From a virus, in the IMG/VR virus record IMGVR_UViG_3300044615_000409, positions 37,505 through 101,504 of that record: a stretch of 64,000 nucleotides of DNA, one strand, 5' to 3'. Both the position numbers and the translations under genes were made by a program. The notes below the pieces were generated by a model. The model searched no databases. It had not been told where the DNA came from and was given only the letters and a program-made list of their open reading frames with translations. This document shows positions 1-64,000 of the stretch, in pieces (the stretch's first letter is position 1; every line of letters starts with the position of its first letter).

Positions 1-2
1 TA

Positions 3-998
3 CGTATGCAAGTTGATTTCTGGACTACGAATTATAATCAAAAATTACAATTGATCGAACAACTAGGTACGATATTCAATCCTAGTTTAGAGATACAAAG
101 CACTGATAATTTTGTTGACTGGACATCATTGAGTGTTGTCTATCAAGATGGTCTGACATTCAGTAGTCGCAGTATACCGCAAGGTACAGGTAATCCCATA
201 GATGTGTTAAGTTGGAAATTCTATATGCCTATATGGTTGAGTACTAGCAGTAAACTCAAAAAGATGGGCGTCATACACAAAATCATCGCAAGCATATACA
301 AAGGCAAAGCACTACAAGATATGCAAGATGAGGATTTATTATTGGGTACAAGACAAAAGATAACACCATATGGATATAAAGTATTGTTGATAGGTAATAG
401 ATTGCAATTATTACCTCAAGATGTTGCATTCTATCCGCCTAACACGGATCTAAATGACCCGACCCCTCCTAATACTAATCTGTATTGGCAGAGTTTATTG
501 AACGTATATGGCAAAGTGAAGCCGGGCATCAGTCAAATATGGTTACAAAATCCATATATGGAGGATGACATAGTAGGTACTATAGTTCCTGATCCAGTCG
601 ATGATCGATTATTGATCTATGATATCGATCCAGATACATTACCGCAAAATACATTAGCCCCAGTGGATGCAGTGGTTAATCCACAATTGTCGGGGCCAAA
701 TGCCGGGTTGCCCGGACCTGTTAACGGTCGTAGATACTTGATTGTAGAAGACATCGGCACCACCGGATCTAGCACAGTGGCTTGGGGTTCTTTGATAGCA
801 GAAGCAAACGACATCATACAATATGATGCCAGTACTGGAGATTGGTTTGTGAGTTTCGATGCTAGTGCATCTACTGTCGTGGAGTATGTAACCAATCTAA
901 CTACTAATATCCAATATCGCTACGTTGACCAAGAAGGGCAATGGATGAAATCGTATGAAGGTTGGTATGACCAGGGCGATTATAGTATTGTCATTTAA
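3..998 (+). CDS. 15: Tail sheath stabiliser, T4 gp15-like (5' end outside window)
   Basis: Structural protein of the contractile tail. In T4, gp15 caps the top of the sheath and tube and joins the tail to the head. The visible part resembles the gp15 family: a stretch around VEQ/IEQL...FNPSLEIQSTDN, then DWTSLSVVYQDGL and a block ending in PIWLSTSSKLKKMGVI, which corresponds to the conserved C-terminal half of gp15. The first ATG is at 6, but the frame is open to the window edge and that Met looks internal by comparison with the family, so the gene is probably truncated here. A roughly 130-residue C-terminal extension (about residues 200-330) goes beyond the T4 protein. A Nudix gene follows 24 bases downstream on the same strand. 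The identification comes from remembered family patterns. Confidence 0.72.
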   Translation, partial: RMQVDFWTTNYNQKLQLIEQLGTIFNPSLEIQSTDNFVDWTSLSVVYQDGLTFSSRSIPQGTGNPIDVLSWKFYMPIWLSTSSKLKKMGVIHKIIASIYKGKALQDMQDEDLLLGTRQKITPYGYKVLLIGNRLQLLPQDVAFYPPNTDLNDPTPPNTNLYWQSLLNVYGKVKPGISQIWLQNPYMEDDIVGTIVPDPVDDRLLIYDIDPDTLPQNTLAPVDAVVNPQLSGPNAGLPGPVNGRRYLIVEDIGTTGSSTVAWGSLIAEANDIIQYDASTGDWFVSFDASASTVVEYVTNLTTNIQYRYVDQEGQWMKSYEGWYDQGDYSIVI

Positions 999-1022
999 TA
1001 TTGTTTTTGCTATAATGTCTTA

Positions 1023-1439
1023 ATGAAAAATACTTCGGCTGGCATATTCTTTTATTGTACTACAACGGGCAGATTTCTATATCTGATGCGTAGTGATGCC
1101 AATTTTGCTTGGGGTGTGCCGGGCGGTAAAATTGAACAGGGTGAGACGTTGCTAGAAGGGCTAGAACGCGAGTGTATGGAAGAAGTAAATTTCTGGCCTA
1201 CTGATCCAAAATTAGTACCCATACAAAAGTTCGTTAATAATAGTTTCACCTACCATACGTTCTTTTGTGCAGTCGATGAAGAATTTGTTCCCTATCTCAA
1301 CGATGAGCATGTGGGTTATGCTTGGATAGGGGCTGATCAACATCCTAAACCAATGCATCCTGGGTTATTCAGTACTATCAATATTGATATAGTAAAAGAG
1401 AAACTGAAGAGCCTTACTGAAAATAAAAACGGGGCCTAA
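1023..1439 (+). CDS. Nudix hydrolase
   Basis: Hydrolyses a nucleoside diphosphate linked to another moiety; the substrate cannot be read from sequence. The Nudix box is clear at about residues 36-58: GGKIEQGE, then RECMEE, with the glycine that normally follows EE replaced by Asn. The 138-residue length fits a single-domain enzyme, and the W-G-V-P-G-G entry to the box is typical of GDP-mannose or NTP pyrophosphatase-like members. It lies 24 bases behind the gp15-like gene and probably shares its transcript. Its stop codon falls in the loop of a bidirectional terminator. Confidence 0.88.
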   Translation: MKNTSAGIFFYCTTTGRFLYLMRSDANFAWGVPGGKIEQGETLLEGLERECMEEVNFWPTDPKLVPIQKFVNNSFTYHTFFCAVDEEFVPYLNDEHVGYAWIGADQHPKPMHPGLFSTINIDIVKEKLKSLTENKNGA

Positions 1440-1450
1440 GCCCCGTTTTT
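1425..1450. terminator. Bidirectional intrinsic terminator
   Basis: A perfect 11-bp stem (arms 1425-1435 and 1440-1450, sequence AAAAACGGGGC) with a 4-base loop. The A/T runs at both stem ends give a U-tract on each strand. It separates the plus-strand gp15/Nudix genes from the minus-strand block that ends at 1467. Confidence 0.9.
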
Positions 1451-1466
1451 ACTAAGTCTGTTCGAC

Positions 1467-1778
1467 TTATTTCAAGAACATCTTAAATGCTTCAACGCCC
1501 GTAGCGCCTAGAACTGCCGCCGCTCCCATTAGCATCCATTTGATTTTTTCCATGTTGCCAAGTTTTTCGGCGAGTTCATCATGAGATTTTTTATTAGCCT
1601 CTTGAAATTCTTTGAGGATAACTTTAGTCTCATCCATGTTCCTATCTAAACAGTCATGCAGGTCTTTAACTTCGACTTTTAATTCATCAACTTTCTCATC
1701 AATAACATTGATGCGAACTTGAAGAACTGCGATCTCTGTCTCGGCCTGTTCTACTCGTTTTGCGGCATTTGTAGACAT
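1467..1778 (-). CDS. Coiled-coil protein with C-terminal membrane anchor (XhlA-like)
   Basis: A 103-residue protein. Residues 5-80 form a long charged heptad-type coiled coil (EIAVLQVRINVIDEKVDELK...). A single hydrophobic segment follows near residues 83-97 (MLMGAAAVLGATGVEAF). This arrangement matches haemolysin XhlA-type phage proteins, which act with holins at the inner membrane; that role is inferred from architecture alone. It is the last gene of the structural run before the bidirectional terminator and lies 12 bases after the preceding gene. Confidence 0.55.
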   Translation of the reverse strand: MSTNAAKRVEQAETEIAVLQVRINVIDEKVDELKVEVKDLHDCLDRNMDETKVILKEFQEANKKSHDELAEKLGNMEKIKWMLMGAAAVLGATGVEAFKMFLK

Positions 1779-1790
1779 AGTATGTTCCTA

Positions 1791-2906
1791 TTAAGCGTTG
1801 CTTATAGTTACTACAGGTGGTAGAGATGCCAAAGCGTTCGCTGCGATAGCAGAGTTGAACGATGCAATCACATCAGGATTTACAGTTGCTAGCACTGCTG
1901 TGCCTGTACCTGAACCTGCTCCGGTTGCAGTGAATGTAACACCAGTCATATTAGAGAAAGCACCAACTGATGTCCAGTTTGTGGTTCCTGTTTTATAAAT
2001 GGTATATACTGTGCCTGCTACCAATGATGCTGCTGCAACCTGTGCAGGGAACACTTCACTGTTATAGTCATTTAATGATGATACAAACTTAGTGCTTGCA
2101 TCACTATAAGTTGCTAAGATATTGAAAGTGTTTGGAGTCAAGGCTGCGTTGGCTACGTTTGCTGTATAGCAAGCCGCAGTCAATCCGCTAGTTGTTCCTG
2201 TAACAAGATACTTTGTCTTACCTTTCTGACGAACAATAAAACCTGCCTCGTTCAATGCGAACACGAATGCACCATCATAATCTTCGTTGCTATTTGCAAG
2301 TAGATCAAGAGTAGTGTCATCAGTGATTGTATCAACGAAACCTAATACATTTCCTTCTGCATCAGTGATGCACTCACCACCTGATAATTCAGTAGTGAAT
2401 AAAGTGCCAGTACCGGTGACAGTAGTGCTTGCTGTGCTTGCACTAATTGTACCTGTACCTGATACACCGATAGCCGCGCGGATTAATGTTTGTGAACCAT
2501 AGATTGCTGTGTTACCACCAACGACGCCATATGTATTAGCGTTAGTTGCTGGATAACCTGCACCACCTAGTGGATTATTGAAATAAGCATCAACAACACC
2601 AACTGATGCCGCTACAGTGACAGGACCTGCTGTACCTAAGTTGAACTTAGTGTATGTTGGGTTTGCTGATAACTGTGTTGCTGAAACAGTGAATGTGCTG
2701 TTTGCGCCGGCGTTCAATACTTGTAATATCCAGTATGTTGTGCCTGCTACTAGGTTACCAACGTTACTTGCTGGAATGAATGGCATACCAGCGATGATAC
2801 CTAGATTAGTAAAATTTGCGTTTGTAGTTACAACTTCTGTTGTGCCGTTAGTTGCTGTGATAGTAATAACGGCTTGCGCTTTCGCGATTTTAAGTGGACG
2901 ACCCAT
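1791..2906 (-). CDS. Putative virion structural protein, Ala/Thr/Gly-rich
   Basis: A 371-residue low-complexity beta-type protein rich in Thr, Ala, Gly and Asn, as in phage fibre or decoration proteins. Near residue 310 it has the segment VAGTVYTIYKTGTTNWTSVG with a following GAGSGTGTA, a motif I associate with phage structural proteins. I chose the ATG at 2906 (MGRPLKIAKAQ) because AGGAGA lies 7 bases upstream; an in-frame ATG at 2960 has no ribosome site. A late promoter at 2988-2995 and a leader hairpin precede it. Its place in the virion is unknown. Confidence 0.7.
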   Translation of the reverse strand: MGRPLKIAKAQAVITITATNGTTEVVTTNANFTNLGIIAGMPFIPASNVGNLVAGTTYWILQVLNAGANSTFTVSATQLSANPTYTKFNLGTAGPVTVAASVGVVDAYFNNPLGGAGYPATNANTYGVVGGNTAIYGSQTLIRAAIGVSGTGTISASTASTTVTGTGTLFTTELSGGECITDAEGNVLGFVDTITDDTTLDLLANSNEDYDGAFVFALNEAGFIVRQKGKTKYLVTGTTSGLTAACYTANVANAALTPNTFNILATYSDASTKFVSSLNDYNSEVFPAQVAAASLVAGTVYTIYKTGTTNWTSVGAFSNMTGVTFTATGAGSGTGTAVLATVNPDVIASFNSAIAANALASLPPVVTISNA

Positions 2907-2962
2907 TGTTTTATCTCCTATAATGCCGGGTTCTAGCCGGTACGCGGCGGGGTACCGCATAA

Positions 2963-2979
2963 ACTCTCACCATGAGAGT
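2963..2979 (-). other. Leader hairpin
   Basis: A perfect 7-bp inverted repeat (ACTCTCA / TGAGAGT) with a 3-base loop. It starts 8 bases downstream of a late promoter box and lies upstream of the gene starting at 2906, so it would form the 5' end of that mRNA. Confidence 0.55.
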
Positions 2980-2987
2980 ATATGATT

Positions 2988-2995
2988 TATTTATC
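2988..2995 (-). promoter_or_regulatory. T4-type late promoter (GATAAATA)
   Basis: GATAAATA on the minus strand, upstream of the structural gene starting at 2906. It matches the TATAAATA late consensus of T4-type phages in seven of eight bases and recurs before other structural genes in this window. Confidence 0.6.
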
Positions 2996-3021
2996 AAAAA
3001 AGTCTTATTTTTTACGCTGAA

Positions 3022-3294
3022 TTATTCGCCGATTGGCATGCCGAGTTCTGTGATAGAGAATATGCCAGTACCACTCACGCTAATATATGCTATGTAATTG
3101 CCTTCACCAACAATAAAACTATTGTTGACTGTATTTGCAGGAATAATTTCACAGGCAGTAAGATTTGCTGTTACTGAACTGTTTCCCACTGCTACAGCGA
3201 TTGCACTGCTTGTTGTGGAGATACGGACCTTCTCAGTAGTTGCTACTGATGTAAGTTGACTTGATCCGCTTGGTGTATAAATTGCCGCTGCCAT
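3022..3294 (-). CDS. Small putative structural protein
   Basis: A 90-residue protein, Ser/Thr/Val-rich with predicted beta strands and no charged helices (AAAIYTPSGSSQLTSVATT...). It looks like a small head- or fibre-decoration protein, but no family is recognised. A late promoter lies 18 bases before its ATG, so the gene probably has its own late start although it follows the long fibre gene at 3321-5552. Confidence 0.65.
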   Translation of the reverse strand: MAAAIYTPSGSSQLTSVATTEKVRISTTSSAIAVAVGNSSVTANLTACEIIPANTVNNSFIVGEGNYIAYISVSGTGIFSITELGMPIGE

Positions 3295-3311
3295 ATATTA
3301 TTCCTGATAAA

Positions 3312-3320
3312 GTATTTATC
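3312..3320 (-). promoter_or_regulatory. T4-type late promoter (GATAAATAC)
   Basis: GATAAATAC directly after the stop codon of the upstream fibre gene, 18 bases before the ATG at 3294. It fits the recurrent late motif and gives a very short leader. Confidence 0.65.
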
Positions 3321-5552
3321 TTATAATCGTCCTACCATGACTTCGACATAACCTTCGTCTTCATCAACTTTGTTTTCAATCGCTTTACCGATAACAGTTC
3401 CTATCTGCGGTGATTTAGATGATTTAGCATAGCCGTCACCTGCACTTACAAGCATATCGCCCTTGCTCACCAAACCAACAACTTTTACTTTCACTCTACC
3501 CATCATCGCTACCATGACAGGATTCTGTGCTTGTATAGCACCATTCATGACATATGCCGGCTCTGCTGAAACAACACCTGCTATTTTACTCGTTTCCAAT
3601 GATGCGGCAGTAACTTCTTCATCACCACCAAACTCTAATACTGTACCAGGTAAATATGGTTTGTCTGCCGAATAGAATTCAGCCAAGTCTGCATATGTTG
3701 CTGTTAATCTTGAGCCGGAACTTAAAGTCCAATTACCCGTGATTGTTCCTGAAGTGGCTGCTGCACCAGTAGTGATCACAGTGGTATTTAGGTTCTGAAC
3801 ACTTACTGTATTTGATGTTTTGTCGAACGTGAAGGCTGTAGTTCCATTCAACACACCACCATCATTAAATTGAACAGATGTATCTACTCCACCGGCGGGA
3901 TATTCATAGCCGCCGCTACCTATCACAGCGACCTTACCTGTAACAGCAGTAGGGAATGTTAACGTTAATTGATTCTGTGTATTATAGTAAATTTCTGGAT
4001 AATCATATCTTCCTACATAACTGACGTTAGTGGCATCGACTGGGGTGACGCTTAAATATCTTGTATTTAAATTATGATTGACTGTCCATGTTGTGCTAGC
4101 AACTGTTTGATCATGTAAGTAATATCCAGCCATTGAATTACTACCTACAATTGATACGTTACCTGCTACTGCTGTGCTCCAAGTCAATGTTAATGTGTCT
4201 GCACCAGTATAATTAACTGTTGGATAATTATATTCACCTATGACAGATACATTGCCTGTATCTGCCGGTGTTACTGCTACATATCTCGTATCAAGATTGT
4301 GTGTGACGTTCCAAGTTGTGCTTGGTGCGGCTTGTGTATGCAAATAATAAGTTTCTGTATTCGCACTGTCACCTTCTACTACGACATATCCTGATTCAGC
4401 AGAATTGAATGTCAATGAAACTGCGTTGGCATTAACGAATGTTACTCTTGGATAATCATATCTACCTGTCCATGAGTATCCGGCGCCATTGATTGGTGTG
4501 ACATCTACAAATTGTGTGTTAAGATTGTGTATTACTGTCCATGTAACGCTGGCAGTATCTTGTCTATGGAAATAATATCCTACTGGATCTTCTCTTAAGT
4601 TACCCCAGTATAATTCACCATTACCATCTGTTTTCAAGAATTGATATTGTTCACCGCCGGTGATAGTAACGTTTGATATTTCACCTAAATTTGTAGTACC
4701 TGTAACTACTAGATTACCGGGTGTAGGGGTTACGGCGTTACCTACACGCAATGTATTATTTAAATAATTCCATGTCAGTACTGTATCGCCAGCAAAATCA
4801 TATCCGTTGTTATACTGTATGCTTGTGTTGCCGCCTGCAACTAAACCGCCGTTAGCGGTAGTAGTATTGAATATAGCGATACCGTTGCCTGGATAAGTTC
4901 CAAAACCTGTAGTGCTGATAGCATTGGTCAATCCTGCGTCTGAGTAGATATCGTATAATTGTAAATTGCCCGGTACTGATTTCAACCAAAACACATTACC
5001 GTTAAATGTGCTTGCATATTGTGTATTGGCGCCTGATCCAGGTAATATTGATTGAACAGTTATTTCAACACCAGAACTCAAAGGATACGGTTCTGTCAAT
5101 GTCATTCTGGATGCTGGTGCTGCTGATATATTTTGTATGTCTAGTACTATTAGACCTTTTGGGGTCCAACTCAATCCACCATCGCTGTCAGTAGTGAGTA
5201 CATAACCGATCTCACCACCTGATATAGAAACGTCAGTGACATTTCCTAGATTGATTAGTCCACCTGCGCCGCCGCCTTTGTTAACCCAATTGTTCCCATC
5301 ATATGATAACACTTGGCCATTAGCCAATGTGGTACCATTAATGTTCAGGTTACCTACAGCGCCGTCTATTTGATCGAATGCGATCTCGCTAAATGCAGTG
5401 AGAACCTCAATATTCTGAGTTTCCCCTAAGGTTTTACCTATAAACAGTTTTTTTACGTCGGAGGCGAAGCCTAGTTCTGCTTCATCAAGTTGAGGTAGAT
5501 CGACTAAATCGCCGCTACGTTGCTGTATTTTAGAAATCTGTAATATAGACAT
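3321..5552 (-). CDS. Large tail-fibre-like protein with three internal repeats
   Basis: A 743-residue protein. The N-terminal part resembles fibre or baseplate-attached phage proteins (LPQLDEAELGFASDVKKLFIG). Residues about 324-545 hold three tandem units of about 75 residues, each starting with a [GT]YY[FL]H-Q block, then W-V-HNL-T-[YF]V-VTP and a [RE]Y-YP motif. The C-terminal 130 residues (DLAEFYSADKPYLPGTVLEFGG onwards) match the C-terminal domain of many phage fibre or head-spike proteins. The start at 5552 follows a late promoter and a leader hairpin. It probably acts in host adsorption; that is inferred. Confidence 0.78.
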   Translation of the reverse strand: MSILQISKIQQRSGDLVDLPQLDEAELGFASDVKKLFIGKTLGETQNIEVLTAFSEIAFDQIDGAVGNLNINGTTLANGQVLSYDGNNWVNKGGGAGGLINLGNVTDVSISGGEIGYVLTTDSDGGLSWTPKGLIVLDIQNISAAPASRMTLTEPYPLSSGVEITVQSILPGSGANTQYASTFNGNVFWLKSVPGNLQLYDIYSDAGLTNAISTTGFGTYPGNGIAIFNTTTANGGLVAGGNTSIQYNNGYDFAGDTVLTWNYLNNTLRVGNAVTPTPGNLVVTGTTNLGEISNVTITGGEQYQFLKTDGNGELYWGNLREDPVGYYFHRQDTASVTWTVIHNLNTQFVDVTPINGAGYSWTGRYDYPRVTFVNANAVSLTFNSAESGYVVVEGDSANTETYYLHTQAAPSTTWNVTHNLDTRYVAVTPADTGNVSVIGEYNYPTVNYTGADTLTLTWSTAVAGNVSIVGSNSMAGYYLHDQTVASTTWTVNHNLNTRYLSVTPVDATNVSYVGRYDYPEIYYNTQNQLTLTFPTAVTGKVAVIGSGGYEYPAGGVDTSVQFNDGGVLNGTTAFTFDKTSNTVSVQNLNTTVITTGAAATSGTITGNWTLSSGSRLTATYADLAEFYSADKPYLPGTVLEFGGDEEVTAASLETSKIAGVVSAEPAYVMNGAIQAQNPVMVAMMGRVKVKVVGLVSKGDMLVSAGDGYAKSSKSPQIGTVIGKAIENKVDEDEGYVEVMVGRL

Positions 5553-5553
5553 A

Positions 5554-5579
5554 GTTGTACATTCACCAAGTAGTACAAC
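5554..5579 (-). other. Leader hairpin between late promoter and fibre gene start
   Basis: Inverted repeat GTTGTAC / GTACAAC (7 bp, 12-base loop) filling the space between a late promoter box and the ATG at 5552. The weak ribosome site (TTGGTGA) falls in the loop, so the hairpin could affect mRNA stability or initiation. Confidence 0.5.
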
Positions 5580-5587
5580 TATTTATG
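5579..5587 (-). promoter_or_regulatory. T4-type late promoter (CATAAATAG)
   Basis: CATAAATAG upstream of the 743-residue fibre gene, 27 bases before its ATG. Same motif as at the other structural genes. Confidence 0.62.
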
Positions 5588-5595
5588 CTTTTACA

Positions 5596-6285
5596 TTACA
5601 GGAACTGTGTGTAATATTGATCTAAACGGGTGTACCAGAGGTCTGTATACTTATCAAATTCAGACCCTTCTACAATGAATTCTTGATATTGATTATCCGC
5701 AGAACACATGAAAACGACACCCTTGCGTATTTTAGTACCCCATACTTCATTATGTGCTAATGCATATGCGGCTAATTGAAGGAAGTAATCATCGATCCAT
5801 TCACGCTTTTTAGGCTTGTTTGTTTGTTTATGGTCCATGATCGTTTCACTATTACCATGAACTCCTACGAGGTCTGTAGTTCCTGCATAAATCTCGGGGA
5901 AGTAAAGACTAACTTCCGTACCCCAGAATTCCTGACAATTGATCAGTCCCTTTTCAATGATGGTCTTGGCCATCTGATGGCTCTGTATGCTATAGGGATT
6001 AGTTCCCGGTTGTCCTGTATCACCTGTCTTTACATGATTCTCAAGCCACTTGTGCATACGTGTTCCGCGACCCGCAGCCTCAGTGGTTATCTGTTTAGCC
6101 TTCTCTTCACCTACACGTTTGCGCCATTCACGCAACGCTTGCTTCTTTTCTTCAGGCTTTGTCGCATCAAGTATAGTAGTGACGCTAGGGACCGCGTGTC
6201 CGTCAGGGGTCATATATTTTCGTGAGCCATTAATAGTCTCGCGCTTCAATTCTTTATAGGGGTATTTGTCGGGGATATAAATCAT
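5596..6285 (-). CDS. PD-(D/E)XK exonuclease, MGME1/RecB-like
   Basis: A 229-residue nuclease. The core can be read in order: an early helix with GRGTRMHKWLE (about residues 72-82), GTTDLVG (motif II Asp), IMDHKQ (motif III, D-x-K) and QLAAYALA (the Q-x-x-x-Y motif of RecB-type nucleases). Members such as mitochondrial MGME1 and phage RecB-like proteins degrade single-stranded DNA ends, so a role in recombination or DNA turnover is likely. Its ATG overlaps the stop of the SGNH gene upstream (ATGA). The family is clear; the precise substrate is not. Confidence 0.8.
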   Translation of the reverse strand: MIYIPDKYPYKELKRETINGSRKYMTPDGHAVPSVTTILDATKPEEKKQALREWRKRVGEEKAKQITTEAAGRGTRMHKWLENHVKTGDTGQPGTNPYSIQSHQMAKTIIEKGLINCQEFWGTEVSLYFPEIYAGTTDLVGVHGNSETIMDHKQTNKPKKREWIDDYFLQLAAYALAHNEVWGTKIRKGVVFMCSADNQYQEFIVEGSEFDKYTDLWYTRLDQYYTQFL

Positions 6286-7010
6286 AATCTAACTTTGGGT
6301 TCAAATGCATTTACGTATGTTTCTTTATTCAAGTAATTTTTACTGGGTGCAATTTCTATATTTTTATAGTTCTCATAAATTTTTGTGTAAAGATGATGAG
6401 CAACTGCTGTATGTCCTTCACGTTCCCAATGACCGCAAGGGGTCAGTGGTGACCCTTCAGTAATGTGTGCTAGATCACCTATATCGTTCTTATCACCACA
6501 CAATATAGAAAAATGATTAGGTGCTTGTTTGCTCATTTTCTCGTACATTGAATCTTTTTCGGTACCGTTCAATGTTTCTATAGCAAGACTAAACATGTAG
6601 GGTACGTCATGCAACTGAAATAGATTTCTCAATGCGCTTTTATATAACATGGTTCGTTTATAAAAGTAGTCCATATTATAATTCAACACATAGTCTACAC
6701 TACCGGGATCTTTTTGAAATGTGTCATATGTCCCGTACTCTTTTTTACCCTCAAACCATCTTTCTTTTCTAGTGATAGCAGAAAACATGATGACATATAA
6801 AGGATGATTATTGTTATGAATGTCTTCGTAGAAATATTCATAAGTTCTACGTAATATCGTGTCATTTGCAGAACCACCTTTACCTATGTTAACAACGTCT
6901 ACTCCTAAACGTTGCGCTAGTCTATGTGGCCAGGATTCTTCTTTATTTGCTAGACCGTTGCCTTCAGTGAAACTACACCCATTAGTGACGATGTGGGATA
7001 TCCTTGTCAT
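6282..7010 (-). CDS. SGNH/GDSL-type hydrolase
   Basis: A 242-residue protein with block I near residue 11 (NGCSFTEGNG, nucleophile Ser), a Gly block GGSANDTI near 46, and a late CGHWEREGH segment that can supply the catalytic His. These enzymes are esterases or acyl hydrolases; in phages they may trim surface polysaccharide or act in virion glycan chemistry, but the substrate is unknown. The start at 7010 gives an ATGA overlap with the Fe-S carrier gene; a longer reading from 7037 lies inside that gene and is less likely. Confidence 0.75.
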   Translation of the reverse strand: MTRISHIVTNGCSFTEGNGLANKEESWPHRLAQRLGVDVVNIGKGGSANDTILRRTYEYFYEDIHNNNHPLYVIMFSAITRKERWFEGKKEYGTYDTFQKDPGSVDYVLNYNMDYFYKRTMLYKSALRNLFQLHDVPYMFSLAIETLNGTEKDSMYEKMSKQAPNHFSILCGDKNDIGDLAHITEGSPLTPCGHWEREGHTAVAHHLYTKIYENYKNIEIAPSKNYLNKETYVNAFEPKVRL

Positions 7011-7327
7011 ATTCTGAAACTTTCTCCGCAGCCGCAACGATCTTTCTCATTAGGATTAATGAACTCAAATCCTTCATTCAATCCTTTCTTTTGAAAATCT
7101 ACAGTAAGCCCATCAAGGTAAACCATAGATTTAGGATCAACATAAAACTTTAACCCGCCGTGATCTACAGAGATATCAGTCTCGTCCGGGCTGTCTACAA
7201 ATTCTAATACATATGCTAGACCAGAACACCCAGTGGTCTTCACTCCTAGACGAACTCCTTGTCCTCTACCTCTTTTTTTGATATGTTCTAAAAACTTATT
7301 TTTGGCTATATCAGTCACGTTAATCAT
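7007..7327 (-). CDS. A-type iron-sulfur carrier protein (IscA/ErpA family)
   Basis: A 106-residue protein with the complete A-type carrier signature: GVKTTGCSGLAYVLEF around residue 28-43 (first Cys) and a C-terminal CGCGESF (Cys pair). The three cysteines bind and pass on Fe-S clusters in the host cytoplasm. Length and motif spacing match IscA/ErpA. AAGGAA lies upstream of the ATG. A phage copy could support host Fe-S enzymes or the phage's own radical SAM protein encoded at 44513-45733; that link is inference. Confidence 0.92.
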   Translation of the reverse strand: MINVTDIAKNKFLEHIKKRGRGQGVRLGVKTTGCSGLAYVLEFVDSPDETDISVDHGGLKFYVDPKSMVYLDGLTVDFQKKGLNEGFEFINPNEKDRCGCGESFRI

Positions 7328-7366
7328 AGTTGTTATTCCTTATAATATCACTAATCATACCGAATG

Positions 7367-8524
7367 TCATCTTGATTGGTTAAATTTGTTTAATATTCTA
7401 TCCAATATCGAATAATCTTTCTGAAGATATCTAGTCCTGTGCAGGTTCGCATTATATTCTAATGTTGGCAGCATGTCTAAAAGCATGTCATTGAGTTCTA
7501 TAGTACTCATCTTAGATATTCTTTTTACTTCGTTCAATACCTTTATGAATCGTTCATCATCATTCATAGTAGTATCGTATGATTCATCTATCCAGTTATC
7601 AAATGTTTTATAACCCAACTGATGCATCACACGTAGAGTTCCTATTTGTCCCAATATTAAAAATGGCTGGAAATTTATGATCGGCTTAAAAAGTTTTTCG
7701 TTTATTTCTAAGTGGGTGTGATCCAAATAAAAATAACTCATAGGTATTATATTAACATATGATTTGACATGATAATTGTTATTGGCAAGACATAAATTTT
7801 CAGGTATGTCTCTGATATCTTCTATGTCTAAAACTATGTCGTCTATGCATTTTTGTTCCTTGGTAAAAAAATCTATAAAGTTACCGCCACCCGTAGATAA
7901 GAAAGAATCATTTTTAAAGTCAGGTATCTTTAATAACTCATTCACAAAAGGAAGTCTATGAATTCTGCCCTTACCGCCCAAGTATAAAAATTTCTTCTCT
8001 CTGTCTTTTTTGTTTTTTATATCTTGAATAATCGTATTCAAATCTATAGGAGGCATGAGTTTTTCAAAGATGTTATTCCAGAATGCAGACAAGCCATGTT
8101 TTTTGAATAAATCATGTATCTTATAATTAGTATCTATGTATATGACAGACTTAGAATCGATACCTAAAGAGTCACATCCGATATTTACATTCTCAACGAT
8201 GTTATACTTTGTGATGTTATTATAATATCCTCCCGGATCTCGTTCACGATGTACAACTGGTAATAATCCAAATGAGTCTACATTTGTTGTTAAAATTAAG
8301 CCGGCTTTATTATTTTTAACATCGTTAATGATTTCGATGTCTTTGTAAGTATGTGAATTATTATACCAACGCATAAGTTGGATGCATCCTATAATCAAAT
8401 AGAATTCATTGTCTGGTTTTTCTAAGACTTGCGTACAACCATGATCTTCCAAATATGTTGAAAGATATACTACAGGAGTATTTCTTATCTTGCCGGTTGT
8501 TAAATCTAAAACTATAAATTTCAC
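7367..8524 (-). CDS. Exostosin-like putative glycosyltransferase (paralogue 1)
   Basis: A 385-residue protein of no firmly recognised family. Its C-terminal third has EKLFKPIINFQPFLILG, then LGYKTFDNWIDESYD and DERF, a layout shared with the products at 26885-28045 and 58644-59726. That layout resembles the C-terminal part of exostosin-like or other phage putative glycosyltransferases. The middle holds FLYLGGKGRIHRLPFVNEL, a common second-domain start in such enzymes. The start is GTG at 8524, one base after the upstream stop. A role in glycan or protein glycosylation is inferred. Confidence 0.55.
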   Translation of the reverse strand: MKFIVLDLTTGKIRNTPVVYLSTYLEDHGCTQVLEKPDNEFYLIIGCIQLMRWYNNSHTYKDIEIINDVKNNKAGLILTTNVDSFGLLPVVHRERDPGGYYNNITKYNIVENVNIGCDSLGIDSKSVIYIDTNYKIHDLFKKHGLSAFWNNIFEKLMPPIDLNTIIQDIKNKKDREKKFLYLGGKGRIHRLPFVNELLKIPDFKNDSFLSTGGGNFIDFFTKEQKCIDDIVLDIEDIRDIPENLCLANNNYHVKSYVNIIPMSYFYLDHTHLEINEKLFKPIINFQPFLILGQIGTLRVMHQLGYKTFDNWIDESYDTTMNDDERFIKVLNEVKRISKMSTIELNDMLLDMLPTLEYNANLHRTRYLQKDYSILDRILNKFNQSR

Positions 8525-8525
8525 A

Positions 8526-8864
8526 TCAAGATTTATTCATGGCTGATTTAGCCATTTGTGCTACTACTTCTTGACTCTGCTCGGGCGGAGGTGCTTCAGT
8601 CTGTTGTGGTTGTTGCGGTAATCCTTTGAACACAACAGTGTCACCTTCGATATTGCTAACTACATTTTTAAGAGGTTTCGTTTGTATCATAGAATACAAA
8701 TCGTCTCTAGATAGCGTTAGATCAAATTTTCTAAAATATGTGAGAAGTTTGTCAATAGTCCAATTATCTGTAATTCTTTTGCTATCCAATGCGGTGTTAA
8801 GTTGATCGACTGCCGCAATCAACTTAACAAGTTTAGGATCATTGACTAACTCGTAGAGGTGCAT
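8526..8864 (-). CDS. Head-associated protein candidate with CTS-like N-terminus
   Basis: A 112-residue protein of unknown function. The helical N-terminal part begins MHLYELVND, matching the M-x-x-x-E-[LF] start shared by several genes here, and the C-terminal 40 residues are Pro/Gln-rich. The ATG follows the upstream stop by one base, with GAGG at good spacing, so it is coupled to the gene at 8866-9573. The T4 capsid targeting sequence has a similar start; any head location is inference. Confidence 0.6.
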   Translation of the reverse strand: MHLYELVNDPKLVKLIAAVDQLNTALDSKRITDNWTIDKLLTYFRKFDLTLSRDDLYSMIQTKPLKNVVSNIEGDTVVFKGLPQQPQQTEAPPPEQSQEVVAQMAKSAMNKS

Positions 8865-8865
8865 T

Positions 8866-9573
8866 TTACCTCAACTCGCGACCAACTCCGCCTGCTGGTT
8901 CAGATTCTGGTTCTTCTAAGTCCGGGGAAACTTCAGCACCCATTTCAGCACCGACTACTTCTTCGCCGCCGGGACCTGATGTGGCTGCAACGTCAGTCAC
9001 TGCCATTTCTTCACCGCCTGCAGGAGGTGCACCTAGTGCTTCTGGACTACCAACGCCAGTCAATGCATTCATGGCGTTCTTCATCTCACTCTTAGTCTGG
9101 CTTAGTGTTTGATTCAAAGTAGTCAAGGCTTGGCTTGCTACTTGGTTGAATGTACCAGACTGTTCTACACCGATTTCTGATTGAATACTATCTGCTAATG
9201 CAGGTAGTTCTTTAACTAACATGTCGTTAACTTCTTCGATCATCTTTTGAATGCTGTCAAGCATATCTTGTGCTGCCAAGATGACCTGTGATTTTTCGAC
9301 TTCTTCATTCTCAACAACTATTCTAGCAGCCTTAGTATTCTTGTAATGCTCAGTAAGTGCCTGAGCCATGAATACTAATTTCATGTATGAAGGGCTAGCA
9401 TGATTCTTGTAGAAATCAGGGCTTGCTTTAGCCTCTTTGATGAGACCGAATACTCGTTCCATCATGGCTTTAGTTTGTGCGCGATTCAATCTTGACATGT
9501 CAAGGTTGACATCGAAATTAGCCTTAAGGGCTTGTTCTGCTACGTTTGTTTTATCTAGTTCATTGAGTCTCAT
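8866..9573 (-). CDS. Head-associated or scaffold-like protein candidate, helical with acidic Pro/Gly tail
   Basis: A 235-residue protein starting MRLNELDKT. Residues 1-170 are helical (long Gln/Met/Lys runs such as MLDSIQKMIEEVNDML). Residues 175-235 form an acidic Ala/Gly/Pro/Glu-rich tail. Helical, acidic proteins with this start are typical of prohead core or internal head proteins in T4-type phages, but no exact family is recognised. A late promoter stands 26 bases upstream of the ATG. Confidence 0.6.
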   Translation of the reverse strand: MRLNELDKTNVAEQALKANFDVNLDMSRLNRAQTKAMMERVFGLIKEAKASPDFYKNHASPSYMKLVFMAQALTEHYKNTKAARIVVENEEVEKSQVILAAQDMLDSIQKMIEEVNDMLVKELPALADSIQSEIGVEQSGTFNQVASQALTTLNQTLSQTKSEMKNAMNALTGVGSPEALGAPPAGGEEMAVTDVAATSGPGGEEVVGAEMGAEVSPDLEEPESEPAGGVGRELR

Positions 9574-9598
9574 GGTTAAAATCCCACATTAATAGTTA

Positions 9599-9606
9599 TA
9601 TTTATC
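9599..9606 (-). promoter_or_regulatory. T4-type late promoter (GATAAATA)
   Basis: GATAAATA upstream of the gene starting at 9573; drives the 9573-8526 pair in the late programme by analogy with T4. Confidence 0.6.
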
Positions 9607-9615
9607 AAGAATCTG

Positions 9616-10083
9616 TTACTTTTCATCCTTAGATTCTTGATACTTTTTAGTCTGTATATGCTTGGACATAGATGCATATGCTTCTATCTCTTTCAAAGCA
9701 TTTTTCCTTCTAAGTTGGTCTTCTAACAATTTTGCTAGATAGATAAACTTATCAGGAATATCCCTGCTATTCATCAGCTTTTTGTGCTGTGCTATAGATA
9801 CTTCTAAACCGCCTATGTAGCGATCTAATTCTTTAAGTCTTTTGGTCTCTTTATCTTTTCGATTCTTCTCAAACACACAATAGGTTACTGCATATTTAAG
9901 TGTGGAAAATTCTATTTGTTCTGCATATGGATCTAGCATATTGACAACCTTGAATATACCGGTCTTTTCAGGGTTTATTATATAGGTGCCAAAAAGGTTA
10001 TAACTACCGTCATACTCCTTGACGATAAACATGTCCTTTATCTTGTTCGCTAGATAAGACTTATTCATATTCATATTTAACAA
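9616..10083 (-). CDS. Conserved hypothetical, coiled-coil C-terminus
   Basis: A 155-residue protein: a small N-terminal alpha/beta part (IKDMFIVKEYDGSYNLFGTYII) and a Lys/Glu-rich coiled coil from residue 75 on. No family recognised. The start is uncertain. TTG at 10083 has AAAGGA about 9 bases upstream; ATGs at 10074 and 10068 overlap the previous gene's stop. The gene overlaps the 150-residue gene upstream by up to 23 bases, which suggests translational coupling. Confidence 0.6.
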   Translation of the reverse strand: MLNMNMNKSYLANKIKDMFIVKEYDGSYNLFGTYIINPEKTGIFKVVNMLDPYAEQIEFSTLKYAVTYCVFEKNRKDKETKRLKELDRYIGGLEVSIAQHKKLMNSRDIPDKFIYLAKLLEDQLRRKNALKEIEAYASMSKHIQTKKYQESKDEK

Positions 10084-10513
10084 AATATATGTTCCTTTTT
10101 TCCAAAGTTATATCAAGTTTTTGTCCTGACTTGTGCCATTGACTATCACATTGAATCATGGGCACCCCGTCACAATCTTTATATAATGATCCTAAATCAG
10201 AAATTCCATCTTCAAACACACGATTATGCTGTACTTCAAAATCAAACTTCCATACAGGAACTCTGATATCTTCTTGTAGCATAGTTCCGAAATATGACTC
10301 TTTATCTAAATCAATCTCTAACCGCACAGGATCGTTGATGACATCGGGCTGGGCTCGCAATGATATAACTTGCAATATAGTATCAAAATTGCATTGTGTG
10401 TTGCGATTTCTATACCAATCATTCACATCTTTTACATCATCCCCCGGCCTTGCGCGATTCAATACACCTGTCTTTGTAATGTCAAATAACGTATAGCAGG
10501 AAATCCTGTGCAT
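10061..10513 (-). CDS. Conserved T4-type phage protein of unknown function
   Basis: A 150-residue protein starting MHRISCYTLFDITKTGV and containing RNTQCNFDTILQVISLRAQP, a pattern I recall from uncharacterised proteins of marine T4-like phages. No enzyme motif is visible. The ATG has no Shine-Dalgarno, and a late-promoter-like TTAAATAA ends 5 bases before it, so the mRNA may be leaderless. Confidence 0.65.
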   Translation of the reverse strand: MHRISCYTLFDITKTGVLNRARPGDDVKDVNDWYRNRNTQCNFDTILQVISLRAQPDVINDPVRLEIDLDKESYFGTMLQEDIRVPVWKFDFEVQHNRVFEDGISDLGSLYKDCDGVPMIQCDSQWHKSGQKLDITLEKRNIYFVKYEYE

Positions 10514-10517
10514 GTTG

Positions 10518-10525
10518 TTATTTAA
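10518..10525 (-). promoter_or_regulatory. Late-promoter-like box (TTAAATAA) abutting a start codon
   Basis: TAAATA ends 5 bases before the ATG at 10513, which lacks a ribosome site. It lies just downstream of an intrinsic terminator, so fresh initiation here makes sense. Confidence 0.45.
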
Positions 10526-10528
10526 GGC

Positions 10529-10559
10529 AAAAAAAAGACCCGAGAATAAATCTCGGGTC
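10529..10559 (-). terminator. Intrinsic terminator
   Basis: A 9-bp perfect stem (arms 10537-10545 and 10551-10559, GACCCGAGA) with a 5-base loop, followed on the minus strand by eight Ts. It ends the transcript of the gene at 10586-10966. Confidence 0.92.
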
Positions 10560-10585
10560 CTTTGTTTGTTAACTTAAACTAATGA

Positions 10586-10966
10586 TTAGTTAGTGAAAGT
10601 TGCTGATGATGCTACAGTTACAGCATTTGCCCAAGCGGGACCATCTGCGTTCTCTAGTGCTAATACTAGAGCAGCAGGTGTCCATGCACCAGTTGGGTAT
10701 ATAGCGAATGCTAATGTGTCGTTAGCTGCGTCTGTATACTCATAGATGTGGATAGTTGCTAATTGCTGAATCGCTTGAATTGCTGAGTTAACTTGTGTAG
10801 TTGTCAAAGCACCGTTTGCAGTTGCAGTGAAGAAGTCCAACTTTGGACCTTGTGGCTGAACTGTCAAGGCTGAAGAAACTGCGTTAACGCCTGAATTTGT
10901 GTAATCTGGCTGATCTAACCATAGAACTGGCTTAAGATCACCATTAACTCTTGTAAATTGTGCCAT
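10586..10966 (-). CDS. Small virion protein candidate
   Basis: A 126-residue acidic protein, Ala/Thr-rich (NAVSSALTVQPQGPKLDFFTATANGALTT), ending in AVTVASSATFTN. It has its own late promoter, leader hairpin, AGGAG ribosome site and terminator, so it is a monocistronic late gene. This is typical of an abundant structural protein. The family is not recognised. Confidence 0.7.
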   Translation of the reverse strand: MAQFTRVNGDLKPVLWLDQPDYTNSGVNAVSSALTVQPQGPKLDFFTATANGALTTTQVNSAIQAIQQLATIHIYEYTDAANDTLAFAIYPTGAWTPAALVLALENADGPAWANAVTVASSATFTN

Positions 10967-10986
10967 TTTAAAATCTCCTAATGTTG

Positions 10987-11003
10987 TGAGACCTACTGTC
11001 TCA
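10987..11003 (-). other. Leader hairpin
   Basis: TGAGAC / GTCTCA (6 bp, 5-base loop), starting 6 bases after a late promoter box, upstream of the ribosome site of the gene starting at 10966. Confidence 0.5.
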
Positions 11004-11009
11004 TACTAT

Positions 11010-11017
11010 TATTTATG
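11010..11017 (-). promoter_or_regulatory. T4-type late promoter (CATAAATA)
   Basis: CATAAATA upstream of the monocistronic structural gene at 10586-10966; its leader carries a hairpin and AGGAG. Confidence 0.65.
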
Positions 11018-11043
11018 CCTGGCACAAAAAAATGTTGGTTTGG

Positions 11044-12216
11044 CTAGCGTTGGCCAGCAAGATTTTGACGGCTGAAGCCCATTCTATCTACAAATTTCAA
11101 ACCATTTGACACAAAACCTTCTTGACTTTGCTGGCCACTCTGTAGATAGCCTTTGACGGGGCTTTGTTCTGCTTGCTGTGCTAGTTGTTGTACGACTTGA
11201 TTCTTAAGATTATAGATAGCCACCCATATGCTAAACAGACCCTGCACCCCTGCTTTGTTAGCATTGATATGATCTGATAGTTTTTGCTTCATAGTAGGAG
11301 TCATGGGTCTAGTCTCAAAATAATCCATGAATCCAGAAGCCATGTCATTTAGATCGCCCGAGACGATTTTCTTATTGATATATGTAGTGAATAGTTGATT
11401 GAATGTATTTCTAGCCTGCGGTGCTTGCATTAGTTTTTGCACAGCAGGACCATGTTGACGTATAGCAGCCTTAGCGTCATTGACTAAGCCTTGATCTAAC
11501 TTTACATTAGGAACTATAGGCATAGCACTAGGAATGATAGCGACATCGCTATCATTCTTTAATTGCCCTATCGTTCCATTCAATGGTGTTGATTCATCTG
11601 TAGTAGCGGCATTAGCAGGTATAAACTGATGCACAGCAATACCCGCAGTCTTACCTGTGATCAATTTACCTATATCGCTATCGACATCTACTGTATACGC
11701 TATACCGTTAGGGTTCGCTTTAAACTTATACAGACCTTTTTGATCTTGTAAAGGTTTGCCGAAGAGCAAGTCGCCCCAGTAGTAGCCCTTAGTTCCTTGA
11801 CTTGCTTTTTCAAGACCGGGCCATATGTTTGTAATGAGAGTATTAAGTTCACCGCGATCCACCCCCCTCGCTCTATCGTATTCTATAAATTCTTCTGCGC
11901 TGTGTACGTTGCGACCTGACATGTCTTTCTTATTAAACATGTGTTTGTCCATAATGCTGAATTTGCCGTCTGGACCATGACCGAATATCAACGCTGGATA
12001 CCCATCCCATTTAATAGTGATTGTTTTAGGATTCTTAGCAGTAGCCAATATAGAATTAACTGCTTGATTTGCACCCGCAACGTCTCCTAATACTACTAAA
12101 TCTTCTGGATGATCGAGGTGCCCCTTGCCTTCTTTTAGGCGCAAAGCATCCTGATCAAATTGACGCATCCTTTCACGAATATGCTGAAAGAATTCTTGTT
12201 CGTTATTGAAATTCAT
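11044..12216 (-). CDS. KWDG ligase/nucleotidyltransferase-like phage protein (DUF6267-like)
   Basis: A 390-residue protein. At about residues 75-85 it has TIKWDGYPALIFG, an exact K-x-D-G motif as used for the nucleotidylated lysine of DNA/RNA ligases and capping enzymes, followed by DGKFSIMDKHMF. The flanking ligase motifs III-V are not clear, so catalysis is unproven; I recall similar T4-like phage proteins under an uncharacterised DUF. The C-terminal third is helical. The ATG at 12216 (MNFNNEQEFF) follows the upstream stop by one base; an earlier in-frame Met at 12267 lies inside the previous gene. Confidence 0.6.
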   Translation of the reverse strand: MNFNNEQEFFQHIRERMRQFDQDALRLKEGKGHLDHPEDLVVLGDVAGANQAVNSILATAKNPKTITIKWDGYPALIFGHGPDGKFSIMDKHMFNKKDMSGRNVHSAEEFIEYDRARGVDRGELNTLITNIWPGLEKASQGTKGYYWGDLLFGKPLQDQKGLYKFKANPNGIAYTVDVDSDIGKLITGKTAGIAVHQFIPANAATTDESTPLNGTIGQLKNDSDVAIIPSAMPIVPNVKLDQGLVNDAKAAIRQHGPAVQKLMQAPQARNTFNQLFTTYINKKIVSGDLNDMASGFMDYFETRPMTPTMKQKLSDHINANKAGVQGLFSIWVAIYNLKNQVVQQLAQQAEQSPVKGYLQSGQQSQEGFVSNGLKFVDRMGFSRQNLAGQR

Positions 12217-12217
12217 T

Positions 12218-13435
12218 TTAAGGTTGAGTGTCTTGTTTTCTACCTTGGTCTGAAACAGCCCAAGCAATTTGTGCTATATCAGTCAAGTCTTTGTTCAAGG
12301 TTTTACCCTTTAAACTTTGTGGCATACGTTTTAGTATGTCATCAACCTGTTGCTGTGAGGATCCTAAATTGATCCCTCTCAAGAAGCCCTTCATGAAATT
12401 ATCGCGGAACCATGCGCCTAGGCTAGGTTTACCTGATGGTGCTGCTGGTTGACCTGCTGCCGGTGCTGCGCCTTGTGCTGGGGCAGTGCTTGCGGCTGCT
12501 GGTTGACCCGGACGCTTAAACACGCCCTTGATCTTATCCATGATACCTTCATTAGTTCTTAAGAACTTATCTCTATCTTCTCTTTCTTTCTTTTGTTTTG
12601 CGATCAATGCCTCTATGCGCTTGACCGCTAGATCAGGATCATATCCTGATTTCTTCAATGCGTTTCTAAATCTTTCTACTGACGTTAACTTATTGTAAAT
12701 CTCTTCTAGTCTATCTTCGCTAATAGTTTTTTGCTTATTTCCCTTAGCATATTGACCCATGAACTGCTGGTGCAAGTTTTTAACATCGTAACCAGCGTTG
12801 TCTAACTTAAGAATCTTGTCGCCTACACGTATCAAGTAATCCTTATTAAGGGCAACATTTGCAAGATCCTTAGTAATTTCTTGTGCTATTTTTGATGTTG
12901 GAGGAAGCGGTTTAGTTCCGGCTGGCTGTAACTTTCTCATTGCGCTAACAATCTTATCTACATTGACATCAATTTCTGGCTTGGCTGCTCCCTGCTTTTG
13001 ACCAGTAGGTACTGCTTGATTACCGGGTGCTTTACCTCCGGGCTGTACAGCCTTTACTGGCGGGGCGGCACCGGGTTGGGCACCTGCGGCAGTACCGGGG
13101 GCTTGTGTTGCTGTTCCTCCTGCTTGAGGTGCGCTAGGTGTTGTTCCTGCGCTCGGCGTAGTGGGTTGTGCTGTTGCATTACCGGCTCCTAAATCAGTTG
13201 AATCAACGTCTACCAGTCCCTGCTGAATAGCAGTGTTTAACGCATTAGCACCTCTACTAACGAATTTTTGTACGAATGTATCCTGTGCCAGTTGATCTTC
13301 TGCACTTAATCCTGACTTCTTGGCTCTTGCCATAGCACTACCTACACCTTGTGTATTAGTACCTTGCGCTGATGCGACTGTACCGGCCAGACCTCTAGCG
13401 AGATTCTGGAACGTATTTAACTCATTGATTCTCAT
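12218..13435 (-). CDS. Putative internal head protein with Ala/Pro/Gly-rich linkers and CTS-like start
   Basis: A 405-residue protein starting MRINELNTFQNL. Residues 85-155 and about 310-335 are Ala/Pro/Gly/Gln-rich linkers. Between them lies a helical Lys-rich core (LEEIYNKLTSVERFRNALKKSG), and a third short domain closes the protein. A KGVFKRPGQPAAA segment resembles KSMFTKPGQPTAA in the 615-residue protein at 32896-34743, so the two share linker-domain units. The N-terminus resembles the T4 capsid targeting sequence. Virion location is inferred. Confidence 0.6.
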   Translation of the reverse strand: MRINELNTFQNLARGLAGTVASAQGTNTQGVGSAMARAKKSGLSAEDQLAQDTFVQKFVSRGANALNTAIQQGLVDVDSTDLGAGNATAQPTTPSAGTTPSAPQAGGTATQAPGTAAGAQPGAAPPVKAVQPGGKAPGNQAVPTGQKQGAAKPEIDVNVDKIVSAMRKLQPAGTKPLPPTSKIAQEITKDLANVALNKDYLIRVGDKILKLDNAGYDVKNLHQQFMGQYAKGNKQKTISEDRLEEIYNKLTSVERFRNALKKSGYDPDLAVKRIEALIAKQKKEREDRDKFLRTNEGIMDKIKGVFKRPGQPAAASTAPAQGAAPAAGQPAAPSGKPSLGAWFRDNFMKGFLRGINLGSSQQQVDDILKRMPQSLKGKTLNKDLTDIAQIAWAVSDQGRKQDTQP

Positions 13436-13670
13436 CTTTCTTCCTCAGTGACTTAGCGAACCTTGCCGCGTCCTTGCCCTTGATAGCACTTAATAGTTTT
13501 TTCTCAAGTACTTCGGCTTTGTCTGGGGAGTATTGACGATTGATTAATTCTAATAGATTAATGGCACTGGTAATAACATTGTGAGCCCTGCTCTCAATGA
13601 TGTGATTCATATCACGGTTATTACCGATCAATTCCAGTTCTTCTAGAAGGCTACGGGTACGCTTTTGCAT
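13422..13670 (-). CDS. Small conserved phage protein
   Basis: An 82-residue, strongly basic and helical protein (RTRSLLEELELIGNN...AARFAKSLRKK). Function unknown. It overlaps the next gene by 14 bases. A late promoter lies about 17 bases before the ATG, with AAGGAAAG as ribosome site. Confidence 0.6.
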   Translation of the reverse strand: MQKRTRSLLEELELIGNNRDMNHIIESRAHNVITSAINLLELINRQYSPDKAEVLEKKLLSAIKGKDAARFAKSLRKKDENQ

Positions 13671-13686
13671 AGTTCTTTCCTTACAG

Positions 13687-13694
13687 TATTTATC
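13687..13694 (-). promoter_or_regulatory. T4-type late promoter (GATAAATA)
   Basis: GATAAATAC before the gene starting at 13670; by position it would drive 13670, 13435 and 12216 as one late unit. Confidence 0.62.
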
Positions 13695-13708
13695 TGGAAT
13701 AGGATCTT

Positions 13709-15130
13709 TTATTTCTTAAGTGACGCCAATAAACTCTTGAGTTTTGCGCTCTGTACGTCGGGTACAACCTTACCTGAATCAGGAGTTATCTCCCCTGTTA
13801 TAGGATCAGTTTTCTCGGCAGTCTGAGTAGTTCCTACTTCGCTAGTAGTCTTGATTTTCTGCATTAACTGCGCTCCTGAGGGCTGAACCTTATAGGAATC
13901 ATCGGATCCGTCATCTGTGATTCGTAATGTTTCTACGTCAAATTTGAGTTCGATTTTTTGACCTACCCCGGAACTACTACGTGTCTTCATCAATTGAATC
14001 TGATAAAGTCCACGCTCACGCATACTACGGCTAGTAAAGATACCAAAAACATTGTCCGCAGTATTAATCTTACTAATACCACCTGAGATATGACTGTGAT
14101 CAAATTCGATCTCTTCAACGGCTGATCTGTTAAGTTGTGATGCTGTGACGAATAAGACATTTAATTCCTTTGCTAGATTTCTAAGTTCTTCAGATACATA
14201 CTTATCCTTTACGAACAAGTCGCTTGGACTTACTTTTGCGCTGACTGGCATGATCAAATCAAGATAGTCGATACACAAGAAGTCAACCTTCATGCCTGTC
14301 TGTATCTGTAATTCCTTGACATATGCTCTGATATCATTGACGTTGCTTTGTGCTGGCATATATTTGATGCGCAAGTTACCAGACTTCTTAGCAACCATCT
14401 TGACTTTCATCTCAACATTATCAATATCTTTAAAAATCTCGCGACTACTAGTGTCAGTCATCATACTATCAATACGCATTGAACACAATCCTTCACTCAA
14501 TTCAAGTGTGACGTATACTCCGCTAAGTCCCGCTTGTGCCCAATTAACTGCAAGATTTTGCATGATCAAACTCTTACCAGAACCTGATCCACCTGCAAAG
14601 ATTTGCAGTTCACCTCGATTGAAACCACCATACAATTTCTGATCAAGTATAGGCCAACCTGTGCTGTTTTGACCGTTATTAGATTTTAGTGCCATCAATC
14701 TACTACGAGGATCAGCAAAGTAATCAGTACCTAAATCCTTCTGTAGAGAAATCTGAACTGCTTCTTTGATCAGTTTCTCTACAGGTCCATATTCGCCCTT
14801 CTCAAGTAAGTCTGCACTCTTAAGAATAGCCCTCTCAAGTTCTTGTCGCTTAGTGAATGCTTCGAATTCTTCTAAGAACCAATCATAATGTCCTTCGTCA
14901 AGTTCCTCTAATCGTTCAGTAGATACATCAGTCGTTGCCTTAATCTGTATAGGATCTGGCATGACATTATATTTTTTAGTATGATCTATTATGAACTCTG
15001 CAACCGGTCGCAATCTACGATCAAAGTTTTCTGCATTCATGATGTTCATCACGCGAGTATAAAGTTCTGCGTTCGTGACCATCATTCTCAGAAACAATGT
15101 CTGTACATCAATGTTATAGTCGTTTATCAA
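13709..15130 (-). CDS. 41: Replicative DNA helicase, DnaB/T4 gp41-like
   Basis: Hexameric helicase that unwinds the fork on the lagging strand. Walker A is GGSGSGKS (about residue 182), Walker B is FLCIDYLDLI (about 283), and FVTASQLNRSA gives the DnaB-type H3/sensor segment. The N-terminal 150 residues are helical, as in gp41 and DnaB. At 473 residues the length matches gp41. The start is TTG at 15130 with GAGGAAA at good spacing; it overlaps the primase gene by 17 bases, so helicase and primase are translationally coupled. Confidence 0.95.
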   Translation of the reverse strand: MINDYNIDVQTLFLRMMVTNAELYTRVMNIMNAENFDRRLRPVAEFIIDHTKKYNVMPDPIQIKATTDVSTERLEELDEGHYDWFLEEFEAFTKRQELERAILKSADLLEKGEYGPVEKLIKEAVQISLQKDLGTDYFADPRSRLMALKSNNGQNSTGWPILDQKLYGGFNRGELQIFAGGSGSGKSLIMQNLAVNWAQAGLSGVYVTLELSEGLCSMRIDSMMTDTSSREIFKDIDNVEMKVKMVAKKSGNLRIKYMPAQSNVNDIRAYVKELQIQTGMKVDFLCIDYLDLIMPVSAKVSPSDLFVKDKYVSEELRNLAKELNVLFVTASQLNRSAVEEIEFDHSHISGGISKINTADNVFGIFTSRSMRERGLYQIQLMKTRSSSGVGQKIELKFDVETLRITDDGSDDSYKVQPSGAQLMQKIKTTSEVGTTQTAEKTDPITGEITPDSGKVVPDVQSAKLKSLLASLKK

Positions 15131-16085
15131 GTTGTTTCCTCTTAATCTCTAATTTTATTTTGCTATTAGTCGCTGATTGCAAGATACTTAGTAATGTAGC
15201 GAGTTTGCCATATTTTATTACTGCATCGTTTACGTCTTTGATTCCCGGTTCCCAATTAGGCATGCTAACTTGAAAACCAAAATCAAGTGCGCGATTGATC
15301 ACATCCATACCACTCTTATCTTGATCTGGAACTACTATGATCTTTCTATTCAAACGTCTCAATATCTCTGCCTGTTCTTCGTTGATACCATTAGTAGTCA
15401 ATGCGCAACCATCTATACTCAATGCATCAAATATACCCTCAACTACAATACATACTTGCCATTCTGGCTTCTGCAAATCATAACCAAATAGATAACCACT
15501 CTGTTGTTCGCTGATAAATTTAGGTTTTCGATCATCTAAGAACCTGCTAGTGTGACCCACTATTTTATTTTCAAAAGTGAAGGGTATGATGATACGATTG
15601 GCTTGCCTACCTTCTTCATCCGGAGTACACATGAAAGGATATCTACTTATATCTATCTTACGACCTCGTAGATAATCTACATAAACTTGGTGTTTAGGAT
15701 TTTCAGAATCGATAACTTCTGCATCAGGCAAATCCATCTCTTTGAATTTAATTTTCTTCTTTTCGCGTTTAGCCTTTACAAAATCTAGCAAGTCTTTGTG
15801 TTGCAAACTTTCTAGGCTATACTTATTAATATCATCTGGATCCATGCCGCACCACGCCAGTAACTGGCGAGTGTTCTTAGTGAGTTGTTTACCCAACATA
15901 AACCCACATTTGAATCCACAATTAAAACAATGATAACTCCAGTTATCACTATCCATGTGTATGCCACCGCGGCCGCGCTTGTCAGCACCATGACCTCGGT
16001 AGTGGCAACACACAGCGTTGAAACTATGCCAACCGCTTTGTGATAGTCTTTTCTTTCCTGGAACTATTTGAAGTATATCAAACAC
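15114..16085 (-). CDS. 61: DNA primase, T4 gp61/DnaG-like
   Basis: Makes RNA primers for lagging-strand synthesis with the gp41-like helicase next to it. The N-terminus has a zinc-binding module (CCHYRGHG..., then HCFNCGFKCGF, about residues 26-64). The Toprim core is seen as VVEGIFDALSIDG (about 209-221) and IVVPDQDKSGM (about 243). The length of 323 fits gp61. The start is GTG at 16085. A TATAAT hexamer ends 6 bases upstream and there is no close ribosome site, so the message may be leaderless. Confidence 0.93.
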   Translation of the reverse strand: MFDILQIVPGKKRLSQSGWHSFNAVCCHYRGHGADKRGRGGIHMDSDNWSYHCFNCGFKCGFMLGKQLTKNTRQLLAWCGMDPDDINKYSLESLQHKDLLDFVKAKREKKKIKFKEMDLPDAEVIDSENPKHQVYVDYLRGRKIDISRYPFMCTPDEEGRQANRIIIPFTFENKIVGHTSRFLDDRKPKFISEQQSGYLFGYDLQKPEWQVCIVVEGIFDALSIDGCALTTNGINEEQAEILRRLNRKIIVVPDQDKSGMDVINRALDFGFQVSMPNWEPGIKDVNDAVIKYGKLATLLSILQSATNSKIKLEIKRKQLDKRL

Positions 16086-16091
16086 ATTGTA

Positions 16092-16120
16092 ATTATAACA
16101 CCTTGCTACGTAAAAACAAA
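16092..16120 (-). promoter_or_regulatory. Candidate sigma70-type promoter for primase/helicase
   Basis: A perfect TATAAT (16092-16097), with only a weak -35 (TTTGTT) 17 bases upstream. The predicted start of transcription coincides with the GTG start at 16085. Confidence 0.45.
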
Positions 16121-16133
16121 GCGTATCGGCAAA

Positions 16134-16934
16134 TCATCTTGCCAAAATGTTTGATACCACCCCGGTGTTGCTAGTGAATACCATTCTGATAAATGGGTGA
16201 TAACCTTTAATCGTGTAACCCACTGTTTCAGTAGTCTCAAGATATTCTTCTGAACGTATAGGATACCAGTCTGTGAGGCTGCTACTGAATGTTCCTTCTA
16301 TCTCTACTTCACCGTTGAATTCATACAAGTGAGCCTGTAGCGTCAATATTGGATTATCATTGGTATTGATAACTGAACTGTAATATGTGTTAGCATTTGA
16401 TAATACATTATTAATGCTATTGTTACTATCGAGGTTAGGGAATGGCTGTCCTGTTGGAATAGTTACTATCTCGCTAGGCACAAAACTAGGGAGTACGCTA
16501 TCTACTACATTGATCTGACCACGCGCACCGGCAGCAGGGTCAACGAATACAGGATATCCAAATTGTCCTACCGGGATCTCTAAACTATAATGACACATCT
16601 GAGCAGGAATGTCTTCTATCTCTGCGGCATTAAGTTGTAGATATGCTATACCGGTCAATGGAAGTTCCAATGTCAATGCTTTTTTGATCAATACTTCTGT
16701 ACCATCGTAATTGATGATGCGACAAGTGATCTCTTTCCCTGTGATGTCAACTGGTTTTTGCTCTTGGTTCAAGAACTGAAACTGTAGTTTGTTATCTACA
16801 CCTTTGTGTAGATTCATTGTTTTTGCATATACTGGCATAAAGGCCCTCGGACTGTTTCCTGATAGTAGGACGACAATCTGACGTTGTGTAAATACGAATG
16901 CTGGTGTCGAATATCTTACGGTGTTTACAGTCAC
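16134..16934 (-). CDS. Virion structural protein with BppU-like N-terminal domain
   Basis: A 266-residue protein. Residues about 45-90 (KGVDNKLQFQFLNQEQKPV, DITGKEITCRI) resemble the N-terminal domain of baseplate upper proteins (BppU), which attaches receptor-binding parts. The rest is beta-rich (PILTLQAHLYEFNGEVEIEG). The start is GTG at 16934 with GAGGAG upstream and a weak late box. It lies back to back with a plus-strand gene at 17011. Confidence 0.62.
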   Translation of the reverse strand: MTVNTVRYSTPAFVFTQRQIVVLLSGNSPRAFMPVYAKTMNLHKGVDNKLQFQFLNQEQKPVDITGKEITCRIINYDGTEVLIKKALTLELPLTGIAYLQLNAAEIEDIPAQMCHYSLEIPVGQFGYPVFVDPAAGARGQINVVDSVLPSFVPSEIVTIPTGQPFPNLDSNNSINNVLSNANTYYSSVINTNDNPILTLQAHLYEFNGEVEIEGTFSSSLTDWYPIRSEEYLETTETVGYTIKGYHPFIRMVFTSNTGVVSNILAR

Positions 16935-16951
16935 AAATGTCGCTCCTCAAT

Positions 16952-16959
16952 GTATTTAG
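16952..16959 (-). promoter_or_regulatory. Late-promoter-like box (CTAAATAC)
   Basis: CTAAATAC before the GTG start at 16934; one base further from consensus than the main set, but the same variant occurs at 57848-57855. Confidence 0.4.
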
Positions 16960-16995
16960 TCGCATAAAAATAAAATATTTTAATGGTTGCCCAAT

Positions 16996-17003
16996 TATAA
17001 ATA
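16996..17003 (+). promoter_or_regulatory. T4-type late promoter, exact TATAAATA
   Basis: Exact T4 late consensus on the plus strand, 7 bases before the ATG at 17011. No Shine-Dalgarno lies between them. Confidence 0.7.
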
Positions 17004-17010
17004 ATCTTCG

Positions 17011-17394
17011 ATGACGATATCAAGAGACTTTTTTAAAAAACTAAGCGACAATCACCCTTTCATTACGGTTGTCTCTTTCGCCAGCCAGGATTATGTAGGA
17101 ATAATGCAGAACCGTGACGATCAATGCACTAGCATTTACGACTATGGTTCTATAGTTGATGCGAAAATTAAGGAACTATTCTTAGAATTAGGGGATGTCT
17201 GGTGGTGGGAAAGCAACCGTCAGATTCCTATAAATATCTTCCTTAAGGAAGATTGGAATCCGTTTAAGCCCTATCTTAGAACATTTAATAACAAGAATTT
17301 GACTATACTTCACGGCCCTATAGTCAGCCTTAATGAATTAAACAAGCGCAAAACTAAGCGCCGTAGCATCACATTAGTTAAAAGACTTCCTTAA
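17011..17394 (+). CDS. Conserved hypothetical phage protein
   Basis: A 127-residue protein with an alpha/beta pattern (HPFITVVSFASQDYVGIMQN...WWWESNRQIPINIFLKEDW) and a basic tail. No family is recognised. It is one of few plus-strand genes, with an exact late promoter 7 bases before its ATG and no ribosome site, so it may be translated from a leaderless mRNA. Its 3' end overlaps the deformylase gene on the other strand by 21 bases. Confidence 0.65.
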   Translation: MTISRDFFKKLSDNHPFITVVSFASQDYVGIMQNRDDQCTSIYDYGSIVDAKIKELFLELGDVWWWESNRQIPINIFLKEDWNPFKPYLRTFNNKNLTILHGPIVSLNELNKRKTKRRSITLVKRLP

Positions 17395-17871
17395 TCTTTT
17401 CTTTCTGCGATTTTTAGCCATCTCTAGGCTGAGTTTCGCCACCCTCGTATCATAGCAGATACCGTCTAAATGATCAAGTTCGTGCTGAAATACCCTAGCG
17501 ATCAATCCTGTAAACTCAGCCTCGATCTGTTCCCCCATAGCATTATGATATCTGACTTTTATAGTCTCTGCTCTACGCACACGCAACCATAGATCAGGGA
17601 AACTTAGACAACCCTCTTGATCCATGATATTTCCGCTAGCATCTAGTATCTCAGGATTCACACAAGCGTATAACCTGTCTTGATTTCCCATGACAAATAT
17701 GCGCTTGTTTATTCCTACTTGGGGGGCAGCAAGGCCTATACCATTGTGTTCCATCATCACTTTGATCATGTGTCTAACTAATTCGTTAGGATCACCGTCA
17801 TTAACGAAGCACCATGGATTGGCTGTTTGCCTAAGTACTTCGTCTGTTTCTTTAACTAATTGTAAGTCCAT
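17374..17871 (-). CDS. def: Peptide deformylase
   Basis: Removes the formyl group from nascent N-terminal Met. All three motifs are intact: GIGLAAPQVG (motif I, about residue 43), EGCLSFP (motif II, metal-binding Cys) and HELDH (motif III, metal-binding His and catalytic Glu). The 165-residue length is that of a full bacterial enzyme, though the C-terminal tail is short and basic. It overlaps the upstream gene by 20 bases. Phage copies are known in T4-like cyanophages; here it may deformylate phage proteins when host capacity is limiting (inference). Confidence 0.95.
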   Translation of the reverse strand: MDLQLVKETDEVLRQTANPWCFVNDGDPNELVRHMIKVMMEHNGIGLAAPQVGINKRIFVMGNQDRLYACVNPEILDASGNIMDQEGCLSFPDLWLRVRRAETIKVRYHNAMGEQIEAEFTGLIARVFQHELDHLDGICYDTRVAKLSLEMAKNRRKKRLRKSFN

Positions 17872-18430
17872 CTGATATTAAATTCATATGCACAACAACA
17901 AGATGCGCATAGGCAACTGCGTGTGACTTTTTAAAACTATAAGTTCCCTCTTCACGATCCCATATTGTTTTCGCGACATCGGCCCAACACTTGCCGATCA
18001 AGTGTTTCTTGCCTGGTCTTATCACAGCAAGAAACATTGCTAGTCTAGGTATAGTATTTACTGGTTCAGGCATCTTACGTAAAGTATTATAATGATTACC
18101 CAAGTGTATTAGTTTTTCTACGATAGTAGGATCGTTGAACATGTTCCAATCGGGATCGTCCATTAACTCTACGAGATGCTTTTCATCACGCACTTGATTG
18201 TAAACGTGTACGTTAAGCAAGTCTAATTTGAGATATCCCCTATCTTCTGCTTCAACATAATCAATGCTCGACATATCGTTAACAGGATCATAAGGAATGT
18301 CTGTGACATACACACCAGTGTTATGTCTTTTAACCTCATCTTTGCGTATGCTGGCTTTGGTATGACTAATCAACGACAACAATTTATCTCTGTCACCCAA
18401 GTCAATGTCAATATCACTCTTAAATTTCAT
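17852..18430 (-). CDS. DNA polymerase III alpha-like fragment/domain protein
   Basis: A 192-residue protein that seems to string together short conserved blocks of the DnaE palm/finger region: SDIDIDLGDRDKL near the start (compare D-I-D-I-D-F in DnaE), RGYLKLDLLNV (compare V-K-[FM]-D-[FL]-L-G-L), and FKKSHAVAYAHLVV near the C-terminus (compare F-N-K-S-H-A-A-A-Y). It is far too short for a polymerase, so it may be a reduced relative or a decoy clamp- or polymerase-binding factor. The start at 18430 gives ATGA overlap with GAGG upstream. Confidence 0.5.
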   Translation of the reverse strand: MKFKSDIDIDLGDRDKLLSLISHTKASIRKDEVKRHNTGVYVTDIPYDPVNDMSSIDYVEAEDRGYLKLDLLNVHVYNQVRDEKHLVELMDDPDWNMFNDPTIVEKLIHLGNHYNTLRKMPEPVNTIPRLAMFLAVIRPGKKHLIGKCWADVAKTIWDREEGTYSFKKSHAVAYAHLVVVHMNLISDGLTIS

Positions 18431-18648
18431 GTCCACCTCAATATAAACAACATCGCTGCCTGCTCATCACGGAATCTATAATAATCGTACAAAGGAACTC
18501 CAGCAACAATACCTTGTGCTATATCAGTGCCATAACGATACCACTCACGATCAAACTGACCTATATTAGTTTCTAACCAAGGCACTACCTCTGTATGATC
18601 ATAGTAGGTTTTACATTCAAAGGGAAATTGCTGTTCAAATTCTTTCAT
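18427..18648 (-). CDS. Small phage protein with C-terminal A-x-L-F-x-L-[KR]-W motif
   Basis: A 73-residue protein, unknown function, ending DEQAAMLFILRWT. The same ending pattern occurs in neighbours at 18645 and 20610 and more loosely elsewhere, suggesting a family of small paralogues. The ATG at 18648 overlaps the upstream stop (ATGA). Confidence 0.65.
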   Translation of the reverse strand: MKEFEQQFPFECKTYYDHTEVVPWLETNIGQFDREWYRYGTDIAQGIVAGVPLYDYYRFRDEQAAMLFILRWT

Positions 18649-18866
18649 GCCTCGCCCCACTTCAACATAAAATAACTAGCATTGCTATCGTTGTAAAATG
18701 TAAACACAGTATATCTAGGAATATCTCCTATCATTTCATCCCAACGACTTTGATGAAATGCGAAATCAAAATCAGTTCCCTGCACCCAACCCATGTCTCT
18801 AAGTTCTTGCACTATCTCTACTACTCTTAAAGGATTTATGTGTTCTATTACCACATCTCGGCTCAC
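18645..18866 (-). CDS. Small phage protein with C-terminal aromatic-L-K-W motif
   Basis: A 73-residue protein, unknown function (VVEIVQELRDMGWVQGTD...YTVFTFYNDSNASYFMLKW). GTG start overlapping the exonuclease stop (GTGA). It belongs to the same small-protein family as 18427-18648 and 20610-20831 by its ending. Confidence 0.65.
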   Translation of the reverse strand: MSRDVVIEHINPLRVVEIVQELRDMGWVQGTDFDFAFHQSRWDEMIGDIPRYTVFTFYNDSNASYFMLKWGEA

Positions 18867-19411
18867 TTTGTAAGTCCCAACTTACGATATGCTTCTTGCA
18901 CTTTGATAGCCTGTCGTTCAGCATCTTCTACAGCCTTGTGCGTAGTCTTATATCCACCGTCTTTAAGTTTTACATTAGCGACTTCATACAATGTCCTTGT
19001 ATCACGCACCGTATAGAATGGCCAAGGAATAGGATTAGGCCTATCACTCAATACTTGACGGAACGCTGTCTCTGCTACAACAACGTCAAAACTCGCACCA
19101 TTGCTCCATACTGCTCTGCGATTCCAACCGAACTTATATAGTTCTTCCATGCACTCGCGGAAACTGATTCGTCCCCTATCGCCCATAGCCTCTTCTTGTG
19201 CTTCAGGGCTTTGCTCTCCCCACCAACGAATCGTATCATCATTGATCACACGATTATGAATCTCAGTCTGGTCTTCGATAGTAGGACGTAGTTCAAGTTT
19301 CTGTACCACACCATCTCCATATGGATCGAAACGAACAACGCCAATGGTCAATATGACACAGTACGGACTTGTGTCAAGAGTTTCCATATCGATCATAATA
19401 TCATTTGCCAT
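18863..19411 (-). CDS. dexA: DEDDh 3'-5' exonuclease, T4 DexA-like
   Basis: A 182-residue nuclease. ExoI is MIDMETLD (residues 6-13, D-x-E), ExoII is WSNGASFDVVVAE (about 102-114) and ExoIII is HKAVEDAERQA (about 161, H-x4-D). These are the five DEDDh residues. T4 DexA degrades DNA 3' to 5'; related host enzymes act on RNA (RNase T). The gene sits in the coupled run of small genes between the oxygenase and the deformylase. Confidence 0.88.
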   Translation of the reverse strand: MANDIMIDMETLDTSPYCVILTIGVVRFDPYGDGVVQKLELRPTIEDQTEIHNRVINDDTIRWWGEQSPEAQEEAMGDRGRISFRECMEELYKFGWNRRAVWSNGASFDVVVAETAFRQVLSDRPNPIPWPFYTVRDTRTLYEVANVKLKDGGYKTTHKAVEDAERQAIKVQEAYRKLGLTK

Positions 19412-19654
19412 TTATTCTTTCCATATCCTATACATAGTTATCAATTTGCTAGACCATATCTCTATAGTATATCCCCTAGTAGTACCATGAAAGTCCCATC
19501 CATCGCCTCTGCTACCAAAGTTTCTACGACACCATTTGATCACTTCTGCACAATTATCTTTGACTTCAAATTTAACTCTATCATGGTCACGTGGATTATC
19601 ATATACCACTGCATCTGCATAGTCAATAACAGGAACAAAATTACTATTAATCAT
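19412..19654 (-). CDS. Small conserved phage protein
   Basis: An 80-residue protein, unknown function (VIKWCRRNFGSRGDGWDFHGTTRG), ending MYRIWKE. It overlaps the upstream gene by 8 bases and is followed immediately by the exonuclease start. It is possibly a distant member of the small family ending in a hydrophobic-aromatic motif. Confidence 0.62.
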   Translation of the reverse strand: MINSNFVPVIDYADAVVYDNPRDHDRVKFEVKDNCAEVIKWCRRNFGSRGDGWDFHGTTRGYTIEIWSSKLITMYRIWKE

Positions 19655-19916
19655 ATTTCAACCTAAAAATAAGATACTTCTGTTCGTCAGTTACAGTATA
19701 ATCGTCTGTGATCCCAGTATCGTTTAATACTAATTTAAAACCATACTTCTCTTCTATCCAAACAATGAATTCATCTGCATCAAAATTACGCCCACCTTCG
19801 GTGAAATCTTTTCTGAGTTTTTTTAATGTTTCCCAGAAATCCCAACGCGCTTGACGCTTTTCAAAATCAGGATCATCGTCATCATAATCCTGAAAACTTT
19901 TAGGGACGTTTATCAT
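19647..19916 (-). CDS. Small conserved phage protein
   Basis: An 89-residue acidic protein (QDYDDDDPDFEKRQARWDFW...EFIVWIEEKYGF), ending KYLIFRLKYD. Unknown function. Overlaps the oxygenase gene by 17 bases. Confidence 0.62.
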   Translation of the reverse strand: MINVPKSFQDYDDDDPDFEKRQARWDFWETLKKLRKDFTEGGRNFDADEFIVWIEEKYGFKLVLNDTGITDDYTVTDEQKYLIFRLKYD

Positions 19917-20613
19917 TGCTAGACCAGATATTATCTATCTCTGACACTTCATCAATTATACTATGGTATAGATAATTAAACAACAATGCAGGTCGTTCTA
20001 ATTGCCCATTATTTGGCATACTGCTATGTAACACGCGACAATTGTACATCAATAAACTACCGCGGGGCATATTATGTTGTTTGACATTCTGAATGAACCA
20101 ACGATCATAGTTACCACTATAACACTTGTGTATATCAAAATCGCGCTTTTGGCTAAACGGGACCAATCCAGTACTACCGTTATTTTCATTCAAATCAGAT
20201 AATGACACTATACATTGCACACCCAACAGTCGCTTGTCATAGTTCCATTTATCGAAACGATGGGGTGTGTCAACGTGAGGATTAACCCATGTGCTACCAC
20301 TGTTGATGAATACACAATCGCTAGCATAATGTTTTAGATTAGGCAGATTGTGTTCTATGATAGGGTCGATATACTTCTGTATCTTCTTTACTTCGGGAAA
20401 GTCAGTCACAGATTGGCTCCACCATACGCTGATATCTTCTAAGTTTTTGATATCATCACGCTCGGCATAGACTTTCTTGCTACTGCTAGCACGTACAGGG
20501 TACAGATCCTTCAATCTACTATTAAAGTCGGCTATCAATATTTCTGGGATAAAACTCTCCCATACTATATAACCCTCGCCGTTTTCAATCGTTGATTTTA
20601 CGTTTCTCATCAT
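19900..20613 (-). CDS. 2-oxoglutarate/Fe(II)-dependent oxygenase, PhyH-like
   Basis: A 237-residue enzyme of the cupin-like dioxygenase superfamily. Metal ligands are HVDTPHRF (H-x-D, about residues 114-116) and RVLHSSMPN (distal His, about 197), with R in ERPALLFNYLY to bind 2-oxoglutarate. The family hydroxylates small molecules, nucleobases or proteins; the substrate here is unknown. The ATG at 20613 overlaps the upstream stop as ATGA. A second, different oxygenase of this superfamily is at 40070-40639. Confidence 0.8.
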   Translation of the reverse strand: MMRNVKSTIENGEGYIVWESFIPEILIADFNSRLKDLYPVRASSSKKVYAERDDIKNLEDISVWWSQSVTDFPEVKKIQKYIDPIIEHNLPNLKHYASDCVFINSGSTWVNPHVDTPHRFDKWNYDKRLLGVQCIVSLSDLNENNGSTGLVPFSQKRDFDIHKCYSGNYDRWFIQNVKQHNMPRGSLLMYNCRVLHSSMPNNGQLERPALLFNYLYHSIIDEVSEIDNIWSSNDKRP

Positions 20614-20831
20614 TCCCACACTAAACTAAAATGTATAGCATCTTCTTTATCTTTAAACATGAAATCCATGAACTCTTCTGTTGGATGGGTGATGAATTTA
20701 TTACCCGGTAATCCAAATTGTTCTACAGCCCATATGCACGTTTCATCCCAACTATTTACCGTATCACCATGCTTCCACGGAATACGTATGGTATACTGAT
20801 AATTATCATCCTTGTATGCGTGATATATCAT
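20610..20831 (-). CDS. Small phage protein with C-terminal D-A-x-x-F-x-L-x-W motif
   Basis: A 73-residue protein (YTIRIPWKHGDTVNSWDETC...), ending KDKEDAIHFSLVWE. Unknown function; same length and ending as 18427-18648. TGATG overlap with the upstream gene. Confidence 0.65.
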   Translation of the reverse strand: MIYHAYKDDNYQYTIRIPWKHGDTVNSWDETCIWAVEQFGLPGNKFITHPTEEFMDFMFKDKEDAIHFSLVWE

Positions 20832-21535
20832 CAGTATCCTGCGGCTTTTAGTAATTCTTTCACTTCATTGATGATATTTGCTGATCTTTTGAACTTGATA
20901 GCCCATTGTTCTGGATTGATATATTCAAAAATCATCTTTTGTTGTGTGACATCTAGACTTTCAATGAATTCTACTCCGCTAGTGCTATGATATAACATCC
21001 AAGGACTTATTTTTCCTTTCGTAATCTCAAAGCATATTTTGTTACGATTACCATATCTCAACGTATCTTTGTTAGGAATTTTATCATTTTCTGCTAATGA
21101 GATACATGTTTCTATGCTACGTGCGATAGCATCTAGTGGATCCTCTGTCTTCAAAAAATCCATGATGAACTTAGTATAGTTGGTATCGCGATTCCAATTG
21201 TCGATACTGATCTTTTCTTTCAACAACCAATCTGCATATCTACTAGGATTTAATACTTGTGCTTCTACACAATAGTTACCGAACTTGACGAACGCTGTAT
21301 AATATGCACTTTTAGCAAATTCCATATAGTCTTTCTTTGACTTACGGCTATGCTTGCTATAAAACTGCACAAAGGCTGCATGACCTATACGATTGCCATG
21401 CTTATCTTTATCCTGCCATCTACGCTTCGTCTCGCATAGATGTTTCTGCATGGTACTTTCTCTAATAAAAGAGCGACCACAGAAATCACAACTATGCTCA
21501 GTTGCCGAATTGTTTTTCGTATTCTTGGATATCAT
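20831..21535 (-). CDS. Zinc-finger phage protein
   Basis: About 234 residues. The N-terminus carries one finger, CDFCGRSFIRESTMQKHLC (C-x2-C...H-x3-C), which may bind nucleic acid or protein. The rest is helical and unassigned. The start is uncertain: 21535 (MISKNTK) is chosen because earlier Mets up to 21574 extend deeper into the gp62-like gene; no ribosome site is seen, so translation may be coupled. Gene order next to gp62 suggests a replication or late-transcription role, but this is only positional. Confidence 0.6.
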   Translation of the reverse strand: MISKNTKNNSATEHSCDFCGRSFIRESTMQKHLCETKRRWQDKDKHGNRIGHAAFVQFYSKHSRKSKKDYMEFAKSAYYTAFVKFGNYCVEAQVLNPSRYADWLLKEKISIDNWNRDTNYTKFIMDFLKTEDPLDAIARSIETCISLAENDKIPNKDTLRYGNRNKICFEITKGKISPWMLYHSTSGVEFIESLDVTQQKMIFEYINPEQWAIKFKRSANIINEVKELLKAAGY

Positions 21536-22085
21536 CGTCTGTGATGAAATTACTAAGTGCTTCAATGTCATCAAAATTCATTTCTGGAAATTTTTCTGCT
21601 AGATATACCTTCTTTTTGTTCTCAGAAACATAGAGTTTGCTGATTTCATCTATCAACTCTTTATCTGCTTTGGGATATATCTTGCTATAATAGTCTCGTA
21701 TGTCTGATAATTTGGCTGTATCTTTCAACTTTGCCACACGCTCAGATATTTGGGGAATCCATTGACGGAATTGTTTACCTAATTGCGGACTGGCAGAACA
21801 CAACATCAGCCACTGTAGTTTAGGATGTTTACCTACGACCTCATTGAACATATGTTTATTAGCGAACTCATTTCCTGCTAACACATGGTACTGTTGTGCT
21901 TCAGTCTTGCCCTTGATATAACTAAACCATTTGATCAACATGAATGGATTGAACTTTTGTTTTTGTTCATCGGTCAGTCGATCATAATAGCCATAGTCTT
22001 TATTATCTAATGCCGATAAGGCTTCGAACAAGTCGAAATCTTGTTTATCAAATTTTTCGTCTGCCGATACCTTTGCTTTAGCCAT
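21498..22085 (-). CDS. 62: Clamp-loader small subunit, gp62-like
   Basis: A 195-residue protein. The order of short motifs matches gp62 of marine T4-like phages: FNPFMLIKWFSYI (compare Y-P-x-F-V-V-N-R), KHPKLQWLMLCSASPQLGKQFRQWI, and LSDIRDYYSKIYPKADKEL (compare I-K-E-Y-Y-G-Y-S-x-x-K-A). gp62 partners gp44 to load the gp45 sliding clamp; those partners are not in this window. Assignment is by remembered pattern and context among replication genes. Confidence 0.6.
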   Translation of the reverse strand: MAKAKVSADEKFDKQDFDLFEALSALDNKDYGYYDRLTDEQKQKFNPFMLIKWFSYIKGKTEAQQYHVLAGNEFANKHMFNEVVGKHPKLQWLMLCSASPQLGKQFRQWIPQISERVAKLKDTAKLSDIRDYYSKIYPKADKELIDEISKLYVSENKKKVYLAEKFPEMNFDDIEALSNFITDDDIQEYEKQFGN

Positions 22086-22086
22086 G

Positions 22087-22386
22087 TCAGTTCCTTAGAT
22101 GTTCGAATGTGATGATCTTACCGATCTCTTCACCTAGATCCTTATCGTCTGTTATGACATGCAGTCCGTGATTGTTGCGATCTTTGTGTCTGTCATATGC
22201 TCTAGTCTCAATCACATGACCACCATTTGCACGATAAACGGTAAAATTCATGCCGTTACTTTCAATACTATTGTGCCCGCCGCGAATGGTAGCCGCCTTA
22301 GTGCTGACAGGTATTGCTTCAGAGTCATGTCTATTATCCCATGCTTCTATACATTTTTTAGCGAACCACTTATTAAACCATTTCAT
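22087..22386 (-). CDS. Conserved hypothetical phage protein
   Basis: A 99-residue protein (ATIRGGHNSIESNGMNFTVYRANGGHVIETR). Function unknown; I recall similar small proteins near gp62 and UvsW in T4-like phages. It lies one base upstream of the gp62-like gene. Confidence 0.62.
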   Translation of the reverse strand: MKWFNKWFAKKCIEAWDNRHDSEAIPVSTKAATIRGGHNSIESNGMNFTVYRANGGHVIETRAYDRHKDRNNHGLHVITDDKDLGEEIGKIITFEHLRN

Positions 22387-22396
22387 TTCTTTTCCT

Positions 22397-22897
22397 TTAA
22401 AAAACTTGATTGTAATCTACGATCTCGCAGTTACGGCTGATCTCTTTAACAAAATATACACAACGGGGTTCAGGACCGTCATCGATAGGCACACACAAGA
22501 ATTGTCCGTTGCGTAATCGAGGAGCATACCACGTGACATCATGATATATGTCAACGATCTCTACGGGCAAAAAACTTGGGCTGAAACTAGTTAATGGATT
22601 GAATTGAAACGCATTAAATCCACGATCATTAAGACTACTCAATGGTAATGTTTCAAGGTCTCCGTGATCGGGTTCACCTATCAATATTTGCCAGTCTAAT
22701 GGCATCTTGATAGTCTTGTCACCTATCCTCAACACAAGAGCGGCACTATTGAAACTCTCTACAAAGATTAATGGGATATAAAAATAATCTACGTTTTGTG
22801 GATTGCTGTTGTCGAGTATAGAAAAACGCAGATCGTCTATCTCATCCGGCAACGTCTCTAAGTTGTAATATATATTATCTAAGGTTAAAATTCTCAT
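22397..22897 (-). CDS. Conserved T4-like phage protein
   Basis: A 166-residue beta-rich protein with LPLSSLNDRGFNAFQFNPLT and DVTWYAPRLRNGQFLCVPID, sequence I associate with an uncharacterised family in marine T4-like phages. Its ATG has no Shine-Dalgarno, and a sigma70-type -10 ends 6 bases upstream, so it may be leaderless. Confidence 0.68.
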   Translation of the reverse strand: MRILTLDNIYYNLETLPDEIDDLRFSILDNSNPQNVDYFYIPLIFVESFNSAALVLRIGDKTIKMPLDWQILIGEPDHGDLETLPLSSLNDRGFNAFQFNPLTSFSPSFLPVEIVDIYHDVTWYAPRLRNGQFLCVPIDDGPEPRCVYFVKEISRNCEIVDYNQVF

Positions 22898-22903
22898 GTT
22901 GTT

Positions 22904-22932
22904 ATTCTACGACAAATGACATCAGTAGTCAA
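22904..22932 (-). promoter_or_regulatory. Sigma70-type promoter (TTGACT-17-TAGAAT)
   Basis: The -35 TTGACT (22927-22932) overlaps the end of uvsW; the -10 TAGAAT (22904-22909) lies 6 bases before the ATG at 22897. The predicted start point coincides with the start codon. Confidence 0.65.
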
Positions 22933-24376
22933 GTTTCTCAAGCGTAAATGGATACCTGGCTTCTTTATAATATGCTTTTCGTTGTGTCAGATGGCGCTTG
23001 GCAAATTTACAGTCACTAGTGATATCCCAAATCTCTACCTGATCTTTATCTTCTGCCTTACGTATGCCTCGTCCAATACTTTGTATAACGCGGACAAAGC
23101 TCTTTCCGGGCTCAATAAGAACCAGATTAAAAATACGAGGGATATTAATACCCACACTGGCCACACCATAAGTCGCCACAATAATCTTTTTATCACTAGT
23201 CTTAACTTCATCGTATTCTTCTTTTCTTTCTGTGAGTTTCGTCTCACCGCTGATGAATACTGCATCATCTAACCTTTCTATAAGTTCTCTACCTGCATTT
23301 ACGCGGTCAACTAATACCAATGTGTTGCCGCTATCTTTTATCTTATCAATCAATGCGGCGATCTTATCTAATCGTTTTTCATCTTCAAGCAAATGTTTCA
23401 ATTCGCTTTGATAGTTTGTGAATTCTACCCCGTCTTTCAATTGCACGATGTTCACATGACATTGTGCTAACACACCCTTCTCTTGCAATTCAGCCGCGCT
23501 GAGTTTGCCTATCACGGGTCCTAGACTTACTAGCAATGATACTTGTTCATACACAGCCTTAGGTATAGTTCCAGTCAGACCCCAGCGAATAGGGATATGG
23601 CTGAAAGGACCTGTTAATAGTTGTTTCAATGCATCAGCCTTGGCCATATGTACCTCGTCAACCATGACACAAACAACATCCTCGATGAACTCTTTGATGT
23701 TGACTTCTGCTTCACCTGCTTTAGTGTTCTTCAATAAGTTATTGAGGCTCTGCCAAGTACAGATAGTATGCTGTTTATTATATTCTTTTCTGTCACCGAA
23801 GTATACACCAACATCTAAACCAAGATTGATATAGTCTGCTTCAGTCTGTACCACAAGGCTCTTGTTAGGCACGATGACGATAGTTCGCCCATATATTTCT
23901 ACACTCTTTGATAGAGCCGCAGTCATGATAGTCTTACCTGCACCAGTCGCTACCTCTTGAATGCATTGTGGATTCTTCAAAAAGTTGTTGACGATCTCTA
24001 CCTGATAATCACGTAGCAGAATTGGCTTACCCGCCTCGACATGATTTTTAGGCCATACACATTCAGAAAACGAATCCACGGACACTTCAGCGAAACTGAA
24101 ACTAGTCCGATATTCGCGCATGTCTACTAATTCAATATCGTAGTCGTACTCTTCTAGTATAGGAACGATATCAGGAATCAAGTTGACATATGTGCTACCG
24201 GCCAAACTACAATAACTAACCTTACCATTCCATCTACCGAGGCGTACCGCGGGCAGATAACGTGCGCCGGGTACTTCATGCTCAAACTTGCGCATCAATG
24301 CCTTACGGCAATCTAACTCAAGACCTTCTATCTTGATGTTAACTTCATCTTTAATTATTATTTTTGCTTCTCTCAT
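22922..24376 (-). CDS. uvsW: UvsW-like superfamily 2 helicase
   Basis: A 484-residue helicase. Motif I is ATGAGKT (about residue 141), motif II is VDEVH (D-E-V-H box, about 237), motif III is LTGTIP, and motif VI is VIQSIGRGIRK. The N-terminal 100 residues match the UvsW substrate-recognition domain. T4 UvsW remodels recombination intermediates and stalled forks and switches origin-dependent to recombination-dependent replication. The start overlaps the upstream HARP-like gene by four bases (ATGA). Confidence 0.95.
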   Translation of the reverse strand: MREAKIIIKDEVNIKIEGLELDCRKALMRKFEHEVPGARYLPAVRLGRWNGKVSYCSLAGSTYVNLIPDIVPILEEYDYDIELVDMREYRTSFSFAEVSVDSFSECVWPKNHVEAGKPILLRDYQVEIVNNFLKNPQCIQEVATGAGKTIMTAALSKSVEIYGRTIVIVPNKSLVVQTEADYINLGLDVGVYFGDRKEYNKQHTICTWQSLNNLLKNTKAGEAEVNIKEFIEDVVCVMVDEVHMAKADALKQLLTGPFSHIPIRWGLTGTIPKAVYEQVSLLVSLGPVIGKLSAAELQEKGVLAQCHVNIVQLKDGVEFTNYQSELKHLLEDEKRLDKIAALIDKIKDSGNTLVLVDRVNAGRELIERLDDAVFISGETKLTERKEEYDEVKTSDKKIIVATYGVASVGINIPRIFNLVLIEPGKSFVRVIQSIGRGIRKAEDKDQVEIWDITSDCKFAKRHLTQRKAYYKEARYPFTLEKLDY

Positions 24377-25365
24377 TTGATCTCTACCGGTGTAGAATTA
24401 GTTAAATCAATCACTTTATCAATCTTTTTCATGTCCATCGTTCCTGCTCTAGACGACATAGTTTTAAGTAGTACCCCGTTATGATTTGTACTTTCAATAA
24501 CATTTGAGGTTATTCCTTCCTTAAGTAATTTGATCTTTAGCATATTGTGTATGACTTTATTATATAGTACTTCTTTGGCAGTAAAAACGTGTTCTACTTC
24601 TAGTAATTTTAGCCATTCTATCAACTTGTCTATATTCGTCAAATCACTAGTGACAAAATAAGAACTGGCAAAAACTTTCAACGGCGTATCGCAAATTTCA
24701 TTCGATATACAAATACCATATTGAGACAACTTGTACAAAGTCTTGGGATCATCGTCTAAGTGAATGTCTTTGATCGCATTACAAAGATGTTCATTGATAG
24801 CAGACACATAGTAAAAACCATTCGTTCTTTTTAATGTAGGTTCCCAACTATAGTTCTCATAACCATCTACCACAGACAATAAGTTTTTGCACTCCGAAGA
24901 AAAATTTACAGTGTCAAAATATTCTTTTACAGAATTGACTGCTATCTTTAGCGCATAGGTTGAATACGTAGATTGATATACCTTTTTATCTTTGTCCCAT
25001 ACAAAGGTATTATCGGGCACTCCACGAAACTTAGTAACAAACTTAGTATTAAAAGGACTACGAATATGAATGTTATCCCCTTCTAGATAGACAGTAGCAT
25101 CTAGGTATTCTTGAGCAGAATCGATTACAACAACATCCCATTTTAGTTCTAATAATTGTTCTATGTTGTGTCCCAACTTTTTTAATTGACGTTGATATTT
25201 TGTGAGCAATTTGTCAAATAATTTATTTTGATTTGTAGTTACCCGACTATTAGACTTCACAATATATTGCATATTATTGAAGAAGCCAAAATCTTTTTTG
25301 CTCAGGTGTACATGTCCAGCAACCATGTAATGAAGTAGGTGTTCTCTCTTTCTGAATATCATCAT
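24373..25365 (-). CDS. HARP-like domain protein coupled to UvsW
   Basis: A 330-residue protein. Around residues 100-130 it has PFNTKFVTKFRGVPDNTFVWDKDKKVYQ followed by S-T-Y-A-L, a pattern like the HARP and related domains of SMARCAL1 and phage helicases (short beta sheet with P-x-x-x-F-x-W-x-x-x-K-x-W/Y). No helicase motifs are present. Coupling by ATGA to uvsW suggests a partner or DNA-recognition subunit for it. The start has no clear ribosome site. The domain call is tentative. Confidence 0.5.
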   Translation of the reverse strand: MMIFRKREHLLHYMVAGHVHLSKKDFGFFNNMQYIVKSNSRVTTNQNKLFDKLLTKYQRQLKKLGHNIEQLLELKWDVVVIDSAQEYLDATVYLEGDNIHIRSPFNTKFVTKFRGVPDNTFVWDKDKKVYQSTYSTYALKIAVNSVKEYFDTVNFSSECKNLLSVVDGYENYSWEPTLKRTNGFYYVSAINEHLCNAIKDIHLDDDPKTLYKLSQYGICISNEICDTPLKVFASSYFVTSDLTNIDKLIEWLKLLEVEHVFTAKEVLYNKVIHNMLKIKLLKEGITSNVIESTNHNGVLLKTMSSRAGTMDMKKIDKVIDLTNSTPVEIK

Positions 25366-25395
25366 ATCATTTTAATATAATTAATGCCTACATAC

Positions 25396-25428
25396 AAATA
25401 AAAAGGAGAGGCCCTTTTCAGGGCCTCT
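25396..25428 (-). terminator. Intrinsic terminator
   Basis: An 8-bp stem (arms 25407-25414 and 25421-25428, AGAGGCCC) with a 6-base loop, followed on the minus strand by CCTTTTTATTT. It ends the AAA+ gene transcript. Confidence 0.88.
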
Positions 25429-25457
25429 TCAATCCGCGGGCTACGGAGATGAGTCGT

Positions 25458-26489
25458 TTATACCCGCTTCATGACTGTATTCTCAGCAAGATTACGCCAG
25501 TTAGTCGGGCTGATCTTGACGAGATCCGCGATCTTAAGAGCCATGCGCATAGACAACTCGCGCAATCGGGCCTTCTGATCCCACATGAACTGCAACACTT
25601 GATCACCTTCATCGAACTGAAAGAAGTAATCACGGAACAGACCACCATCGGTGTCATTGTGAACCTGCTTGATGCGCAACATCTTGTCACGCTCAGTGTC
25701 AATCGTCAAGTCAAGAAAGTGACAACGTGACTGCAACGCTTCCAAGTGATCCTGCAACTTCTTACTCTTCAAGTGATCAAACTTGATGTTCGTAATAAAG
25801 ATACACGAACCATTGAAGTCAAAACTGTCGGGGATGCCTTCGCGGCGCAACATGCTAGAATCACTGTTCCAGTAAATTCTACGGCGCTTGCCACTGTCAA
25901 GTGCGGCCTTGAGAATGTTCAATGCAAGATCATCCATCAACACGCTGTCACAGTCATCGAACACCAATACGTGATTCTTGTCACTATGCTTGAACAATGT
26001 AGCATAGAGACCCAATGCCGTCATAGCACCCTTGACAATCTCAAACTTGATCGGACGACCCGCGATCTTGTCAAACATAGCAGCCTTCTCCAACTGCTGT
26101 TCAACACCATAACTCTTACCAACGCCCGGAGGGCCTGATACGATCATTGCGCGAATGCCACCGTTAGTAGTCGCGGCAGACATTTCATCAAGAATCGAAA
26201 AGCGGGTACGAATACGTGCCATAGCCTCGTCATCAGTTTCCTGAACGACAGGGGTAGACACAAATGCGGACACTCCTGCAGGTGCCGTCTCACCACCAAC
26301 AAACTCAAAATCACTCATTGATTCTACCTTCACTTTAACGGTGTCGATTGCGATATCAAACTGACCCTCGTTACGAACCGTAATATAATTACCTTTCTTA
26401 CCTGACTGAAAGCCTTTGACCAATTTAAACTCAGTGTCAACTACTGTCGAGCCACGATAAGAACCCTTAAAAATACGAACAACTGACAT
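25458..26489 (-). CDS. AAA+ ATPase
   Basis: A 343-residue protein. The N-terminal 70 residues are a small beta domain (VVRIFKGSYRGSTVVDTEFKLVKG). The ATPase core has Walker A GPPGVGKS (about residue 120), Walker B VLVFDDCD (about 178), a sensor-1 FITN and an arginine-rich C-terminal lid. It may be a remodelling or clamp-loader-like motor; the specific role is unknown. It has a perfect sigma70 promoter and its own terminator, so it is a single early or middle gene. The start at 26489 is preceded by GGAG; Mets at 26495-26501 are alternatives. Confidence 0.82.
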   Translation of the reverse strand: MSVVRIFKGSYRGSTVVDTEFKLVKGFQSGKKGNYITVRNEGQFDIAIDTVKVKVESMSDFEFVGGETAPAGVSAFVSTPVVQETDDEAMARIRTRFSILDEMSAATTNGGIRAMIVSGPPGVGKSYGVEQQLEKAAMFDKIAGRPIKFEIVKGAMTALGLYATLFKHSDKNHVLVFDDCDSVLMDDLALNILKAALDSGKRRRIYWNSDSSMLRREGIPDSFDFNGSCIFITNIKFDHLKSKKLQDHLEALQSRCHFLDLTIDTERDKMLRIKQVHNDTDGGLFRDYFFQFDEGDQVLQFMWDQKARLRELSMRMALKIADLVKISPTNWRNLAENTVMKRV

Positions 26490-26522
26490 ACTCATCTCCA
26501 TCAATTAACGAACAATATAACT

Positions 26523-26551
26523 ATTATAGTCCCTTGCAGGGCTAATGTCAA
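26523..26551 (-). promoter_or_regulatory. Consensus sigma70 promoter (TTGACA-17-TATAAT)
   Basis: Exact -35 (26546-26551) and -10 (26523-26528) hexamers with 17-bp spacing, upstream of the AAA+ gene. It overlaps the last codons of the gene at 26548. Confidence 0.92.
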
Positions 26552-26721
26552 GCCGGGGCAAACATCTTAGCACCTTCGGCCATAACGACACGATATGCTT
26601 TCATTGTTTCTTGCGTCTGGGCTAATGGGCTAGTATGAATATACTGCATCATTTCCAAGAAGCCCAAACCCAAAAATTCTGCGTCTTTTTGGATCACTTT
26701 GATTGCTGTAGCGATTTGCAT
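26548..26721 (-). CDS. Small hypothetical early protein
   Basis: A 57-residue helical protein (QIATAIKVIQKDAEFLGLGF...). Function unknown. The ATG at 26721 is chosen because AAAGGAA stands upstream and a sigma70 promoter lies at 26752-26780; a longer in-frame reading to 26841 would cross the promoter. Confidence 0.6.
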   Translation of the reverse strand: MQIATAIKVIQKDAEFLGLGFLEMMQYIHTSPLAQTQETMKAYRVVMAEGAKMFAPA

Positions 26722-26782
26722 TTCAGTTCCTTTTCTCAACTCTATGTATCTATTATGAACCCAATCACACCCAAAGTCAAGC
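26719..26782 (-). repeat. Early promoter-leader repeat, copy A
   Basis: From the start codon back to the -35, this segment is nearly identical to 54077-54140 (same AGAGTTGAGAAAAGGAACTG leader, same CTTTGGGT after the -35). The two genes served are unrelated, so the control segment itself has been copied. Confidence 0.7.
26752..26780 (-). promoter_or_regulatory. Sigma70-type promoter (TTGACT-17-CATAAT)
   Basis: -35 at 26775-26780 and -10 at 26752-26757, spacing 17, upstream of the 57-residue gene. Confidence 0.8.
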
Positions 26783-26831
26783 CTTTTTCGCCACTTTTTT
26801 CCATTATTTTCATAATGAAAAAAGGCGTTTA

Positions 26832-26852
26832 AAATCAACAACTTACGATGCC
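26832..26852 (+). repeat. AAATCAACAACTTACG box, inverted copy
   Basis: The same box as at 51482-51502 and 54172-54192 (AAATCAACAACTTACG, two variable bases, GCC) but on the plus strand. A partial further copy follows at about 26866-26881. Lies upstream of the early promoter at 26752. Confidence 0.5.
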
Positions 26853-26884
26853 TAAATTGTTGTTTAAAAACAACAACTTACAGA

Positions 26885-28045
26885 CTACAGTCCTGGCACA
26901 ATTGTGGGTTGTGGTATCTTATCTCTTTCATGGGCTAATTTCAGGTACAATGTATCATACGCCCTGTCTTTGAAGACTTGTCTGTTATGCTCTATTATGT
27001 GCTTGTTTTCTTCGTATGCTTTTCTAAAATCTTGAACGTCTCGAAACATCATATCGATAGAAAACATAAATTCAAAAAATCTTCTGTCGTTATCTAGGAT
27101 GCTATCATATGAATAGTTTATGAAGTTCGGTAATTTGAAACCATAACTCTTTACATCTTCGATGAAACCTGAATATGCAAATGGTAGTATGAAATTACCT
27201 TTGATCAAAGGATCTAGTGTTTTTTCAGTCATGCCCCTTGTGTTCCACCCAGATGAACACAATGTTTCAACATATATAGAAACATATGTTCTTTTATAAA
27301 ATTCATCTCCGATAGGATACCAATAACCTCCGGAACCTTCTGGATTCTGAATGGTGTTTATTACTGATTGGCTAGGATTGTTGGGTAGAAAATTGTTGCC
27401 AGCACTATTAATAAATCCCTTCTTCTCATAAAGCCTACGTAGATAATCTTTTAATCCGGCTCGGTATCTCATCCTAGGCATGAACAACCCGTGATATACT
27501 AAACCAGGACACAAATATGCTTTACAAATACTAGGATCATCTTTTCCTTCAGGAATATTAAACATCTCTTTGTTAGCACCAGTAGTCCATATTATCTCTC
27601 TACTACCTATAGGCAAAGAGTTCACTAGATTTTCAATCTTATGATAATCATGATAATAGAGTTTATGACGATTAAACATTATATCATAATGTATCAATCC
27701 GTCTCCAGTGCCGGCTGCAAGATTTTTGTGTACGACATATGTATTGGGAAATACTTCCCTATAATCTTTTAACATTTTTAAAAAATGTTCTCTATCGTAT
27801 CTCTCATCGATATGAAATATCGCCAATACTATTACTATTTGTTTAGTAGTGAGTCTTTTTAATATCTCACTATTGATAGGGTTGAAATTATGAAGTAGCG
27901 GGATTACATCCGCGTCTTTTATATTGTCAACATATTCCCAACCTTCTTCAATGAAGAAGGGCCATATGTGTACATTAAATAATCTTCTATTTTCTTCACT
28001 AGGCAACGAATCATTGATACTACTTAAATTACGTAAAATGCGCAT
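26885..28045 (-). CDS. Exostosin-like putative glycosyltransferase (paralogue 2)
   Basis: A 386-residue protein. The C-terminal part has TEKTLDPLIKGNFILPFAYSG, then YGFKLPNFINYSYDSI and NDRRFFEFM, shared in layout with the products at 7367-8524 and 58644-59726. The N-terminal half (WPFFIEEGWEYVDNIKDADVIPLLHNF) looks like the first Rossmann-like half of a GT-B enzyme. Substrate unknown. An exact TATAAATA ends 6 bases before the ATG and no ribosome site is seen. Confidence 0.58.
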   Translation of the reverse strand: MRILRNLSSINDSLPSEENRRLFNVHIWPFFIEEGWEYVDNIKDADVIPLLHNFNPINSEILKRLTTKQIVIVLAIFHIDERYDREHFLKMLKDYREVFPNTYVVHKNLAAGTGDGLIHYDIMFNRHKLYYHDYHKIENLVNSLPIGSREIIWTTGANKEMFNIPEGKDDPSICKAYLCPGLVYHGLFMPRMRYRAGLKDYLRRLYEKKGFINSAGNNFLPNNPSQSVINTIQNPEGSGGYWYPIGDEFYKRTYVSIYVETLCSSGWNTRGMTEKTLDPLIKGNFILPFAYSGFIEDVKSYGFKLPNFINYSYDSILDNDRRFFEFMFSIDMMFRDVQDFRKAYEENKHIIEHNRQVFKDRAYDTLYLKLAHERDKIPQPTIVPGL

Positions 28046-28050
28046 GATTT

Positions 28051-28242
28051 TTATTTATATTCATGTTCGTTCATTCCGCATATGCAAACACCATTTACGA
28101 AAATATGATCACAAACATCTTGTATTTGTAATGCTTCATAAAGAAGCGGGACTGATCTTTCTAATTCAGGGTATTTTCTAAGATCCTCTAGTGTCATACA
28201 TTCTATAGCACGTAACACTTTTTCTACTGCCTGCCTGCTCAT
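28051..28242 (-). CDS. Small protein with C-terminal zinc-ribbon-like cluster
   Basis: A 63-residue protein with a helical N-terminus (AVEKVLRAIECMTLEDLRKYPELE) and a C-terminal CDHIFVNGVCICGMNEHE cluster that could hold zinc. Function unknown. TAATG overlap with the upstream gene. Confidence 0.62.
   Translation of the reverse strand: MSRQAVEKVLRAIECMTLEDLRKYPELERSVPLLYEALQIQDVCDHIFVNGVCICGMNEHEYK
28052..28059 (-). promoter_or_regulatory. T4-type late promoter, exact TATAAATA
   Basis: Exact late consensus overlapping the stop of the gene at 28051, 6 bases before the ATG at 28045. Because TATAAATAA also encodes Tyr-Lys-stop, part of the match could be coincidence. Confidence 0.5.
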
Positions 28243-28517
28243 TAATCATCCCTGCCATAGTTATAACTTTCAATTTTATAGATAGCATCGCGTAGTGTCT
28301 TGATGCCATCACATATAGCCCAAGCCTTCTTGTCTACATTTACCTTTATGAATGCATCATTGTACACAAGAATGTCTACCTGAGATCCTGTGTAGTTGAA
28401 AGTCACCGATATATAAGGTATTCTACCTTCGTGTGTGGATGTGTGGATGTTTGAAAATATTTTTGATTTTTTAGTGTATAGGAATGCCAATATCAATGAT
28501 ACTGTTTTTTCGCTCAT
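28242..28517 (-). CDS. Hypothetical phage protein
   Basis: A 91-residue protein, starting MSEKTVSLI; alternating strands (IPYISVTFNYTGSQVDILVYND) with no recognised family. The ATG at 28517 overlaps the upstream stop (ATGA). Confidence 0.62.
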   Translation of the reverse strand: MSEKTVSLILAFLYTKKSKIFSNIHTSTHEGRIPYISVTFNYTGSQVDILVYNDAFIKVNVDKKAWAICDGIKTLRDAIYKIESYNYGRDD

Positions 28518-29242
28518 ACAAACGACCATTTTTCCATCACAAAATATTCGTTTAAATCTTTTTTCCTGAGGAAATACTTACCCGTGATCGACAGGCCGGT
28601 ATTACCGATATGTCTATCTAACAATGTTAACAATGGATTATCACCGGTGATAGAGAACATAACTTTATTTAGTTTATCATCTTCAAACCAGTACTCTATA
28701 TTGTTCATACGACGGCGTTGATTCTCTATTCTTTTTAAGAACTTTAAGTCACGCTGAACAGGTTCGCGCATGTTAGGAAGATTGTTGTTTTTAAAATAAC
28801 TAGATTGAAAGATTCCGTCAATCTCTTTATCGTAATCGTAGAAATAAGGCAAGCGATACACGATGCCTGCTAGGCTATCAGGAACTTGTAGTGGATTGCC
28901 ATGTAAGAATTTCTGCAAGTCCTTTCGGTACTTAGTCAGTTCGCGACCTTGCAAGGTCAACATCAATAGTTTATCCTTATAATACTTGCGGATATTTTCT
29001 GCCTTTTGACGATCAAGGTCATTAACCTGCGCCGGCAATTCAGGACTGTTCAAACTTCTATTAAATCTATTTGAATCACTATTAGACAAACGTTGTATGC
29101 AACAACTGATAGCCAATATATCTTCTAGATATGTCCTAGTGGTGTCCGGGGCCAACTCGCCCTCAACCTGCTTGAATATATCATCTAGACTCCATGACCT
29201 TTTTGTGTTGTTTTTGAGAGTTTGCACTGAACTAGTTCCCAT
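28514..29242 (-). CDS. Conserved phage protein of unknown function
   Basis: A 242-residue basic, mostly helical protein (LDRQKAENIRKYYKDKLLMLTLQGRELTKYRKDL). It lies between the UvsY-like gene and small genes, so a recombination or replication accessory role is possible by position only. No motif recognised. Confidence 0.6.
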   Translation of the reverse strand: MGTSSVQTLKNNTKRSWSLDDIFKQVEGELAPDTTRTYLEDILAISCCIQRLSNSDSNRFNRSLNSPELPAQVNDLDRQKAENIRKYYKDKLLMLTLQGRELTKYRKDLQKFLHGNPLQVPDSLAGIVYRLPYFYDYDKEIDGIFQSSYFKNNNLPNMREPVQRDLKFLKRIENQRRRMNNIEYWFEDDKLNKVMFSITGDNPLLTLLDRHIGNTGLSITGKYFLRKKDLNEYFVMEKWSFV

Positions 29243-29243
29243 A

Positions 29244-29702
29244 TTAACTCACCGTTATATCTTCCATACCGGCTGTACGCAGCCGTACGATGTGGCCCAA
29301 TTGCCACTGCTTGCTATCAAGTCCTTTCATGATACCAAGCCATTTATTTCTAAGTAATGCAACTTCGTTGATCAATACTTCGAAATCAATTACTTCATCT
29401 TCACCGTCAGTATACTTCTCTGCATCACGACTTGTCAAGGCTCTATTGTACCCTTCTAAGTATTTTTGGAAATATTTCCTGCGTAATTTACGTAATTGGA
29501 TATTGAGATAGTTCAATACTGCTTCTATCTCTTGTAGTTGATTGAATCTGTGTTCTGTGACTCCGGGTAAATTAGAAATGTTCTTTTCAACTTTTCCATT
29601 TACCCGGACATCATATTTTGCCTGCTCTAATTCTGATTCATAATGAATTATGAAATCAGGTATTTGACTTAGGTCGCTAGTGATTCTGGTGTACCAGTTC
29701 AT
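29244..29702 (-). CDS. uvsY: UvsY-like recombination mediator
   Basis: A 152-residue helical protein. A long charged helix with RKLRRKYFQKYLEGYNRAL, an acidic turn, and WLGIMKGLDSKQWQLGHIVRLRTAGMED resemble the K-x-W...G-L-x-x...I-x-x-[LM]-R layout of UvsY, which loads UvsX onto gp32-coated DNA. The genes uvsX and gp32 are within 3 kb on the same strand. Length fits (T4 UvsY is 137 residues). Tentative on sequence, supported by context. Confidence 0.55.
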   Translation of the reverse strand: MNWYTRITSDLSQIPDFIIHYESELEQAKYDVRVNGKVEKNISNLPGVTEHRFNQLQEIEAVLNYLNIQLRKLRRKYFQKYLEGYNRALTSRDAEKYTDGEDEVIDFEVLINEVALLRNKWLGIMKGLDSKQWQLGHIVRLRTAGMEDITVS

Positions 29703-29705
29703 CTA

Positions 29706-29960
29706 TCACCATTCATCGTCTTCGTGATCTTCGTCCTCTTCATACTCTTCTTCTTCGAACTCTTCTTCGAATTGAGATTTGTAATCGCGCAATGCGTCCA
29801 TGACTGCTGGATCGCGACGGAACGCTTCTTTGATATCGGCTGCTTCAAAATCATTATCGATCAATACATTGACCAATGCTTCTGCCGCATAAGATAGATT
29901 ATTTTCATCCATCTCTCCTCTCAATGCACCCCATACTTCTGCTATGACAGTAATACTCAT
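29706..29960 (-). CDS. Conserved acidic-tailed phage protein
   Basis: An 84-residue protein. Residues 1-60 form a helical domain (SITVIAEVWGALRGEMDENNLSYAAEALVNVL) that I recall in small T4-like phage proteins next to uvsX. Residues 63-84 are almost wholly Asp/Glu. GGAGGAA stands upstream of the ATG. Function unknown. Confidence 0.68.
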   Translation of the reverse strand: MSITVIAEVWGALRGEMDENNLSYAAEALVNVLIDNDFEAADIKEAFRRDPAVMDALRDYKSQFEEEFEEEEYEEDEDHEDDEW

Positions 29961-29964
29961 CCTG

Positions 29965-31023
29965 TTATTCCTCCGTGTCAGAATTTGTATTACTTATCTT
30001 AGTTTCACGGTTTTGATATTCAGACATTACTTTGTCTAAGCAACCATCTTCGTTACTTTCCCAACCCTTACGGAAGAACTTGATGATCTCTCCATCACCT
30101 GTCGTATAACTTAGTCGATTACCTTCCTTAGTCAACATGCTTGCTTTCTCAAACAAATCAAGTAAACCACTATATGGGTTCATGCCAGTCTCATATGGAA
30201 TCTTGACTTGAACACTTTCAAAAGGCTTTGCGTAGCGAGTTTTCATAACCTTACATGCGCTACGAATACCACGCACTTCGCTGATCTTATTGCCTTCGTC
30301 ATCTTCCTTGAGTTTGAGTTTCTTCATGGCGACAACAATACTACTTGCGTAGATGAAGCCTTGTCCACCACTGATCTTGTCATCAGGGTCAAACATATCT
30401 TGACTAGCATATGTGTGATTAGTTGCAACCAATCCAACATTGTGACTGCCGAACATGTTCACACAGTTACGAACAAGACTAGTCAATGCCTTGGGCTTTC
30501 GACCCATGTCACCCTTCATATCACCTGCTTCAAACTGATTGACATCAGTTGGAGTCAACAACATGCCAAGACTGTCAATGATGAACAATACCTTAGGCTT
30601 TTCACCTTCGGGCATCGCTTTATAACTTTTCATAAATTCACTGATAGTCTTAGCAACGTCATCAATCATTGCCATATTCAACTTCAATAACTTGCTTTCA
30701 TCAGTATCGACACCGAGTGCCTTCAACCAATCTTCATCAAGTGCGTTTTCTGTATCAACTAATACAACAAAAATGCCTTGCTCTTGTGCGTGACGAACTA
30801 GGTTACCACTGCAAATATAACTTTTGCCTGAACCTGATTCACCTGCGAATACAGTTACCTTGCCTAGTGGGACTCCTTTGTTAAAGTCTCCACTAATAAG
30901 ATAATTGAGAGCGTAGTTACCGGTACTGACCCAATCAGTAGGATCATTGAAACCAATACTGAGACCTTCAATGCTCTTGGTAATGTCTTTTCTAAATTTA
31001 CTAACATCGAATGGTTTCGCCAT
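29965..31023 (-). CDS. uvsX: UvsX/RecA-like recombinase
   Basis: A 352-residue strand-exchange protein. Walker A is GESGSGKS (about residue 55), Walker B is VLFIIDSLGML (about 142), an L2-type region follows NHTY, and a short acidic tail ends the protein. T4 UvsX forms filaments on single-stranded DNA for recombination-dependent replication. The start at 31023 (MAKPFDVSKF) follows the upstream stop by one base; an earlier Met lies in that gene. Confidence 0.93.
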   Translation of the reverse strand: MAKPFDVSKFRKDITKSIEGLSIGFNDPTDWVSTGNYALNYLISGDFNKGVPLGKVTVFAGESGSGKSYICSGNLVRHAQEQGIFVVLVDTENALDEDWLKALGVDTDESKLLKLNMAMIDDVAKTISEFMKSYKAMPEGEKPKVLFIIDSLGMLLTPTDVNQFEAGDMKGDMGRKPKALTSLVRNCVNMFGSHNVGLVATNHTYASQDMFDPDDKISGGQGFIYASSIVVAMKKLKLKEDDEGNKISEVRGIRSACKVMKTRYAKPFESVQVKIPYETGMNPYSGLLDLFEKASMLTKEGNRLSYTTGDGEIIKFFRKGWESNEDGCLDKVMSEYQNRETKISNTNSDTEE

Positions 31024-31024
31024 G

Positions 31025-31237
31025 TTACTTTGCTCCCTTCGGATGTTCTTTTGGCTCAACTACGATATCTGAACGACCGATAGCCTTTAGCCAAGTGTTC
31101 AATCTATGAATGATTGTACTGTCATCTTTAGGGTTATCAAAACTGATATTACAGTCCATGACTGTATCACCGCTATCTGCTTCACGGCTACTATAATTGA
31201 GAGAAAAACTCTCGTTTACTTTAATTGTTTTTGCCAT
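31025..31237 (-). CDS. Small conserved phage protein
   Basis: A 70-residue protein (TIKVNESFSLNYSSREADSG...HRLNTWLKAIG) between the BPSL0761-like gene and uvsX, with AGAGGAA upstream. Function unknown; coupled to uvsX. Confidence 0.62.
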   Translation of the reverse strand: MAKTIKVNESFSLNYSSREADSGDTVMDCNISFDNPKDDSTIIHRLNTWLKAIGRSDIVVEPKEHPKGAK

Positions 31238-31246
31238 ATGTTCCTC

Positions 31247-31483
31247 TTACTTCATAATATTTCGTTTTAATAGTCTATCACTAAATGCGATTTTGTCAAG
31301 CATTTCAGGACAACTATCTGCGATACGTTCTAACTCATAGTCATTTGGGAAATGACGTAATGCGCCACGGGCACGGTCACGGACGATGCTCGGCACTCTA
31401 GGCGTCTTGCCCGGATCGCATAATTCTTCAAGCAATTTCTTTCCTTGCTTTAGTGCGCGGAATCTTTCGTCTGGTAGTGTCAT
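31247..31483 (-). CDS. BPSL0761-like small protein
   Basis: A 78-residue protein: MTLPDERFRALKQGKKLLEEL, then VPSIVRDRARGALRHFPNDYEL. This is the pattern of the BPSL0761 family (M-T-x-P-x-E-R...L...R-x-x-A...L-R-H-[FY]-P), small proteins common in Burkholderia and relatives. Function unknown. It is one of two hints towards a betaproteobacterial host. Confidence 0.68.
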   Translation of the reverse strand: MTLPDERFRALKQGKKLLEELCDPGKTPRVPSIVRDRARGALRHFPNDYELERIADSCPEMLDKIAFSDRLLKRNIMK

Positions 31484-31537
31484 GGTAGTATCCTTATGTT
31501 AGAAAGATCGGGGAGGAGTTACCCTCCCCAAATCAAA

Positions 31538-32521
31538 TTAACCCTTCTGTTGACGGTTACGGATCATCGCTAAAATGTCCTGCGCCTTGTCGCTAGAAGT
31601 ACTCTTAGGAACTACTACTGGATCACTCTTCTCTACCGGCTCATCATCTTCAACTACAGACTTCTTAGCCGAAACATTCAAAGTTGTAGTCTCAGTGACG
31701 TGAGGTTCAGGGACATTGCCTGCCGGAGCCTCAAGACCATATGGACGATAGTACGCACCCCACTTATCATTATCGTAGGGCTTGCCATCTACTGAAGCCT
31801 CAAACATCTCCTTGATGACACGGAGTTCGCTTTCGCTTGGCTTCTTAGGCAAGAAATCAGCAAGATTAAAGAGACCATGAGCCTCGATTGCAGCCTGTTC
31901 TGCTTCAGTGAGTGGGCTTTCACGACGGGCCCAATTTGAAGTAGAATAGTCAGCATAACCACCCTTGCTAGTTTTCTTAACGTTGAAATCAACACCATTC
32001 AACAAGTCAGTAGGGATGTTCTCCATTTCAGGATCCATCAAACTTGCCTTGATGATAGTGAAAATCTGTGGACTAATGACGAATCTACGAATCGGGTTCG
32101 CAGGAGTCACATCATTACCTAGTGGGTTTTGACGTACAAAACCCTGGAAGAGATAACTACGCTTCTTCCAATACTTGTTAGCCATTTCTTTGAGAGTATC
32201 ATCCTTATACCAAGGACGAACTTCTGCCAAGATCGGGCAGTTGTCGCCATACATTTCAACGCACGGAACCTGCACAACAACCTGCTTCATGTTCGGATCA
32301 CCCTTGACGCCATTGAATGGCAACTTGATGATCTGACGCTCGACCCAGAAAAACGTATTCTTTGAATCCGCATCAGGAAGGAAACGAACGGTCGCTGTAG
32401 TACCTTCTTCCATATTCCAGTGGGGATAGATTGCGTTATCTGATTGGGTACGTTGACCCTGACCTGACTTCTTACTTTCTTGTGCCGCGAGACGGGCACG
32501 GATATCTGCTAGACTTGCCAT
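31538..32521 (-). CDS. 32: Single-stranded DNA-binding protein, T4 gp32-like
   Basis: A 327-residue protein. The basic N-terminus (ADIRARLAAQESKKSG) fits the cooperative B domain. The core has VEMYGDNCPILAEVRPWYKD and YWKKRSYLFQGFV, typical of gp32 in marine T4-like phages, and the C-terminal third is acidic. It coats single-stranded DNA in replication and recombination. A strong AAAGGAG site and a sigma70 promoter with an overlapping palindrome precede it. Confidence 0.9.
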   Translation of the reverse strand: MASLADIRARLAAQESKKSGQGQRTQSDNAIYPHWNMEEGTTATVRFLPDADSKNTFFWVERQIIKLPFNGVKGDPNMKQVVVQVPCVEMYGDNCPILAEVRPWYKDDTLKEMANKYWKKRSYLFQGFVRQNPLGNDVTPANPIRRFVISPQIFTIIKASLMDPEMENIPTDLLNGVDFNVKKTSKGGYADYSTSNWARRESPLTEAEQAAIEAHGLFNLADFLPKKPSESELRVIKEMFEASVDGKPYDNDKWGAYYRPYGLEAPAGNVPEPHVTETTTLNVSAKKSVVEDDEPVEKSDPVVVPKSTSSDKAQDILAMIRNRQQKG

Positions 32522-32575
32522 TTTGTTTCTCCTTTAAAAAATGCCTAATTTGAGCCTAAATGTGTTTTATGTTTT

Positions 32576-32590
32576 GTTGTCGGAGACAAC
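32576..32590 (-). other. Leader hairpin of gp32 mRNA
   Basis: GTTGTC / GACAAC, 6-bp stem with a 3-base loop, a few bases after the predicted transcript start. It is a possible structured element in the gp32 leader; T4 gp32 controls its own translation through its leader. Confidence 0.4.
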
Positions 32591-32592
32591 TA

Positions 32593-32629
32593 ACACATGA
32601 TGTCATTATACACTAATGTCATCGTGTGT
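32593..32629. promoter_or_regulatory. Imperfect palindrome over the gp32 promoter
   Basis: Two 16-base arms (32593-32608 and 32614-32629) match as inverted repeats at 14 of 16 positions around a 5-base centre. The palindrome covers the -10, the spacer and part of the -35, as an operator would. Confidence 0.5.
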
Positions 32630-32632
32630 CAA
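32605..32632 (-). promoter_or_regulatory. Sigma70 promoter of gp32 (TTGACA-16-TATAAT)
   Basis: Exact -35 (32627-32632) and -10 (32605-32610) hexamers with 16-bp spacing. Confidence 0.88.
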
Positions 32633-32689
32633 TAATACTTATACCCTATTGAAGAGTAAAATATATTAATTTATTGTGTATTGGGTAAA

Positions 32690-32884
32690 TTAAAATCGGT
32701 TCAACACTTCAACAGCATGGTCAATCTTTTTTACCATGTGATTGTGGATACTTTGATCGGTTGTGGAGAAACCATCTTCTTTATGAGCCAGCAAGCTATT
32801 AATGGCTTTTCGTTTAGTGATTAAATTATTCTTCACCGAAAGAATTAACCTTTTTATTTTTTCATCTAATTCATGAGGACTCAT
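32690..32884 (-). CDS. Small hypothetical protein
   Basis: A 64-residue basic helical protein (LDEKIKRLILSVKNNLITKRKAINSLL). AGGAGA lies at correct spacing before the ATG, and the gene follows the 615-residue virion gene by 11 bases. Function unknown. Confidence 0.6.
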   Translation of the reverse strand: MSPHELDEKIKRLILSVKNNLITKRKAINSLLAHKEDGFSTTDQSIHNHMVKKIDHAVEVLNRF

Positions 32885-32895
32885 CTTAATATCTC

Positions 32896-34743
32896 CTACA
32901 AACCGGCTAGTCTTTTGATGTCGGCAAATTCGCGGCTTTCGCTAGCACCAACTAGTTTACCTACAGCGCCTTTTGGTCCTACCTTTTCAGTTGGGCCTAA
33001 TTGTCCTGCACGTTTTTGGTTAGCATCTAAATCTTCTGCTACACCTTTTCTTCTTGCCACTTCGGCTTTAACTGCGGCTGTGACTGTTGGATCTAAGTTT
33101 GTTCTTGCGGCCGCTTTGTTTAACTCTGTATCATTCATGGCAACAAGGTCTTTGTTGATTTGTGCAAGTTCTTGCGGAGAGTAATCACTTTGTGCTGGTG
33201 CCGCTGCCGGAGCAGGTGCTGCCGCTGGTTTTGCTACTGGTGTGACTTTTTTAGTCATATCCATTGTGCCACCTTTTTGTACTGCACCAGGTGCTGCCTT
33301 TGCGGCAACTTGTGGCTTACCAGTGTTTGGATCATATCCTTGAGGTGCTGCCGCAATTCTTGCTTGTGTGGCTGCATTTGGAACTATAGGAGCAGCCGGA
33401 GCAGGTGCTGCTGTCGGTTGTCCAGGTTTTGTAAACATGCTTTTAGCCTTGTTAACCATATTGCCTATAACACCTTCTTCCATTTCTACTTCTTCCAACT
33501 TATCAAACTTGGCGCGTAGTTTAGCCATTTCTTCTTTGCCTGCACCTTCACGACCTGCTTGTTGTAATGCCTTCATGCCCTTCTCGCCATATTTCTTTTT
33601 GCCGAGATAGGCTTGTAATCCACTTTCGTCAACTTCTTCTTCAGCCAAATCAAATGCTTTTAGATTTGATTTTTCTGTATCTTGATTGTGCTTTAATGTT
33701 TCGGCACCGGGTGCCTCATCTAACATTTCTTCAGCAGGTTCTGCTAATGTTTTTGTAGTCTCATCTTCTACTTCAGTGATTGACTTTGCCCACTCATCAA
33801 GTTCTTTGACAGCAGACATCTCAGTGATGTTCTTTGACAATCTCTTTAATATTGGCATCACACTTTCGATACGTGGGTCTAATGTCTCTTGTACAAACAA
33901 TTCATTCAATGAAACATCATCGTCTGTTTCTTCATTTAATACAGGTGTATAACTCTCAAAGTAATTGTTATAACCACGATGGCTAGCCATACCCTGTAAT
34001 GTCATACGTAGTGTGTTATAATGATTTAATCCTTCATTGACTAATGCCAATGCTGATTCATTGAATTGTCCATTACGTGTGGCACGAACGAATCCTGCCA
34101 TCTGTGAATATTCTTCTACTAATGTAGTGATATGACGACCTTTGTCATCATAAGGAGTGCCACCTTCTGCAATGTGTCGTGCATAAACTCTTGCTAGTCC
34201 TGGACGATTAGTCGGCAATAAGAATCTTTCACCGTTGGTAGTTTCTACAAATATTCTAGCAACATTACGAAAACGTTGTTCACCCTCTTCTATTTGACGG
34301 GTGTGTTGTAATATGATCTTTACTTGCGGGACATTATCGCTATAACTTGCTTTCTTGCCCATAGCAAAGTAACCTTCTAAAACCTGTTCTTTTTTATTCA
34401 TAATCGTCCTCTTTTTCATGTCACCCAACAATCTATCTTTGTTAGAAACATCAAATCCTAATAGTTTACGTTGCGACCATCTCTTAAGAAATTGTGTAAA
34501 TGGTTCGAAATCTTTATGCTTGACGAAAGTATCGTCAATATATAGTACCAGATCATTACCTTCCACTGTTGCCCAAGCGTTGATTTTGTTATCATCTTCG
34601 TCAGTGACGCTAAATCTAAAAACGTCTGCTTCTTCTACATCATCCGTTGGGTCGCCCTTGCTATCTAGGCTTATAGGGTCGTAACCCCTGCTACGCAAGA
34701 CATCGTGCAATTCTCTGTTTAGTGTATCATAACTTACTGGCAT
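32896..34743 (-). CDS. Large putative virion/internal head protein
   Basis: A 615-residue protein. An alpha/beta N-terminal domain (FRFSVTDEDDNKINAWATVEG) is followed by a helical middle, an acidic stretch and a long Ala/Pro linker (from about 450) with KSMFTKPGQPTAAPAP, similar to the linker of the 405-residue protein at 12218-13435. The C-terminal 90 residues are helical. I recall similar uncharacterised proteins beside terminase in T4-like phages. The ATG has no clear ribosome site; TAAATA ends 4 bases before it. Confidence 0.6.
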   Translation of the reverse strand: MPVSYDTLNRELHDVLRSRGYDPISLDSKGDPTDDVEEADVFRFSVTDEDDNKINAWATVEGNDLVLYIDDTFVKHKDFEPFTQFLKRWSQRKLLGFDVSNKDRLLGDMKKRTIMNKKEQVLEGYFAMGKKASYSDNVPQVKIILQHTRQIEEGEQRFRNVARIFVETTNGERFLLPTNRPGLARVYARHIAEGGTPYDDKGRHITTLVEEYSQMAGFVRATRNGQFNESALALVNEGLNHYNTLRMTLQGMASHRGYNNYFESYTPVLNEETDDDVSLNELFVQETLDPRIESVMPILKRLSKNITEMSAVKELDEWAKSITEVEDETTKTLAEPAEEMLDEAPGAETLKHNQDTEKSNLKAFDLAEEEVDESGLQAYLGKKKYGEKGMKALQQAGREGAGKEEMAKLRAKFDKLEEVEMEEGVIGNMVNKAKSMFTKPGQPTAAPAPAAPIVPNAATQARIAAAPQGYDPNTGKPQVAAKAAPGAVQKGGTMDMTKKVTPVAKPAAAPAPAAAPAQSDYSPQELAQINKDLVAMNDTELNKAAARTNLDPTVTAAVKAEVARRKGVAEDLDANQKRAGQLGPTEKVGPKGAVGKLVGASESREFADIKRLAGL

Positions 34744-34747
34744 ATTG

Positions 34748-34754
34748 TATTTAG
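34748..34754 (-). promoter_or_regulatory. Late-promoter-like box (CTAAATA)
   Basis: CTAAATA ending 4 bases before the ATG at 34743, which lacks a strong ribosome site. Confidence 0.4.
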
Positions 34755-34762
34755 TCTCTATC

Positions 34763-36307
34763 TTAACTTATGACTGCGAAAAACGGCAGGGGAGGGGTGA
34801 ATTCTTCATGGTCACGCATGTGTCCTTCAATATCCTGATGAAATTCTTGTAATTGCTGTAGCATACGCACTATTAACAATGAGGCCATGACAAGATCATC
34901 ATTTTCTCCTACTTTGGCCGCATAACTTCCTCCCAGTGCTACGAAAGTCTTCAACTCTGATATCAATGGTCTGCTATGTAACTTCATCTTTTTAGATTCT
35001 AGTAGTGTCTTAAACTTAGCACATGCCGTTAATTTGACTTTTTGCGTAGTATTAAATCCTTTGCGTTTCTTACCATATTCGCTGAAGAATATGCCCGGAA
35101 CGTTGGTTTCCCCGAACTCATTTAATGATATCAATGCCGCTTCACCTATGCTGTTGTTCTCTAGGCTGTAGTATAGATTATTAGGTTCCCCGGTACACTC
35201 TACTATATGCTTATTGATATCGGCGAGTAATTTGATCTGTTGCGGAATCTCTGTCTTATTATGCTTCCATTCACCTATCTGTGTAGTCGTGTTCGCTTCA
35301 AATATCTGTATGGCTGCAGGGTCACTTCCAGTACCAAGACTAGGATCTAATGCAACTACATAAATATTACCTTTAGTTGGTTTCTTGTACCAACGTACCT
35401 GCCCCATGCGATTGATAGGTTCAGCGCCCTCTAACTGTATTAGTGTGTTAGGATTGATCAATGTCTCGTCTGCTATGATGAATTCGCAACCGATTTCACG
35501 ATTAAAACGATCTTCGCCTAATTGTGACTTCATTTCTTCGGCCCATTTTTCATCACGACCGGGCTGTTCGTGCCAATACGCTCTATAAGATTTGAATCCG
35601 TTTTTCCCTACGTCAGTCCTATTCCCGAATTCGTCTTCAGTCTTGTTAGCACCCTTCCATATCAGTGCGAACTGATCTTCGTCACTGTTTGGAGTACTTG
35701 TAATGATAGCCTTACCACCAGTTGCTAGAGTTGGTGTGATAGAAGTCCAGAACTGTTCAGCGATTGTTGGTCTCACGAACGCGAACTCGTCAAGATATAA
35801 CAATGAGATAGACATACCACGACCAGTATTTTCAGTTGTCGTGGCTGATACGATACGGCTACCATTATCAAAGAATAAACTACCTTTATTGTATGTCGCT
35901 ACACCTGCTTTGATATGCATAGGACATGCTTCATATGCATAGCGAATACGTTGCATGATTTCCTGCGCACCTGCATATTTGTGTGCGGCAATAAGAATAG
36001 TGCTATCAGGTACAAACATAGCATACCATAATAGATAACCGGCAGCACTTGTTGTTTTACCTGATTGTCGAGGCATGAGTGCGATTGAATAGCGATAGTT
36101 ATGATAAACATCGATCAATCGTTTTTGATACTCATATGGATGGTACAACATGCTACCACGTGTAGGATGCTGTATGTAAAAGAAATTATCCATGAAGTAC
36201 AGATAACCCAAATTAGGATCACAGCACTTTACAAAATCGTCTAATTCCTTATCGGTCTTGAAGACAGTTTTTGTATACGGATCTTTGATTAATGTATCTA
36301 CAGCCAT
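34763..36307 (-). CDS. 17: Terminase large subunit, gp17-like
   Basis: DNA packaging motor and headful nuclease. Walker A is MPRQSGKTTSA (about residue 80), Walker B is SLLYLDEFAFV (about 176-182), and the C-motif is TSTPNSDED. The RNase H-like nuclease begins VVALDPSLGTGSDPAAIQ (about 320-337) and ends with the acidic GENDDLVMASL. At 514 residues it is a full-length protein. No Shine-Dalgarno is seen before the ATG. It directly follows the endolysin gene. Confidence 0.96.
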   Translation of the reverse strand: MAVDTLIKDPYTKTVFKTDKELDDFVKCCDPNLGYLYFMDNFFYIQHPTRGSMLYHPYEYQKRLIDVYHNYRYSIALMPRQSGKTTSAAGYLLWYAMFVPDSTILIAAHKYAGAQEIMQRIRYAYEACPMHIKAGVATYNKGSLFFDNGSRIVSATTTENTGRGMSISLLYLDEFAFVRPTIAEQFWTSITPTLATGGKAIITSTPNSDEDQFALIWKGANKTEDEFGNRTDVGKNGFKSYRAYWHEQPGRDEKWAEEMKSQLGEDRFNREIGCEFIIADETLINPNTLIQLEGAEPINRMGQVRWYKKPTKGNIYVVALDPSLGTGSDPAAIQIFEANTTTQIGEWKHNKTEIPQQIKLLADINKHIVECTGEPNNLYYSLENNSIGEAALISLNEFGETNVPGIFFSEYGKKRKGFNTTQKVKLTACAKFKTLLESKKMKLHSRPLISELKTFVALGGSYAAKVGENDDLVMASLLIVRMLQQLQEFHQDIEGHMRDHEEFTPPLPFFAVIS

Positions 36308-36316
36308 GCAAAATAA

Positions 36317-37492
36317 TTAAACAACGAATCCCGACTTATAAACAGTTTTACCGTTCTCTTGTACAGCAGTCATTATCTGTCTGCGATTGTTGCCTTCGAC
36401 ATAACTAGCATGTACCCATCCGCTGTTAGGACCTTCTTTAGGATTATAGAATTCTAATATGATCTGATCAAACTCACAATTGTCTACTACCCATTGCGCT
36501 AATTCAGGATTAGGTAATCCATCGATCTCAAAGTCTACAGCCTGTCCATTGCAATGTTGACTTTTACTGCTTCCGCCGACGGCTGCGTTAAGAGCGGGAC
36601 CACGATAGCCACTGTTAATACGAACAGGGCGGCCAAAATTGTTACGAACTGGTTCAAGTATGTTTTCACAAACTTTTTGTAAATTCTTTGCATGTACTGG
36701 ACCTGGTGTGTTATCTATTCCTTTACGCATAGCAGTCTCGGATCTTGTGAACTCTCTTAGATTAAAATGCTCGCTTAACTGCATATCAGGCGTGACTGAA
36801 AACTCTTCTGGTCTTGAAGTATTTTCTTCTTCATTATCTTGCGCTGAAGGAGCGGAAACTGCCACGACAGGACTTGCACCTGCTGTCCACATAAAATATT
36901 TTTTTGTTTTCTCGCTACGATCAGCCAAACCATGAGTGCCACCATTGATACGTTTTGTTAATGATAATATAGCACTATCACTCACGCCTTGATCGCATAT
37001 GTTCCACAACTTATTTCTTTCAAAGAAAAAAAATGCGCTCTCAAATGCTAGTTCTGTAGCAACGATATCAGGATTGCTCATGACATCAGGTCTACCACAA
37101 AACTGTGCGAAAGCATAATAGTTGTCTTTACCTGTCAACTGTAATGCTCCGCGACCACGATACAACCATCCATCGCCTGAACTCTCGTTGCCATTTCCCA
37201 TTCTTGATGCATAAACACGGTTCGCTATTTTTTCAGGCTGTCTCGCATAACGATTGGCTGTTGAATCATCAGGAAAATATTTACCGAATATTGCTCGTAA
37301 TCCGGCTGCATTATAATTTAGATTCTCGCTGAACGCTTTGAATCCACCACTCTCATGCGCAGTCTGTGCAAAGAAGTGTGCGGCTCTTGCAGGGCTTAAT
37401 TCAAAGTAAGCCATTGCCGCACGAAAAGTGCCTGGACCCCAAGCACCATCTGCATCTACGCCTATCTTTTCTTGTAAAGCCCTTAGACTCAT
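36317..37492 (-). CDS. Two-domain endolysin: GH19 lysozyme/chitinase-like plus M15 peptidase
   Basis: Cell-wall lytic enzyme of 391 residues. Residues 1-200 form a GH19 domain with HESGGFKAFSENLNY (catalytic Glu in H-E-S) and YRGRGALQLTGKDNY. After a linker, residues 240-391 form an M15-type carboxypeptidase: RINSGYRGPALN, SQHCNGQAVDFE (H-x6-D zinc ligands) and GWVHASYV (third His). Cutting both glycan and peptide is unusual for T4-like phages. It overlaps the holin gene (ATGA). A short peptidoglycan-binding-like start (LQEKIGVDADGAWGPGT) is also present. Confidence 0.9.
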   Translation of the reverse strand: MSLRALQEKIGVDADGAWGPGTFRAAMAYFELSPARAAHFFAQTAHESGGFKAFSENLNYNAAGLRAIFGKYFPDDSTANRYARQPEKIANRVYASRMGNGNESSGDGWLYRGRGALQLTGKDNYYAFAQFCGRPDVMSNPDIVATELAFESAFFFFERNKLWNICDQGVSDSAILSLTKRINGGTHGLADRSEKTKKYFMWTAGASPVVAVSAPSAQDNEEENTSRPEEFSVTPDMQLSEHFNLREFTRSETAMRKGIDNTPGPVHAKNLQKVCENILEPVRNNFGRPVRINSGYRGPALNAAVGGSSKSQHCNGQAVDFEIDGLPNPELAQWVVDNCEFDQIILEFYNPKEGPNSGWVHASYVEGNNRRQIMTAVQENGKTVYKSGFVV

Positions 37493-37815
37493 GCTATATG
37501 ATCCTTATCATCATCTAACATCATAGGTTCTCTGTGAGGACCTAACTCAGGTTGTTCTTGTTGTTCATCATGTGAATTAGGTTTGCCTAACATGATACCT
37601 GACAATATACCTGTCAAGAACGTTGCTATAGGTGTGATGAGTTTAAAGAACTCAGCATCGTTTGGTGCTTGACCACCTAATGGTTGTGTGACAAAGATCA
37701 ATGAATAAAGCACCACAAATACAATGCCCGTCAATGTCATAGCAAGAAGAACACCGATTATGAATCGCATTCTTGCTTGTAATTCTGCTTCTGTATATCT
37801 TTTTCCGCTAAACAT
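37489..37815 (-). CDS. Holin
   Basis: A 108-residue protein with two hydrophobic segments: about 17-42 (FIIGVLLAMTLTGIVFVVLY) and about 62-78 (ITPIATFLTGILSGIML). A charged C-terminal tail follows. The overlap with the endolysin gene and this topology make it the likely pore former that releases the endolysin. AGAGGAAA precedes the ATG. Confidence 0.8.
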   Translation of the reverse strand: MFSGKRYTEAELQARMRFIIGVLLAMTLTGIVFVVLYSLIFVTQPLGGQAPNDAEFFKLITPIATFLTGILSGIMLGKPNSHDEQQEQPELGPHREPMMLDDDKDHIA

Positions 37816-37824
37816 AATTTCCTC

Positions 37825-38346
37825 TTACCATTTGTTAATTTTTGTTGCATTGTTATGACCTGAGGTCTCAACAATCGTATTCATAGTTAGTGGTCTTTCA
37901 TTAGTATCTTGATCGACTGATCCAACTACATCTTCTTCAGTCTTTTGTCTTTTAAAAGTATCAGCAGGTTTGAATGTGTTTTGTTGCTGATTATTTCTAA
38001 AAGTATTTGGTTGACTGTTTTTAAATGTATTTGATTGATTTCCCTTAAATGTGTTACCTTGACTCTGTGGTTTGCAATCTCCATTATTACTTATACTCTG
38101 GTCATTAGGTCTAGTAAATTTCCTTGCAAATCCTGGAACATCAGGCTCACCATCTGCTTTTTTAAATTGCTCTGCTACAGTAGGGGTAAATCCTAATAGG
38201 TCAGTTACACAATCCCCTTCTGCTTTGCAGACATCACTACTACACATCGCTTTGCCCCAATTTTCTGGGTCTTGACATTCATAGCGGTATTTAAATTCAC
38301 AACCTGCTAATAATATCAATGGTATAATTATCAAAAACTTCTTCAT
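37825..38346 (-). CDS. Lipoprotein with NTF-repeat tail
   Basis: A 173-residue secreted lipoprotein: signal peptide MKKFLIIIPLILLAGC with lipobox L-L-A-G-C. Five further Cys residues lie between residues 24 and 45. Residues about 95-135 repeat N-T-F-[KR] with Asn/Gln spacers (five copies). Its place behind holin and endolysin suggests an outer-membrane lysis or exclusion role, but the function is unknown; a proper spanin pair is encoded at 42742-43469. Confidence 0.72.
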   Translation of the reverse strand: MKKFLIIIPLILLAGCEFKYRYECQDPENWGKAMCSSDVCKAEGDCVTDLLGFTPTVAEQFKKADGEPDVPGFARKFTRPNDQSISNNGDCKPQSQGNTFKGNQSNTFKNSQPNTFRNNQQQNTFKPADTFKRQKTEEDVVGSVDQDTNERPLTMNTIVETSGHNNATKINKW

Positions 38347-38398
38347 ATTCCCTCACCTTATAATTATTTTTGTTTGGTAAGTATAACTTTACCTTATT

Positions 38399-40021
38399 TT
38401 ATGTTATTTCTTGCCACTCTAAACTTGCATATACATCCATATTAGTTCCTGTAGTAGCCATCATAATAACATATTCATATGGAGTACCCGTGAATGGTTC
38501 ACGCTCAAGTTGATATTCAAAGCCAAATGCTTCTTGTGTAGGTGCGCTACTGCTTTGATTACTTGAGTTAATGAATGACTGCTCTGCGATATCTCCACTG
38601 ACCAATGCTGTTGGAGCAAGATTATATTGAACGGCACTGTCTGCCGCGCTATCTACCCATGTACCACCACTTGTTATGGCTCGTTTATAAACACGGAATT
38701 GGAATATACTCTGTGATACAGGTACTAAACTATAGTTGATAGGTACGACTACTGCATCAAGCATAGTGCTTTTCAATCTTATAGCGATAACAGGTAAAAA
38801 ACTATTATCGTTTGGTAATCTTACAGGACTACCTATAATGTGTGAGGCTGCTCTTGGATTGCCTGATCCTGTTAATTGGAATCCACCTTCGCTCAATACG
38901 CTTGAGCAAATCTGTCGTAACATGCTTGCTGATGCTGTTGCACCAGTGTTTGTTATCTCATAACGCAATGGCAATGTAGCAGTTGTCATATATGTTGTAG
39001 TGTTATCAGCAGTAAGAGTGCTTGGTGTGTTGGCATGATTGAATGTATGACAAGTAATGAATATGCCGTTGATAACAAATCCAACACGAACGCTACCTAC
39101 ACCTAACCATTCAATATCACAGAACCATATCTGATCTAATGCTGGATTCAATGTGATACCACTAGGATTGTAAGCACCGCCGGCACCGTTCAACCTGTCA
39201 CCGTTCCAATTTGCCTGTGCTATTCTATCTTCTACTACTATACCTGTACTCTTGCTACGAATGACCATGTTCAATGTAGTACCATTGACTTCAAAGAATA
39301 TGCCATTATCTTGACTAAAATAACCTGCTCGTTGGCGCAAGTTTGCTTTTGGTGTATTCATACAGAATGTATGGAATATCAATAAACTCTTACCAGGCTG
39401 ATATGGGAATGTTTTTGTTGTTTCTCTTAATACGCTATCATTAACACCTGTACCAACGTTTAATTCAAATGTGCTTGAGTTACTATTATAAACTACGTTT
39501 GCTGTTCCGGCAATATTTGAACTAAACTGTTCGTGGTCGTAATATCTTGCTTGAGTATCATATAGTGTATACGGGTTACTTACACGCAAACGGCCGAATG
39601 CGTCTGTTGCCTCATCAGCAAATGCTACACTTGCTGTGCCTGTGATGCCTACATTGCCTGATACGATCCAAGGATCTGTGCCCTGTGTGACTTCAACAGT
39701 GTTGTCAATATTGACATTACCAGTTACGTTAGCATTAACGTTACCTTCAACGATCCAAGGATCAGTTCCTTGTAATACTGTAACATTACCTGCATCAATG
39801 TTGATGTTGCCGCTGACCGGCATTGTATTGCCAGAAACATCAATATTTCCGATACCATCTACTGTAACATTACTGACAATAACATTGCCTGCTATAGTGA
39901 CATTACCGCCCACTATGCTGGAACGCACATGGACTTGACCTGTTACACTATCAAGTTCAAGAGCCTGCGTGATGTTGCGCAGGTACCACGGGGAAACTTC
40001 TACTGGTTCTGGATAAGCCAT
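38399..40021 (-). CDS. Fibre/baseplate-like structural protein with G-N-V repeats
   Basis: A 540-residue protein. The first 120 residues are short beta repeats (SNVTVDGIGNIDVSGNTMPVSGNINI) with two copies of Q-G-T-D-P-W-I-V. The rest is a beta-rich trimeric-fibre-like domain (GYFSQDNGIFFEVNGTTLNMVIRSKS). A late promoter lies upstream. I chose the ATG at 40021 (MAYPEPVEV), with GTGAG upstream; GTG at 40033 is the alternative. Probably part of the tail adsorption apparatus. Confidence 0.72.
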   Translation of the reverse strand: MAYPEPVEVSPWYLRNITQALELDSVTGQVHVRSSIVGGNVTIAGNVIVSNVTVDGIGNIDVSGNTMPVSGNINIDAGNVTVLQGTDPWIVEGNVNANVTGNVNIDNTVEVTQGTDPWIVSGNVGITGTASVAFADEATDAFGRLRVSNPYTLYDTQARYYDHEQFSSNIAGTANVVYNSNSSTFELNVGTGVNDSVLRETTKTFPYQPGKSLLIFHTFCMNTPKANLRQRAGYFSQDNGIFFEVNGTTLNMVIRSKSTGIVVEDRIAQANWNGDRLNGAGGAYNPSGITLNPALDQIWFCDIEWLGVGSVRVGFVINGIFITCHTFNHANTPSTLTADNTTTYMTTATLPLRYEITNTGATASASMLRQICSSVLSEGGFQLTGSGNPRAASHIIGSPVRLPNDNSFLPVIAIRLKSTMLDAVVVPINYSLVPVSQSIFQFRVYKRAITSGGTWVDSAADSAVQYNLAPTALVSGDIAEQSFINSSNQSSSAPTQEAFGFEYQLEREPFTGTPYEYVIMMATTGTNMDVYASLEWQEIT

Positions 40022-40044
40022 ATTGTATCTCACTAAATATAAGA

Positions 40045-40053
40045 GTATTTATC
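40045..40053 (-). promoter_or_regulatory. T4-type late promoter (GATAAATAC)
   Basis: GATAAATAC upstream of the fibre gene starting at 40021, in the divergent region shared with the plus-strand gene at 40070. Confidence 0.62.
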
Positions 40054-40069
40054 AGAATAGGATCCTAAA

Positions 40070-40639
40070 ATGATGCCATCACAGTTTCGTAAAGCAAATA
40101 TAAAAGATAATAAAGATGAATTGTTATCCAAGATAAGGATCATAGATAACCTATTTCCTGATTATGATTCAAAGTCAATTAGAGAAAAGCACGAATTTGA
40201 GTCGGTTCTATGCAACTACTATACGGGCGGTAAGATAGGATCAGACGGATTATTAGTTAATTTTAGTAGCAAACTTACTTTATACGCTGATCAAGCATTA
40301 ACAAAAATCAACTATGGTAGGGTAAAACAAACATTAAGCACTGTTTTTTTAGTCAGCGATAACGAAAGTCCCTTTAGGGATGTCATGCATGTAGATGATA
40401 GTTCACCTTTTGAAAATGGATATACGTTGAGTTATCACTTCATGGGTGAGAACAATTGCGGGGGTACTAGTTTTTATCAGGACTATGAGAGCGACACTCC
40501 TTTGTTACAGGTTCCATTCAAAGAGAATCGCTTAGTAGTGTTTCCAGCCTGTATACCTCATACAGGTTATACTAACGCAGGGTACGCATATAAGTCAAAG
40601 AGGGTGATATACACCCTCTTTACTATCTTAGATATGTGA
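40070..40639 (+). CDS. 2-oxoglutarate/Fe(II)-dependent oxygenase
   Basis: A 189-residue enzyme with MHVDDSSPFENGYTLSYHF (H-x-D), GGTSFYQDY, VVFPACIPHTGY (distal His) and KRVIYTLF (Arg for 2-oxoglutarate). The layout resembles prolyl-hydroxylase-like phage enzymes. It is different from the PhyH-like enzyme at 19900-20613. AGGAT precedes the ATG. It converges with a methyltransferase gene two bases away, and an inverted repeat lies at its 3' end. Confidence 0.75.
   Translation: MMPSQFRKANIKDNKDELLSKIRIIDNLFPDYDSKSIREKHEFESVLCNYYTGGKIGSDGLLVNFSSKLTLYADQALTKINYGRVKQTLSTVFLVSDNESPFRDVMHVDDSSPFENGYTLSYHFMGENNCGGTSFYQDYESDTPLLQVPFKENRLVVFPACIPHTGYTNAGYAYKSKRVIYTLFTILDM
40597..40621. terminator. Possible bidirectional terminator inside the gene end
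   Basis: A perfect 10-bp stem (AAAGAGGGTG / CACCCTCTTT) with a 5-base loop, 18 bases before the stop of the plus-strand gene, between convergent genes. No long U-run follows on either strand. Confidence 0.4.
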
Positions 40640-40641
40640 TA

Positions 40642-41349
40642 TTACTTGATATCTAAAGGACGATCTTTAGTTGCTACTACACAGAAATAGCGTTCTTTGA
40701 ACTCTTTAGGTGTACCATCATCATTGCTGACATTAGGTAAAGCGACACCGAATTCTACTGCTTGGAATTGATCTATCTTGAATCCTGTACGGTTTAGTAG
40801 AGCGATCAATTGATCCTGACCTAATATGCTATAATGATTAGGATTGTATTCATGCTTACGATCACATGCGGGTGCAGGAACTTCGATATATATCTTGCTT
40901 CCCTGCTTTAATATACGATTATATTCCATCAAACTAAAGATAGGATATGGACTATGCTCTAATGCATGACGAAGGAATATAAAGTCTACACTTTCATCAT
41001 GATATCCATCACGCTGAGGAATAAAACTCAAGTCATATTTCTTGATAGTATGACCCTTGCTCTCACAATTATTGATATCGCCAGGACTTAATGTCACACC
41101 TACGAGGTCTGTGTATCCACGCTTTTTCATCTCATCTAAGAAATAGCCAGGACCGCATCCTAGGTCAAGAATCTTAGCATCTTTGGGAATATTTAATGGG
41201 TCGATGTACTGTTCGACTACTTTCATAGTCAAGCCTTCGTGCATCTTGCTGTCGCCCTCGTCATAAATGTGGGCAGTATAAAGCCACTCGTTGTAGAGTT
41301 TGAGTTTGACCAAGTCTAAGGTCTGGTTGATATCGATTAAATTTTGCAT
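40642..41349 (-). CDS. Class I SAM-dependent methyltransferase
   Basis: A 235-residue enzyme. Motif I is ILDLGCGPGYFLDEM (about residues 59-73), VGVTLSPGD gives the second strand, and VDFIFLRHALEHSPYP is motif III (the methyltransferase type-11 pattern with H-A-L-E-H). The acceptor is unknown; such genes sit in phage glycan or surface modification modules like the one 3 kb downstream. A 9-bp hairpin abuts the ATG. Confidence 0.85.
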   Translation of the reverse strand: MQNLIDINQTLDLVKLKLYNEWLYTAHIYDEGDSKMHEGLTMKVVEQYIDPLNIPKDAKILDLGCGPGYFLDEMKKRGYTDLVGVTLSPGDINNCESKGHTIKKYDLSFIPQRDGYHDESVDFIFLRHALEHSPYPIFSLMEYNRILKQGSKIYIEVPAPACDRKHEYNPNHYSILGQDQLIALLNRTGFKIDQFQAVEFGVALPNVSNDDGTPKEFKERYFCVVATKDRPLDIK

Positions 41350-41373
41350 GTTAAATCCTATGTTGATTTAACA
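41349..41373 (-). other. Leader hairpin before methyltransferase start
   Basis: TGTTAAATC / GATTTAACA, 9 bp with a 7-base loop, ending at the start codon at 41349. It could sequester the initiation region. Confidence 0.5.
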
Positions 41374-41399
41374 ATACTTATTCTGAAAATATGAGTAGA

Positions 41400-41768
41400 T
41401 TATTTTTTATAGCCCCTGAACGGCTTTATTGGGCTTTTAGCATTTGTGCTATCTAATTCTTTACTTTCGTCATCACCACTGTTTAAATCTTTATATTTTA
41501 TACCTGCAGCCTTATATGCTTGTTTAAGCATATCAGACTCGACTTCTGTATATGCGTGTGCAGTATTAAACTTACCTGCCCAACTTTCGCCATCAATATC
41601 GGGCACAAATGTTCCGTCAGTTGATGCCACAGCCATCATGACACGATTGAGATCGTAGGTTCTATCAAAGTTACTATTAGCAAAAACATGCAAGCCTTTT
41701 GTTGACTGTTGATGTCTTTTACTGATATCACCTACTTTCTTTTCGACTATGAATTCTTTGGCTCTCAT
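41400..41768 (-). CDS. Putative head-targeted protein with CTS-like start (tandem paralogue A)
   Basis: A 122-residue protein starting MRAKEFIVEKK. The T4 capsid targeting sequence has the same kind of start (M-K-x-x-x-E-F-I-x-E) and is cut after [LI]-x-E; here I-V-E fits. The C-terminus SPIKPFRGYKK matches SPVRAFKGYPK of the next gene upstream, so the two are tandem paralogues. It could be an internal head protein injected with DNA; that is inference. ATGA overlap with its partner. Confidence 0.62.
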   Translation of the reverse strand: MRAKEFIVEKKVGDISKRHQQSTKGLHVFANSNFDRTYDLNRVMMAVASTDGTFVPDIDGESWAGKFNTAHAYTEVESDMLKQAYKAAGIKYKDLNSGDDESKELDSTNAKSPIKPFRGYKK

Positions 41769-42169
41769 TTTGGATAACCTTTGAATGCTCTGACTGGAGA
41801 AACTTTACTTGTATCTTTCATCTCTTCGCTACCGGGACTACTGACTGCTACTTTACCATGTCTGTTTACTTTTGCTAATGCTTGATCTATGACTTTACCT
41901 ACATTAGGATCGAAACTGCCCACTGTAGGATGCTTACCTAGTTTACTTTCAGGACGGAACTTAGGTCTGTTTTTATCTTGCACACCATCTTCGCTGTGCA
42001 TTTCACCACGAACTGCGGCTATCGCTACCCCAAAACGATAGATATCATAGAAGTTGCTGTTGCTTAATTCAGGTATCATATACGTATATGGTAACGCTAG
42101 GAATGCGACATCCAATCCATCGTGAACATCGCTCAACTCTTGTTCAGTTAAAAACTCTTTGGCTCGCAT
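41765..42169 (-). CDS. Putative head-targeted protein with CTS-like start (tandem paralogue B)
   Basis: A 134-residue protein starting MRAKEFLTEQE (L-T-E cleavage-like site) and ending SPVRAFKGYPK. Between these ends it shares S-N-S-N-F-x-x-[IT]-Y with its neighbour (A-N-S-N-F-D-R-T-Y). The ATG at 42169 has AGAAGG upstream and directly follows the fibre-type gene's stop. Role in the head inferred from the N-terminus only. Confidence 0.62.
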   Translation of the reverse strand: MRAKEFLTEQELSDVHDGLDVAFLALPYTYMIPELSNSNFYDIYRFGVAIAAVRGEMHSEDGVQDKNRPKFRPESKLGKHPTVGSFDPNVGKVIDQALAKVNRHGKVAVSSPGSEEMKDTSKVSPVRAFKGYPK

Positions 42170-42170
42170 A

Positions 42171-42698
42171 TTAACCTTCTGTAGTGATGAAGACATTACC
42201 GGATTCAGTAACTAGTCCTTCACCTGCTTCTGATATCATAGGCACGCCTACCCCTAGATCACCTTCATATGTGACCTGGTAACTAATAAAATGTGTTATT
42301 ACTTCATCTTGTAGTGGACTGACTAGAATTCTAACGTTACCATCTAAAACATCCATATTGTATTGTGTTAACCAGTTGCCTACGTTAGTAATACCGTATA
42401 CTGTGAACTTCACATTAGAAAGATCATTATATGCTTCTGACCCTATGAAAACCATCTGACTGTCGTTATTATCTTCACGATAACTCTTTATCTGAAACAA
42501 CGCCATAGTGTATTCATCTACCGGGTAAGTGAATATGGGCTGATTTGGGGCATCATTTAATGTCACAGTTTTTGTTATCTGTGTGCTTGTCTGCTGTAGA
42601 TACGTGAAGTTGTTATTGATCTTCTGGAACGCGGTGCGTAACGGATCACCTTCTCCGTCGTTAGGTAATGTACCTACATTTACAAGTTGAATAGCCAT
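42171..42698 (-). CDS. Virion structural protein with P-N-D-G-x-G-D N-terminus
   Basis: A 175-residue protein. VNVGTLPNDGEGDPLRTAFQKINNNFTYL at the N-terminus is a motif found at the start of many fibre and baseplate-attached proteins of T4-like phages. The remainder is beta-rich. GGGGA precedes the ATG and a late promoter precedes that. Confidence 0.78.
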   Translation of the reverse strand: MAIQLVNVGTLPNDGEGDPLRTAFQKINNNFTYLQQTSTQITKTVTLNDAPNQPIFTYPVDEYTMALFQIKSYREDNNDSQMVFIGSEAYNDLSNVKFTVYGITNVGNWLTQYNMDVLDGNVRILVSPLQDEVITHFISYQVTYEGDLGVGVPMISEAGEGLVTESGNVFITTEG

Positions 42699-42719
42699 AA
42701 TAAAGTCCCCTGTGTTTAC

Positions 42720-42736
42720 TATTTATCGCATAAATA
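42720..42736. promoter_or_regulatory. Divergent pair of late promoters forming a perfect palindrome
   Basis: TATTTAT-CGC-ATAAATA: one late box reads left (gene at 42698), the other right (spanin gene at 42742). Only 3 bases separate the boxes, so the two transcription complexes cannot bind at once. Confidence 0.72.
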
Positions 42737-42741
42737 TCATT

Positions 42742-43188
42742 ATGTGGATAATCAACTGGTTACCAGAATTCGTGGTTCATCTCATATTCCTAGCAGGCGT
42801 AGTAGGAACTATAGCGGGTTTTGTGCTTGGTTTCATACCGTTCGTAAGCAAATACAAACTACCCATACAGATAATAAGCCTAATATTGTTGTCTCTAGGC
42901 GTGTATCTAGAGGGCGGATTAGCAGAAAAAGCCAAATGGGAACTAAGAGTCAAAGAGATGGAAGTCAAGGTCGCTGAGGCCGAGGCCAAATCGGCTGTAG
43001 TCAATACAGAGATAGTTGAAAAAGTAATCACTCAAAAGCAAGTAATCAAGGTCAAGGGCGATAAAGTAATCGAATATATAGATAGAGAAGTCAAAGTGTT
43101 TGATAACACTTGTACTGTGCCTGAGATCGCTATCAAAGCACATAATATGGCTGCTAAGAACGAGGCTCCATCAGAGGATAAGAAATGA
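42742..43188 (+). CDS. Inner-membrane spanin-like protein
   Basis: A 148-residue protein with hydrophobic segments at about 8-32 and 40-58 and then a periplasmic coiled coil (EMEVKVAEAEAKSAVVNTEIVEKVIT). Its ATGA overlap with a lipoprotein gene matches i-spanin/o-spanin pairs that fuse the two membranes at lysis. Two hydrophobic stretches rather than one is unusual for an i-spanin. The ATG at 42742 is chosen over 42712 because the late box ends 5 bases before it; no ribosome site is present. Confidence 0.68.
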   Translation: MWIINWLPEFVVHLIFLAGVVGTIAGFVLGFIPFVSKYKLPIQIISLILLSLGVYLEGGLAEKAKWELRVKEMEVKVAEAEAKSAVVNTEIVEKVITQKQVIKVKGDKVIEYIDREVKVFDNTCTVPEIAIKAHNMAAKNEAPSEDKK

Positions 43189-43469
43189 GTAAAAAACTAC
43201 TGCTATTTTGCACAGCCCTCTGTATTTTACTGCTAGCCGGATGCTCTACTACTGTACCAGTCAAACAGAAATTTCCAGACGCCCCTGCAGTATTGATGGA
43301 AAAATGTGAGCCATTAGATACTATAGATCAACCTAGTATAGTATTCAGCGAATTCTTAAAGACTGTAACCAAGAACTATACCAAGCATCATAGTTGTAGT
43401 AAATTACTAGAGGCATGGCAACAATGGTATACTGAACAGAAAAAGATCAGTGACGAACTGAACAAGTAA
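43185..43469 (+). CDS. Outer-membrane spanin-like lipoprotein
   Basis: A 94-residue protein with signal peptide and lipobox LLLAGC at about residues 15-20, then PVKQKFPDAPAVLMEKCEPL, a pattern found in Rz1-type and similar phage lipoproteins. Two further Cys follow. Coupled to the membrane protein gene upstream. Its 3' end overlaps the aminotransferase gene on the other strand by 23 bases. Confidence 0.75.
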   Translation: MSKKLLLFCTALCILLLAGCSTTVPVKQKFPDAPAVLMEKCEPLDTIDQPSIVFSEFLKTVTKNYTKHHSCSKLLEAWQQWYTEQKKISDELNK

Positions 43470-44520
43470 AGAATTTTTTTACTTCGTTGGCGATATGCTC
43501 AACTTCGCCGTCACTCAATTCAGGGTATATAGGTAAACTTAGCAAACCTCTAGTCAGCATGACACTAGCACTCATCATGTCAGGTTTTCGTATATTAGCA
43601 GTTATCGGATATTCGCTTAATGCTTTATCATAATGTATCTTAGTCTCAATGCCGTTGCTATCTAAATGCGCTTTTAATTCGTTTCGTTTGTCTGTATAGA
43701 TAGCAAACTTTTGATCAGCATGAACTAAATGATCACGGCTCAAACAATGAAATGGTAGATTCTTAAACTCATCAAGGTAGTAATGACGTATCTCTTTTCT
43801 ACGCCACTGCCAACCATCTAAATGTGTTGCTCTAACAAGTATCTGCGCACACTCTTGTTCACTCATCCTGCTATTAGTTCCGTAAGTTTCGTGTTCGTGC
43901 TTCCCATTACTGCGATAACTGTATGCAAACTCCCATAATTGCCTATCATTAGTAACTATAGCACCACCATTACCGCTAGCAGGTAAATTCTTAGTTGGGT
44001 CAAAACTGATAGCCATAGCATCTCCCACATTATCGGCTACTAACCAGTGTTGCGCACCGTCTACTATTGTTGTGTTGAATACACTACTACCTTTAGGATT
44101 GGCCCCGTACAACCCAACTAAGCAAACAGAGTTGACTACATCATCTAATATGTCAGGGTCGAGATGCATCAAACCATTCTTATCCGTGTCTACTAACTCT
44201 ACTTCCCAACCTGCATTTAGAAACGCATTTAATGTAGCGACATAAGTTATATTAGGAATCTTTATCTTAGGTATTATATCAAATGTTGACCTAAATGGTT
44301 CTAAATGATATCTGGCTATCATCTCTAATGCTTGTGTGCCGCTATGCACAGTGACCGCATAGGTAGTATTGGTCCTGAGTGCTAGCCATGATTCAAACCT
44401 ACTAGTAAACTCGCCATTCATCAATGTGCCACTTTTCAATACCTGATCAGTAGCATCTATTAGTTCATCTCTTAGATTGCGGTATTGTCTCGCTAGACCG
44501 AAAAAAGGTATATTATGCAT
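43447..44520 (-). CDS. DegT/DnrJ/EryC1/StrS-family aminotransferase
   Basis: A 357-residue PLP enzyme. TVHSGTQALEMI (phosphate-binding Ser-Gly-Thr), VDGAQHWLV (cofactor Asp-x-x-Gln) and SFDPTKNLPASGNGGAIVTND (Schiff-base Lys) are all present. Members usually aminate keto-sugars bound to nucleotides. It overlaps the radical SAM gene by 8 bases and lies in one operon with an epimerase, so the three likely make one modified sugar or similar small molecule for a phage or host surface. Confidence 0.9.
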   Translation of the reverse strand: MHNIPFFGLARQYRNLRDELIDATDQVLKSGTLMNGEFTSRFESWLALRTNTTYAVTVHSGTQALEMIARYHLEPFRSTFDIIPKIKIPNITYVATLNAFLNAGWEVELVDTDKNGLMHLDPDILDDVVNSVCLVGLYGANPKGSSVFNTTIVDGAQHWLVADNVGDAMAISFDPTKNLPASGNGGAIVTNDRQLWEFAYSYRSNGKHEHETYGTNSRMSEQECAQILVRATHLDGWQWRRKEIRHYYLDEFKNLPFHCLSRDHLVHADQKFAIYTDKRNELKAHLDSNGIETKIHYDKALSEYPITANIRKPDMMSASVMLTRGLLSLPIYPELSDGEVEHIANEVKKFFTCSVRH

Positions 44521-45733
44521 ACTGCTTTATAGCCTCATACAATTCTTTATTGTAGTTTTCTAGCCTCATATCTCTTATTTTATCTAATGCCATGTTGAAT
44601 TCTAAAAAATCTTTAATCTTGGAAGCATCAAAACTATCCTCGTAGCACTTACCTTTTAATGCATTGATAGTATTCTTGAACTGTGGAGATTGGTATCTAC
44701 ATTTGTCTAACATCCACATGTATATCTTTCTATAACAATCTATCTTATATTGTTTAGGTAGATACATTATGTCATTGTGTGCAGGTAAGAACACGAATCC
44801 AGGACGTATATCAATCACGCATTTCTTGTATGTTCTATTATATTTTTCACAATATTCGAACAAATCTGTCAACTTGTTTAAATTTAATATTTGTATCACG
44901 GGCCCGGCTCTCAACGTTATGTTGTTACCCAATGCTAATAAGTCTTTAATAGTTTTATCTACTACATTAAACTCTGTAGGATATCTAATATATGTTGCAA
45001 GATCATCTATCGCATCTATGCTCATCTGTATGATGACTTTTTTAAATTGCTTAAGTAACGCATAGAACTTAGGATTAGTATTAGTCATGTTAGTGTTAAT
45101 AATCAGCGTCACATTTTCATGCTGACTTGCATCTATCAACCGTTGCATGATGTCATAATTCTTTTTAATTAACGTTGGCTCACCCCCAGTCATATACAAC
45201 GTGACCATATTTTTTAAATGAACGTTGATATTCTCATCGAACCTATCTGTCTCAAACCAGTCTTCAACGGATATCTCACTTTTGAGATAAAAGCGATCTA
45301 ATACAGGATCCGGATTTTGTTTGAATTCTTCTTCGACCAGGCTGCTATTCATAGGACTACACATCCTACATTTTAGATTGCACTGATTGCCTAATCTTAT
45401 GTCTAAGTATTGTATTTTTAATTCTGAGGTAGTGTCTGTAAACTGTTGATCTATAAACGTAGAATTGTTTATCAATCTACGGCTTTCTCTACCATATTTT
45501 TCATTGCTATAACATGTCTCACAACCTTCGATGTGCCTACCATTAAGCATGTCTCTGCGTAAGTTTTTATAGAAATTGCTGTTATAGATATCTTCTAATT
45601 TATCTACACCCAGGTTATATAATGAGCCGTCATCTTTTGTGACTTTATCTCTGCTTACACAACAAGGTCTAAGCGACCCATCCGGATCAGTAGTAATGCC
45701 CACCCAGGCCAGTGAGCAATAACTCTGGTTCAT
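44513..45733 (-). CDS. Radical SAM protein with SPASM/twitch-type cysteines
   Basis: A 406-residue enzyme. The radical SAM motif is GNQCNLKCRMCSP (C-x3-C-x2-C, about residue 114). Before it, C-S-L-A-W-V-G and LRPCCVSRDK give a SPASM-like cysteine pair at the N-terminus, and CETCY follows. TGGEPTL (about residue 185) is the G-G-E motif. The substrate is unknown: peptide, sugar or lipid-linked sugar are possible. Overlaps its neighbours on both sides (ATGA and 8 bases). Confidence 0.88.
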   Translation of the reverse strand: MNQSYCSLAWVGITTDPDGSLRPCCVSRDKVTKDDGSLYNLGVDKLEDIYNSNFYKNLRRDMLNGRHIEGCETCYSNEKYGRESRRLINNSTFIDQQFTDTTSELKIQYLDIRLGNQCNLKCRMCSPMNSSLVEEEFKQNPDPVLDRFYLKSEISVEDWFETDRFDENINVHLKNMVTLYMTGGEPTLIKKNYDIMQRLIDASQHENVTLIINTNMTNTNPKFYALLKQFKKVIIQMSIDAIDDLATYIRYPTEFNVVDKTIKDLLALGNNITLRAGPVIQILNLNKLTDLFEYCEKYNRTYKKCVIDIRPGFVFLPAHNDIMYLPKQYKIDCYRKIYMWMLDKCRYQSPQFKNTINALKGKCYEDSFDASKIKDFLEFNMALDKIRDMRLENYNKELYEAIKQYA

Positions 45734-46701
45734 CCTATCTTGTTATTCCAAAAATTACTGGTGCTTAGCCAGTCGTAATATTTCTGGAATCCTTCTTCAA
45801 CATCAACCTTAGGATCATAACCAAAATCACGTTTGGCTGCGTCAATGTTCAATGCTCCGCGACTAGGGAAGTCACTATCTTTGTCTCTAACATTGATAGA
45901 TCCTTTGCCTACAATCTTTACTGCTAATTCAGCAGCCTCAAGTAGTGTACGACTGTGACTCTTTGTGATGTTATATGTTTTATTATTTGTATTGTTACTC
46001 AGTGCGGCTGCAACGATACCGTCTGCGGCGTCGTCAACATAGGTGAAGTCGAGGGTCTCTCCGGCTCCATTAACATTAAGCACACCTCCGCGCATTGCTG
46101 TAAGCATGAACTTCGCAATAACTCTATCTTCAACATCAAGTGGCCCGTATACAGCACTAGGGCGAATGATAGTGTGGCTAAAACAATTTCGGCGCGAGTA
46201 ATCTTTGACAAGCCATTCTCCTGCTAATTTCATGATGCCATATTGTCCTTGAGGATTACAATTAGCATCTTCTGTAACATCGTCAGTAAAGTCACCATAG
46301 ACCATACTTGAACTGATATAAATGAATTTCTTAACACAACCTAGTTTGCTTTCTTCTAATAGATTGAGCAAACCTTCGCTCATGACCTTAGCACCGTATG
46401 GTGGATTAGCATTGACAACTTTCTGTCTAGGAAAACTTGCCATGTGTATAACGATATCAGGTTGAAATCTATTGAATATAGTATGCATCATGAATCTGTC
46501 GCTGATATCGAATTTCACATGTTCTACTATGCCTACTTTTCTCTTTCGCTGTTCCATAAGATGTTCGATCTCATCCTGAGGTATGATACCATAGTTGGTC
46601 TCTGTATCAACTACCATCACACGATGTTTCAAATCTTTAAGTCTGCGTACTACATTATGTCCGATAAGGCCATATCCACCTGTTACTAATATATCACTCA
46701 T
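45730..46701 (-). CDS. NAD-dependent epimerase/dehydratase (nucleotide-sugar type)
   Basis: A 323-residue SDR enzyme. GGYGLIGHNVVRRL is the NAD-binding G-x-x-G-x-x-G near residue 8. ISSSMVYG carries the Ser, and YGIMKLAGE the catalytic Y-x-x-x-K (about residue 150). It probably acts on an NDP-sugar as first or middle step for the DegT enzyme. Overlaps the small gene upstream by 8 bases. Confidence 0.9.
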   Translation of the reverse strand: MSDILVTGGYGLIGHNVVRRLKDLKHRVMVVDTETNYGIIPQDEIEHLMEQRKRKVGIVEHVKFDISDRFMMHTIFNRFQPDIVIHMASFPRQKVVNANPPYGAKVMSEGLLNLLEESKLGCVKKFIYISSSMVYGDFTDDVTEDANCNPQGQYGIMKLAGEWLVKDYSRRNCFSHTIIRPSAVYGPLDVEDRVIAKFMLTAMRGGVLNVNGAGETLDFTYVDDAADGIVAAALSNNTNNKTYNITKSHSRTLLEAAELAVKIVGKGSINVRDKDSDFPSRGALNIDAAKRDFGYDPKVDVEEGFQKYYDWLSTSNFWNNKIG

Positions 46702-46933
46702 ACTTTAACTTCCAATATGTTAATGCGGGGCCGTCTAGATAGGCTACGATATTATATACGTACCCGTAAGTAGAAGGGTCAATGTGTCGTTGCCACATAG
46801 GTTGCTCTGCGCTATTTTCCATGACCCACTTACCCTCATCAGTCTGTTGCCACTTAATTATAGGTTCAGCGACAAATAAGTCCGGATCTTCTACATCACC
46901 CATTCTAATACTATGAACTATTACCTTTTGCAT
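46694..46933 (-). CDS. Small phage protein
   Basis: A 79-residue protein (VIVHSIRMGDVEDPDLFVAEPIIKWQQT), ending GPALTYWKLKYE, similar in form to the small-protein endings at 18427-20831. TAATG overlap with thymidylate synthase. Function unknown. Confidence 0.65.
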   Translation of the reverse strand: MQKVIVHSIRMGDVEDPDLFVAEPIIKWQQTDEGKWVMENSAEQPMWQRHIDPSTYGYVYNIVAYLDGPALTYWKLKYE

Positions 46934-47781
46934 TATACAGCCATCTTAGCCTTTATACTATCATGACTTTGATAGTTTTGCAACTTGATATCATCCATAG
47001 TAAACTTATCAATGTCTTTTATCTCAGGATTTAAGTACAACGAGGGTAACGAATATTCTTCTCGGGTCAACTGTTCTTTTACTTGTTCGATATGATCTTT
47101 ATAGATGTGAGTATCACCTGTACTGATGATCAATTCACCGGCAACCAAACCAGTAACTTGAGCCAACATGTGTGTCAATAATGCATAACTAGCGATGTTA
47201 AATGGTAGTCCCAAGAAAACATCTACGCTACGCTGATACATATGGCAACTGAGTTTGCCGTCTTTGCTGACATAGTATTGGCTCATCACATGGCAAGGTG
47301 GTAGTGCCATCTCATCTAATTCACCTACATTCCATGCGCTAATGATATGTCTACGGCTGTATGGATTGTTCTTCAATGAATCGACAACATTAGATACTTG
47401 ATCTACTAACTTTCCCCAACGAGGGCTTTCCCATTTACGCCACTGCACCCCATATACTTTACCTAAGTCACCTTCAAACTTTGCTTTAGGCTGCCAGTAG
47501 GGTGCTAATGCGTTCGGAGTCCATATCGTGACCTTGCCTTCTTTCGTGCCATGCGTGATCTCCGCAAGGCGCCTCTCATCCCTCGAACCTTCAAGAAACC
47601 ATAGTAACTCACCGACACAAGCCTTCCAAGCCAACTTCTTTGTAGTGATTGCTGGAAAACCGGAATCAAGATCAAAACGAAGTTGGCGACCAAAAACACT
47701 AACAGTGCCCACGCCAGTTCGATCATCTCTTGATTCTCCATTCTTCAATATGTCCTCTAATAGATCGTGATACTGTTTCAT
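46933..47781 (-). CDS. thyA: Thymidylate synthase
   Basis: A 282-residue enzyme converting dUMP to dTMP with methylene-tetrahydrofolate. The active site PCHVMSQYYV (nucleophilic Cys about residue 161) is followed by YQRSVDVFLGLPFNIASYALL, the dUMP-binding block. SRDERRLAEITHG lies in the N-terminal half. Supports phage DNA synthesis. ATGA overlap with the gene upstream. Confidence 0.96.
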   Translation of the reverse strand: MKQYHDLLEDILKNGESRDDRTGVGTVSVFGRQLRFDLDSGFPAITTKKLAWKACVGELLWFLEGSRDERRLAEITHGTKEGKVTIWTPNALAPYWQPKAKFEGDLGKVYGVQWRKWESPRWGKLVDQVSNVVDSLKNNPYSRRHIISAWNVGELDEMALPPCHVMSQYYVSKDGKLSCHMYQRSVDVFLGLPFNIASYALLTHMLAQVTGLVAGELIISTGDTHIYKDHIEQVKEQLTREEYSLPSLYLNPEIKDIDKFTMDDIKLQNYQSHDSIKAKMAV

Positions 47782-48077
47782 TTGAAGTTACGTAAAAGTT
47801 TATCTGTTTCTGGTTGTACAGCCTCAGCAATACTTTCAATATTTAAAACGAATTCTACGCTAACTATTAAGTCATCGTATTCTTCTAATTTCCTACTGAC
47901 TGCTTGCTCAATCTGCTCGGGTGCAAGACCTTGATTAAGGAACCGTTTGATATTGATCGTTTGCTGTCTTTTACCCTGAAGTTTAATCACTAATTTACTG
48001 ATAAACTGTATAGGTATTTTTTGCTTATCGACATCATCAATGATATGCTCCCACTGTTTAATAAATTCCGGGGACAT
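47778..48077 (-). CDS. Hypothetical phage protein
   Basis: A 99-residue helical protein (FIKQWEHIIDDVDKQKIPIQFISKLVIKLQ...ALAPEQIEQAV-type helix pair). Function unknown; coupled to thymidylate synthase (ATGA). Confidence 0.62.
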   Translation of the reverse strand: MSPEFIKQWEHIIDDVDKQKIPIQFISKLVIKLQGKRQQTINIKRFLNQGLAPEQIEQAVSRKLEEYDDLIVSVEFVLNIESIAEAVQPETDKLLRNFK

Positions 48078-48086
48078 GATCTACAA

Positions 48087-48782
48087 TTATACCGTTACTT
48101 TTGCTCTTGTCTTTCTCGCCTTAGGGGCTTCAGTCTTTACAGTTTTTGATTTTGCTGATTCTTTGACTGCTTTTACTGGATCTAGTGCAGCCGCTTCTTT
48201 CATTAAACGTGCTGATTCGGCCATCAAGCCCTTTGCTTCACGATCCATGCGTTCAGCCTGTTGACGCAAATTACTTGCAAGTCCAGTATCATCTAGTGCC
48301 GCATTGAGAGCCGCATCTGAACCAGCAGGAGCAGGTCGTTGATCACCGCGCAAACGTCTGGCTACATCTACTGGGTCTTGTAAACCCATGCTAGCATCCA
48401 TCTCAGCCAACTTCTTGACAGCCTGTTCGCCTTGCTTCATCTCATCAAGTATCTTGTTGAGTTCATCTAACTTGATTTGTGTGCCCGGCTGCGGGGTCAT
48501 GACAACAAGTTCAGTACGGATCTTCTTTAACATACCTTCAGCATGTAACTTTTGAAGAATGATCGTGCCATCTTTAGCATGAGTGCGATTCAATGCTAAT
48601 GCTAGGTCTTCGCTATTCTGACCGATGTCGCTTTCGATGCAAGCCATTAATGGATCATGAATATTCTGACCAAGTACCTCTGTGTAAACTACCAATGCCA
48701 TGTGTGGCTCGCCGGGTACTTCGCGGAATACTACCGCTACTTTACGATCACCATGTTTTCCAATATGTCTTAAAAATGCCAT
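48087..48782 (-). CDS. Conserved T4-like phage protein
   Basis: A 231-residue protein. The N-terminus (FLRHIGKHGDRKVAVVFREVPGE...ALVVYTEVL) is a pattern I recall in an uncharacterised family of marine T4-like phages. A long helical region follows, then a basic Lys/Ala/Thr tail (ESAKSKTVKTEAPKARKTRA) that could contact DNA. AGGAGA precedes the ATG and a weak late box lies upstream. Confidence 0.72.
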   Translation of the reverse strand: MAFLRHIGKHGDRKVAVVFREVPGEPHMALVVYTEVLGQNIHDPLMACIESDIGQNSEDLALALNRTHAKDGTIILQKLHAEGMLKKIRTELVVMTPQPGTQIKLDELNKILDEMKQGEQAVKKLAEMDASMGLQDPVDVARRLRGDQRPAPAGSDAALNAALDDTGLASNLRQQAERMDREAKGLMAESARLMKEAAALDPVKAVKESAKSKTVKTEAPKARKTRAKVTV

Positions 48783-48805
48783 ATGTGTTCTCCTCGTTTG
48801 TTGAA

Positions 48806-48813
48806 GTATTTAA
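48806..48813 (-). promoter_or_regulatory. Late-promoter-like box (TTAAATAC)
   Basis: TTAAATAC upstream of the gene starting at 48782; a weaker variant of the late motif, with a normal ribosome site between. Confidence 0.4.
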
Positions 48814-48838
48814 CTAGTCGCATGAGATATAAATTATT

Positions 48839-49114
48839 TTAAGACCACGTTAACTCATATAGAGTCGCTTCTGCCGGGTCTTCAAAATAAGGTATGTTCT
48901 CCATAGACGATGGGAGTCTACTTGAAGGAATATTAATCTGCGAACGCCATGTCTTCCAATAGCCCTCTTGTATATAAAATCTACCATGCAGTCTTTCTAA
49001 TATCCAAATTTTAGATTCATGTGATAGAGGAGTATTAGCCATAACAAAGTGTTTTGGGCAATAATTCAGTTCCCTATCAGAAAGCCATGTTTCAATATTG
49101 AGTGTCAGGTTCAT
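48839..49114 (-). CDS. Small phage protein
   Basis: A 91-residue protein (MNLTLNIETWLSDREL...WILERLHGRFYIQEGYWKTW), ending EATLYELTWS. Same type of ending as the small-protein family at 18427-20831. Overlaps the upstream gene by 23 bases. Confidence 0.62.
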   Translation of the reverse strand: MNLTLNIETWLSDRELNYCPKHFVMANTPLSHESKIWILERLHGRFYIQEGYWKTWRSQINIPSSRLPSSMENIPYFEDPAEATLYELTWS

Positions 49115-49523
49115 CTTTGGTCAACTCCACTAACATCTTATATTGATTATATGCATTCACTACTGCAGGTGTGTCGTTAGGCGAAGGTGCGATCTCTAGC
49201 CACAAATTATACCTACTTAATTCTGGATGCACAAATCCAACCTCATCATTAATTATGCGCGGTTGATGAATTTTACCTGATAGATATAATCTCCATGCAA
49301 GGTCTTTAACCTCTTCTAAAGGAAAATCACGTAGTTTGCTATAATTATTTGGATTAGTAGCAAACATATTACCGTTACCACAGTATTGTTCTACCACACG
49401 CATTATACCCTCAATATCCTTAGCGGCAGTGCGGCTGATGATGCACAAAACATCATCCTCGGACACTTCGCCTGCGAGTATAGATTGTAGGCATCCACCA
49501 AGACTAGTACCTATAAACATCAT
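49092..49523 (-). CDS. Conserved hypothetical phage protein
   Basis: A 143-residue protein (FIGTSLGGCLQSILAGEVSEDDVLCIISRT). No family recognised. Overlaps the upstream gene (ATGATG). Confidence 0.62.
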   Translation of the reverse strand: MMFIGTSLGGCLQSILAGEVSEDDVLCIISRTAAKDIEGIMRVVEQYCGNGNMFATNPNNYSKLRDFPLEEVKDLAWRLYLSGKIHQPRIINDEVGFVHPELSRYNLWLEIAPSPNDTPAVVNAYNQYKMLVELTKDEPDTQY

Positions 49524-49894
49524 ACGATCATCTTCTTTTCTTGTTTCACATAATCGCTATAAATCTTATTACCGTTTTCACGAATCCAGTCAACCATAGG
49601 TTGGGGATCGTCGGCAAACATCTTACGAACATCACGCATACTCATGGTAGTGTTGAAACTATAAATCTCATAACTACGCTGGCTATTATATCTAGCCCGC
49701 ATGATCAACATTTGCAGTGGGATAGGATTAGGCTTCTGACCTGCAACAGATTCGCCCTTTAGTGTCTTCCAGACCTTATCCTTCTCATAGTTTTCTACCT
49801 CGTTCATAGCATCATCAATGCTAAAGATAGATTCAAGACCTAACATGTCCCATACAACAAGGAAACTATTTCCTTTCTTTTTTCTTGAGGGCAT
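49520..49894 (-). CDS. Conserved hypothetical phage protein
   Basis: A 124-residue protein, basic N-terminus (PSRKKKGNSFLVVWDMLGLESIF), no family recognised. Overlaps the gene upstream by 29 bases. Confidence 0.62.
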   Translation of the reverse strand: MPSRKKKGNSFLVVWDMLGLESIFSIDDAMNEVENYEKDKVWKTLKGESVAGQKPNPIPLQMLIMRARYNSQRSYEIYSFNTTMSMRDVRKMFADDPQPMVDWIRENGNKIYSDYVKQEKKMIV

Positions 49895-50123
49895 ACACTA
49901 TCTCCAATTTCTCTAATGCGTCATTGATAGTTGGGTCACTATCAGCCATGAAAACGGCTTCTTTAAGATTAGCCCAACGCCTAGTTAATTCTGTTTCTCG
50001 TTTTGCTACAGGATCTTCGTACATCAAAGTTCGGTTTACATCGCCACCGCGACGGCTGTAAACCGTTTTACCACCATCAGGGCTTTCGTAGATAGTTATC
50101 TCTTCAATGCTTTTTATGATCAT
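49866..50123 (-). CDS. Small protein coupled to the VWA gene
   Basis: An 85-residue protein (IIKSIEEITIYESPDGGKTVYSRRGGD...). Starts within the end of the VWA gene (20-base overlap). The longer in-frame reading to 50231 lies inside that gene and is rejected. Function unknown. Confidence 0.6.
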   Translation of the reverse strand: MIIKSIEEITIYESPDGGKTVYSRRGGDVNRTLMYEDPVAKRETELTRRWANLKEAVFMADSDPTINDALEKLEIVYALKKKERK

Positions 50124-51414
50124 CGTAGAGAGCAAATGTCCCGAACGGGGGATTCGGATTGGGATCACCATGAATGATCCAAGTAGTATCACAATAGTTC
50201 TCATCACCCCAACTGCCGAAGGGGTAGCCATCTGTGAAAACGATCAATCGATTGGGAACTCGACCCTCTTTCTTCAAAAAGTTGAAGATAGAATCAAAGT
50301 CGGTACCACCACCACCTACCAATTCATACTGATCAACACTTTCGAGATTCTCGCTAGTGAAAGTCTGCGGATTGTAAACTTCAGTATCGAAACATGCGAC
50401 ATTGATACGATAGCCATCAAATGCGCTCATCATGCCTGCTACTTCGCTTAAGAATGCACGACCCTGTGCATCACTAATCGAACCTGACAAGTCAATGAAA
50501 ACATCAACGTCAATTTCTTCACCGGGAGTCATAGCGGGCATGATAGCATCCATGTGCCAGCCCCTACGCGATGGGCGCATGAAACTAAAGTCAGTCTTGA
50601 TTGCGCTAGTCAGATTAGTCTGAATCAGTTCGCGCCAGGGCATGACAGGGCTAGTTACATCTTTGATAAGACGTTCGACACCCTTGGGCAAACTACCTGC
50701 TTCAGCACTAGATGCCGCATTCAAAATAGCCTGCTTGATTTCCTGCTTGAGTTGCTCACGCTCCTCAGCAGTCATCTTAGGACGCTTACCTTTACCCTTG
50801 GTTTCTTTGTCCCCATCACCATCACCATCTTCACCCTCGCCATCACCATCACCATCAAGGTGATCGTCAAGCAATTGATTGACCAAATCATCCATGCTGA
50901 TCTTCTCAACATTCTGCATGAGGTCATCATAGATTTCTTCGCTAGACTTGCCGTCGTACTTTGTCTCATACAAGCAAGGTACCGTAGTGATGAATTGACC
51001 CACTTTATGACGCTTGAGATCGGCGTTCACGGCATAGTCATTTGCAATATTGAACAACTGGGGATCACGTTCACCTCGACGGCCCATGTGATCATAGACA
51101 ACGTGTAACACCTCATGCGCAACAAGGAATTCAACTTCCTTGGGCTTGAGTAGCATAACGAAACGTGAATTGTAGTAAAACTTACGTCCATCAGTAGCGG
51201 CAGTAGCACACCAGTCATCAGCATTGATCAATTGCAAACGTGTTGCAAGATTGCCGAAAAAACTATGACGCAAGAGTAGACCGATACGTGCAGTCACCAG
51301 ACGTTCGCGGGCCTGCGCGTCTACGTTCTTGTCGGTGGGACCGATAAGATTGTCGAATTTCTTGTTTCGCTTAGACTTTTTTGCACCTTTAGTGCCGGGA
51401 AGAACATCGCTCAT
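50104..51414 (-). CDS. VWA-domain protein with metallopeptidase-like N-terminus (DUF2201 type)
   Basis: A 436-residue protein. The N-terminal domain holds HEVLHVVYDH (H-E-x-x-H zinc motif, about residue 97). A middle Gly/Asp repeat (GDGDGEGEDGDGD, about 195-208) is probably a flexible acidic linker. The C-terminal VWA domain has the MIDAS DLSGSIS (about 320) and GGGGTDF. DUF2201-type proteins pair with MoxR AAA+ ATPases as metal-dependent remodelling or chaperone systems, and such a gene is at 52329-53423. The start at 51414 has AGGAG; a sigma70 promoter precedes it. Confidence 0.85.
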   Translation of the reverse strand: MSDVLPGTKGAKKSKRNKKFDNLIGPTDKNVDAQARERLVTARIGLLLRHSFFGNLATRLQLINADDWCATAATDGRKFYYNSRFVMLLKPKEVEFLVAHEVLHVVYDHMGRRGERDPQLFNIANDYAVNADLKRHKVGQFITTVPCLYETKYDGKSSEEIYDDLMQNVEKISMDDLVNQLLDDHLDGDGDGEGEDGDGDGDKETKGKGKRPKMTAEEREQLKQEIKQAILNAASSAEAGSLPKGVERLIKDVTSPVMPWRELIQTNLTSAIKTDFSFMRPSRRGWHMDAIMPAMTPGEEIDVDVFIDLSGSISDAQGRAFLSEVAGMMSAFDGYRINVACFDTEVYNPQTFTSENLESVDQYELVGGGGTDFDSIFNFLKKEGRVPNRLIVFTDGYPFGSWGDENYCDTTWIIHGDPNPNPPFGTFALYDDHKKH

Positions 51415-51443
51415 ACGTACACTCCTATCATTCATATGTATCT

Positions 51444-51472
51444 ATTATACGAAAAATTGCTGGAAAAGTCAA
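51444..51472 (-). promoter_or_regulatory. Sigma70-type promoter (TTGACT-17-TATAAT)
   Basis: -35 at 51467-51472, exact -10 at 51444-51449, spacing 17, upstream of the VWA gene. Confidence 0.85.
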
Positions 51473-51481
51473 GACTTTTAT

Positions 51482-51502
51482 GGCGTCGTAAGTTGTTGAT
51501 TT
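51482..51502 (-). repeat. AAATCAACAACTTACG box upstream of early promoter
   Basis: AAATCAACAACTTACG, two variable bases, then GCC, 10 bases upstream of the -35 of the VWA promoter. Identical in the fixed positions to 54172-54192. It overlaps the last codons of nadE, so part of it is coding. Confidence 0.5.
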
Positions 51503-52259
51503 ATTTAGGCTTTTTAAATACGGGAATACTGTTCATTTTATGCAGATTCCTAGCACGTATTTTGCGATATTTGGCTAAGTCTCTTTTAAGTTTTGAGCAA
51601 GTGACTTCTTCTCCGGACTCATCTAGGTGCATAGCCATTTCTAATTCATCATAACTCATACCAAGTTGGTCCTCGTCATTGCGACCGTCATCCCATAATC
51701 CATCCGTGGGGGGTGCATTGATGATCTCTTGTGCGATACCCAATTCACGACCTAACTCCCATACTTCAGATTTCATTAGATCGCCGATTGGGCTGATATC
51801 AACACCACCATCACCATATTTGGTAAAGAAACCTACACCAAAATCTTCTACTTTGTTACCAGTACCAACAACGATACCATCCATGTGTTGTGCTACCTGG
51901 TATAGTGTCAACATGCGCATTCTACTACGTGAGTTAGCAAAAGCCAAATCACTATTGAAGCCCAATGTAGTCATTCGTTTTTCAAATACCGCAAACTGTT
52001 TGGTTAGGTCTACGTTGACATGAACCACATTACTAAAATAATTTTCTACCAACCATTCTGCATGTTTGATACTCAGTTCGTGGGTACGTTTACTTTGTTT
52101 GATGGGCATAGTCAATACATACGTGAGAATGTCTGTATTTGCACACAATGTACTAACCACTGCACTATCGATGCCGCCGGACACTCCGACGACCAGTGTC
52201 TTGATCTTGTTACGCTTGGCGTAATCTTTAATCCATTTAGTTATTTGTTTATGTAGCAT
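51501..52259 (-). CDS. nadE: NH3-dependent NAD+ synthetase
   Basis: A 252-residue enzyme that amidates nicotinate adenine dinucleotide to NAD+. The ATP-pyrophosphatase P-loop VVGVSGGIDSAVVSTL lies at about residues 22-37; GTGNKVEDFGVGFFTKYGDGGVD (split here by function: Glu and Asp ligands) and PIGDLMKSEVWELG are the usual NadE blocks, and PPTDGLWDD closes the site. Length is that of a full single-domain enzyme. A structured leader with the ribosome site in a stem precedes it. A partner NMNAT-like gene is at 54466-55323. Confidence 0.92.
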   Translation of the reverse strand: MLHKQITKWIKDYAKRNKIKTLVVGVSGGIDSAVVSTLCANTDILTYVLTMPIKQSKRTHELSIKHAEWLVENYFSNVVHVNVDLTKQFAVFEKRMTTLGFNSDLAFANSRSRMRMLTLYQVAQHMDGIVVGTGNKVEDFGVGFFTKYGDGGVDISPIGDLMKSEVWELGRELGIAQEIINAPPTDGLWDDGRNDEDQLGMSYDELEMAMHLDESGEEVTCSKLKRDLAKYRKIRARNLHKMNSIPVFKKPK

Positions 52260-52267
52260 AAAAGGTA

Positions 52268-52320
52268 CCTACCCGGCAGACACTAAGGACTCTCACAATA
52301 CTTAGCATCCACCGGGTAGG
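52268..52320 (-). promoter_or_regulatory. Structured 5' leader of nadE (or terminator of the MoxR gene)
   Basis: An outer 9-bp stem (arms 52268-52276 and 52312-52320, CCTACCCGG / CCGGGTAGG), a 5x5 internal loop, an inner 6-bp stem (52282-52287 with 52301-52306) and a 13-base loop. The likely ribosome site GGTAGG lies in the outer stem 8 bases before the ATG. No U-run longer than four follows, so regulation of nadE translation is as likely as termination. Confidence 0.6.
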
Positions 52321-52328
52321 ATTTAATT

Positions 52329-53423
52329 TTAGTTATTAGTATCCACGATGTACTTGCCGTACTTCTGATGGAACTCGTTGAAGTTCTTCAACTGACTGGG
52401 TTCGATCGGCAACTTGAAAGTCTTAAGTGCGATCTTAGCACCCATAACAACCAACTCAGTCTCAAAGTTAGCCATCATGTACGTGAAGAAGTTGCTAGCC
52501 ATCTCGTGGAACTTCTTGCTATCAACCTTGTTCTCAACAGCATCACGCAATTCGTAGCACATACTAGTAGTCAACGAATACATCGCCGAGATTTCTTTGA
52601 CAGCGAGGTCCTTGACCTTGCCATTAAGAATGTCAGTCGGGTTGGGCAGTTTGCCTGCGATCTTGCGGTGAGCCATAAACTTGACTGCAAGACCCTCACC
52701 TACAGCACCTGCGATCAAATTGAAGAGAGTATCGTTATCCATATCCTCTTCATCATCAAGCAATTCGCTAACGAATGTCCAACTACGGGGAGTAGCGAAA
52801 GCGCGGCTAGCACTCTTGCTATCAAAGTCATAGAGATCCTGCTTTGCGAAACTCAAGTAGCCAACGACATCCTCATGAATGCCCTTGACGACAGCCCAGT
52901 TTTGCCATGAGACAAAATCAGCCCGAATTTCAAGGTGAATGAAACGATTAGCGAGGGGCATCGGCATGCGATACGTCACGCCCTTATCACTTTCACGATT
53001 GCCTGCGGCAACGATAACAACGTTATCGGGCAACTTGTACTTGCCCACAGCACGATTAAGTGTCAACTGATAACCTGCAGCCTGTACAGCGGGTGCCGCA
53101 CTATTCATCTCATCAAGGAACAACACGATGATGGGATACTTGCTAGCAAGTTCCTCGTCAGGCAATTCGACCGGGGGAGCCCAGTCCATACGATTGATAT
53201 CTTTGTTGTAGTAAGGGATACCACGCAAGTCAGTGGGTTCCATTTGCGCCATACGCAAATCGATCATATGTCCACCGAGTTCTTTAGTGATATCTGCAAT
53301 CACTTCAGACTTGCCGATACCGGGAGGACCCCAGAGAAAGATTGGACGCTTAGTCTTGAATGCTTTGAGTACTGCCTTGCGGGCTTGTACTGTAGTGATA
53401 GTAAGATTGTCTGAGATAGCCAT
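52329..53423 (-). CDS. MoxR-type AAA+ ATPase
   Basis: A 364-residue ATPase. Walker A is WGPPGIGKSEV (about residue 33), Walker B is VLFLDEMNSA (about 98), sensor 1 is AAGNRESD, and MPMPLANRFIHLEI contains the arginine finger region. MoxR ATPases work with VWA proteins; the VWA/metallopeptidase gene lies just beyond nadE. The start at 53423 has AGGAGA; the in-frame start at 53486 would cross the promoter. Confidence 0.9.
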   Translation of the reverse strand: MAISDNLTITTVQARKAVLKAFKTKRPIFLWGPPGIGKSEVIADITKELGGHMIDLRMAQMEPTDLRGIPYYNKDINRMDWAPPVELPDEELASKYPIIVLFLDEMNSAAPAVQAAGYQLTLNRAVGKYKLPDNVVIVAAGNRESDKGVTYRMPMPLANRFIHLEIRADFVSWQNWAVVKGIHEDVVGYLSFAKQDLYDFDSKSASRAFATPRSWTFVSELLDDEEDMDNDTLFNLIAGAVGEGLAVKFMAHRKIAGKLPNPTDILNGKVKDLAVKEISAMYSLTTSMCYELRDAVENKVDSKKFHEMASNFFTYMMANFETELVVMGAKIALKTFKLPIEPSQLKNFNEFHQKYGKYIVDTNN

Positions 53424-53457
53424 GTGAGAGTCTCCTATAAAAAAATGATATGTATGA

Positions 53458-53486
53458 AGTATAGTACCTTCAAACGCAAATGTCAA
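53458..53486 (-). promoter_or_regulatory. Sigma70-type promoter (TTGACA-17-TATACT)
   Basis: -35 at 53481-53486, -10 at 53458-53463, spacing 17, upstream of the MoxR gene; overlaps the last codons of the gene upstream. Confidence 0.82.
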
Positions 53487-53749
53487 GCCTTGTAGTAGTC
53501 ATAACTACGAATTTTACTTTGCCGATTTGTGTGGCTTTCGTTAAACTTGATTTCGTAACCCTTTTGTTTGAGGGCAGTGATCAGTACAGAAAGGTCACAG
53601 TCTTCCTCGAGGAAAGCATTGTTACCATTTTGATAACTGTAAGTAGAAATCTTATCGGCGATGCCAAGTTTGGCAAGTCTTGCTTTTGGGAAACGTGCCC
53701 AGGCATGACCCGGATCTGCGAAAACTTTGATACTGATCGTCTTAGCCAT
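53483..53749 (-). CDS. Small conserved protein
   Basis: An 88-residue protein (TISIKVFADPGHAWARFPKARLAKLGIADK...SKIRSYDYYK). A compact alpha/beta sequence that I recall as a conserved hypothetical in proteobacteria and their phages; function unknown. Own sigma70 promoter. Confidence 0.7.
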   Translation of the reverse strand: MAKTISIKVFADPGHAWARFPKARLAKLGIADKISTYSYQNGNNAFLEEDCDLSVLITALKQKGYEIKFNESHTNRQSKIRSYDYYKA

Positions 53750-53774
53750 TTGTTACTCCGTCAATGATATGTAT

Positions 53775-53803
53775 ATTATGAACCCAACTTGACCAAATGT
53801 CAA
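53775..53803 (-). promoter_or_regulatory. Sigma70-type promoter (TTGACA-17-CATAAT)
   Basis: -35 at 53798-53803, -10 at 53775-53780, spacing 17, upstream of the gene starting at 53749. Confidence 0.82.
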
Positions 53804-53806
53804 GCC

Positions 53807-54079
53807 TTACATCGACCAGTAGGATTCGCTAGAAGGCGAACAGAAATATGGGCGGTCATAGCGTTCTTGGAACATTTTGCCGGTCATGAGATTTTTGCTG
53901 GTCACATAAGTCTCAAACACTTCTACAATGAAGCCCAACTTACGCTTACCTTCTACTACTGCATTGATGTAGTCCTTAGTGCTAGGGGCAAAATCTTGCT
54001 TAACGACAAGACGCTTACCTTCTTTAGTACGCTTGTCAGTCTTGTAGATTTCGAGGGTGTATTCAACTAGTGCAGACAT
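53807..54079 (-). CDS. Small early protein of unknown function
   Basis: A 90-residue protein (SALVEYTLEIYKTDKRTKEGKRLVVKQDF). No family recognised. The start at 54079 follows the same AAAGGAACTGAA leader as the gene at 26721. Confidence 0.65.
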   Translation of the reverse strand: MSALVEYTLEIYKTDKRTKEGKRLVVKQDFAPSTKDYINAVVEGKRKLGFIVEVFETYVTSKNLMTGKMFQERYDRPYFCSPSSESYWSM

Positions 54080-54140
54080 TTCAGTTCCTTTTCTCAACTC
54101 TATGTACTAATTATATGCCCGATAGTACCCAAAGTCAAGC
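54077..54140 (-). repeat. Early promoter-leader repeat, copy B
   Basis: Nearly identical to 26719-26782; differs mainly in the promoter spacer and the -10 (TATAAT here, CATAAT there). Confidence 0.7.
54110..54138 (-). promoter_or_regulatory. Sigma70-type promoter (TTGACT-17-TATAAT)
   Basis: -35 at 54133-54138, exact -10 at 54110-54115, spacing 17, upstream of the gene starting at 54079. Confidence 0.86.
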
Positions 54141-54171
54141 CTTTTTATGTTGTATTTTTGCAACATTTTAA

Positions 54172-54192
54172 GGCTACGTAAGTTGTTGATTT
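54172..54192 (-). repeat. AAATCAACAACTTACG box upstream of early promoter
   Basis: Same box as 51482-51502, here 34 bases upstream of the -35, in a non-coding gap that also holds an ATGTTG/CAACAT hairpin at 54147-54166. Confidence 0.5.
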
Positions 54193-54203
54193 ATATAGGG
54201 TTT

Positions 54204-54464
54204 TTACTCTGACAGTTTCGCTATCAGGATCATCTTTTCGAGATAATCAATGGCATTAGCCAAATTTTCTCTAGGCTCGTCCACATAATTAGGTCTGTGG
54301 GTTTGGCGTGCTTTTACTTCTGCACTGCCTAAGACGGAAATAAGACCTTCAACATTCTTTAGGAATTTATGAAGGTCTTTATTATAATTGATAGTACGCA
54401 ATTGTCGATGTAACTCATCGACAACTTTGGTGGCTTCTAGCGCAGTTTCAAACCTGCGTTGCAT
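54204..54464 (-). CDS. Hypothetical phage protein
   Basis: An 86-residue helical protein (MQRRFETALEATKVVDELHRQL). I chose the ATG at 54464, one base after the upstream stop; longer readings to 54524 or 54542 lie inside that gene. Function unknown. Confidence 0.58.
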   Translation of the reverse strand: MQRRFETALEATKVVDELHRQLRTINYNKDLHKFLKNVEGLISVLGSAEVKARQTHRPNYVDEPRENLANAIDYLEKMILIAKLSE

Positions 54465-54465
54465 A

Positions 54466-55323
54466 TCACTTGAGTCCCATCTCCTGTCGGATCTTTGTTG
54501 CGGAGATACTGTGAGTTGCATCATCAAACACCTCTTGCTCAATCTTATAACCTACATCACGCCCATACGTGATGTTCACAATATTGGGCACTACTTGTAT
54601 AGTATACATGCCTTGATAGAGAGGGTCAAGATCACGGCGTATGCGATCAGTAACTTGCTCAATCGCAAATGGATTACTGCCCTGCCAACCCTGACAGTCA
54701 CGTATCATGATACACACCTGACCCGTTTTTGCCAACGCACGTTCAAATAAAGCACGATGACCCTTGTGCCATGGTTGCCAGCGACCTAGCATCTGTACTG
54801 TTTCTTTCTGCCAATCAAACACAGGTCTACGCTCATTGTTTAGTATCTTCTGCCCTATGTATGAAGCCCAGTAATCTGCATTCTGCTCGTTGATACGGAA
54901 GTCATAGACGGTGGGTGGCACAAACGCTTTGTTAGTATCTTCAAACCTACCCTCGTCAATAGTATCTACCCATACAACCCAATCTGCTTTATAATTATTA
55001 CGCATCTCTGGCAATGGTGCTACGAAATCACAGATGACATAATCACCTGCTGAAGCCAATGCAAAGTCTAGCATACGAATACTTTGACGTATGCGACCCT
55101 CTTTACTGAAATCCCAATCGTTGAAACGCTTGCGAACATCATCAGCATTGAACCAATCAACTGTTGCTGACCAATTTTGTGGTGCCATCTCATACTGTGA
55201 CATACGTTCGAACGACATATGTTGTATGGTGCTATAATCTTCTAGATATTTTTTAAGTCTTTCTGCTAGATATGTCTTCCCCGATCCGGGAAGGCCCATG
55301 ATTAGTATTCTTTTTGCGGTCAT
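54466..55323 (-). CDS. Bifunctional APS-kinase-like / NMNAT-like nucleotidyltransferase
   Basis: A 285-residue two-domain protein. Residues 1-165 resemble APS kinase: P-loop MGLPGSGKTYLAERL, then WFNADDVRKRFNDWDFSKEG and DYVICDFVAPL. Residues 170-285 form a nucleotidyltransferase: LGRWQPWHKGH (H-x-G-H), GSNPFAIEQVTDRI and a C-terminal ISATKIRQEMG. The H-x-G-H, N-P-F and I-S-x-T-x-I-R set resembles NMN adenylyltransferases. With nadE nearby it could serve NAD synthesis, but cytidylyltransferase activity is also possible. AAGGGG precedes the ATG. Confidence 0.78.
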   Translation of the reverse strand: MTAKRILIMGLPGSGKTYLAERLKKYLEDYSTIQHMSFERMSQYEMAPQNWSATVDWFNADDVRKRFNDWDFSKEGRIRQSIRMLDFALASAGDYVICDFVAPLPEMRNNYKADWVVWVDTIDEGRFEDTNKAFVPPTVYDFRINEQNADYWASYIGQKILNNERRPVFDWQKETVQMLGRWQPWHKGHRALFERALAKTGQVCIMIRDCQGWQGSNPFAIEQVTDRIRRDLDPLYQGMYTIQVVPNIVNITYGRDVGYKIEQEVFDDATHSISATKIRQEMGLK

Positions 55324-55335
55324 ATTTTCCCCTTG

Positions 55336-57843
55336 TTAAAATTTACCGTTTGTATTTAACTGGGGTGGGATACCCGCACGACTTATTTTGCTATTGAATG
55401 CACTAGCATTCTTTTTGATACTATCGGGCTTGACATCCACTGTCAATGCCGTCTTGAAACGTGGATCATTTTTCTGTTTTTCGCTAGGGATATATCCTGA
55501 TGCTTCATTGACAGGTTTTTTCAATATCTCAATGACTTTATCTGCGGCGGCTTTTATTGCTTTATCATATCCCATCTCTTTTGCTTCTTCTCTGGATTTA
55601 CCCAAGAATTGTTTAAGCATAGTTTTAGCAACATCCAACATTACTTTTTTCTGATCGGGATGATTGTATATTCGTTGTAATTGACTTTCACGCTGATAAT
55701 AACTAGAGTAACCAATAGCATCGGCCAAACTTTGTAAGTCGTATCTCCTACTTTGTAGTGTTGGGTTACGATTATCAAACATCTTATGTTGTTTAATAAT
55801 TCTAGGATCTAATACAACACCTTGTGTTGGTTCATTGTAAGCAATCCATCCAGCACCCGGATCGTATACGCTAGTAAAGCCTAACTCTCTTAATATTTTA
55901 TTCCAACGAATTACATTAGTTTCATCACTTTTGCCTAGTCTACTCAAGCAATCATAAATGAACCAATATGGCGTACCATCATATTCTGGATCGTCAATTG
56001 CTTGTTGTATTACTTCTTCAGGACAATATTGAAGCAATGCTTTTTTTAATTTAGCAGGATCAACTTTTGTTTCTTTTGTCATTTCATTTGAACGGTCATA
56101 TTGAAACAATTGTATATAAGGGAAGTTATCTCCCCATGGAAGTGATTCGTCACGGTCGGCCATTTGCATAAAGTATCGTAATGGATAAAAGTAAATGCCT
56201 TTAGGTGTGTCTTCGCTAACAGCCGCACGTGGATTAACGCCTAACTTAGGCTCCGCAGTCATACTAACAGCCCAATTGTCTATGTCATTAATATTATCTT
56301 CGGCGTAATTAATAAGGTCATATTTTCCAGACCCACTTCTCATATTTTGATTTGGGTTTCTACGTGCTTCGTCAACTTCTTTGTTAATTTTATTTAATTC
56401 ATAGATAACTTTGTCACCTGTGTCTGCTCTAAACGCTTTAAAGCCCCAGGCTCTAGCATAACGCTGAACTAAACTGTCATATAATCTTGCGCGGCTTTGT
56501 GATTTTTGTCCATCTTCAACTTCTTTGCTGGCTGAAAAGAATACTCTTTTTGGTTTGTATTTTTTAATAAATGTTTGAATAGCACTTAGTACAGTGGCAA
56601 ACACACGCTGTTGATCACCTTCGCCTGTGACTTCTTGGCTGTTGTTTCTAAAGAACTCAACACTCCATGCCTCTTCTTTAGTACCTTGGCTAAATCCCTT
56701 GTTAAACATGATACTTAGATAATTACCATCATCTAATTTTGTGTATGCGTCAACATCACCGTGATCACCTTTTGACCATCTAAGTTTGTAAGGTTTATCA
56801 AATGTTTCATTGACATTGTATGTAGGATCAACTTTCTGACCCTTCATAGGTTCATGACCTTTAGGATCAATGTCAGTTACATCTAATCCTGTTTTCTTTA
56901 ATGCTTGAATATATTGATGTTCTAAATCTTCGTCACCGAAACTTAATATAGTGCTTGGTGGTCCTTTACCGAAGTCATGTTTACCTAGACCCTTCATATT
57001 ACTGATATGCTGTCCTAGTTTATACCAGTCATAGACATCACTGACATCTACACGTATTGTACCTTGAGGCATAGTAGGCGGAAATTCTGGGCCTGGTGGA
57101 GGGCCGTTTGGATCATAATCTTCGCCCATCTCGTTGGCTAAACTTAATTCTCTACTGTGCAACTCTTGTTTCAAATCCCACAGTGCTTTAAATAATCCTT
57201 GCTTGCGTACAGCCTTAAATGCTAGATTTTCAGGACCAAACTCACCTGTTTGATCTAATCCTGATTTGCGATATCTCTTAATGATATCTAATACACGCTC
57301 TACATCTTTTAGGTTTTTAGTCTTTAATGCTAGTTCTATCAACTCACCTAGTTTCTCATACTTCGCTCTGGTTCTGTCTTGATCAAAGTTGGCTTTACGT
57401 TTGACAGGAACTCTAGTCCATGCTTTCTTTAATAGGCTATATTCTCCTAGACTATGGTGTGGTTGTTCACTATCCTGAACGTATAATTCTACGGGTATAC
57501 CACGTATTTTTAAATCATGTGAATTATTGTATTCATTCTTTTTCGCATTAAACAACTCACGATAAACCTCATCATTAGATAGTTTATCCATGTCTACAAG
57601 AATATGCAAGTCTATGTCGCTATGCGGAGTGTATGAGTAGGCCGCGTTACTACCGCTTATAGTAATATCCTCTACCTTGAGTTTTCCTATACCTAGTTCG
57701 GACATGAAGTCTTCAGCCATAGTCATGAGTTTGGCATAGACTGCAGGATCTAAATCATCCCCGATCCAAAGTTTGGGGTTGAGTTCGTTGTGGAATTTCA
57801 CCGCATCAGCAAGTCTAAATGATTCAAGTTCTTTTATGTCCAT
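55336..57843 (-). CDS. Large Pol-beta-type nucleotidyltransferase protein
   Basis: An 835-residue multidomain protein. Near residues 60-80 it has ITISGSNAAYSYTPHSDIDLHIL, the G-S...S-D-x-D-[LI] site of Pol-beta-fold nucleotidyltransferases, with a possible third carboxylate in GIPVELYVQD. A helical region follows. About residues 340-490 hold a second domain (KRVFFSASKEVEDGQKSQSR, GFKAF) resembling an acetyltransferase-type fold. A C-terminal domain includes IYFYPLRYFMQMADR. Start MDIKELESF. It may be a virion-associated or toxin-like enzyme; the target is unknown. A late box ends 5 bases before the ATG. Confidence 0.7.
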   Translation of the reverse strand: MDIKELESFRLADAVKFHNELNPKLWIGDDLDPAVYAKLMTMAEDFMSELGIGKLKVEDITISGSNAAYSYTPHSDIDLHILVDMDKLSNDEVYRELFNAKKNEYNNSHDLKIRGIPVELYVQDSEQPHHSLGEYSLLKKAWTRVPVKRKANFDQDRTRAKYEKLGELIELALKTKNLKDVERVLDIIKRYRKSGLDQTGEFGPENLAFKAVRKQGLFKALWDLKQELHSRELSLANEMGEDYDPNGPPPGPEFPPTMPQGTIRVDVSDVYDWYKLGQHISNMKGLGKHDFGKGPPSTILSFGDEDLEHQYIQALKKTGLDVTDIDPKGHEPMKGQKVDPTYNVNETFDKPYKLRWSKGDHGDVDAYTKLDDGNYLSIMFNKGFSQGTKEEAWSVEFFRNNSQEVTGEGDQQRVFATVLSAIQTFIKKYKPKRVFFSASKEVEDGQKSQSRARLYDSLVQRYARAWGFKAFRADTGDKVIYELNKINKEVDEARRNPNQNMRSGSGKYDLINYAEDNINDIDNWAVSMTAEPKLGVNPRAAVSEDTPKGIYFYPLRYFMQMADRDESLPWGDNFPYIQLFQYDRSNEMTKETKVDPAKLKKALLQYCPEEVIQQAIDDPEYDGTPYWFIYDCLSRLGKSDETNVIRWNKILRELGFTSVYDPGAGWIAYNEPTQGVVLDPRIIKQHKMFDNRNPTLQSRRYDLQSLADAIGYSSYYQRESQLQRIYNHPDQKKVMLDVAKTMLKQFLGKSREEAKEMGYDKAIKAAADKVIEILKKPVNEASGYIPSEKQKNDPRFKTALTVDVKPDSIKKNASAFNSKISRAGIPPQLNTNGKF
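55352..55359 (-). promoter_or_regulatory. Late-promoter-like box (TTAAATAC)
   Basis: TTAAATAC near the end of the upstream gene, before the kinase/nucleotidyltransferase gene starting at 55323, which has its own AAGGGG site. Weak match. Confidence 0.35.
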
Positions 57844-57847
57844 AAAT

Positions 57848-57855
57848 GTATTTAG
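57848..57855 (-). promoter_or_regulatory. Late-promoter-like box (CTAAATAC)
   Basis: TAAATA ends 5 bases before the ATG at 57843, which has no ribosome site. It lies immediately after the tmRNA terminator, so a fresh promoter is expected here. Confidence 0.5.
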
Positions 57856-57857
57856 TT

Positions 57858-57884
57858 AAAAAGAAAGGCCCCTTAAGGCCTTTC
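57858..57884 (-). terminator. Intrinsic terminator of the tmRNA transcript
   Basis: GAAAGGCC / GGCCTTTC, 8-bp stem (57863-57870 with 57877-57884), 6-base loop, followed on the minus strand by TTTTT. Confidence 0.92.
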
Positions 57885-57923
57885 CCGACTGTTGGTTACA
57901 AGGTTGTCAACCCCGGCTTAGCC

Positions 57924-57956
57924 TCAAGCGGCTAGAGCATATACGCTATCGTTTGC
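57924..57956 (-). other. tmRNA tag reading frame: ANDSVYALAA-stop
   Basis: GCA (resume codon) through TGA encodes ANDSVYALAA. E. coli uses ANDENYALAA, so both the start (AND) and the protease-recognised end (YALAA) are kept and only the middle differs. The tag ends in the hairpin TAGCC-GCTTGA-GGCTA. Confidence 0.93.
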
Positions 57957-58043
57957 GTTTACTTTGTTTTGCTAGAATTACGTTCTTCGCCTATCGGATC
58001 GTCCACTCTGTTACTCTTTGCCCTGTCGAATCTAGTCAGGCCC

Positions 58044-58102
58044 ATCATAAACATACTATCTCTACTTAAAGTTTATCAGCAAGCCGACACACAGTATGTT
58101 TA
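58044..58102 (-). other. tmRNA intervening segment removed during maturation
   Basis: Lies between the CCA end and the mature 5' end. Its two ends are inverted repeats (CATAAACATACT at 58046-58057 and AGTATGTTTATG at 58093-58104), so the acceptor helix continues for about 13 more pairs with one mismatch before a loop of about 35 bases. This long helix would bring both mature ends together for RNase P and 3' processing. Confidence 0.85.
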
Positions 58103-58172
58103 TGGTGGACCTGGCGGGATTCGCACCCGCGTCCAGAACACTTTTTACTTCGCTTCATACGATCATAAAAAT

Positions 58173-58565
58173 TTACTCTTTACAAGTACGTTCTCTATAA
58201 ATCTTTCCGTCTTCAGTCATCACTTCTTTCCAATCTGTACAAACTTTAACAGTTTGAATCTGTTGAATGATCACTTTTTCTTCTTTTTCTTTGTCTCTGG
58301 CGTTAGCATCAGCAATGACTGCACCTAGAATCACTCCACCCACTAGTGGTGCTACCCAATTATCATGGTGACGATGTACGATGACAGGGTGATGTCTGTG
58401 ATGATTCCAATGATGACGATTGTGCATATGGTGATGCACAACAACCGGGGCATGTCTAGTGAAACATGATGGATGTTTATGGTCAACACCTGAGCGGCAA
58501 TCGATGCCACCTGCATTTGCGGCTACAGCAAAAAGACCTAGAAAAATTGCTAGAATTGCTTTCAT
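58173..58565 (-). CDS. Secreted His-rich protein
   Basis: A 130-residue protein with a clear signal peptide (MKAILAIFLGLFAVAANA, cut before G19). Residues 30-70 are extremely His-rich (HHHMHNRHHWNHHRHHPV), which suggests metal binding. A Gly-rich hydrophobic segment (APLVGGVILGAVIADA) follows, then a Cys-containing tail (VCTDWKEV...ERTCKE). No family is recognised. It has a late promoter and AGGAGAAC, and the tmRNA acceptor piece starts right after its stop, so one transcript probably carries both. Confidence 0.78.
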   Translation of the reverse strand: MKAILAIFLGLFAVAANAGGIDCRSGVDHKHPSCFTRHAPVVVHHHMHNRHHWNHHRHHPVIVHRHHDNWVAPLVGGVILGAVIADANARDKEKEEKVIIQQIQTVKVCTDWKEVMTEDGKIYRERTCKE

Positions 58566-58594
58566 ATTGTTCTCCTATAGGACAAGCCTACTAA

Positions 58595-58603
58595 GTATTT
58601 ATG
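58595..58603 (-). promoter_or_regulatory. T4-type late promoter (CATAAATAC)
   Basis: CATAAATAC upstream of the His-rich secreted protein gene; the transcript would continue into the tmRNA and stop at the terminator at 57858-57884. Confidence 0.65.
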
Positions 58604-58643
58604 ATACTATCTGTTTCGGGCTTGATTGTAAAGATATTTTGGG

Positions 58644-59726
58644 TCAAAAATACTTGTTTTTAATGTCACGCAATCTGCGCTCGGTCTCTATCAACCACCA
58701 ATCGATCTTTTCGCCCGTATCATCATAATGCTTGATGACCTGTCTAGCAAGTTCAGGCATTTGGTTTGGGTCGTATGCAAGTTCAATCGCTTTGTTTCTA
58801 TTGTAAGTTATCTTGTCCTGCAATATAGAATTAAACTCTTTACATTTTTCTAGTGGTATTTCGCATATCTTTTTAACTTGTTCACAGATAGCATCATATC
58901 TTTGCTCTGTGTTTTCTATGTCATCAAAACTATAGTCAAACAATTCATCGTAAAGTTTAAAGCCTAGACTTTCGATTTTTCTATTGATACCTTTTCTACC
59001 TGCGACCAAGAAAGGTTTGCCTACGATCAAAGGTACCATAGACTTTTCTGTGATGAATAATGTTTTTAGTGTAGACTCGGGGACTAACTGAAAGAAAGAT
59101 TCATAATACTCTTTTGGCATCCAGCCTTGGTCTTTGCTTTCTGCGAACTGATTGTCTAATACTTTCTTAGCACCATTATAATACTTGAAAGGGTATGGAG
59201 GATTACCTGTATACTCTGCATGCCAGGAGTATGCGCTATATTTTAATAGATCATGTTTGGCTACAGTATCAAGCAATAACGATCTCCATATATGGCTCTT
59301 ACCATTTAGATATACAAAATGATATTTGTATTCTAGATCATCAAGGTTCTTGATCAAAATCTTATCGATAGAATCAATATTCCTTCTACCATTGTTATAC
59401 CAGTGTAATAATTGTTCTAGTGTCTCGCGGCAAAAATTAGAAGGCCACGATATGATCTCTACATGCTCAGGAGTGTTCTCGTAGTCATGATCCACTCCCA
59501 TGATAGCATAGACCTTGAGGTTTCTCTCACGGGTGATATCAATGATCTCTTTATATCTAGGAATATTATAATGTTCGAATTCTGTATGGCAGAATAATAT
59601 CACACCATCGTAATCTTCGTGCTTTAGTTTTTCTATATACTCATCGTACATCTTGTCGTCCATGAAGCCCGACTCAGGGTTAGGGCAAGGACACAAGTTC
59701 CACATATTGACGCGCCAATACTTCAT
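58644..59726 (-). CDS. Exostosin-like putative glycosyltransferase (paralogue 3)
   Basis: A 360-residue protein starting MKYWRVNMWN. FITEKSMVPLIVGKPFLVAGRKG, LGFKLYDELFDYSFDDI and TEQRYDAI in the C-terminal half repeat the layout of the products at 7367-8524 and 26885-28045. The N-terminal half (YDGVILFCHTEFEHYNIPRYKEI) looks Rossmann-like. The ATG at 59726 directly follows the stop of a 40-residue gene; the in-frame Met at 59756 lies inside that gene. Confidence 0.6.
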   Translation of the reverse strand: MKYWRVNMWNLCPCPNPESGFMDDKMYDEYIEKLKHEDYDGVILFCHTEFEHYNIPRYKEIIDITRERNLKVYAIMGVDHDYENTPEHVEIISWPSNFCRETLEQLLHWYNNGRRNIDSIDKILIKNLDDLEYKYHFVYLNGKSHIWRSLLLDTVAKHDLLKYSAYSWHAEYTGNPPYPFKYYNGAKKVLDNQFAESKDQGWMPKEYYESFFQLVPESTLKTLFITEKSMVPLIVGKPFLVAGRKGINRKIESLGFKLYDELFDYSFDDIENTEQRYDAICEQVKKICEIPLEKCKEFNSILQDKITYNRNKAIELAYDPNQMPELARQVIKHYDDTGEKIDWWLIETERRLRDIKNKYF

Positions 59727-59728
59727 GA

Positions 59729-59851
59729 TCAGTATATCAATCCGTATGCGATGCACCAGACTTCTAGTGCTAATTTATATAAAAGATGGCTGAGAATATA
59801 TGCACCCAATGCCAACATACCTATTTTTAATGTCAGTTCTGTTTTATCCAT
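59729..59851 (-). CDS. 40-residue membrane protein
   Basis: A short gene (MDKTELTLKIGMLALGAYIL...) with one hydrophobic helix at about residues 10-30. It fits exactly between its neighbours (4 bases after the upstream stop, 2 bases before the next ATG). No ribosome site; TAAATA ends 5 bases before its ATG. Function unknown; a small inner-membrane protein. Confidence 0.6.
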   Translation of the reverse strand: MDKTELTLKIGMLALGAYILSHLLYKLALEVWCIAYGLIY

Positions 59852-59855
59852 ACTG

Positions 59856-61136
59856 TTATTTACTCATATCGAATAGCATGTCAAAAGGTTTAGCATCTAG
59901 ATATTGATTATTGTTTTTTCGAAATACCCATATAGGTTCTATGAAAATGCTATTTTTATCTGCTTCTACGATAGCGTGAGGTCTTGCTTGCATACGCATA
60001 CCAATCTTTCCTAGATAATGTGCGTTTGGATATGACAGTATATCGTCTACCATATCATCACATAGATTCAATCTAGTACCATTGTTGATTCTAGGTTCTA
60101 TGATGTTTATCATCATAAATGCATCATCTAACAATGTATCCCAAACTAATCTATTCACTTTGAAAAAGAAATCATGCTTCCAACTATCGAACGTAGGATA
60201 ACGGCTCCAACTCTGTGTTGCACTGTTATTACTGGCATAACGCTCAGTCTCAAAATAAGGAGGACTCGTAAAATAAAAGTCAAACGTGTTCGCATATAGT
60301 TTCCAGTTAACATCTTCGCTAGGAAGATTGTATATGATGACCTGCTTAGTGCCTGTGCATATAAAGTGATCACCATTATCACATAACACAGGATTACTAC
60401 ATCCCAATAGTTTTTCATATTCGGCACATTGATCTTTATATGCGTTATACACCTCAGGATTAGGATCACACCCTACATATAATTCTGTAGATTTCGTAGC
60501 ATAAAAACCTGCTAGTCTATCACCCCAACCACAACTTGTGTCTAATACTTTATGTGCATTATGCTTTTCGTATAACGCTTTAGCGACATTGGGTTTGAAT
60601 TGTGTGGCAGTATATGTACCTATGCGAAAGCCACTGCGAAACGTGCTATCGTTGATATCACTTTTGCCTAAGGCGCCTAGTCGCCAGAAATGCCAATTCA
60701 TCTTACTGAGTTTATCTTTGTTCGTCCATATGTCATATGGACTGTCAACAAGATTGCTACCACACTTCATACGATTCAATTGTTGGAAGTAATTGCTCAC
60801 GGCATTATATGCGTGACTCTTATCGATCACACCCAGCGGGTTATCGCTATACTTGTATTTGTAATCAACTTTCTCTAACACAATGTCAAAATCTTTATAT
60901 TCACCCAACATTGATGTATTCACAAATCTGAGAAATAGATCCATGAACTCGTCATAACTGATTTCCTTTGCAGGAAAAGGAATATTATTAGCCGTCACAT
61001 ACTCTGCCAAACTATCCTTGATATCTTTTTGTTCAGATTGCTGTATGAAACTCAGCCAATCACTGTTAGTGATATTGGGTATTCCCCTGGCATCACTATG
61101 ATTTTGGAAATAATTTACGATTGCTGGAACTATCAT
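59856..61136 (-). CDS. DNA methyltransferase (SPPY-type)
   Basis: A 426-residue enzyme. KVLDTSCGWGDRLAGFYA (about residue 195) binds AdoMet and YFTSPPYFETERYA (about residue 293) is the catalytic S-P-P-Y motif of N4-cytosine or N6-adenine methyltransferases. The N-terminal 150 residues are unassigned and may read DNA. It may protect phage DNA from restriction; the target site is unknown. Confidence 0.82.
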   Translation of the reverse strand: MIVPAIVNYFQNHSDARGIPNITNSDWLSFIQQSEQKDIKDSLAEYVTANNIPFPAKEISYDEFMDLFLRFVNTSMLGEYKDFDIVLEKVDYKYKYSDNPLGVIDKSHAYNAVSNYFQQLNRMKCGSNLVDSPYDIWTNKDKLSKMNWHFWRLGALGKSDINDSTFRSGFRIGTYTATQFKPNVAKALYEKHNAHKVLDTSCGWGDRLAGFYATKSTELYVGCDPNPEVYNAYKDQCAEYEKLLGCSNPVLCDNGDHFICTGTKQVIIYNLPSEDVNWKLYANTFDFYFTSPPYFETERYASNNSATQSWSRYPTFDSWKHDFFFKVNRLVWDTLLDDAFMMINIIEPRINNGTRLNLCDDMVDDILSYPNAHYLGKIGMRMQARPHAIVEADKNSIFIEPIWVFRKNNNQYLDAKPFDMLFDMSK

Positions 61137-61148
61137 GTAGATAGTATA

Positions 61149-61226
61149 CTATAGATATTCGTATTTGTCAAGAAATTCTGGTTTATCTCTAGCACCTGCA
61201 GATGCCTTGATCCTACTTATAGCCAT
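61149..61226 (-). CDS. Possible very small ORF in the gap before the methyltransferase gene
   Basis: ATG at 61226 opens 25 residues (MAISRIKASAGARDKPEF...). Codons upstream stay open to about 61263 and read PTFWCKVCRTA, a C-x2-C pair, but contain no ATG, GTG or TTG. Either a longer protein starts at an unusual codon, or only the short form is made, or it is not a gene. Confidence 0.3.
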   Translation of the reverse strand: MAISRIKASAGARDKPEFLDKYEYL

Positions 61227-61269
61227 CGCTGTGCGACAAACCTTACACCAGAAGGTAGGGCGGCTGTGA

Positions 61270-61653
61270 TTATTTATACTTTTCTAATGGAATCTCGCTG
61301 AGACCATGTTCACGATCAAGATACTTCATCTCGACTTTAACTGGATCCCAGACTTTCAATGCTTCTACTACATGATACGGATCCAACTGTCCGCATGTGT
61401 ATACATCAAGTTGCATCAATGCAGGATCAGTCTCATCCCAAACATGCATTGCTAGATGGCTAGTCTCAATGATTGCCACGCAAGTGATGCCGCGATTGCC
61501 CTTGACATCAAGATACTTAGCATATGGTCCCATCATTATCTTCATATCAATCTTTTCTATCAGATTCGTCATCCAAGTTTTTGCTTCTGCTTCAGTTAGG
61601 GGCGGTTTTTTAATTTCTGCTCGTATGATCAGATGCTTGTGAAACACTGCCAT
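61270..61653 (-). CDS. speD: S-adenosylmethionine decarboxylase
   Basis: A 127-residue pyruvoyl enzyme that makes decarboxylated AdoMet for spermidine. ETSHLAMHVW contains the Ser that becomes the pyruvoyl group, and DVYTCGQLDP the catalytic Cys; the C-terminal H-G-L-S-E-I is also usual. Length fits the small prokaryotic SpeD form. Phage copies occur in some cyanophages; a role in polyamine balance for DNA packaging is plausible. GAGGTC precedes the ATG. Confidence 0.92.
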   Translation of the reverse strand: MAVFHKHLIIRAEIKKPPLTEAEAKTWMTNLIEKIDMKIMMGPYAKYLDVKGNRGITCVAIIETSHLAMHVWDETDPALMQLDVYTCGQLDPYHVVEALKVWDPVKVEMKYLDREHGLSEIPLEKYK

Positions 61654-61668
61654 GATAATGACCTCGTA

Positions 61669-64000
61669 TTATTTGTATTTGCTTCTGTAGTAGTCTTTGA
61701 GCCAGGCCCATTCGTAAGATTTCTTCAACTCTTCAATGTCTCCCATCACATTGTCATAATACTCTACAGCATCCTTCGCCCCTTGTAAACAACTTTCGGC
61801 GAACTCTCCTTCTGCTACCGTCAACCAAGTATTTAATCGTTGTTCAGCAACATCAGTATAGTCAGACTGTAACTTGATTACTTCGCGGAAAGCAGTACGC
61901 CAAGTGCTATATGGATCAGTATTGAAAGTAGCAGTTCCGCTTAGTATCTCTACAGTCTCATGCGGATCGTCTAGTGTGAAGTCTAATCCTTTACCTTCAT
62001 TTGCTAATGTCAGTTTCTTGTTGTATGCGATCATTCCCTGGTGTCCGTACTCTAATCCATTGACAGGATTCTTTGCATGGAAGATATAATGCTTAGGTAT
62101 CTGCAATCTGTCTGGTTGCCAACCCCAGTCAAACTTTGTGTTGACTTTAAGTTTAGCAAACACAGTGAAAGCCCACTGAGTCTCACTTGCTTCTAGTGCG
62201 GCATGATAACCTTGAACACGACCATCAACGCCGTCAACACGAACGATGCGATTACCTAAACCTTTAGTGACTGCTAGCAAGTGTTCGTAATTTTCGTCTG
62301 CGCACATTTCACCGTTGCTGAGAAATACGATATCAAGTGGCTTAGATTTACCTAACTTGCTAGCAGTCTTGATATATGGATAATCGTAAAGTTCTTTCTT
62401 CACGACATCCCTTGCTTCTTTAGGAACTATGATGCGGCTAGCACCGGTGCTAGTCACGAATATAGTTTTGCTTTCATCATCCCATAAACTGATCTGCTCT
62501 TCGTTCTTTGTTTCTACATCTTCAGTAGCAAATATCATATAGGGGAACGTGAAGTCAACGTCTAGTGCATTAACATGTGTATCTGAATCTACTTCAATCA
62601 CAGGAGCAGGTAATCTCTTCGCTTTGACTTGAGGGATGTATGCAACCTTAGGATATAGTTGTAGTTTTTCTAAATTGTCTATAACTGTTCTGGTAGTATT
62701 GACATCTAACAAGAATGTATCACCGAACTTTTGACTATCGCTAGGGAATACGTGTAAGTTATCTCTTGCGAAAGGGTCAGTGATGAAACTAAAATGGAAG
62801 TTATCATACTCGCATATGCTTGAACATAACCAAACATAATGATCTTTTTTCTCGGGTAATGAATTGATTACTGACTTGATAGTGTTTAAGTAATTCTTAT
62901 CATACTTGACTACAGATATATTCTTACCGCATGATTTTTTAGTGAGTTTTTCTTTAACTTCATCAAGATCCGAATTGCCGTGATCGATTAATATAATATC
63001 ATATAGATTATTAGTCGCTAATGCTTTACGATCCTTAACGAAATTCAAGTTGCTTAGATGTTCAATGATCTTGATGTACTTGGTATCTTCGGCAAAAGTG
63101 TTCTTGTTGACCATGTATGTGTTGCCCCAGTGACTCCACTGAGTACCGAACACATGAACCATCTTTATCTGCCATTCGTTTGGATAATAGTTGAAGTTGA
63201 AGTCACTATAATCATATTCGCTATTCAATATCCAACATAGGTCTGTGTTGGATCTGTTTATGCAACGATTTATAGTATCTACCCAACTATTCAAGAAACG
63301 TGTCTTTTGTATGTTAGGATACTTAGCACGTAATGCTTCAAATCTTTCTTTGACTTCAGTATTACCCCTGTCTACAAAAAACATATCGCTCGGTTTGAAC
63401 AACGTAGCAAGATATTCTTCATCTAACTTCTTGCCCTGTTCGACAAAGTTTAAATCTTTATGACCTTGCATATACATAGGTCCCGAGACAAAGTATGTCT
63501 GTGTAGATTCAGAGTCGGGGCTACCAAACACATGCACATAGCGCGCCTGTTCAATGTTTGGTCGCCAACTAAAATCGAACTTAGTATAATCGATGTTGTC
63601 ACGTATCGCCCAGAAAATCTCATCAGGATGTTCTTTCACTAAGTCTTCAAGTACTGAGTATATGACATACTTAGGAATCTCTTTCTCTTCTACAATCTCT
63701 TCAAGATAATCGTAACGTCTATACACGCGAGGCAATCTCACTATCTCGCTGTTGTTATTTACAGTCTCGTATCTAGGACCGTCGTTATCATTGACTAATG
63801 TACCGAACTGATAGATGTAAGGAGGTGCTTCTGGATGAGGTACCCAACTAAAGTCAAAGTCTTCTACGTTGACATCATCTGGTATGACCCAGTTCTTTCT
63901 AGTGGCTTTAGTCTCTGCTTTGATATTTTCGATATATTTAAAATCTACAGCAGTATCTACTGTGTATCTAGGACCGCCACGATTATTCCATATAGTAGCA
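61669..64000 (-). CDS. Large repeat protein with V-H-V-F-G units (5' end outside window)
   Basis: At least 777 residues; the frame stays open from the stop at 61669 to the window edge, so the GTG at 63741 is not the true start. Units of about 150-200 residues recur, each with F-[DN]-[FW]-x-[FWY]-x-P...[HY]-x-F-G...T-[YF]-x-[VL]; examples are FDFSWRPNIEQARYVHVFG and FNFNYYPNEWQIKMVHVFG. A central domain (PLDIVFLSNGEMCADENYEHL) differs and may be glycosyltransferase-like. Role unknown; possibly a cell-surface or glycan-related giant protein. Confidence 0.68.
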   Translation of the reverse strand, partial: ATIWNNRGGPRYTVDTAVDFKYIENIKAETKATRKNWVIPDDVNVEDFDFSWVPHPEAPPYIYQFGTLVNDNDGPRYETVNNNSEIVRLPRVYRRYDYLEEIVEEKEIPKYVIYSVLEDLVKEHPDEIFWAIRDNIDYTKFDFSWRPNIEQARYVHVFGSPDSESTQTYFVSGPMYMQGHKDLNFVEQGKKLDEEYLATLFKPSDMFFVDRGNTEVKERFEALRAKYPNIQKTRFLNSWVDTINRCINRSNTDLCWILNSEYDYSDFNFNYYPNEWQIKMVHVFGTQWSHWGNTYMVNKNTFAEDTKYIKIIEHLSNLNFVKDRKALATNNLYDIILIDHGNSDLDEVKEKLTKKSCGKNISVVKYDKNYLNTIKSVINSLPEKKDHYVWLCSSICEYDNFHFSFITDPFARDNLHVFPSDSQKFGDTFLLDVNTTRTVIDNLEKLQLYPKVAYIPQVKAKRLPAPVIEVDSDTHVNALDVDFTFPYMIFATEDVETKNEEQISLWDDESKTIFVTSTGASRIIVPKEARDVVKKELYDYPYIKTASKLGKSKPLDIVFLSNGEMCADENYEHLLAVTKGLGNRIVRVDGVDGRVQGYHAALEASETQWAFTVFAKLKVNTKFDWGWQPDRLQIPKHYIFHAKNPVNGLEYGHQGMIAYNKKLTLANEGKGLDFTLDDPHETVEILSGTATFNTDPYSTWRTAFREVIKLQSDYTDVAEQRLNTWLTVAEGEFAESCLQGAKDAVEYYDNVMGDIEELKKSYEWAWLKDYYRSKYK

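Follow-up and report, generated by a model that had tools for sequence, protein, structure and literature searches.

The window analysed here, a 64,000-nucleotide stretch that makes up the final 64 kb of a 101,504-base virus record, is confirmed to contain a complete two-piece (circularly permuted) tmRNA gene, in which the CCA-ending acceptor half is encoded before the mature 5' half on the same strand and is separated from it by an intervening sequence (spacer). The parts of the gene and the two genes that flank it are as follows, listed 5' to 3':

58173..58565, minus strand: 130-aa gene upstream of the tmRNA, His-rich, with a signal-peptide-like start and no family
about 58164 (where the models place the 5' end of the acceptor half) to 57858 (T-run of the terminal hairpin), minus strand: the permuted tmRNA gene
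58103..58164, minus strand: 3' (acceptor/T-arm) half, encoded first, from the RF04321 alignment; the T-arm GCGGG-TGCGAAT-CCCGC lies within it
58107-58113, minus strand: acceptor 3' strand, followed by the encoded ACCA at 58103-58106 (RF04321 alignment)
58044..58102, minus strand: spacer of 59 nt, between CCA and GGG, predicted to be missing from the mature RNA
58091..58102, minus strand: 5' arm of the spacer closing helix, TAAACATACTGT, covarying and in fixed register
58060..58090, minus strand: loop of module M1, GTGTCGGCTTGCTGATAAACTTTAAGTAGAG, a core common to tmRNA spacers and tRNA-side hairpins
58048..58059, minus strand: 3' arm of the closing helix, ATAGTATGTTTA, covarying and in fixed register
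58044..58047, minus strand: TGAT preceding the mature 5' end, opposing ACCA with one conserved C.A mismatch
57885..58043, minus strand: 5' (mRNA-like) half from the RF04321 and RF01850 alignments, its 3' end approximate, with the acceptor 5' strand (58037-58043, GGGCCTG), the D-loop region, the tag frame and a downstream pseudoknot-type region
57924..57956, minus strand: tag frame ANDSVYALAA plus stop (ARAGORN)
57858..57884, minus strand: terminal hairpin GAAAGGCC/GGCCTTTC followed by TTTTT, terminator-like (read from the sequence)
55336..57843, minus strand: 835-aa gene downstream of the tmRNA, with weak NTP_transf_2 and DUF6934 matches

The gene was identified by two Rfam covariance models and by ARAGORN, all of which agree. 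On the minus strand of the window RF04321 gave a match of 133.4 bits (cut-off 47, E 6.5e-26) that covers model positions 1-213 of 213, and RF01850, the model of the betaproteobacterial subtype, gave 128 bits (cut-off 84, E 1.1e-38) over model positions 1-331 of 331; the latter alignment spans the 3' pseudoknot and terminal hairpin region of that subtype, to which the gene is assigned. ARAGORN, which is independent of the Rfam models, called a permuted tmRNA with the tag ANDSVYALAA. The precursor fold is unusually stable (z -3.5; 0 of 100 shuffles were equally stable), and in the predicted fold the acceptor stem runs on into the spacer hairpin. Because of the two E-values, the ARAGORN call and the stability of the fold, a chance origin of the match is excluded. 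A preliminary description of this DNA had proposed a complete permuted tmRNA at 57863-58172, close to the extent of about 58164-57858 found here, and had named a covariance-model search as the check; in that search the permuted model RF04321 covered both halves. The structural details of that description were borne out as well: the acceptor half ends with ACCA at 58103 and the mature 5' half opens with GGG at 58043, all seven acceptor-stem pairs are formed (58043-58037 with 58113-58107), the alanyl-tRNA synthetase identity pair G3-U70 is present as G58041-T58109, the conserved D-loop region reads CTAGATTCGACAGGG, and the tag frame at 57956-57924 has the codons GCA AAC GAT AGC GTA TAT GCT CTA GCC GCT TGA.

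The terminal hairpin aligns to the last hairpin of RF01850 and was not listed by a simple local terminator scan, probably because G-U pairs extend its stem into the T-run. At the other end of the gene, 9 nt separate the stop codon of the 130-aa gene from the acceptor half. No confident promoter assignment was achieved for the tmRNA gene; the late-promoter motif TATAAATA occurs four times in the window (6.5 expected) and CTAAATA ahead of a start codon three times (4.2 expected). Transcription of the tmRNA may require read-through from the 130-aa gene.

The terminase of this phage falls in the T4 superfamily (matches to phrog_2 and phrog_36964, and to T4-like isolates), but the best isolate matches of the large terminase are PA5oct-like jumbo phages (PA5oct, 286 kb, 50% identity), and the same protein is 78-100% identical to that of many metagenomic contigs, one of them 524,565 bases long. 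By sequence comparison the phage belongs with the PA5oct-like jumbo phages, and the earlier label "T4-type" is not supported. The statement that the tmRNA is embedded in late genes was not upheld: upstream of it lie genes for a small hypothetical protein, a methyltransferase-like and an S-adenosylmethionine decarboxylase-like protein, downstream of it nucleotidyltransferase-, NAD- and kinase-related genes, and these auxiliary or unassigned neighbours are 18-26 kb away from the virion, endolysin and terminase genes. Two of the downstream genes, a kinase / nicotinamide-nucleotide adenylyltransferase-like gene (54466-55323, minus) and an NAD synthetase gene (51501-52259, minus), lie within 4 kb and form a possible NAD-rebuilding set; such sets are known in phage counter-defence. 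Two RNA motifs of other families were seen in the window. A COG2908 motif (61221-61265, minus; 70.9 bits, cut-off 58.7) lies between the S-adenosylmethionine decarboxylase-like and the methyltransferase-like genes, and a freshwater-2 motif (2904-2979, minus; 66.4 bits, cut-off 49.9), which suggests a freshwater origin of the phage, ends on the likely start codon of frame 1791-2960 (no family).

Permuted tmRNAs were already known from phages, and the gene itself is of a known kind, since two-piece tmRNAs have been published for marine phages and examples exist in cultured ones. Phage tmRNAs are recorded in PMC4131195, in PMC7162821 and, with 79 phage sequences, in PMC11915505; in 2022, of 133 unique phage tmRNA structures, 53 were classed as two-piece, almost all of them aquatic, and two-piece tmRNAs were described in the Methylophilales phage Melnitz and in pelagimyophages (PMC9004378). 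Among cultured phages the tmRNAs of Marzo, X1, Rb1 and vB_Af_QDWS595 were found to be permuted, that of the Stenotrophomonas phage Marzo (Menderavirus) carrying a GenBank tmRNA annotation and proving permuted on our inspection. With these and the at least 176 viral genes collected below, the view of the preliminary description that such a gene is unusual in a phage is not supported. The window gene resembles the RF04321 and RF01850 families in the order of its halves, acceptor stem, T-arm, G3-U70 pair, D-loop TCGAC, resume region, ALAA tag and terminal hairpin; it differs from the sampled betaproteobacterial genes, which mostly read CCC and have spacers of 23-42 nt, in being phage-borne, in encoding CCA and in having a 59-nt spacer with a structured module. 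With Melnitz and the pelagimyophages it shares a permuted tmRNA, T4-like genes, an absence of integration evidence and the same functional proposals, whereas in Melnitz the tmRNA is of the alphaproteobacterial type and has a glutamine riboswitch linked to it (PMC9004378) and that of the window is betaproteobacterial-type, sits in a jumbo-type phage and has no riboswitch match in the gene. Very large phages have been described with ribosome-rescue genes, tmRNA and SmpB (PMC7162821), whereas no SmpB was found in the lineage of the window; the gene form and the spacer are not described in the available part of that paper.

The spacer is the most informative part of this tmRNA gene; how is it built, and are its features shared? 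In the window the 59-nt spacer is closed by a 12-bp helix (the R1 match covers 58048-58102). For comparison we assembled a census of at least 176 distinct viral permuted genes from two pattern scans of viral contigs and from relatives; because it consists of the matches listed, mostly from metagenomic contigs, percentages drawn from it are descriptive. Among the matches listed, 167 viral genes have spacers of at least 22 nt, and in these the register of the helix is fixed, in that the k-th nucleotide following CCA is the partner of the k-th nucleotide before the terminal TGAT: the first ten positions are 90.5% paired in this register compared with 41-57% when it is slid by 1-3, and many positions show at least four pair types. 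The TGAT terminates 129 of 166 viral spacers among the matches listed, and it faces ACCA between the helix and the acceptor stem, where A73, C75 and A76 are paired and the conserved C.A mismatch occurs. The four cultured phages, Marzo, the Xanthomonas phages X1 and Rb1 and the Alcaligenes phage vB_Af_QDWS595, have the closing helix and terminal TGAT as in the window, with spacers of 57, 126, 107 and 74 nt, respectively, and with bodies and spacers that differ from those of the window.

We considered and rejected the idea that the closing helix is a phage novelty, as bacterial (betaproteobacterial) genes have one too (88% paired, 22 genes). In betaproteobacterial genes the last position of ACCC pairs with the G of GGAT, so that CCA/TGAT and CCC/GGAT covary. 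The alignments of the Rfam permuted tmRNA models leave the spacer unpaired and lack the closing helix; adding this covarying helix to the public models could improve the prediction of gene ends. The helix likely holds the two halves together and presents both ends for cleavage. One permuted tmRNA (L217, 1501-1726, minus) reads CCT at the CCA position and has AGGT at the opposing spacer end, so that four of four positions pair and its CCA would need post-transcriptional synthesis.

Viral spacers among the matches listed have a median length of 81 nt (range 4-415). Bacterial spacers, in a sample biased to high-scoring genes, were mostly 22-47 nt with outliers to 126 nt (alphaproteobacterial-type), and PMC2704228 quotes 75-125 bp for the permuted tmRNA genes that it treats, so that short spacers are not universal in bacteria. 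The spacer loops form families that are common to tmRNAs with quite different bodies. For example, the spacers of L076 and L085 are identical over 87 bases while their 5' halves are 82% identical and their acceptor stems differ, and the M1 loop of the window occurs also in L072, with just 64% identity between the 5' halves of the two genes. Scanning for the M1 pattern gave 23 contigs, with nine distinct tmRNA spacers, four hairpins 5' of phage tRNA genes, and one truncated copy that is likewise a tmRNA. In the four hairpins the core ends 15-24 nt before tRNA-Met, tRNA-Cys or tRNA-Gly in phage tRNA clusters. The M1 helix is 99.2% paired in register (28-53% when slid), and four of its pairs are changed on both sides. 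Two further modules were recognized: M2 is present in the spacers of 16 tmRNAs and at two places immediately downstream of tRNA-Leu, and M3 in 11 spacers, all of them in tmRNAs.

Searches for M1 elsewhere gave no diverged copies by an M1 model in about 190 sources, no match in any record of the collection of isolated phages and none in 398 Pseudomonadota genomes, this last search having been run without a positive control. No Rfam family was found in the spacers of nine relatives and 15 further loci, and positions 58035-58112 at E 10 gave nothing beyond eukaryotic matches at chance level (E 0.47 and 3.6). A self-cleaving ribozyme of the HDV type was considered and set aside, since pairing between the cleavage-site strand and the 3'-most strand does not fit that fold. 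In both settings M1 lies next to a site of RNase P or tRNA 3' processing; the simplest interpretation is that it would be a small RNA set free by maturation of the tRNA type, and in the window M1 is probably freed as a small RNA by the cuts that excise the spacer. The spacer of another viral locus (L218, 1501-1799) has two hairpins with T-arm-like loops, GTGG-TTCAATT-CCAC and GAGG-TTCGAAT-CCTC, within the closing helix.

Spacers also carry protein genes. The orthologous locus L212 has homologous flanks (79% and 90%), and its tmRNA is 95% identical to that of the window in the acceptor half and about 89% in the 5' half; in place of the 59-nt spacer of the window it has one of 415 nt with a 133-codon ORF. 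We counted an ORF as nested when its Shine-Dalgarno sequence and start codon followed CCA directly, with the Shine-Dalgarno sequence close to where the spacer begins; spacer frames that are simply open throughout were excluded from the count, because shuffled sequences yield these in about 20 of 69 cases. By this definition 33 of 143 viral spacers of at least 60 nt among the matches listed have a nested ORF, compared with a mean of 5.0 and a maximum of 14 in 100 rounds of shuffling. The Shine-Dalgarno sequence begins at spacer position 1-4, within the closing helix, in all 33, and the helix is kept (9.3 of 10 pairs, compared with 9.2 of 10 in non-coding spacers). For 20 of the 33 the terminal TGAT supplies the stop codon, its TGA abutting the mature 5' end. 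Homologous pairs of nested ORFs differ mainly at third codon positions (L347 and L371 have 4, 2 and 13 changes at codon positions 1, 2 and 3), and such comparisons of aligned codons show apparent purifying selection on the nested ORFs. Many of the predicted products are single hydrophobic segments of 23-27 residues; one belongs to PF03692 (E 1.3e-6), and a PF09791 domain (E 1e-11) is encoded by a different family of spacers. The filter passed only two GTG frames when applied to 21 sampled bacterial spacers of 40-200 nt; both are in related genes and lack the fixed placement. The PF09791 (Oxidored-like) domain was seen in the tmRNA spacers of L099, L420 and L428, where its frame extends without a stop beyond the upstream edge of the spacer, as far as an ATG within the conserved GTATGAAG of the acceptor half; the protein may thus overlap that half.

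We found no earlier description of the spacer as an exchangeable slot in the open-access literature. PMC11915505 notes one tRNA-Ala and one repetitive element within permuted tmRNA spacers; these are single cases from cellular genomes or bins, and recurrent RNA modules or protein genes are not mentioned there. An exchangeable spacer that holds RNA hairpins or whole small protein genes thus appears to be new. We regard it as about an even proposition that this slot carries cargo, in the sense that modules and ORFs would be exchanged within it and freed or exposed by maturation, so that processing and expression would be coupled. The window spacer carries M1 and that of the close relative L212 a small protein gene. 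In relatives of the ORF type the ribosome-binding site is in the helix ahead of the cut ends, so that translation may compete with maturation; alternatively, translation might follow release of the spacer. If the cargo reading is confirmed, an RNA segment regarded as waste would be a conserved, exchangeable expression site, which could account for the frequent retention of the two-piece form by aquatic phages; small membrane and metal-binding-like proteins would have been placed in a slot inside an RNA gene, where annotation programs are prone to skip them; and phage tRNA clusters and tmRNA would be linked through common RNA modules.

A competitor to the cargo reading, which we find somewhat doubtful yet credible enough to keep in view, is that M1 and the nested ORFs are of no benefit to the phage, being selfish insertions sheltered by their place in a piece of RNA that is removed. 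Such elements would account for an almost unchanged M1 core on tmRNA bodies that have diverged and next to tRNA genes, although this near-identity stems in part from the exact pattern by which M1 was found, and also for the spacers of L076 and L085, identical over 87 nt on bodies that are 82% identical. However, no mobility gene accompanies M1 in its 59 nt, some M1 copies lie outside any tmRNA, and the nested ORFs appear to be under purifying selection and stand in exact register with both stop codon and closing helix.

The tmRNA itself is conserved in this lineage. It is identical in two more assemblies of the same phage (L202 and L203), which have 7-13 mismatches over 13-14 kb and none in the tmRNA. 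The 130-aa gene is followed by a permuted tmRNA at nine of the ten loci that encode it (two of them being the same phage), and the tenth has only 191 nt of downstream sequence; the relatives with a permuted tmRNA downstream have 100, 72, 53, 50 and 49% protein identity, and the gap between gene and tmRNA is 36-43 nt in the closest relatives and about 1 kb in one group. The tags of the lineage (ANDSVYALAA, ANDSTYALAA and ANDNYYTEELRLAA) are all intact. The tag of the close relative L212 is ANDSTYALAA, with its Ser codon changed from AGC to TCT and Ser retained, and the T-loop and D-loop have changed together, TGCGAAT occurring with AGATTCGAC and GGCAGTG with AGGATCGAT. On these comparisons the permuted tmRNA is old in this phage lineage, and the upkeep of the tag, the Ser codon switch and the loop co-change look like the pattern of a functional RNA under selection.

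We consider it highly probable that the tmRNA gene of the window is functional in this large phage, giving a two-piece RNA that is processed by the host and used in ribosome rescue, with an exchangeable spacer slot. Rescue was the role put forward in the preliminary description, and we accept it as the most likely one. The gene would most likely be transcribed together with the upstream gene, and the acceptor stem, ACCA/TGAT and closing helix would fold as one long hairpin, from which host RNase P (on the 5' side) and host 3'-end nucleases would excise the spacer. The halves would remain paired and be charged with alanine through G3-U70; the two-piece tmRNA would then bind host SmpB, which we assume to be present, rescue ribosomes stalled in infection, and append ANDSVYALAA for host proteases, also assumed to be present. 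No SmpB gene was found in the record itself or in 20 relatives, including the 524-kb contig, and a working tmRNA would accordingly need SmpB from the host.

The same lack of an SmpB gene in these phages would suit a decoy, a tmRNA that binds host SmpB or stalled ribosomes and mainly inhibits or diverts the tmRNA of the host, and there is precedent in the tRNA-like-domain-only tmRNA of mycobacteriophage DS6A (or a similar molecule), which inhibits tmRNA, perhaps by titrating SmpB (PMC4131195, PMC11915505). A decoy would have no need of a tag, however, and a tag frame with an ALAA or RLAA end is kept in divergent relatives, with the synonymous Ser switch, and for this reason we think a decoy improbable. 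We hold it unlikely to a similar degree that the tag is the main selected product, sending host or phage proteins to proteases by means of a modified tag, rescue being secondary. The tags of viral permuted tmRNAs do vary strongly, some being long or non-canonical (DNHIDYRMAA, ATADTFDFSAMSFTGNTVRGAANDSRFALAA), and degradation of host proteins has been proposed for Melnitz (PMC9004378), but the tag of the window is an ordinary ANDxxYALAA in which nothing indicates redirected proteolysis. Recent capture of a host gene that is functionless in the phage, as a passenger or a misassembly, is very improbable even though tmRNA genes are frequent sites of integration and recombination (PMC11915505, PMC4131195), given the same gene in three assemblies, synteny kept over deep divergence, structural constraint on both body and spacer and, as a weak test, the lack of a match to the 5' half in seven betaproteobacterial genomes.

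Unusual tags were seen at several other viral loci (L037, L100, L104, L059, L109, L009 and L034) and range from DNHIDYRMAA to frames of 31 residues, for example ATADTFDFSAMSFTGNTVRGAANDSRFALAA. The same pattern scan also found tmRNAs of the standard, unpermuted form on other viral contigs (L020, L050, L063, L081, L017, L051 and L096).
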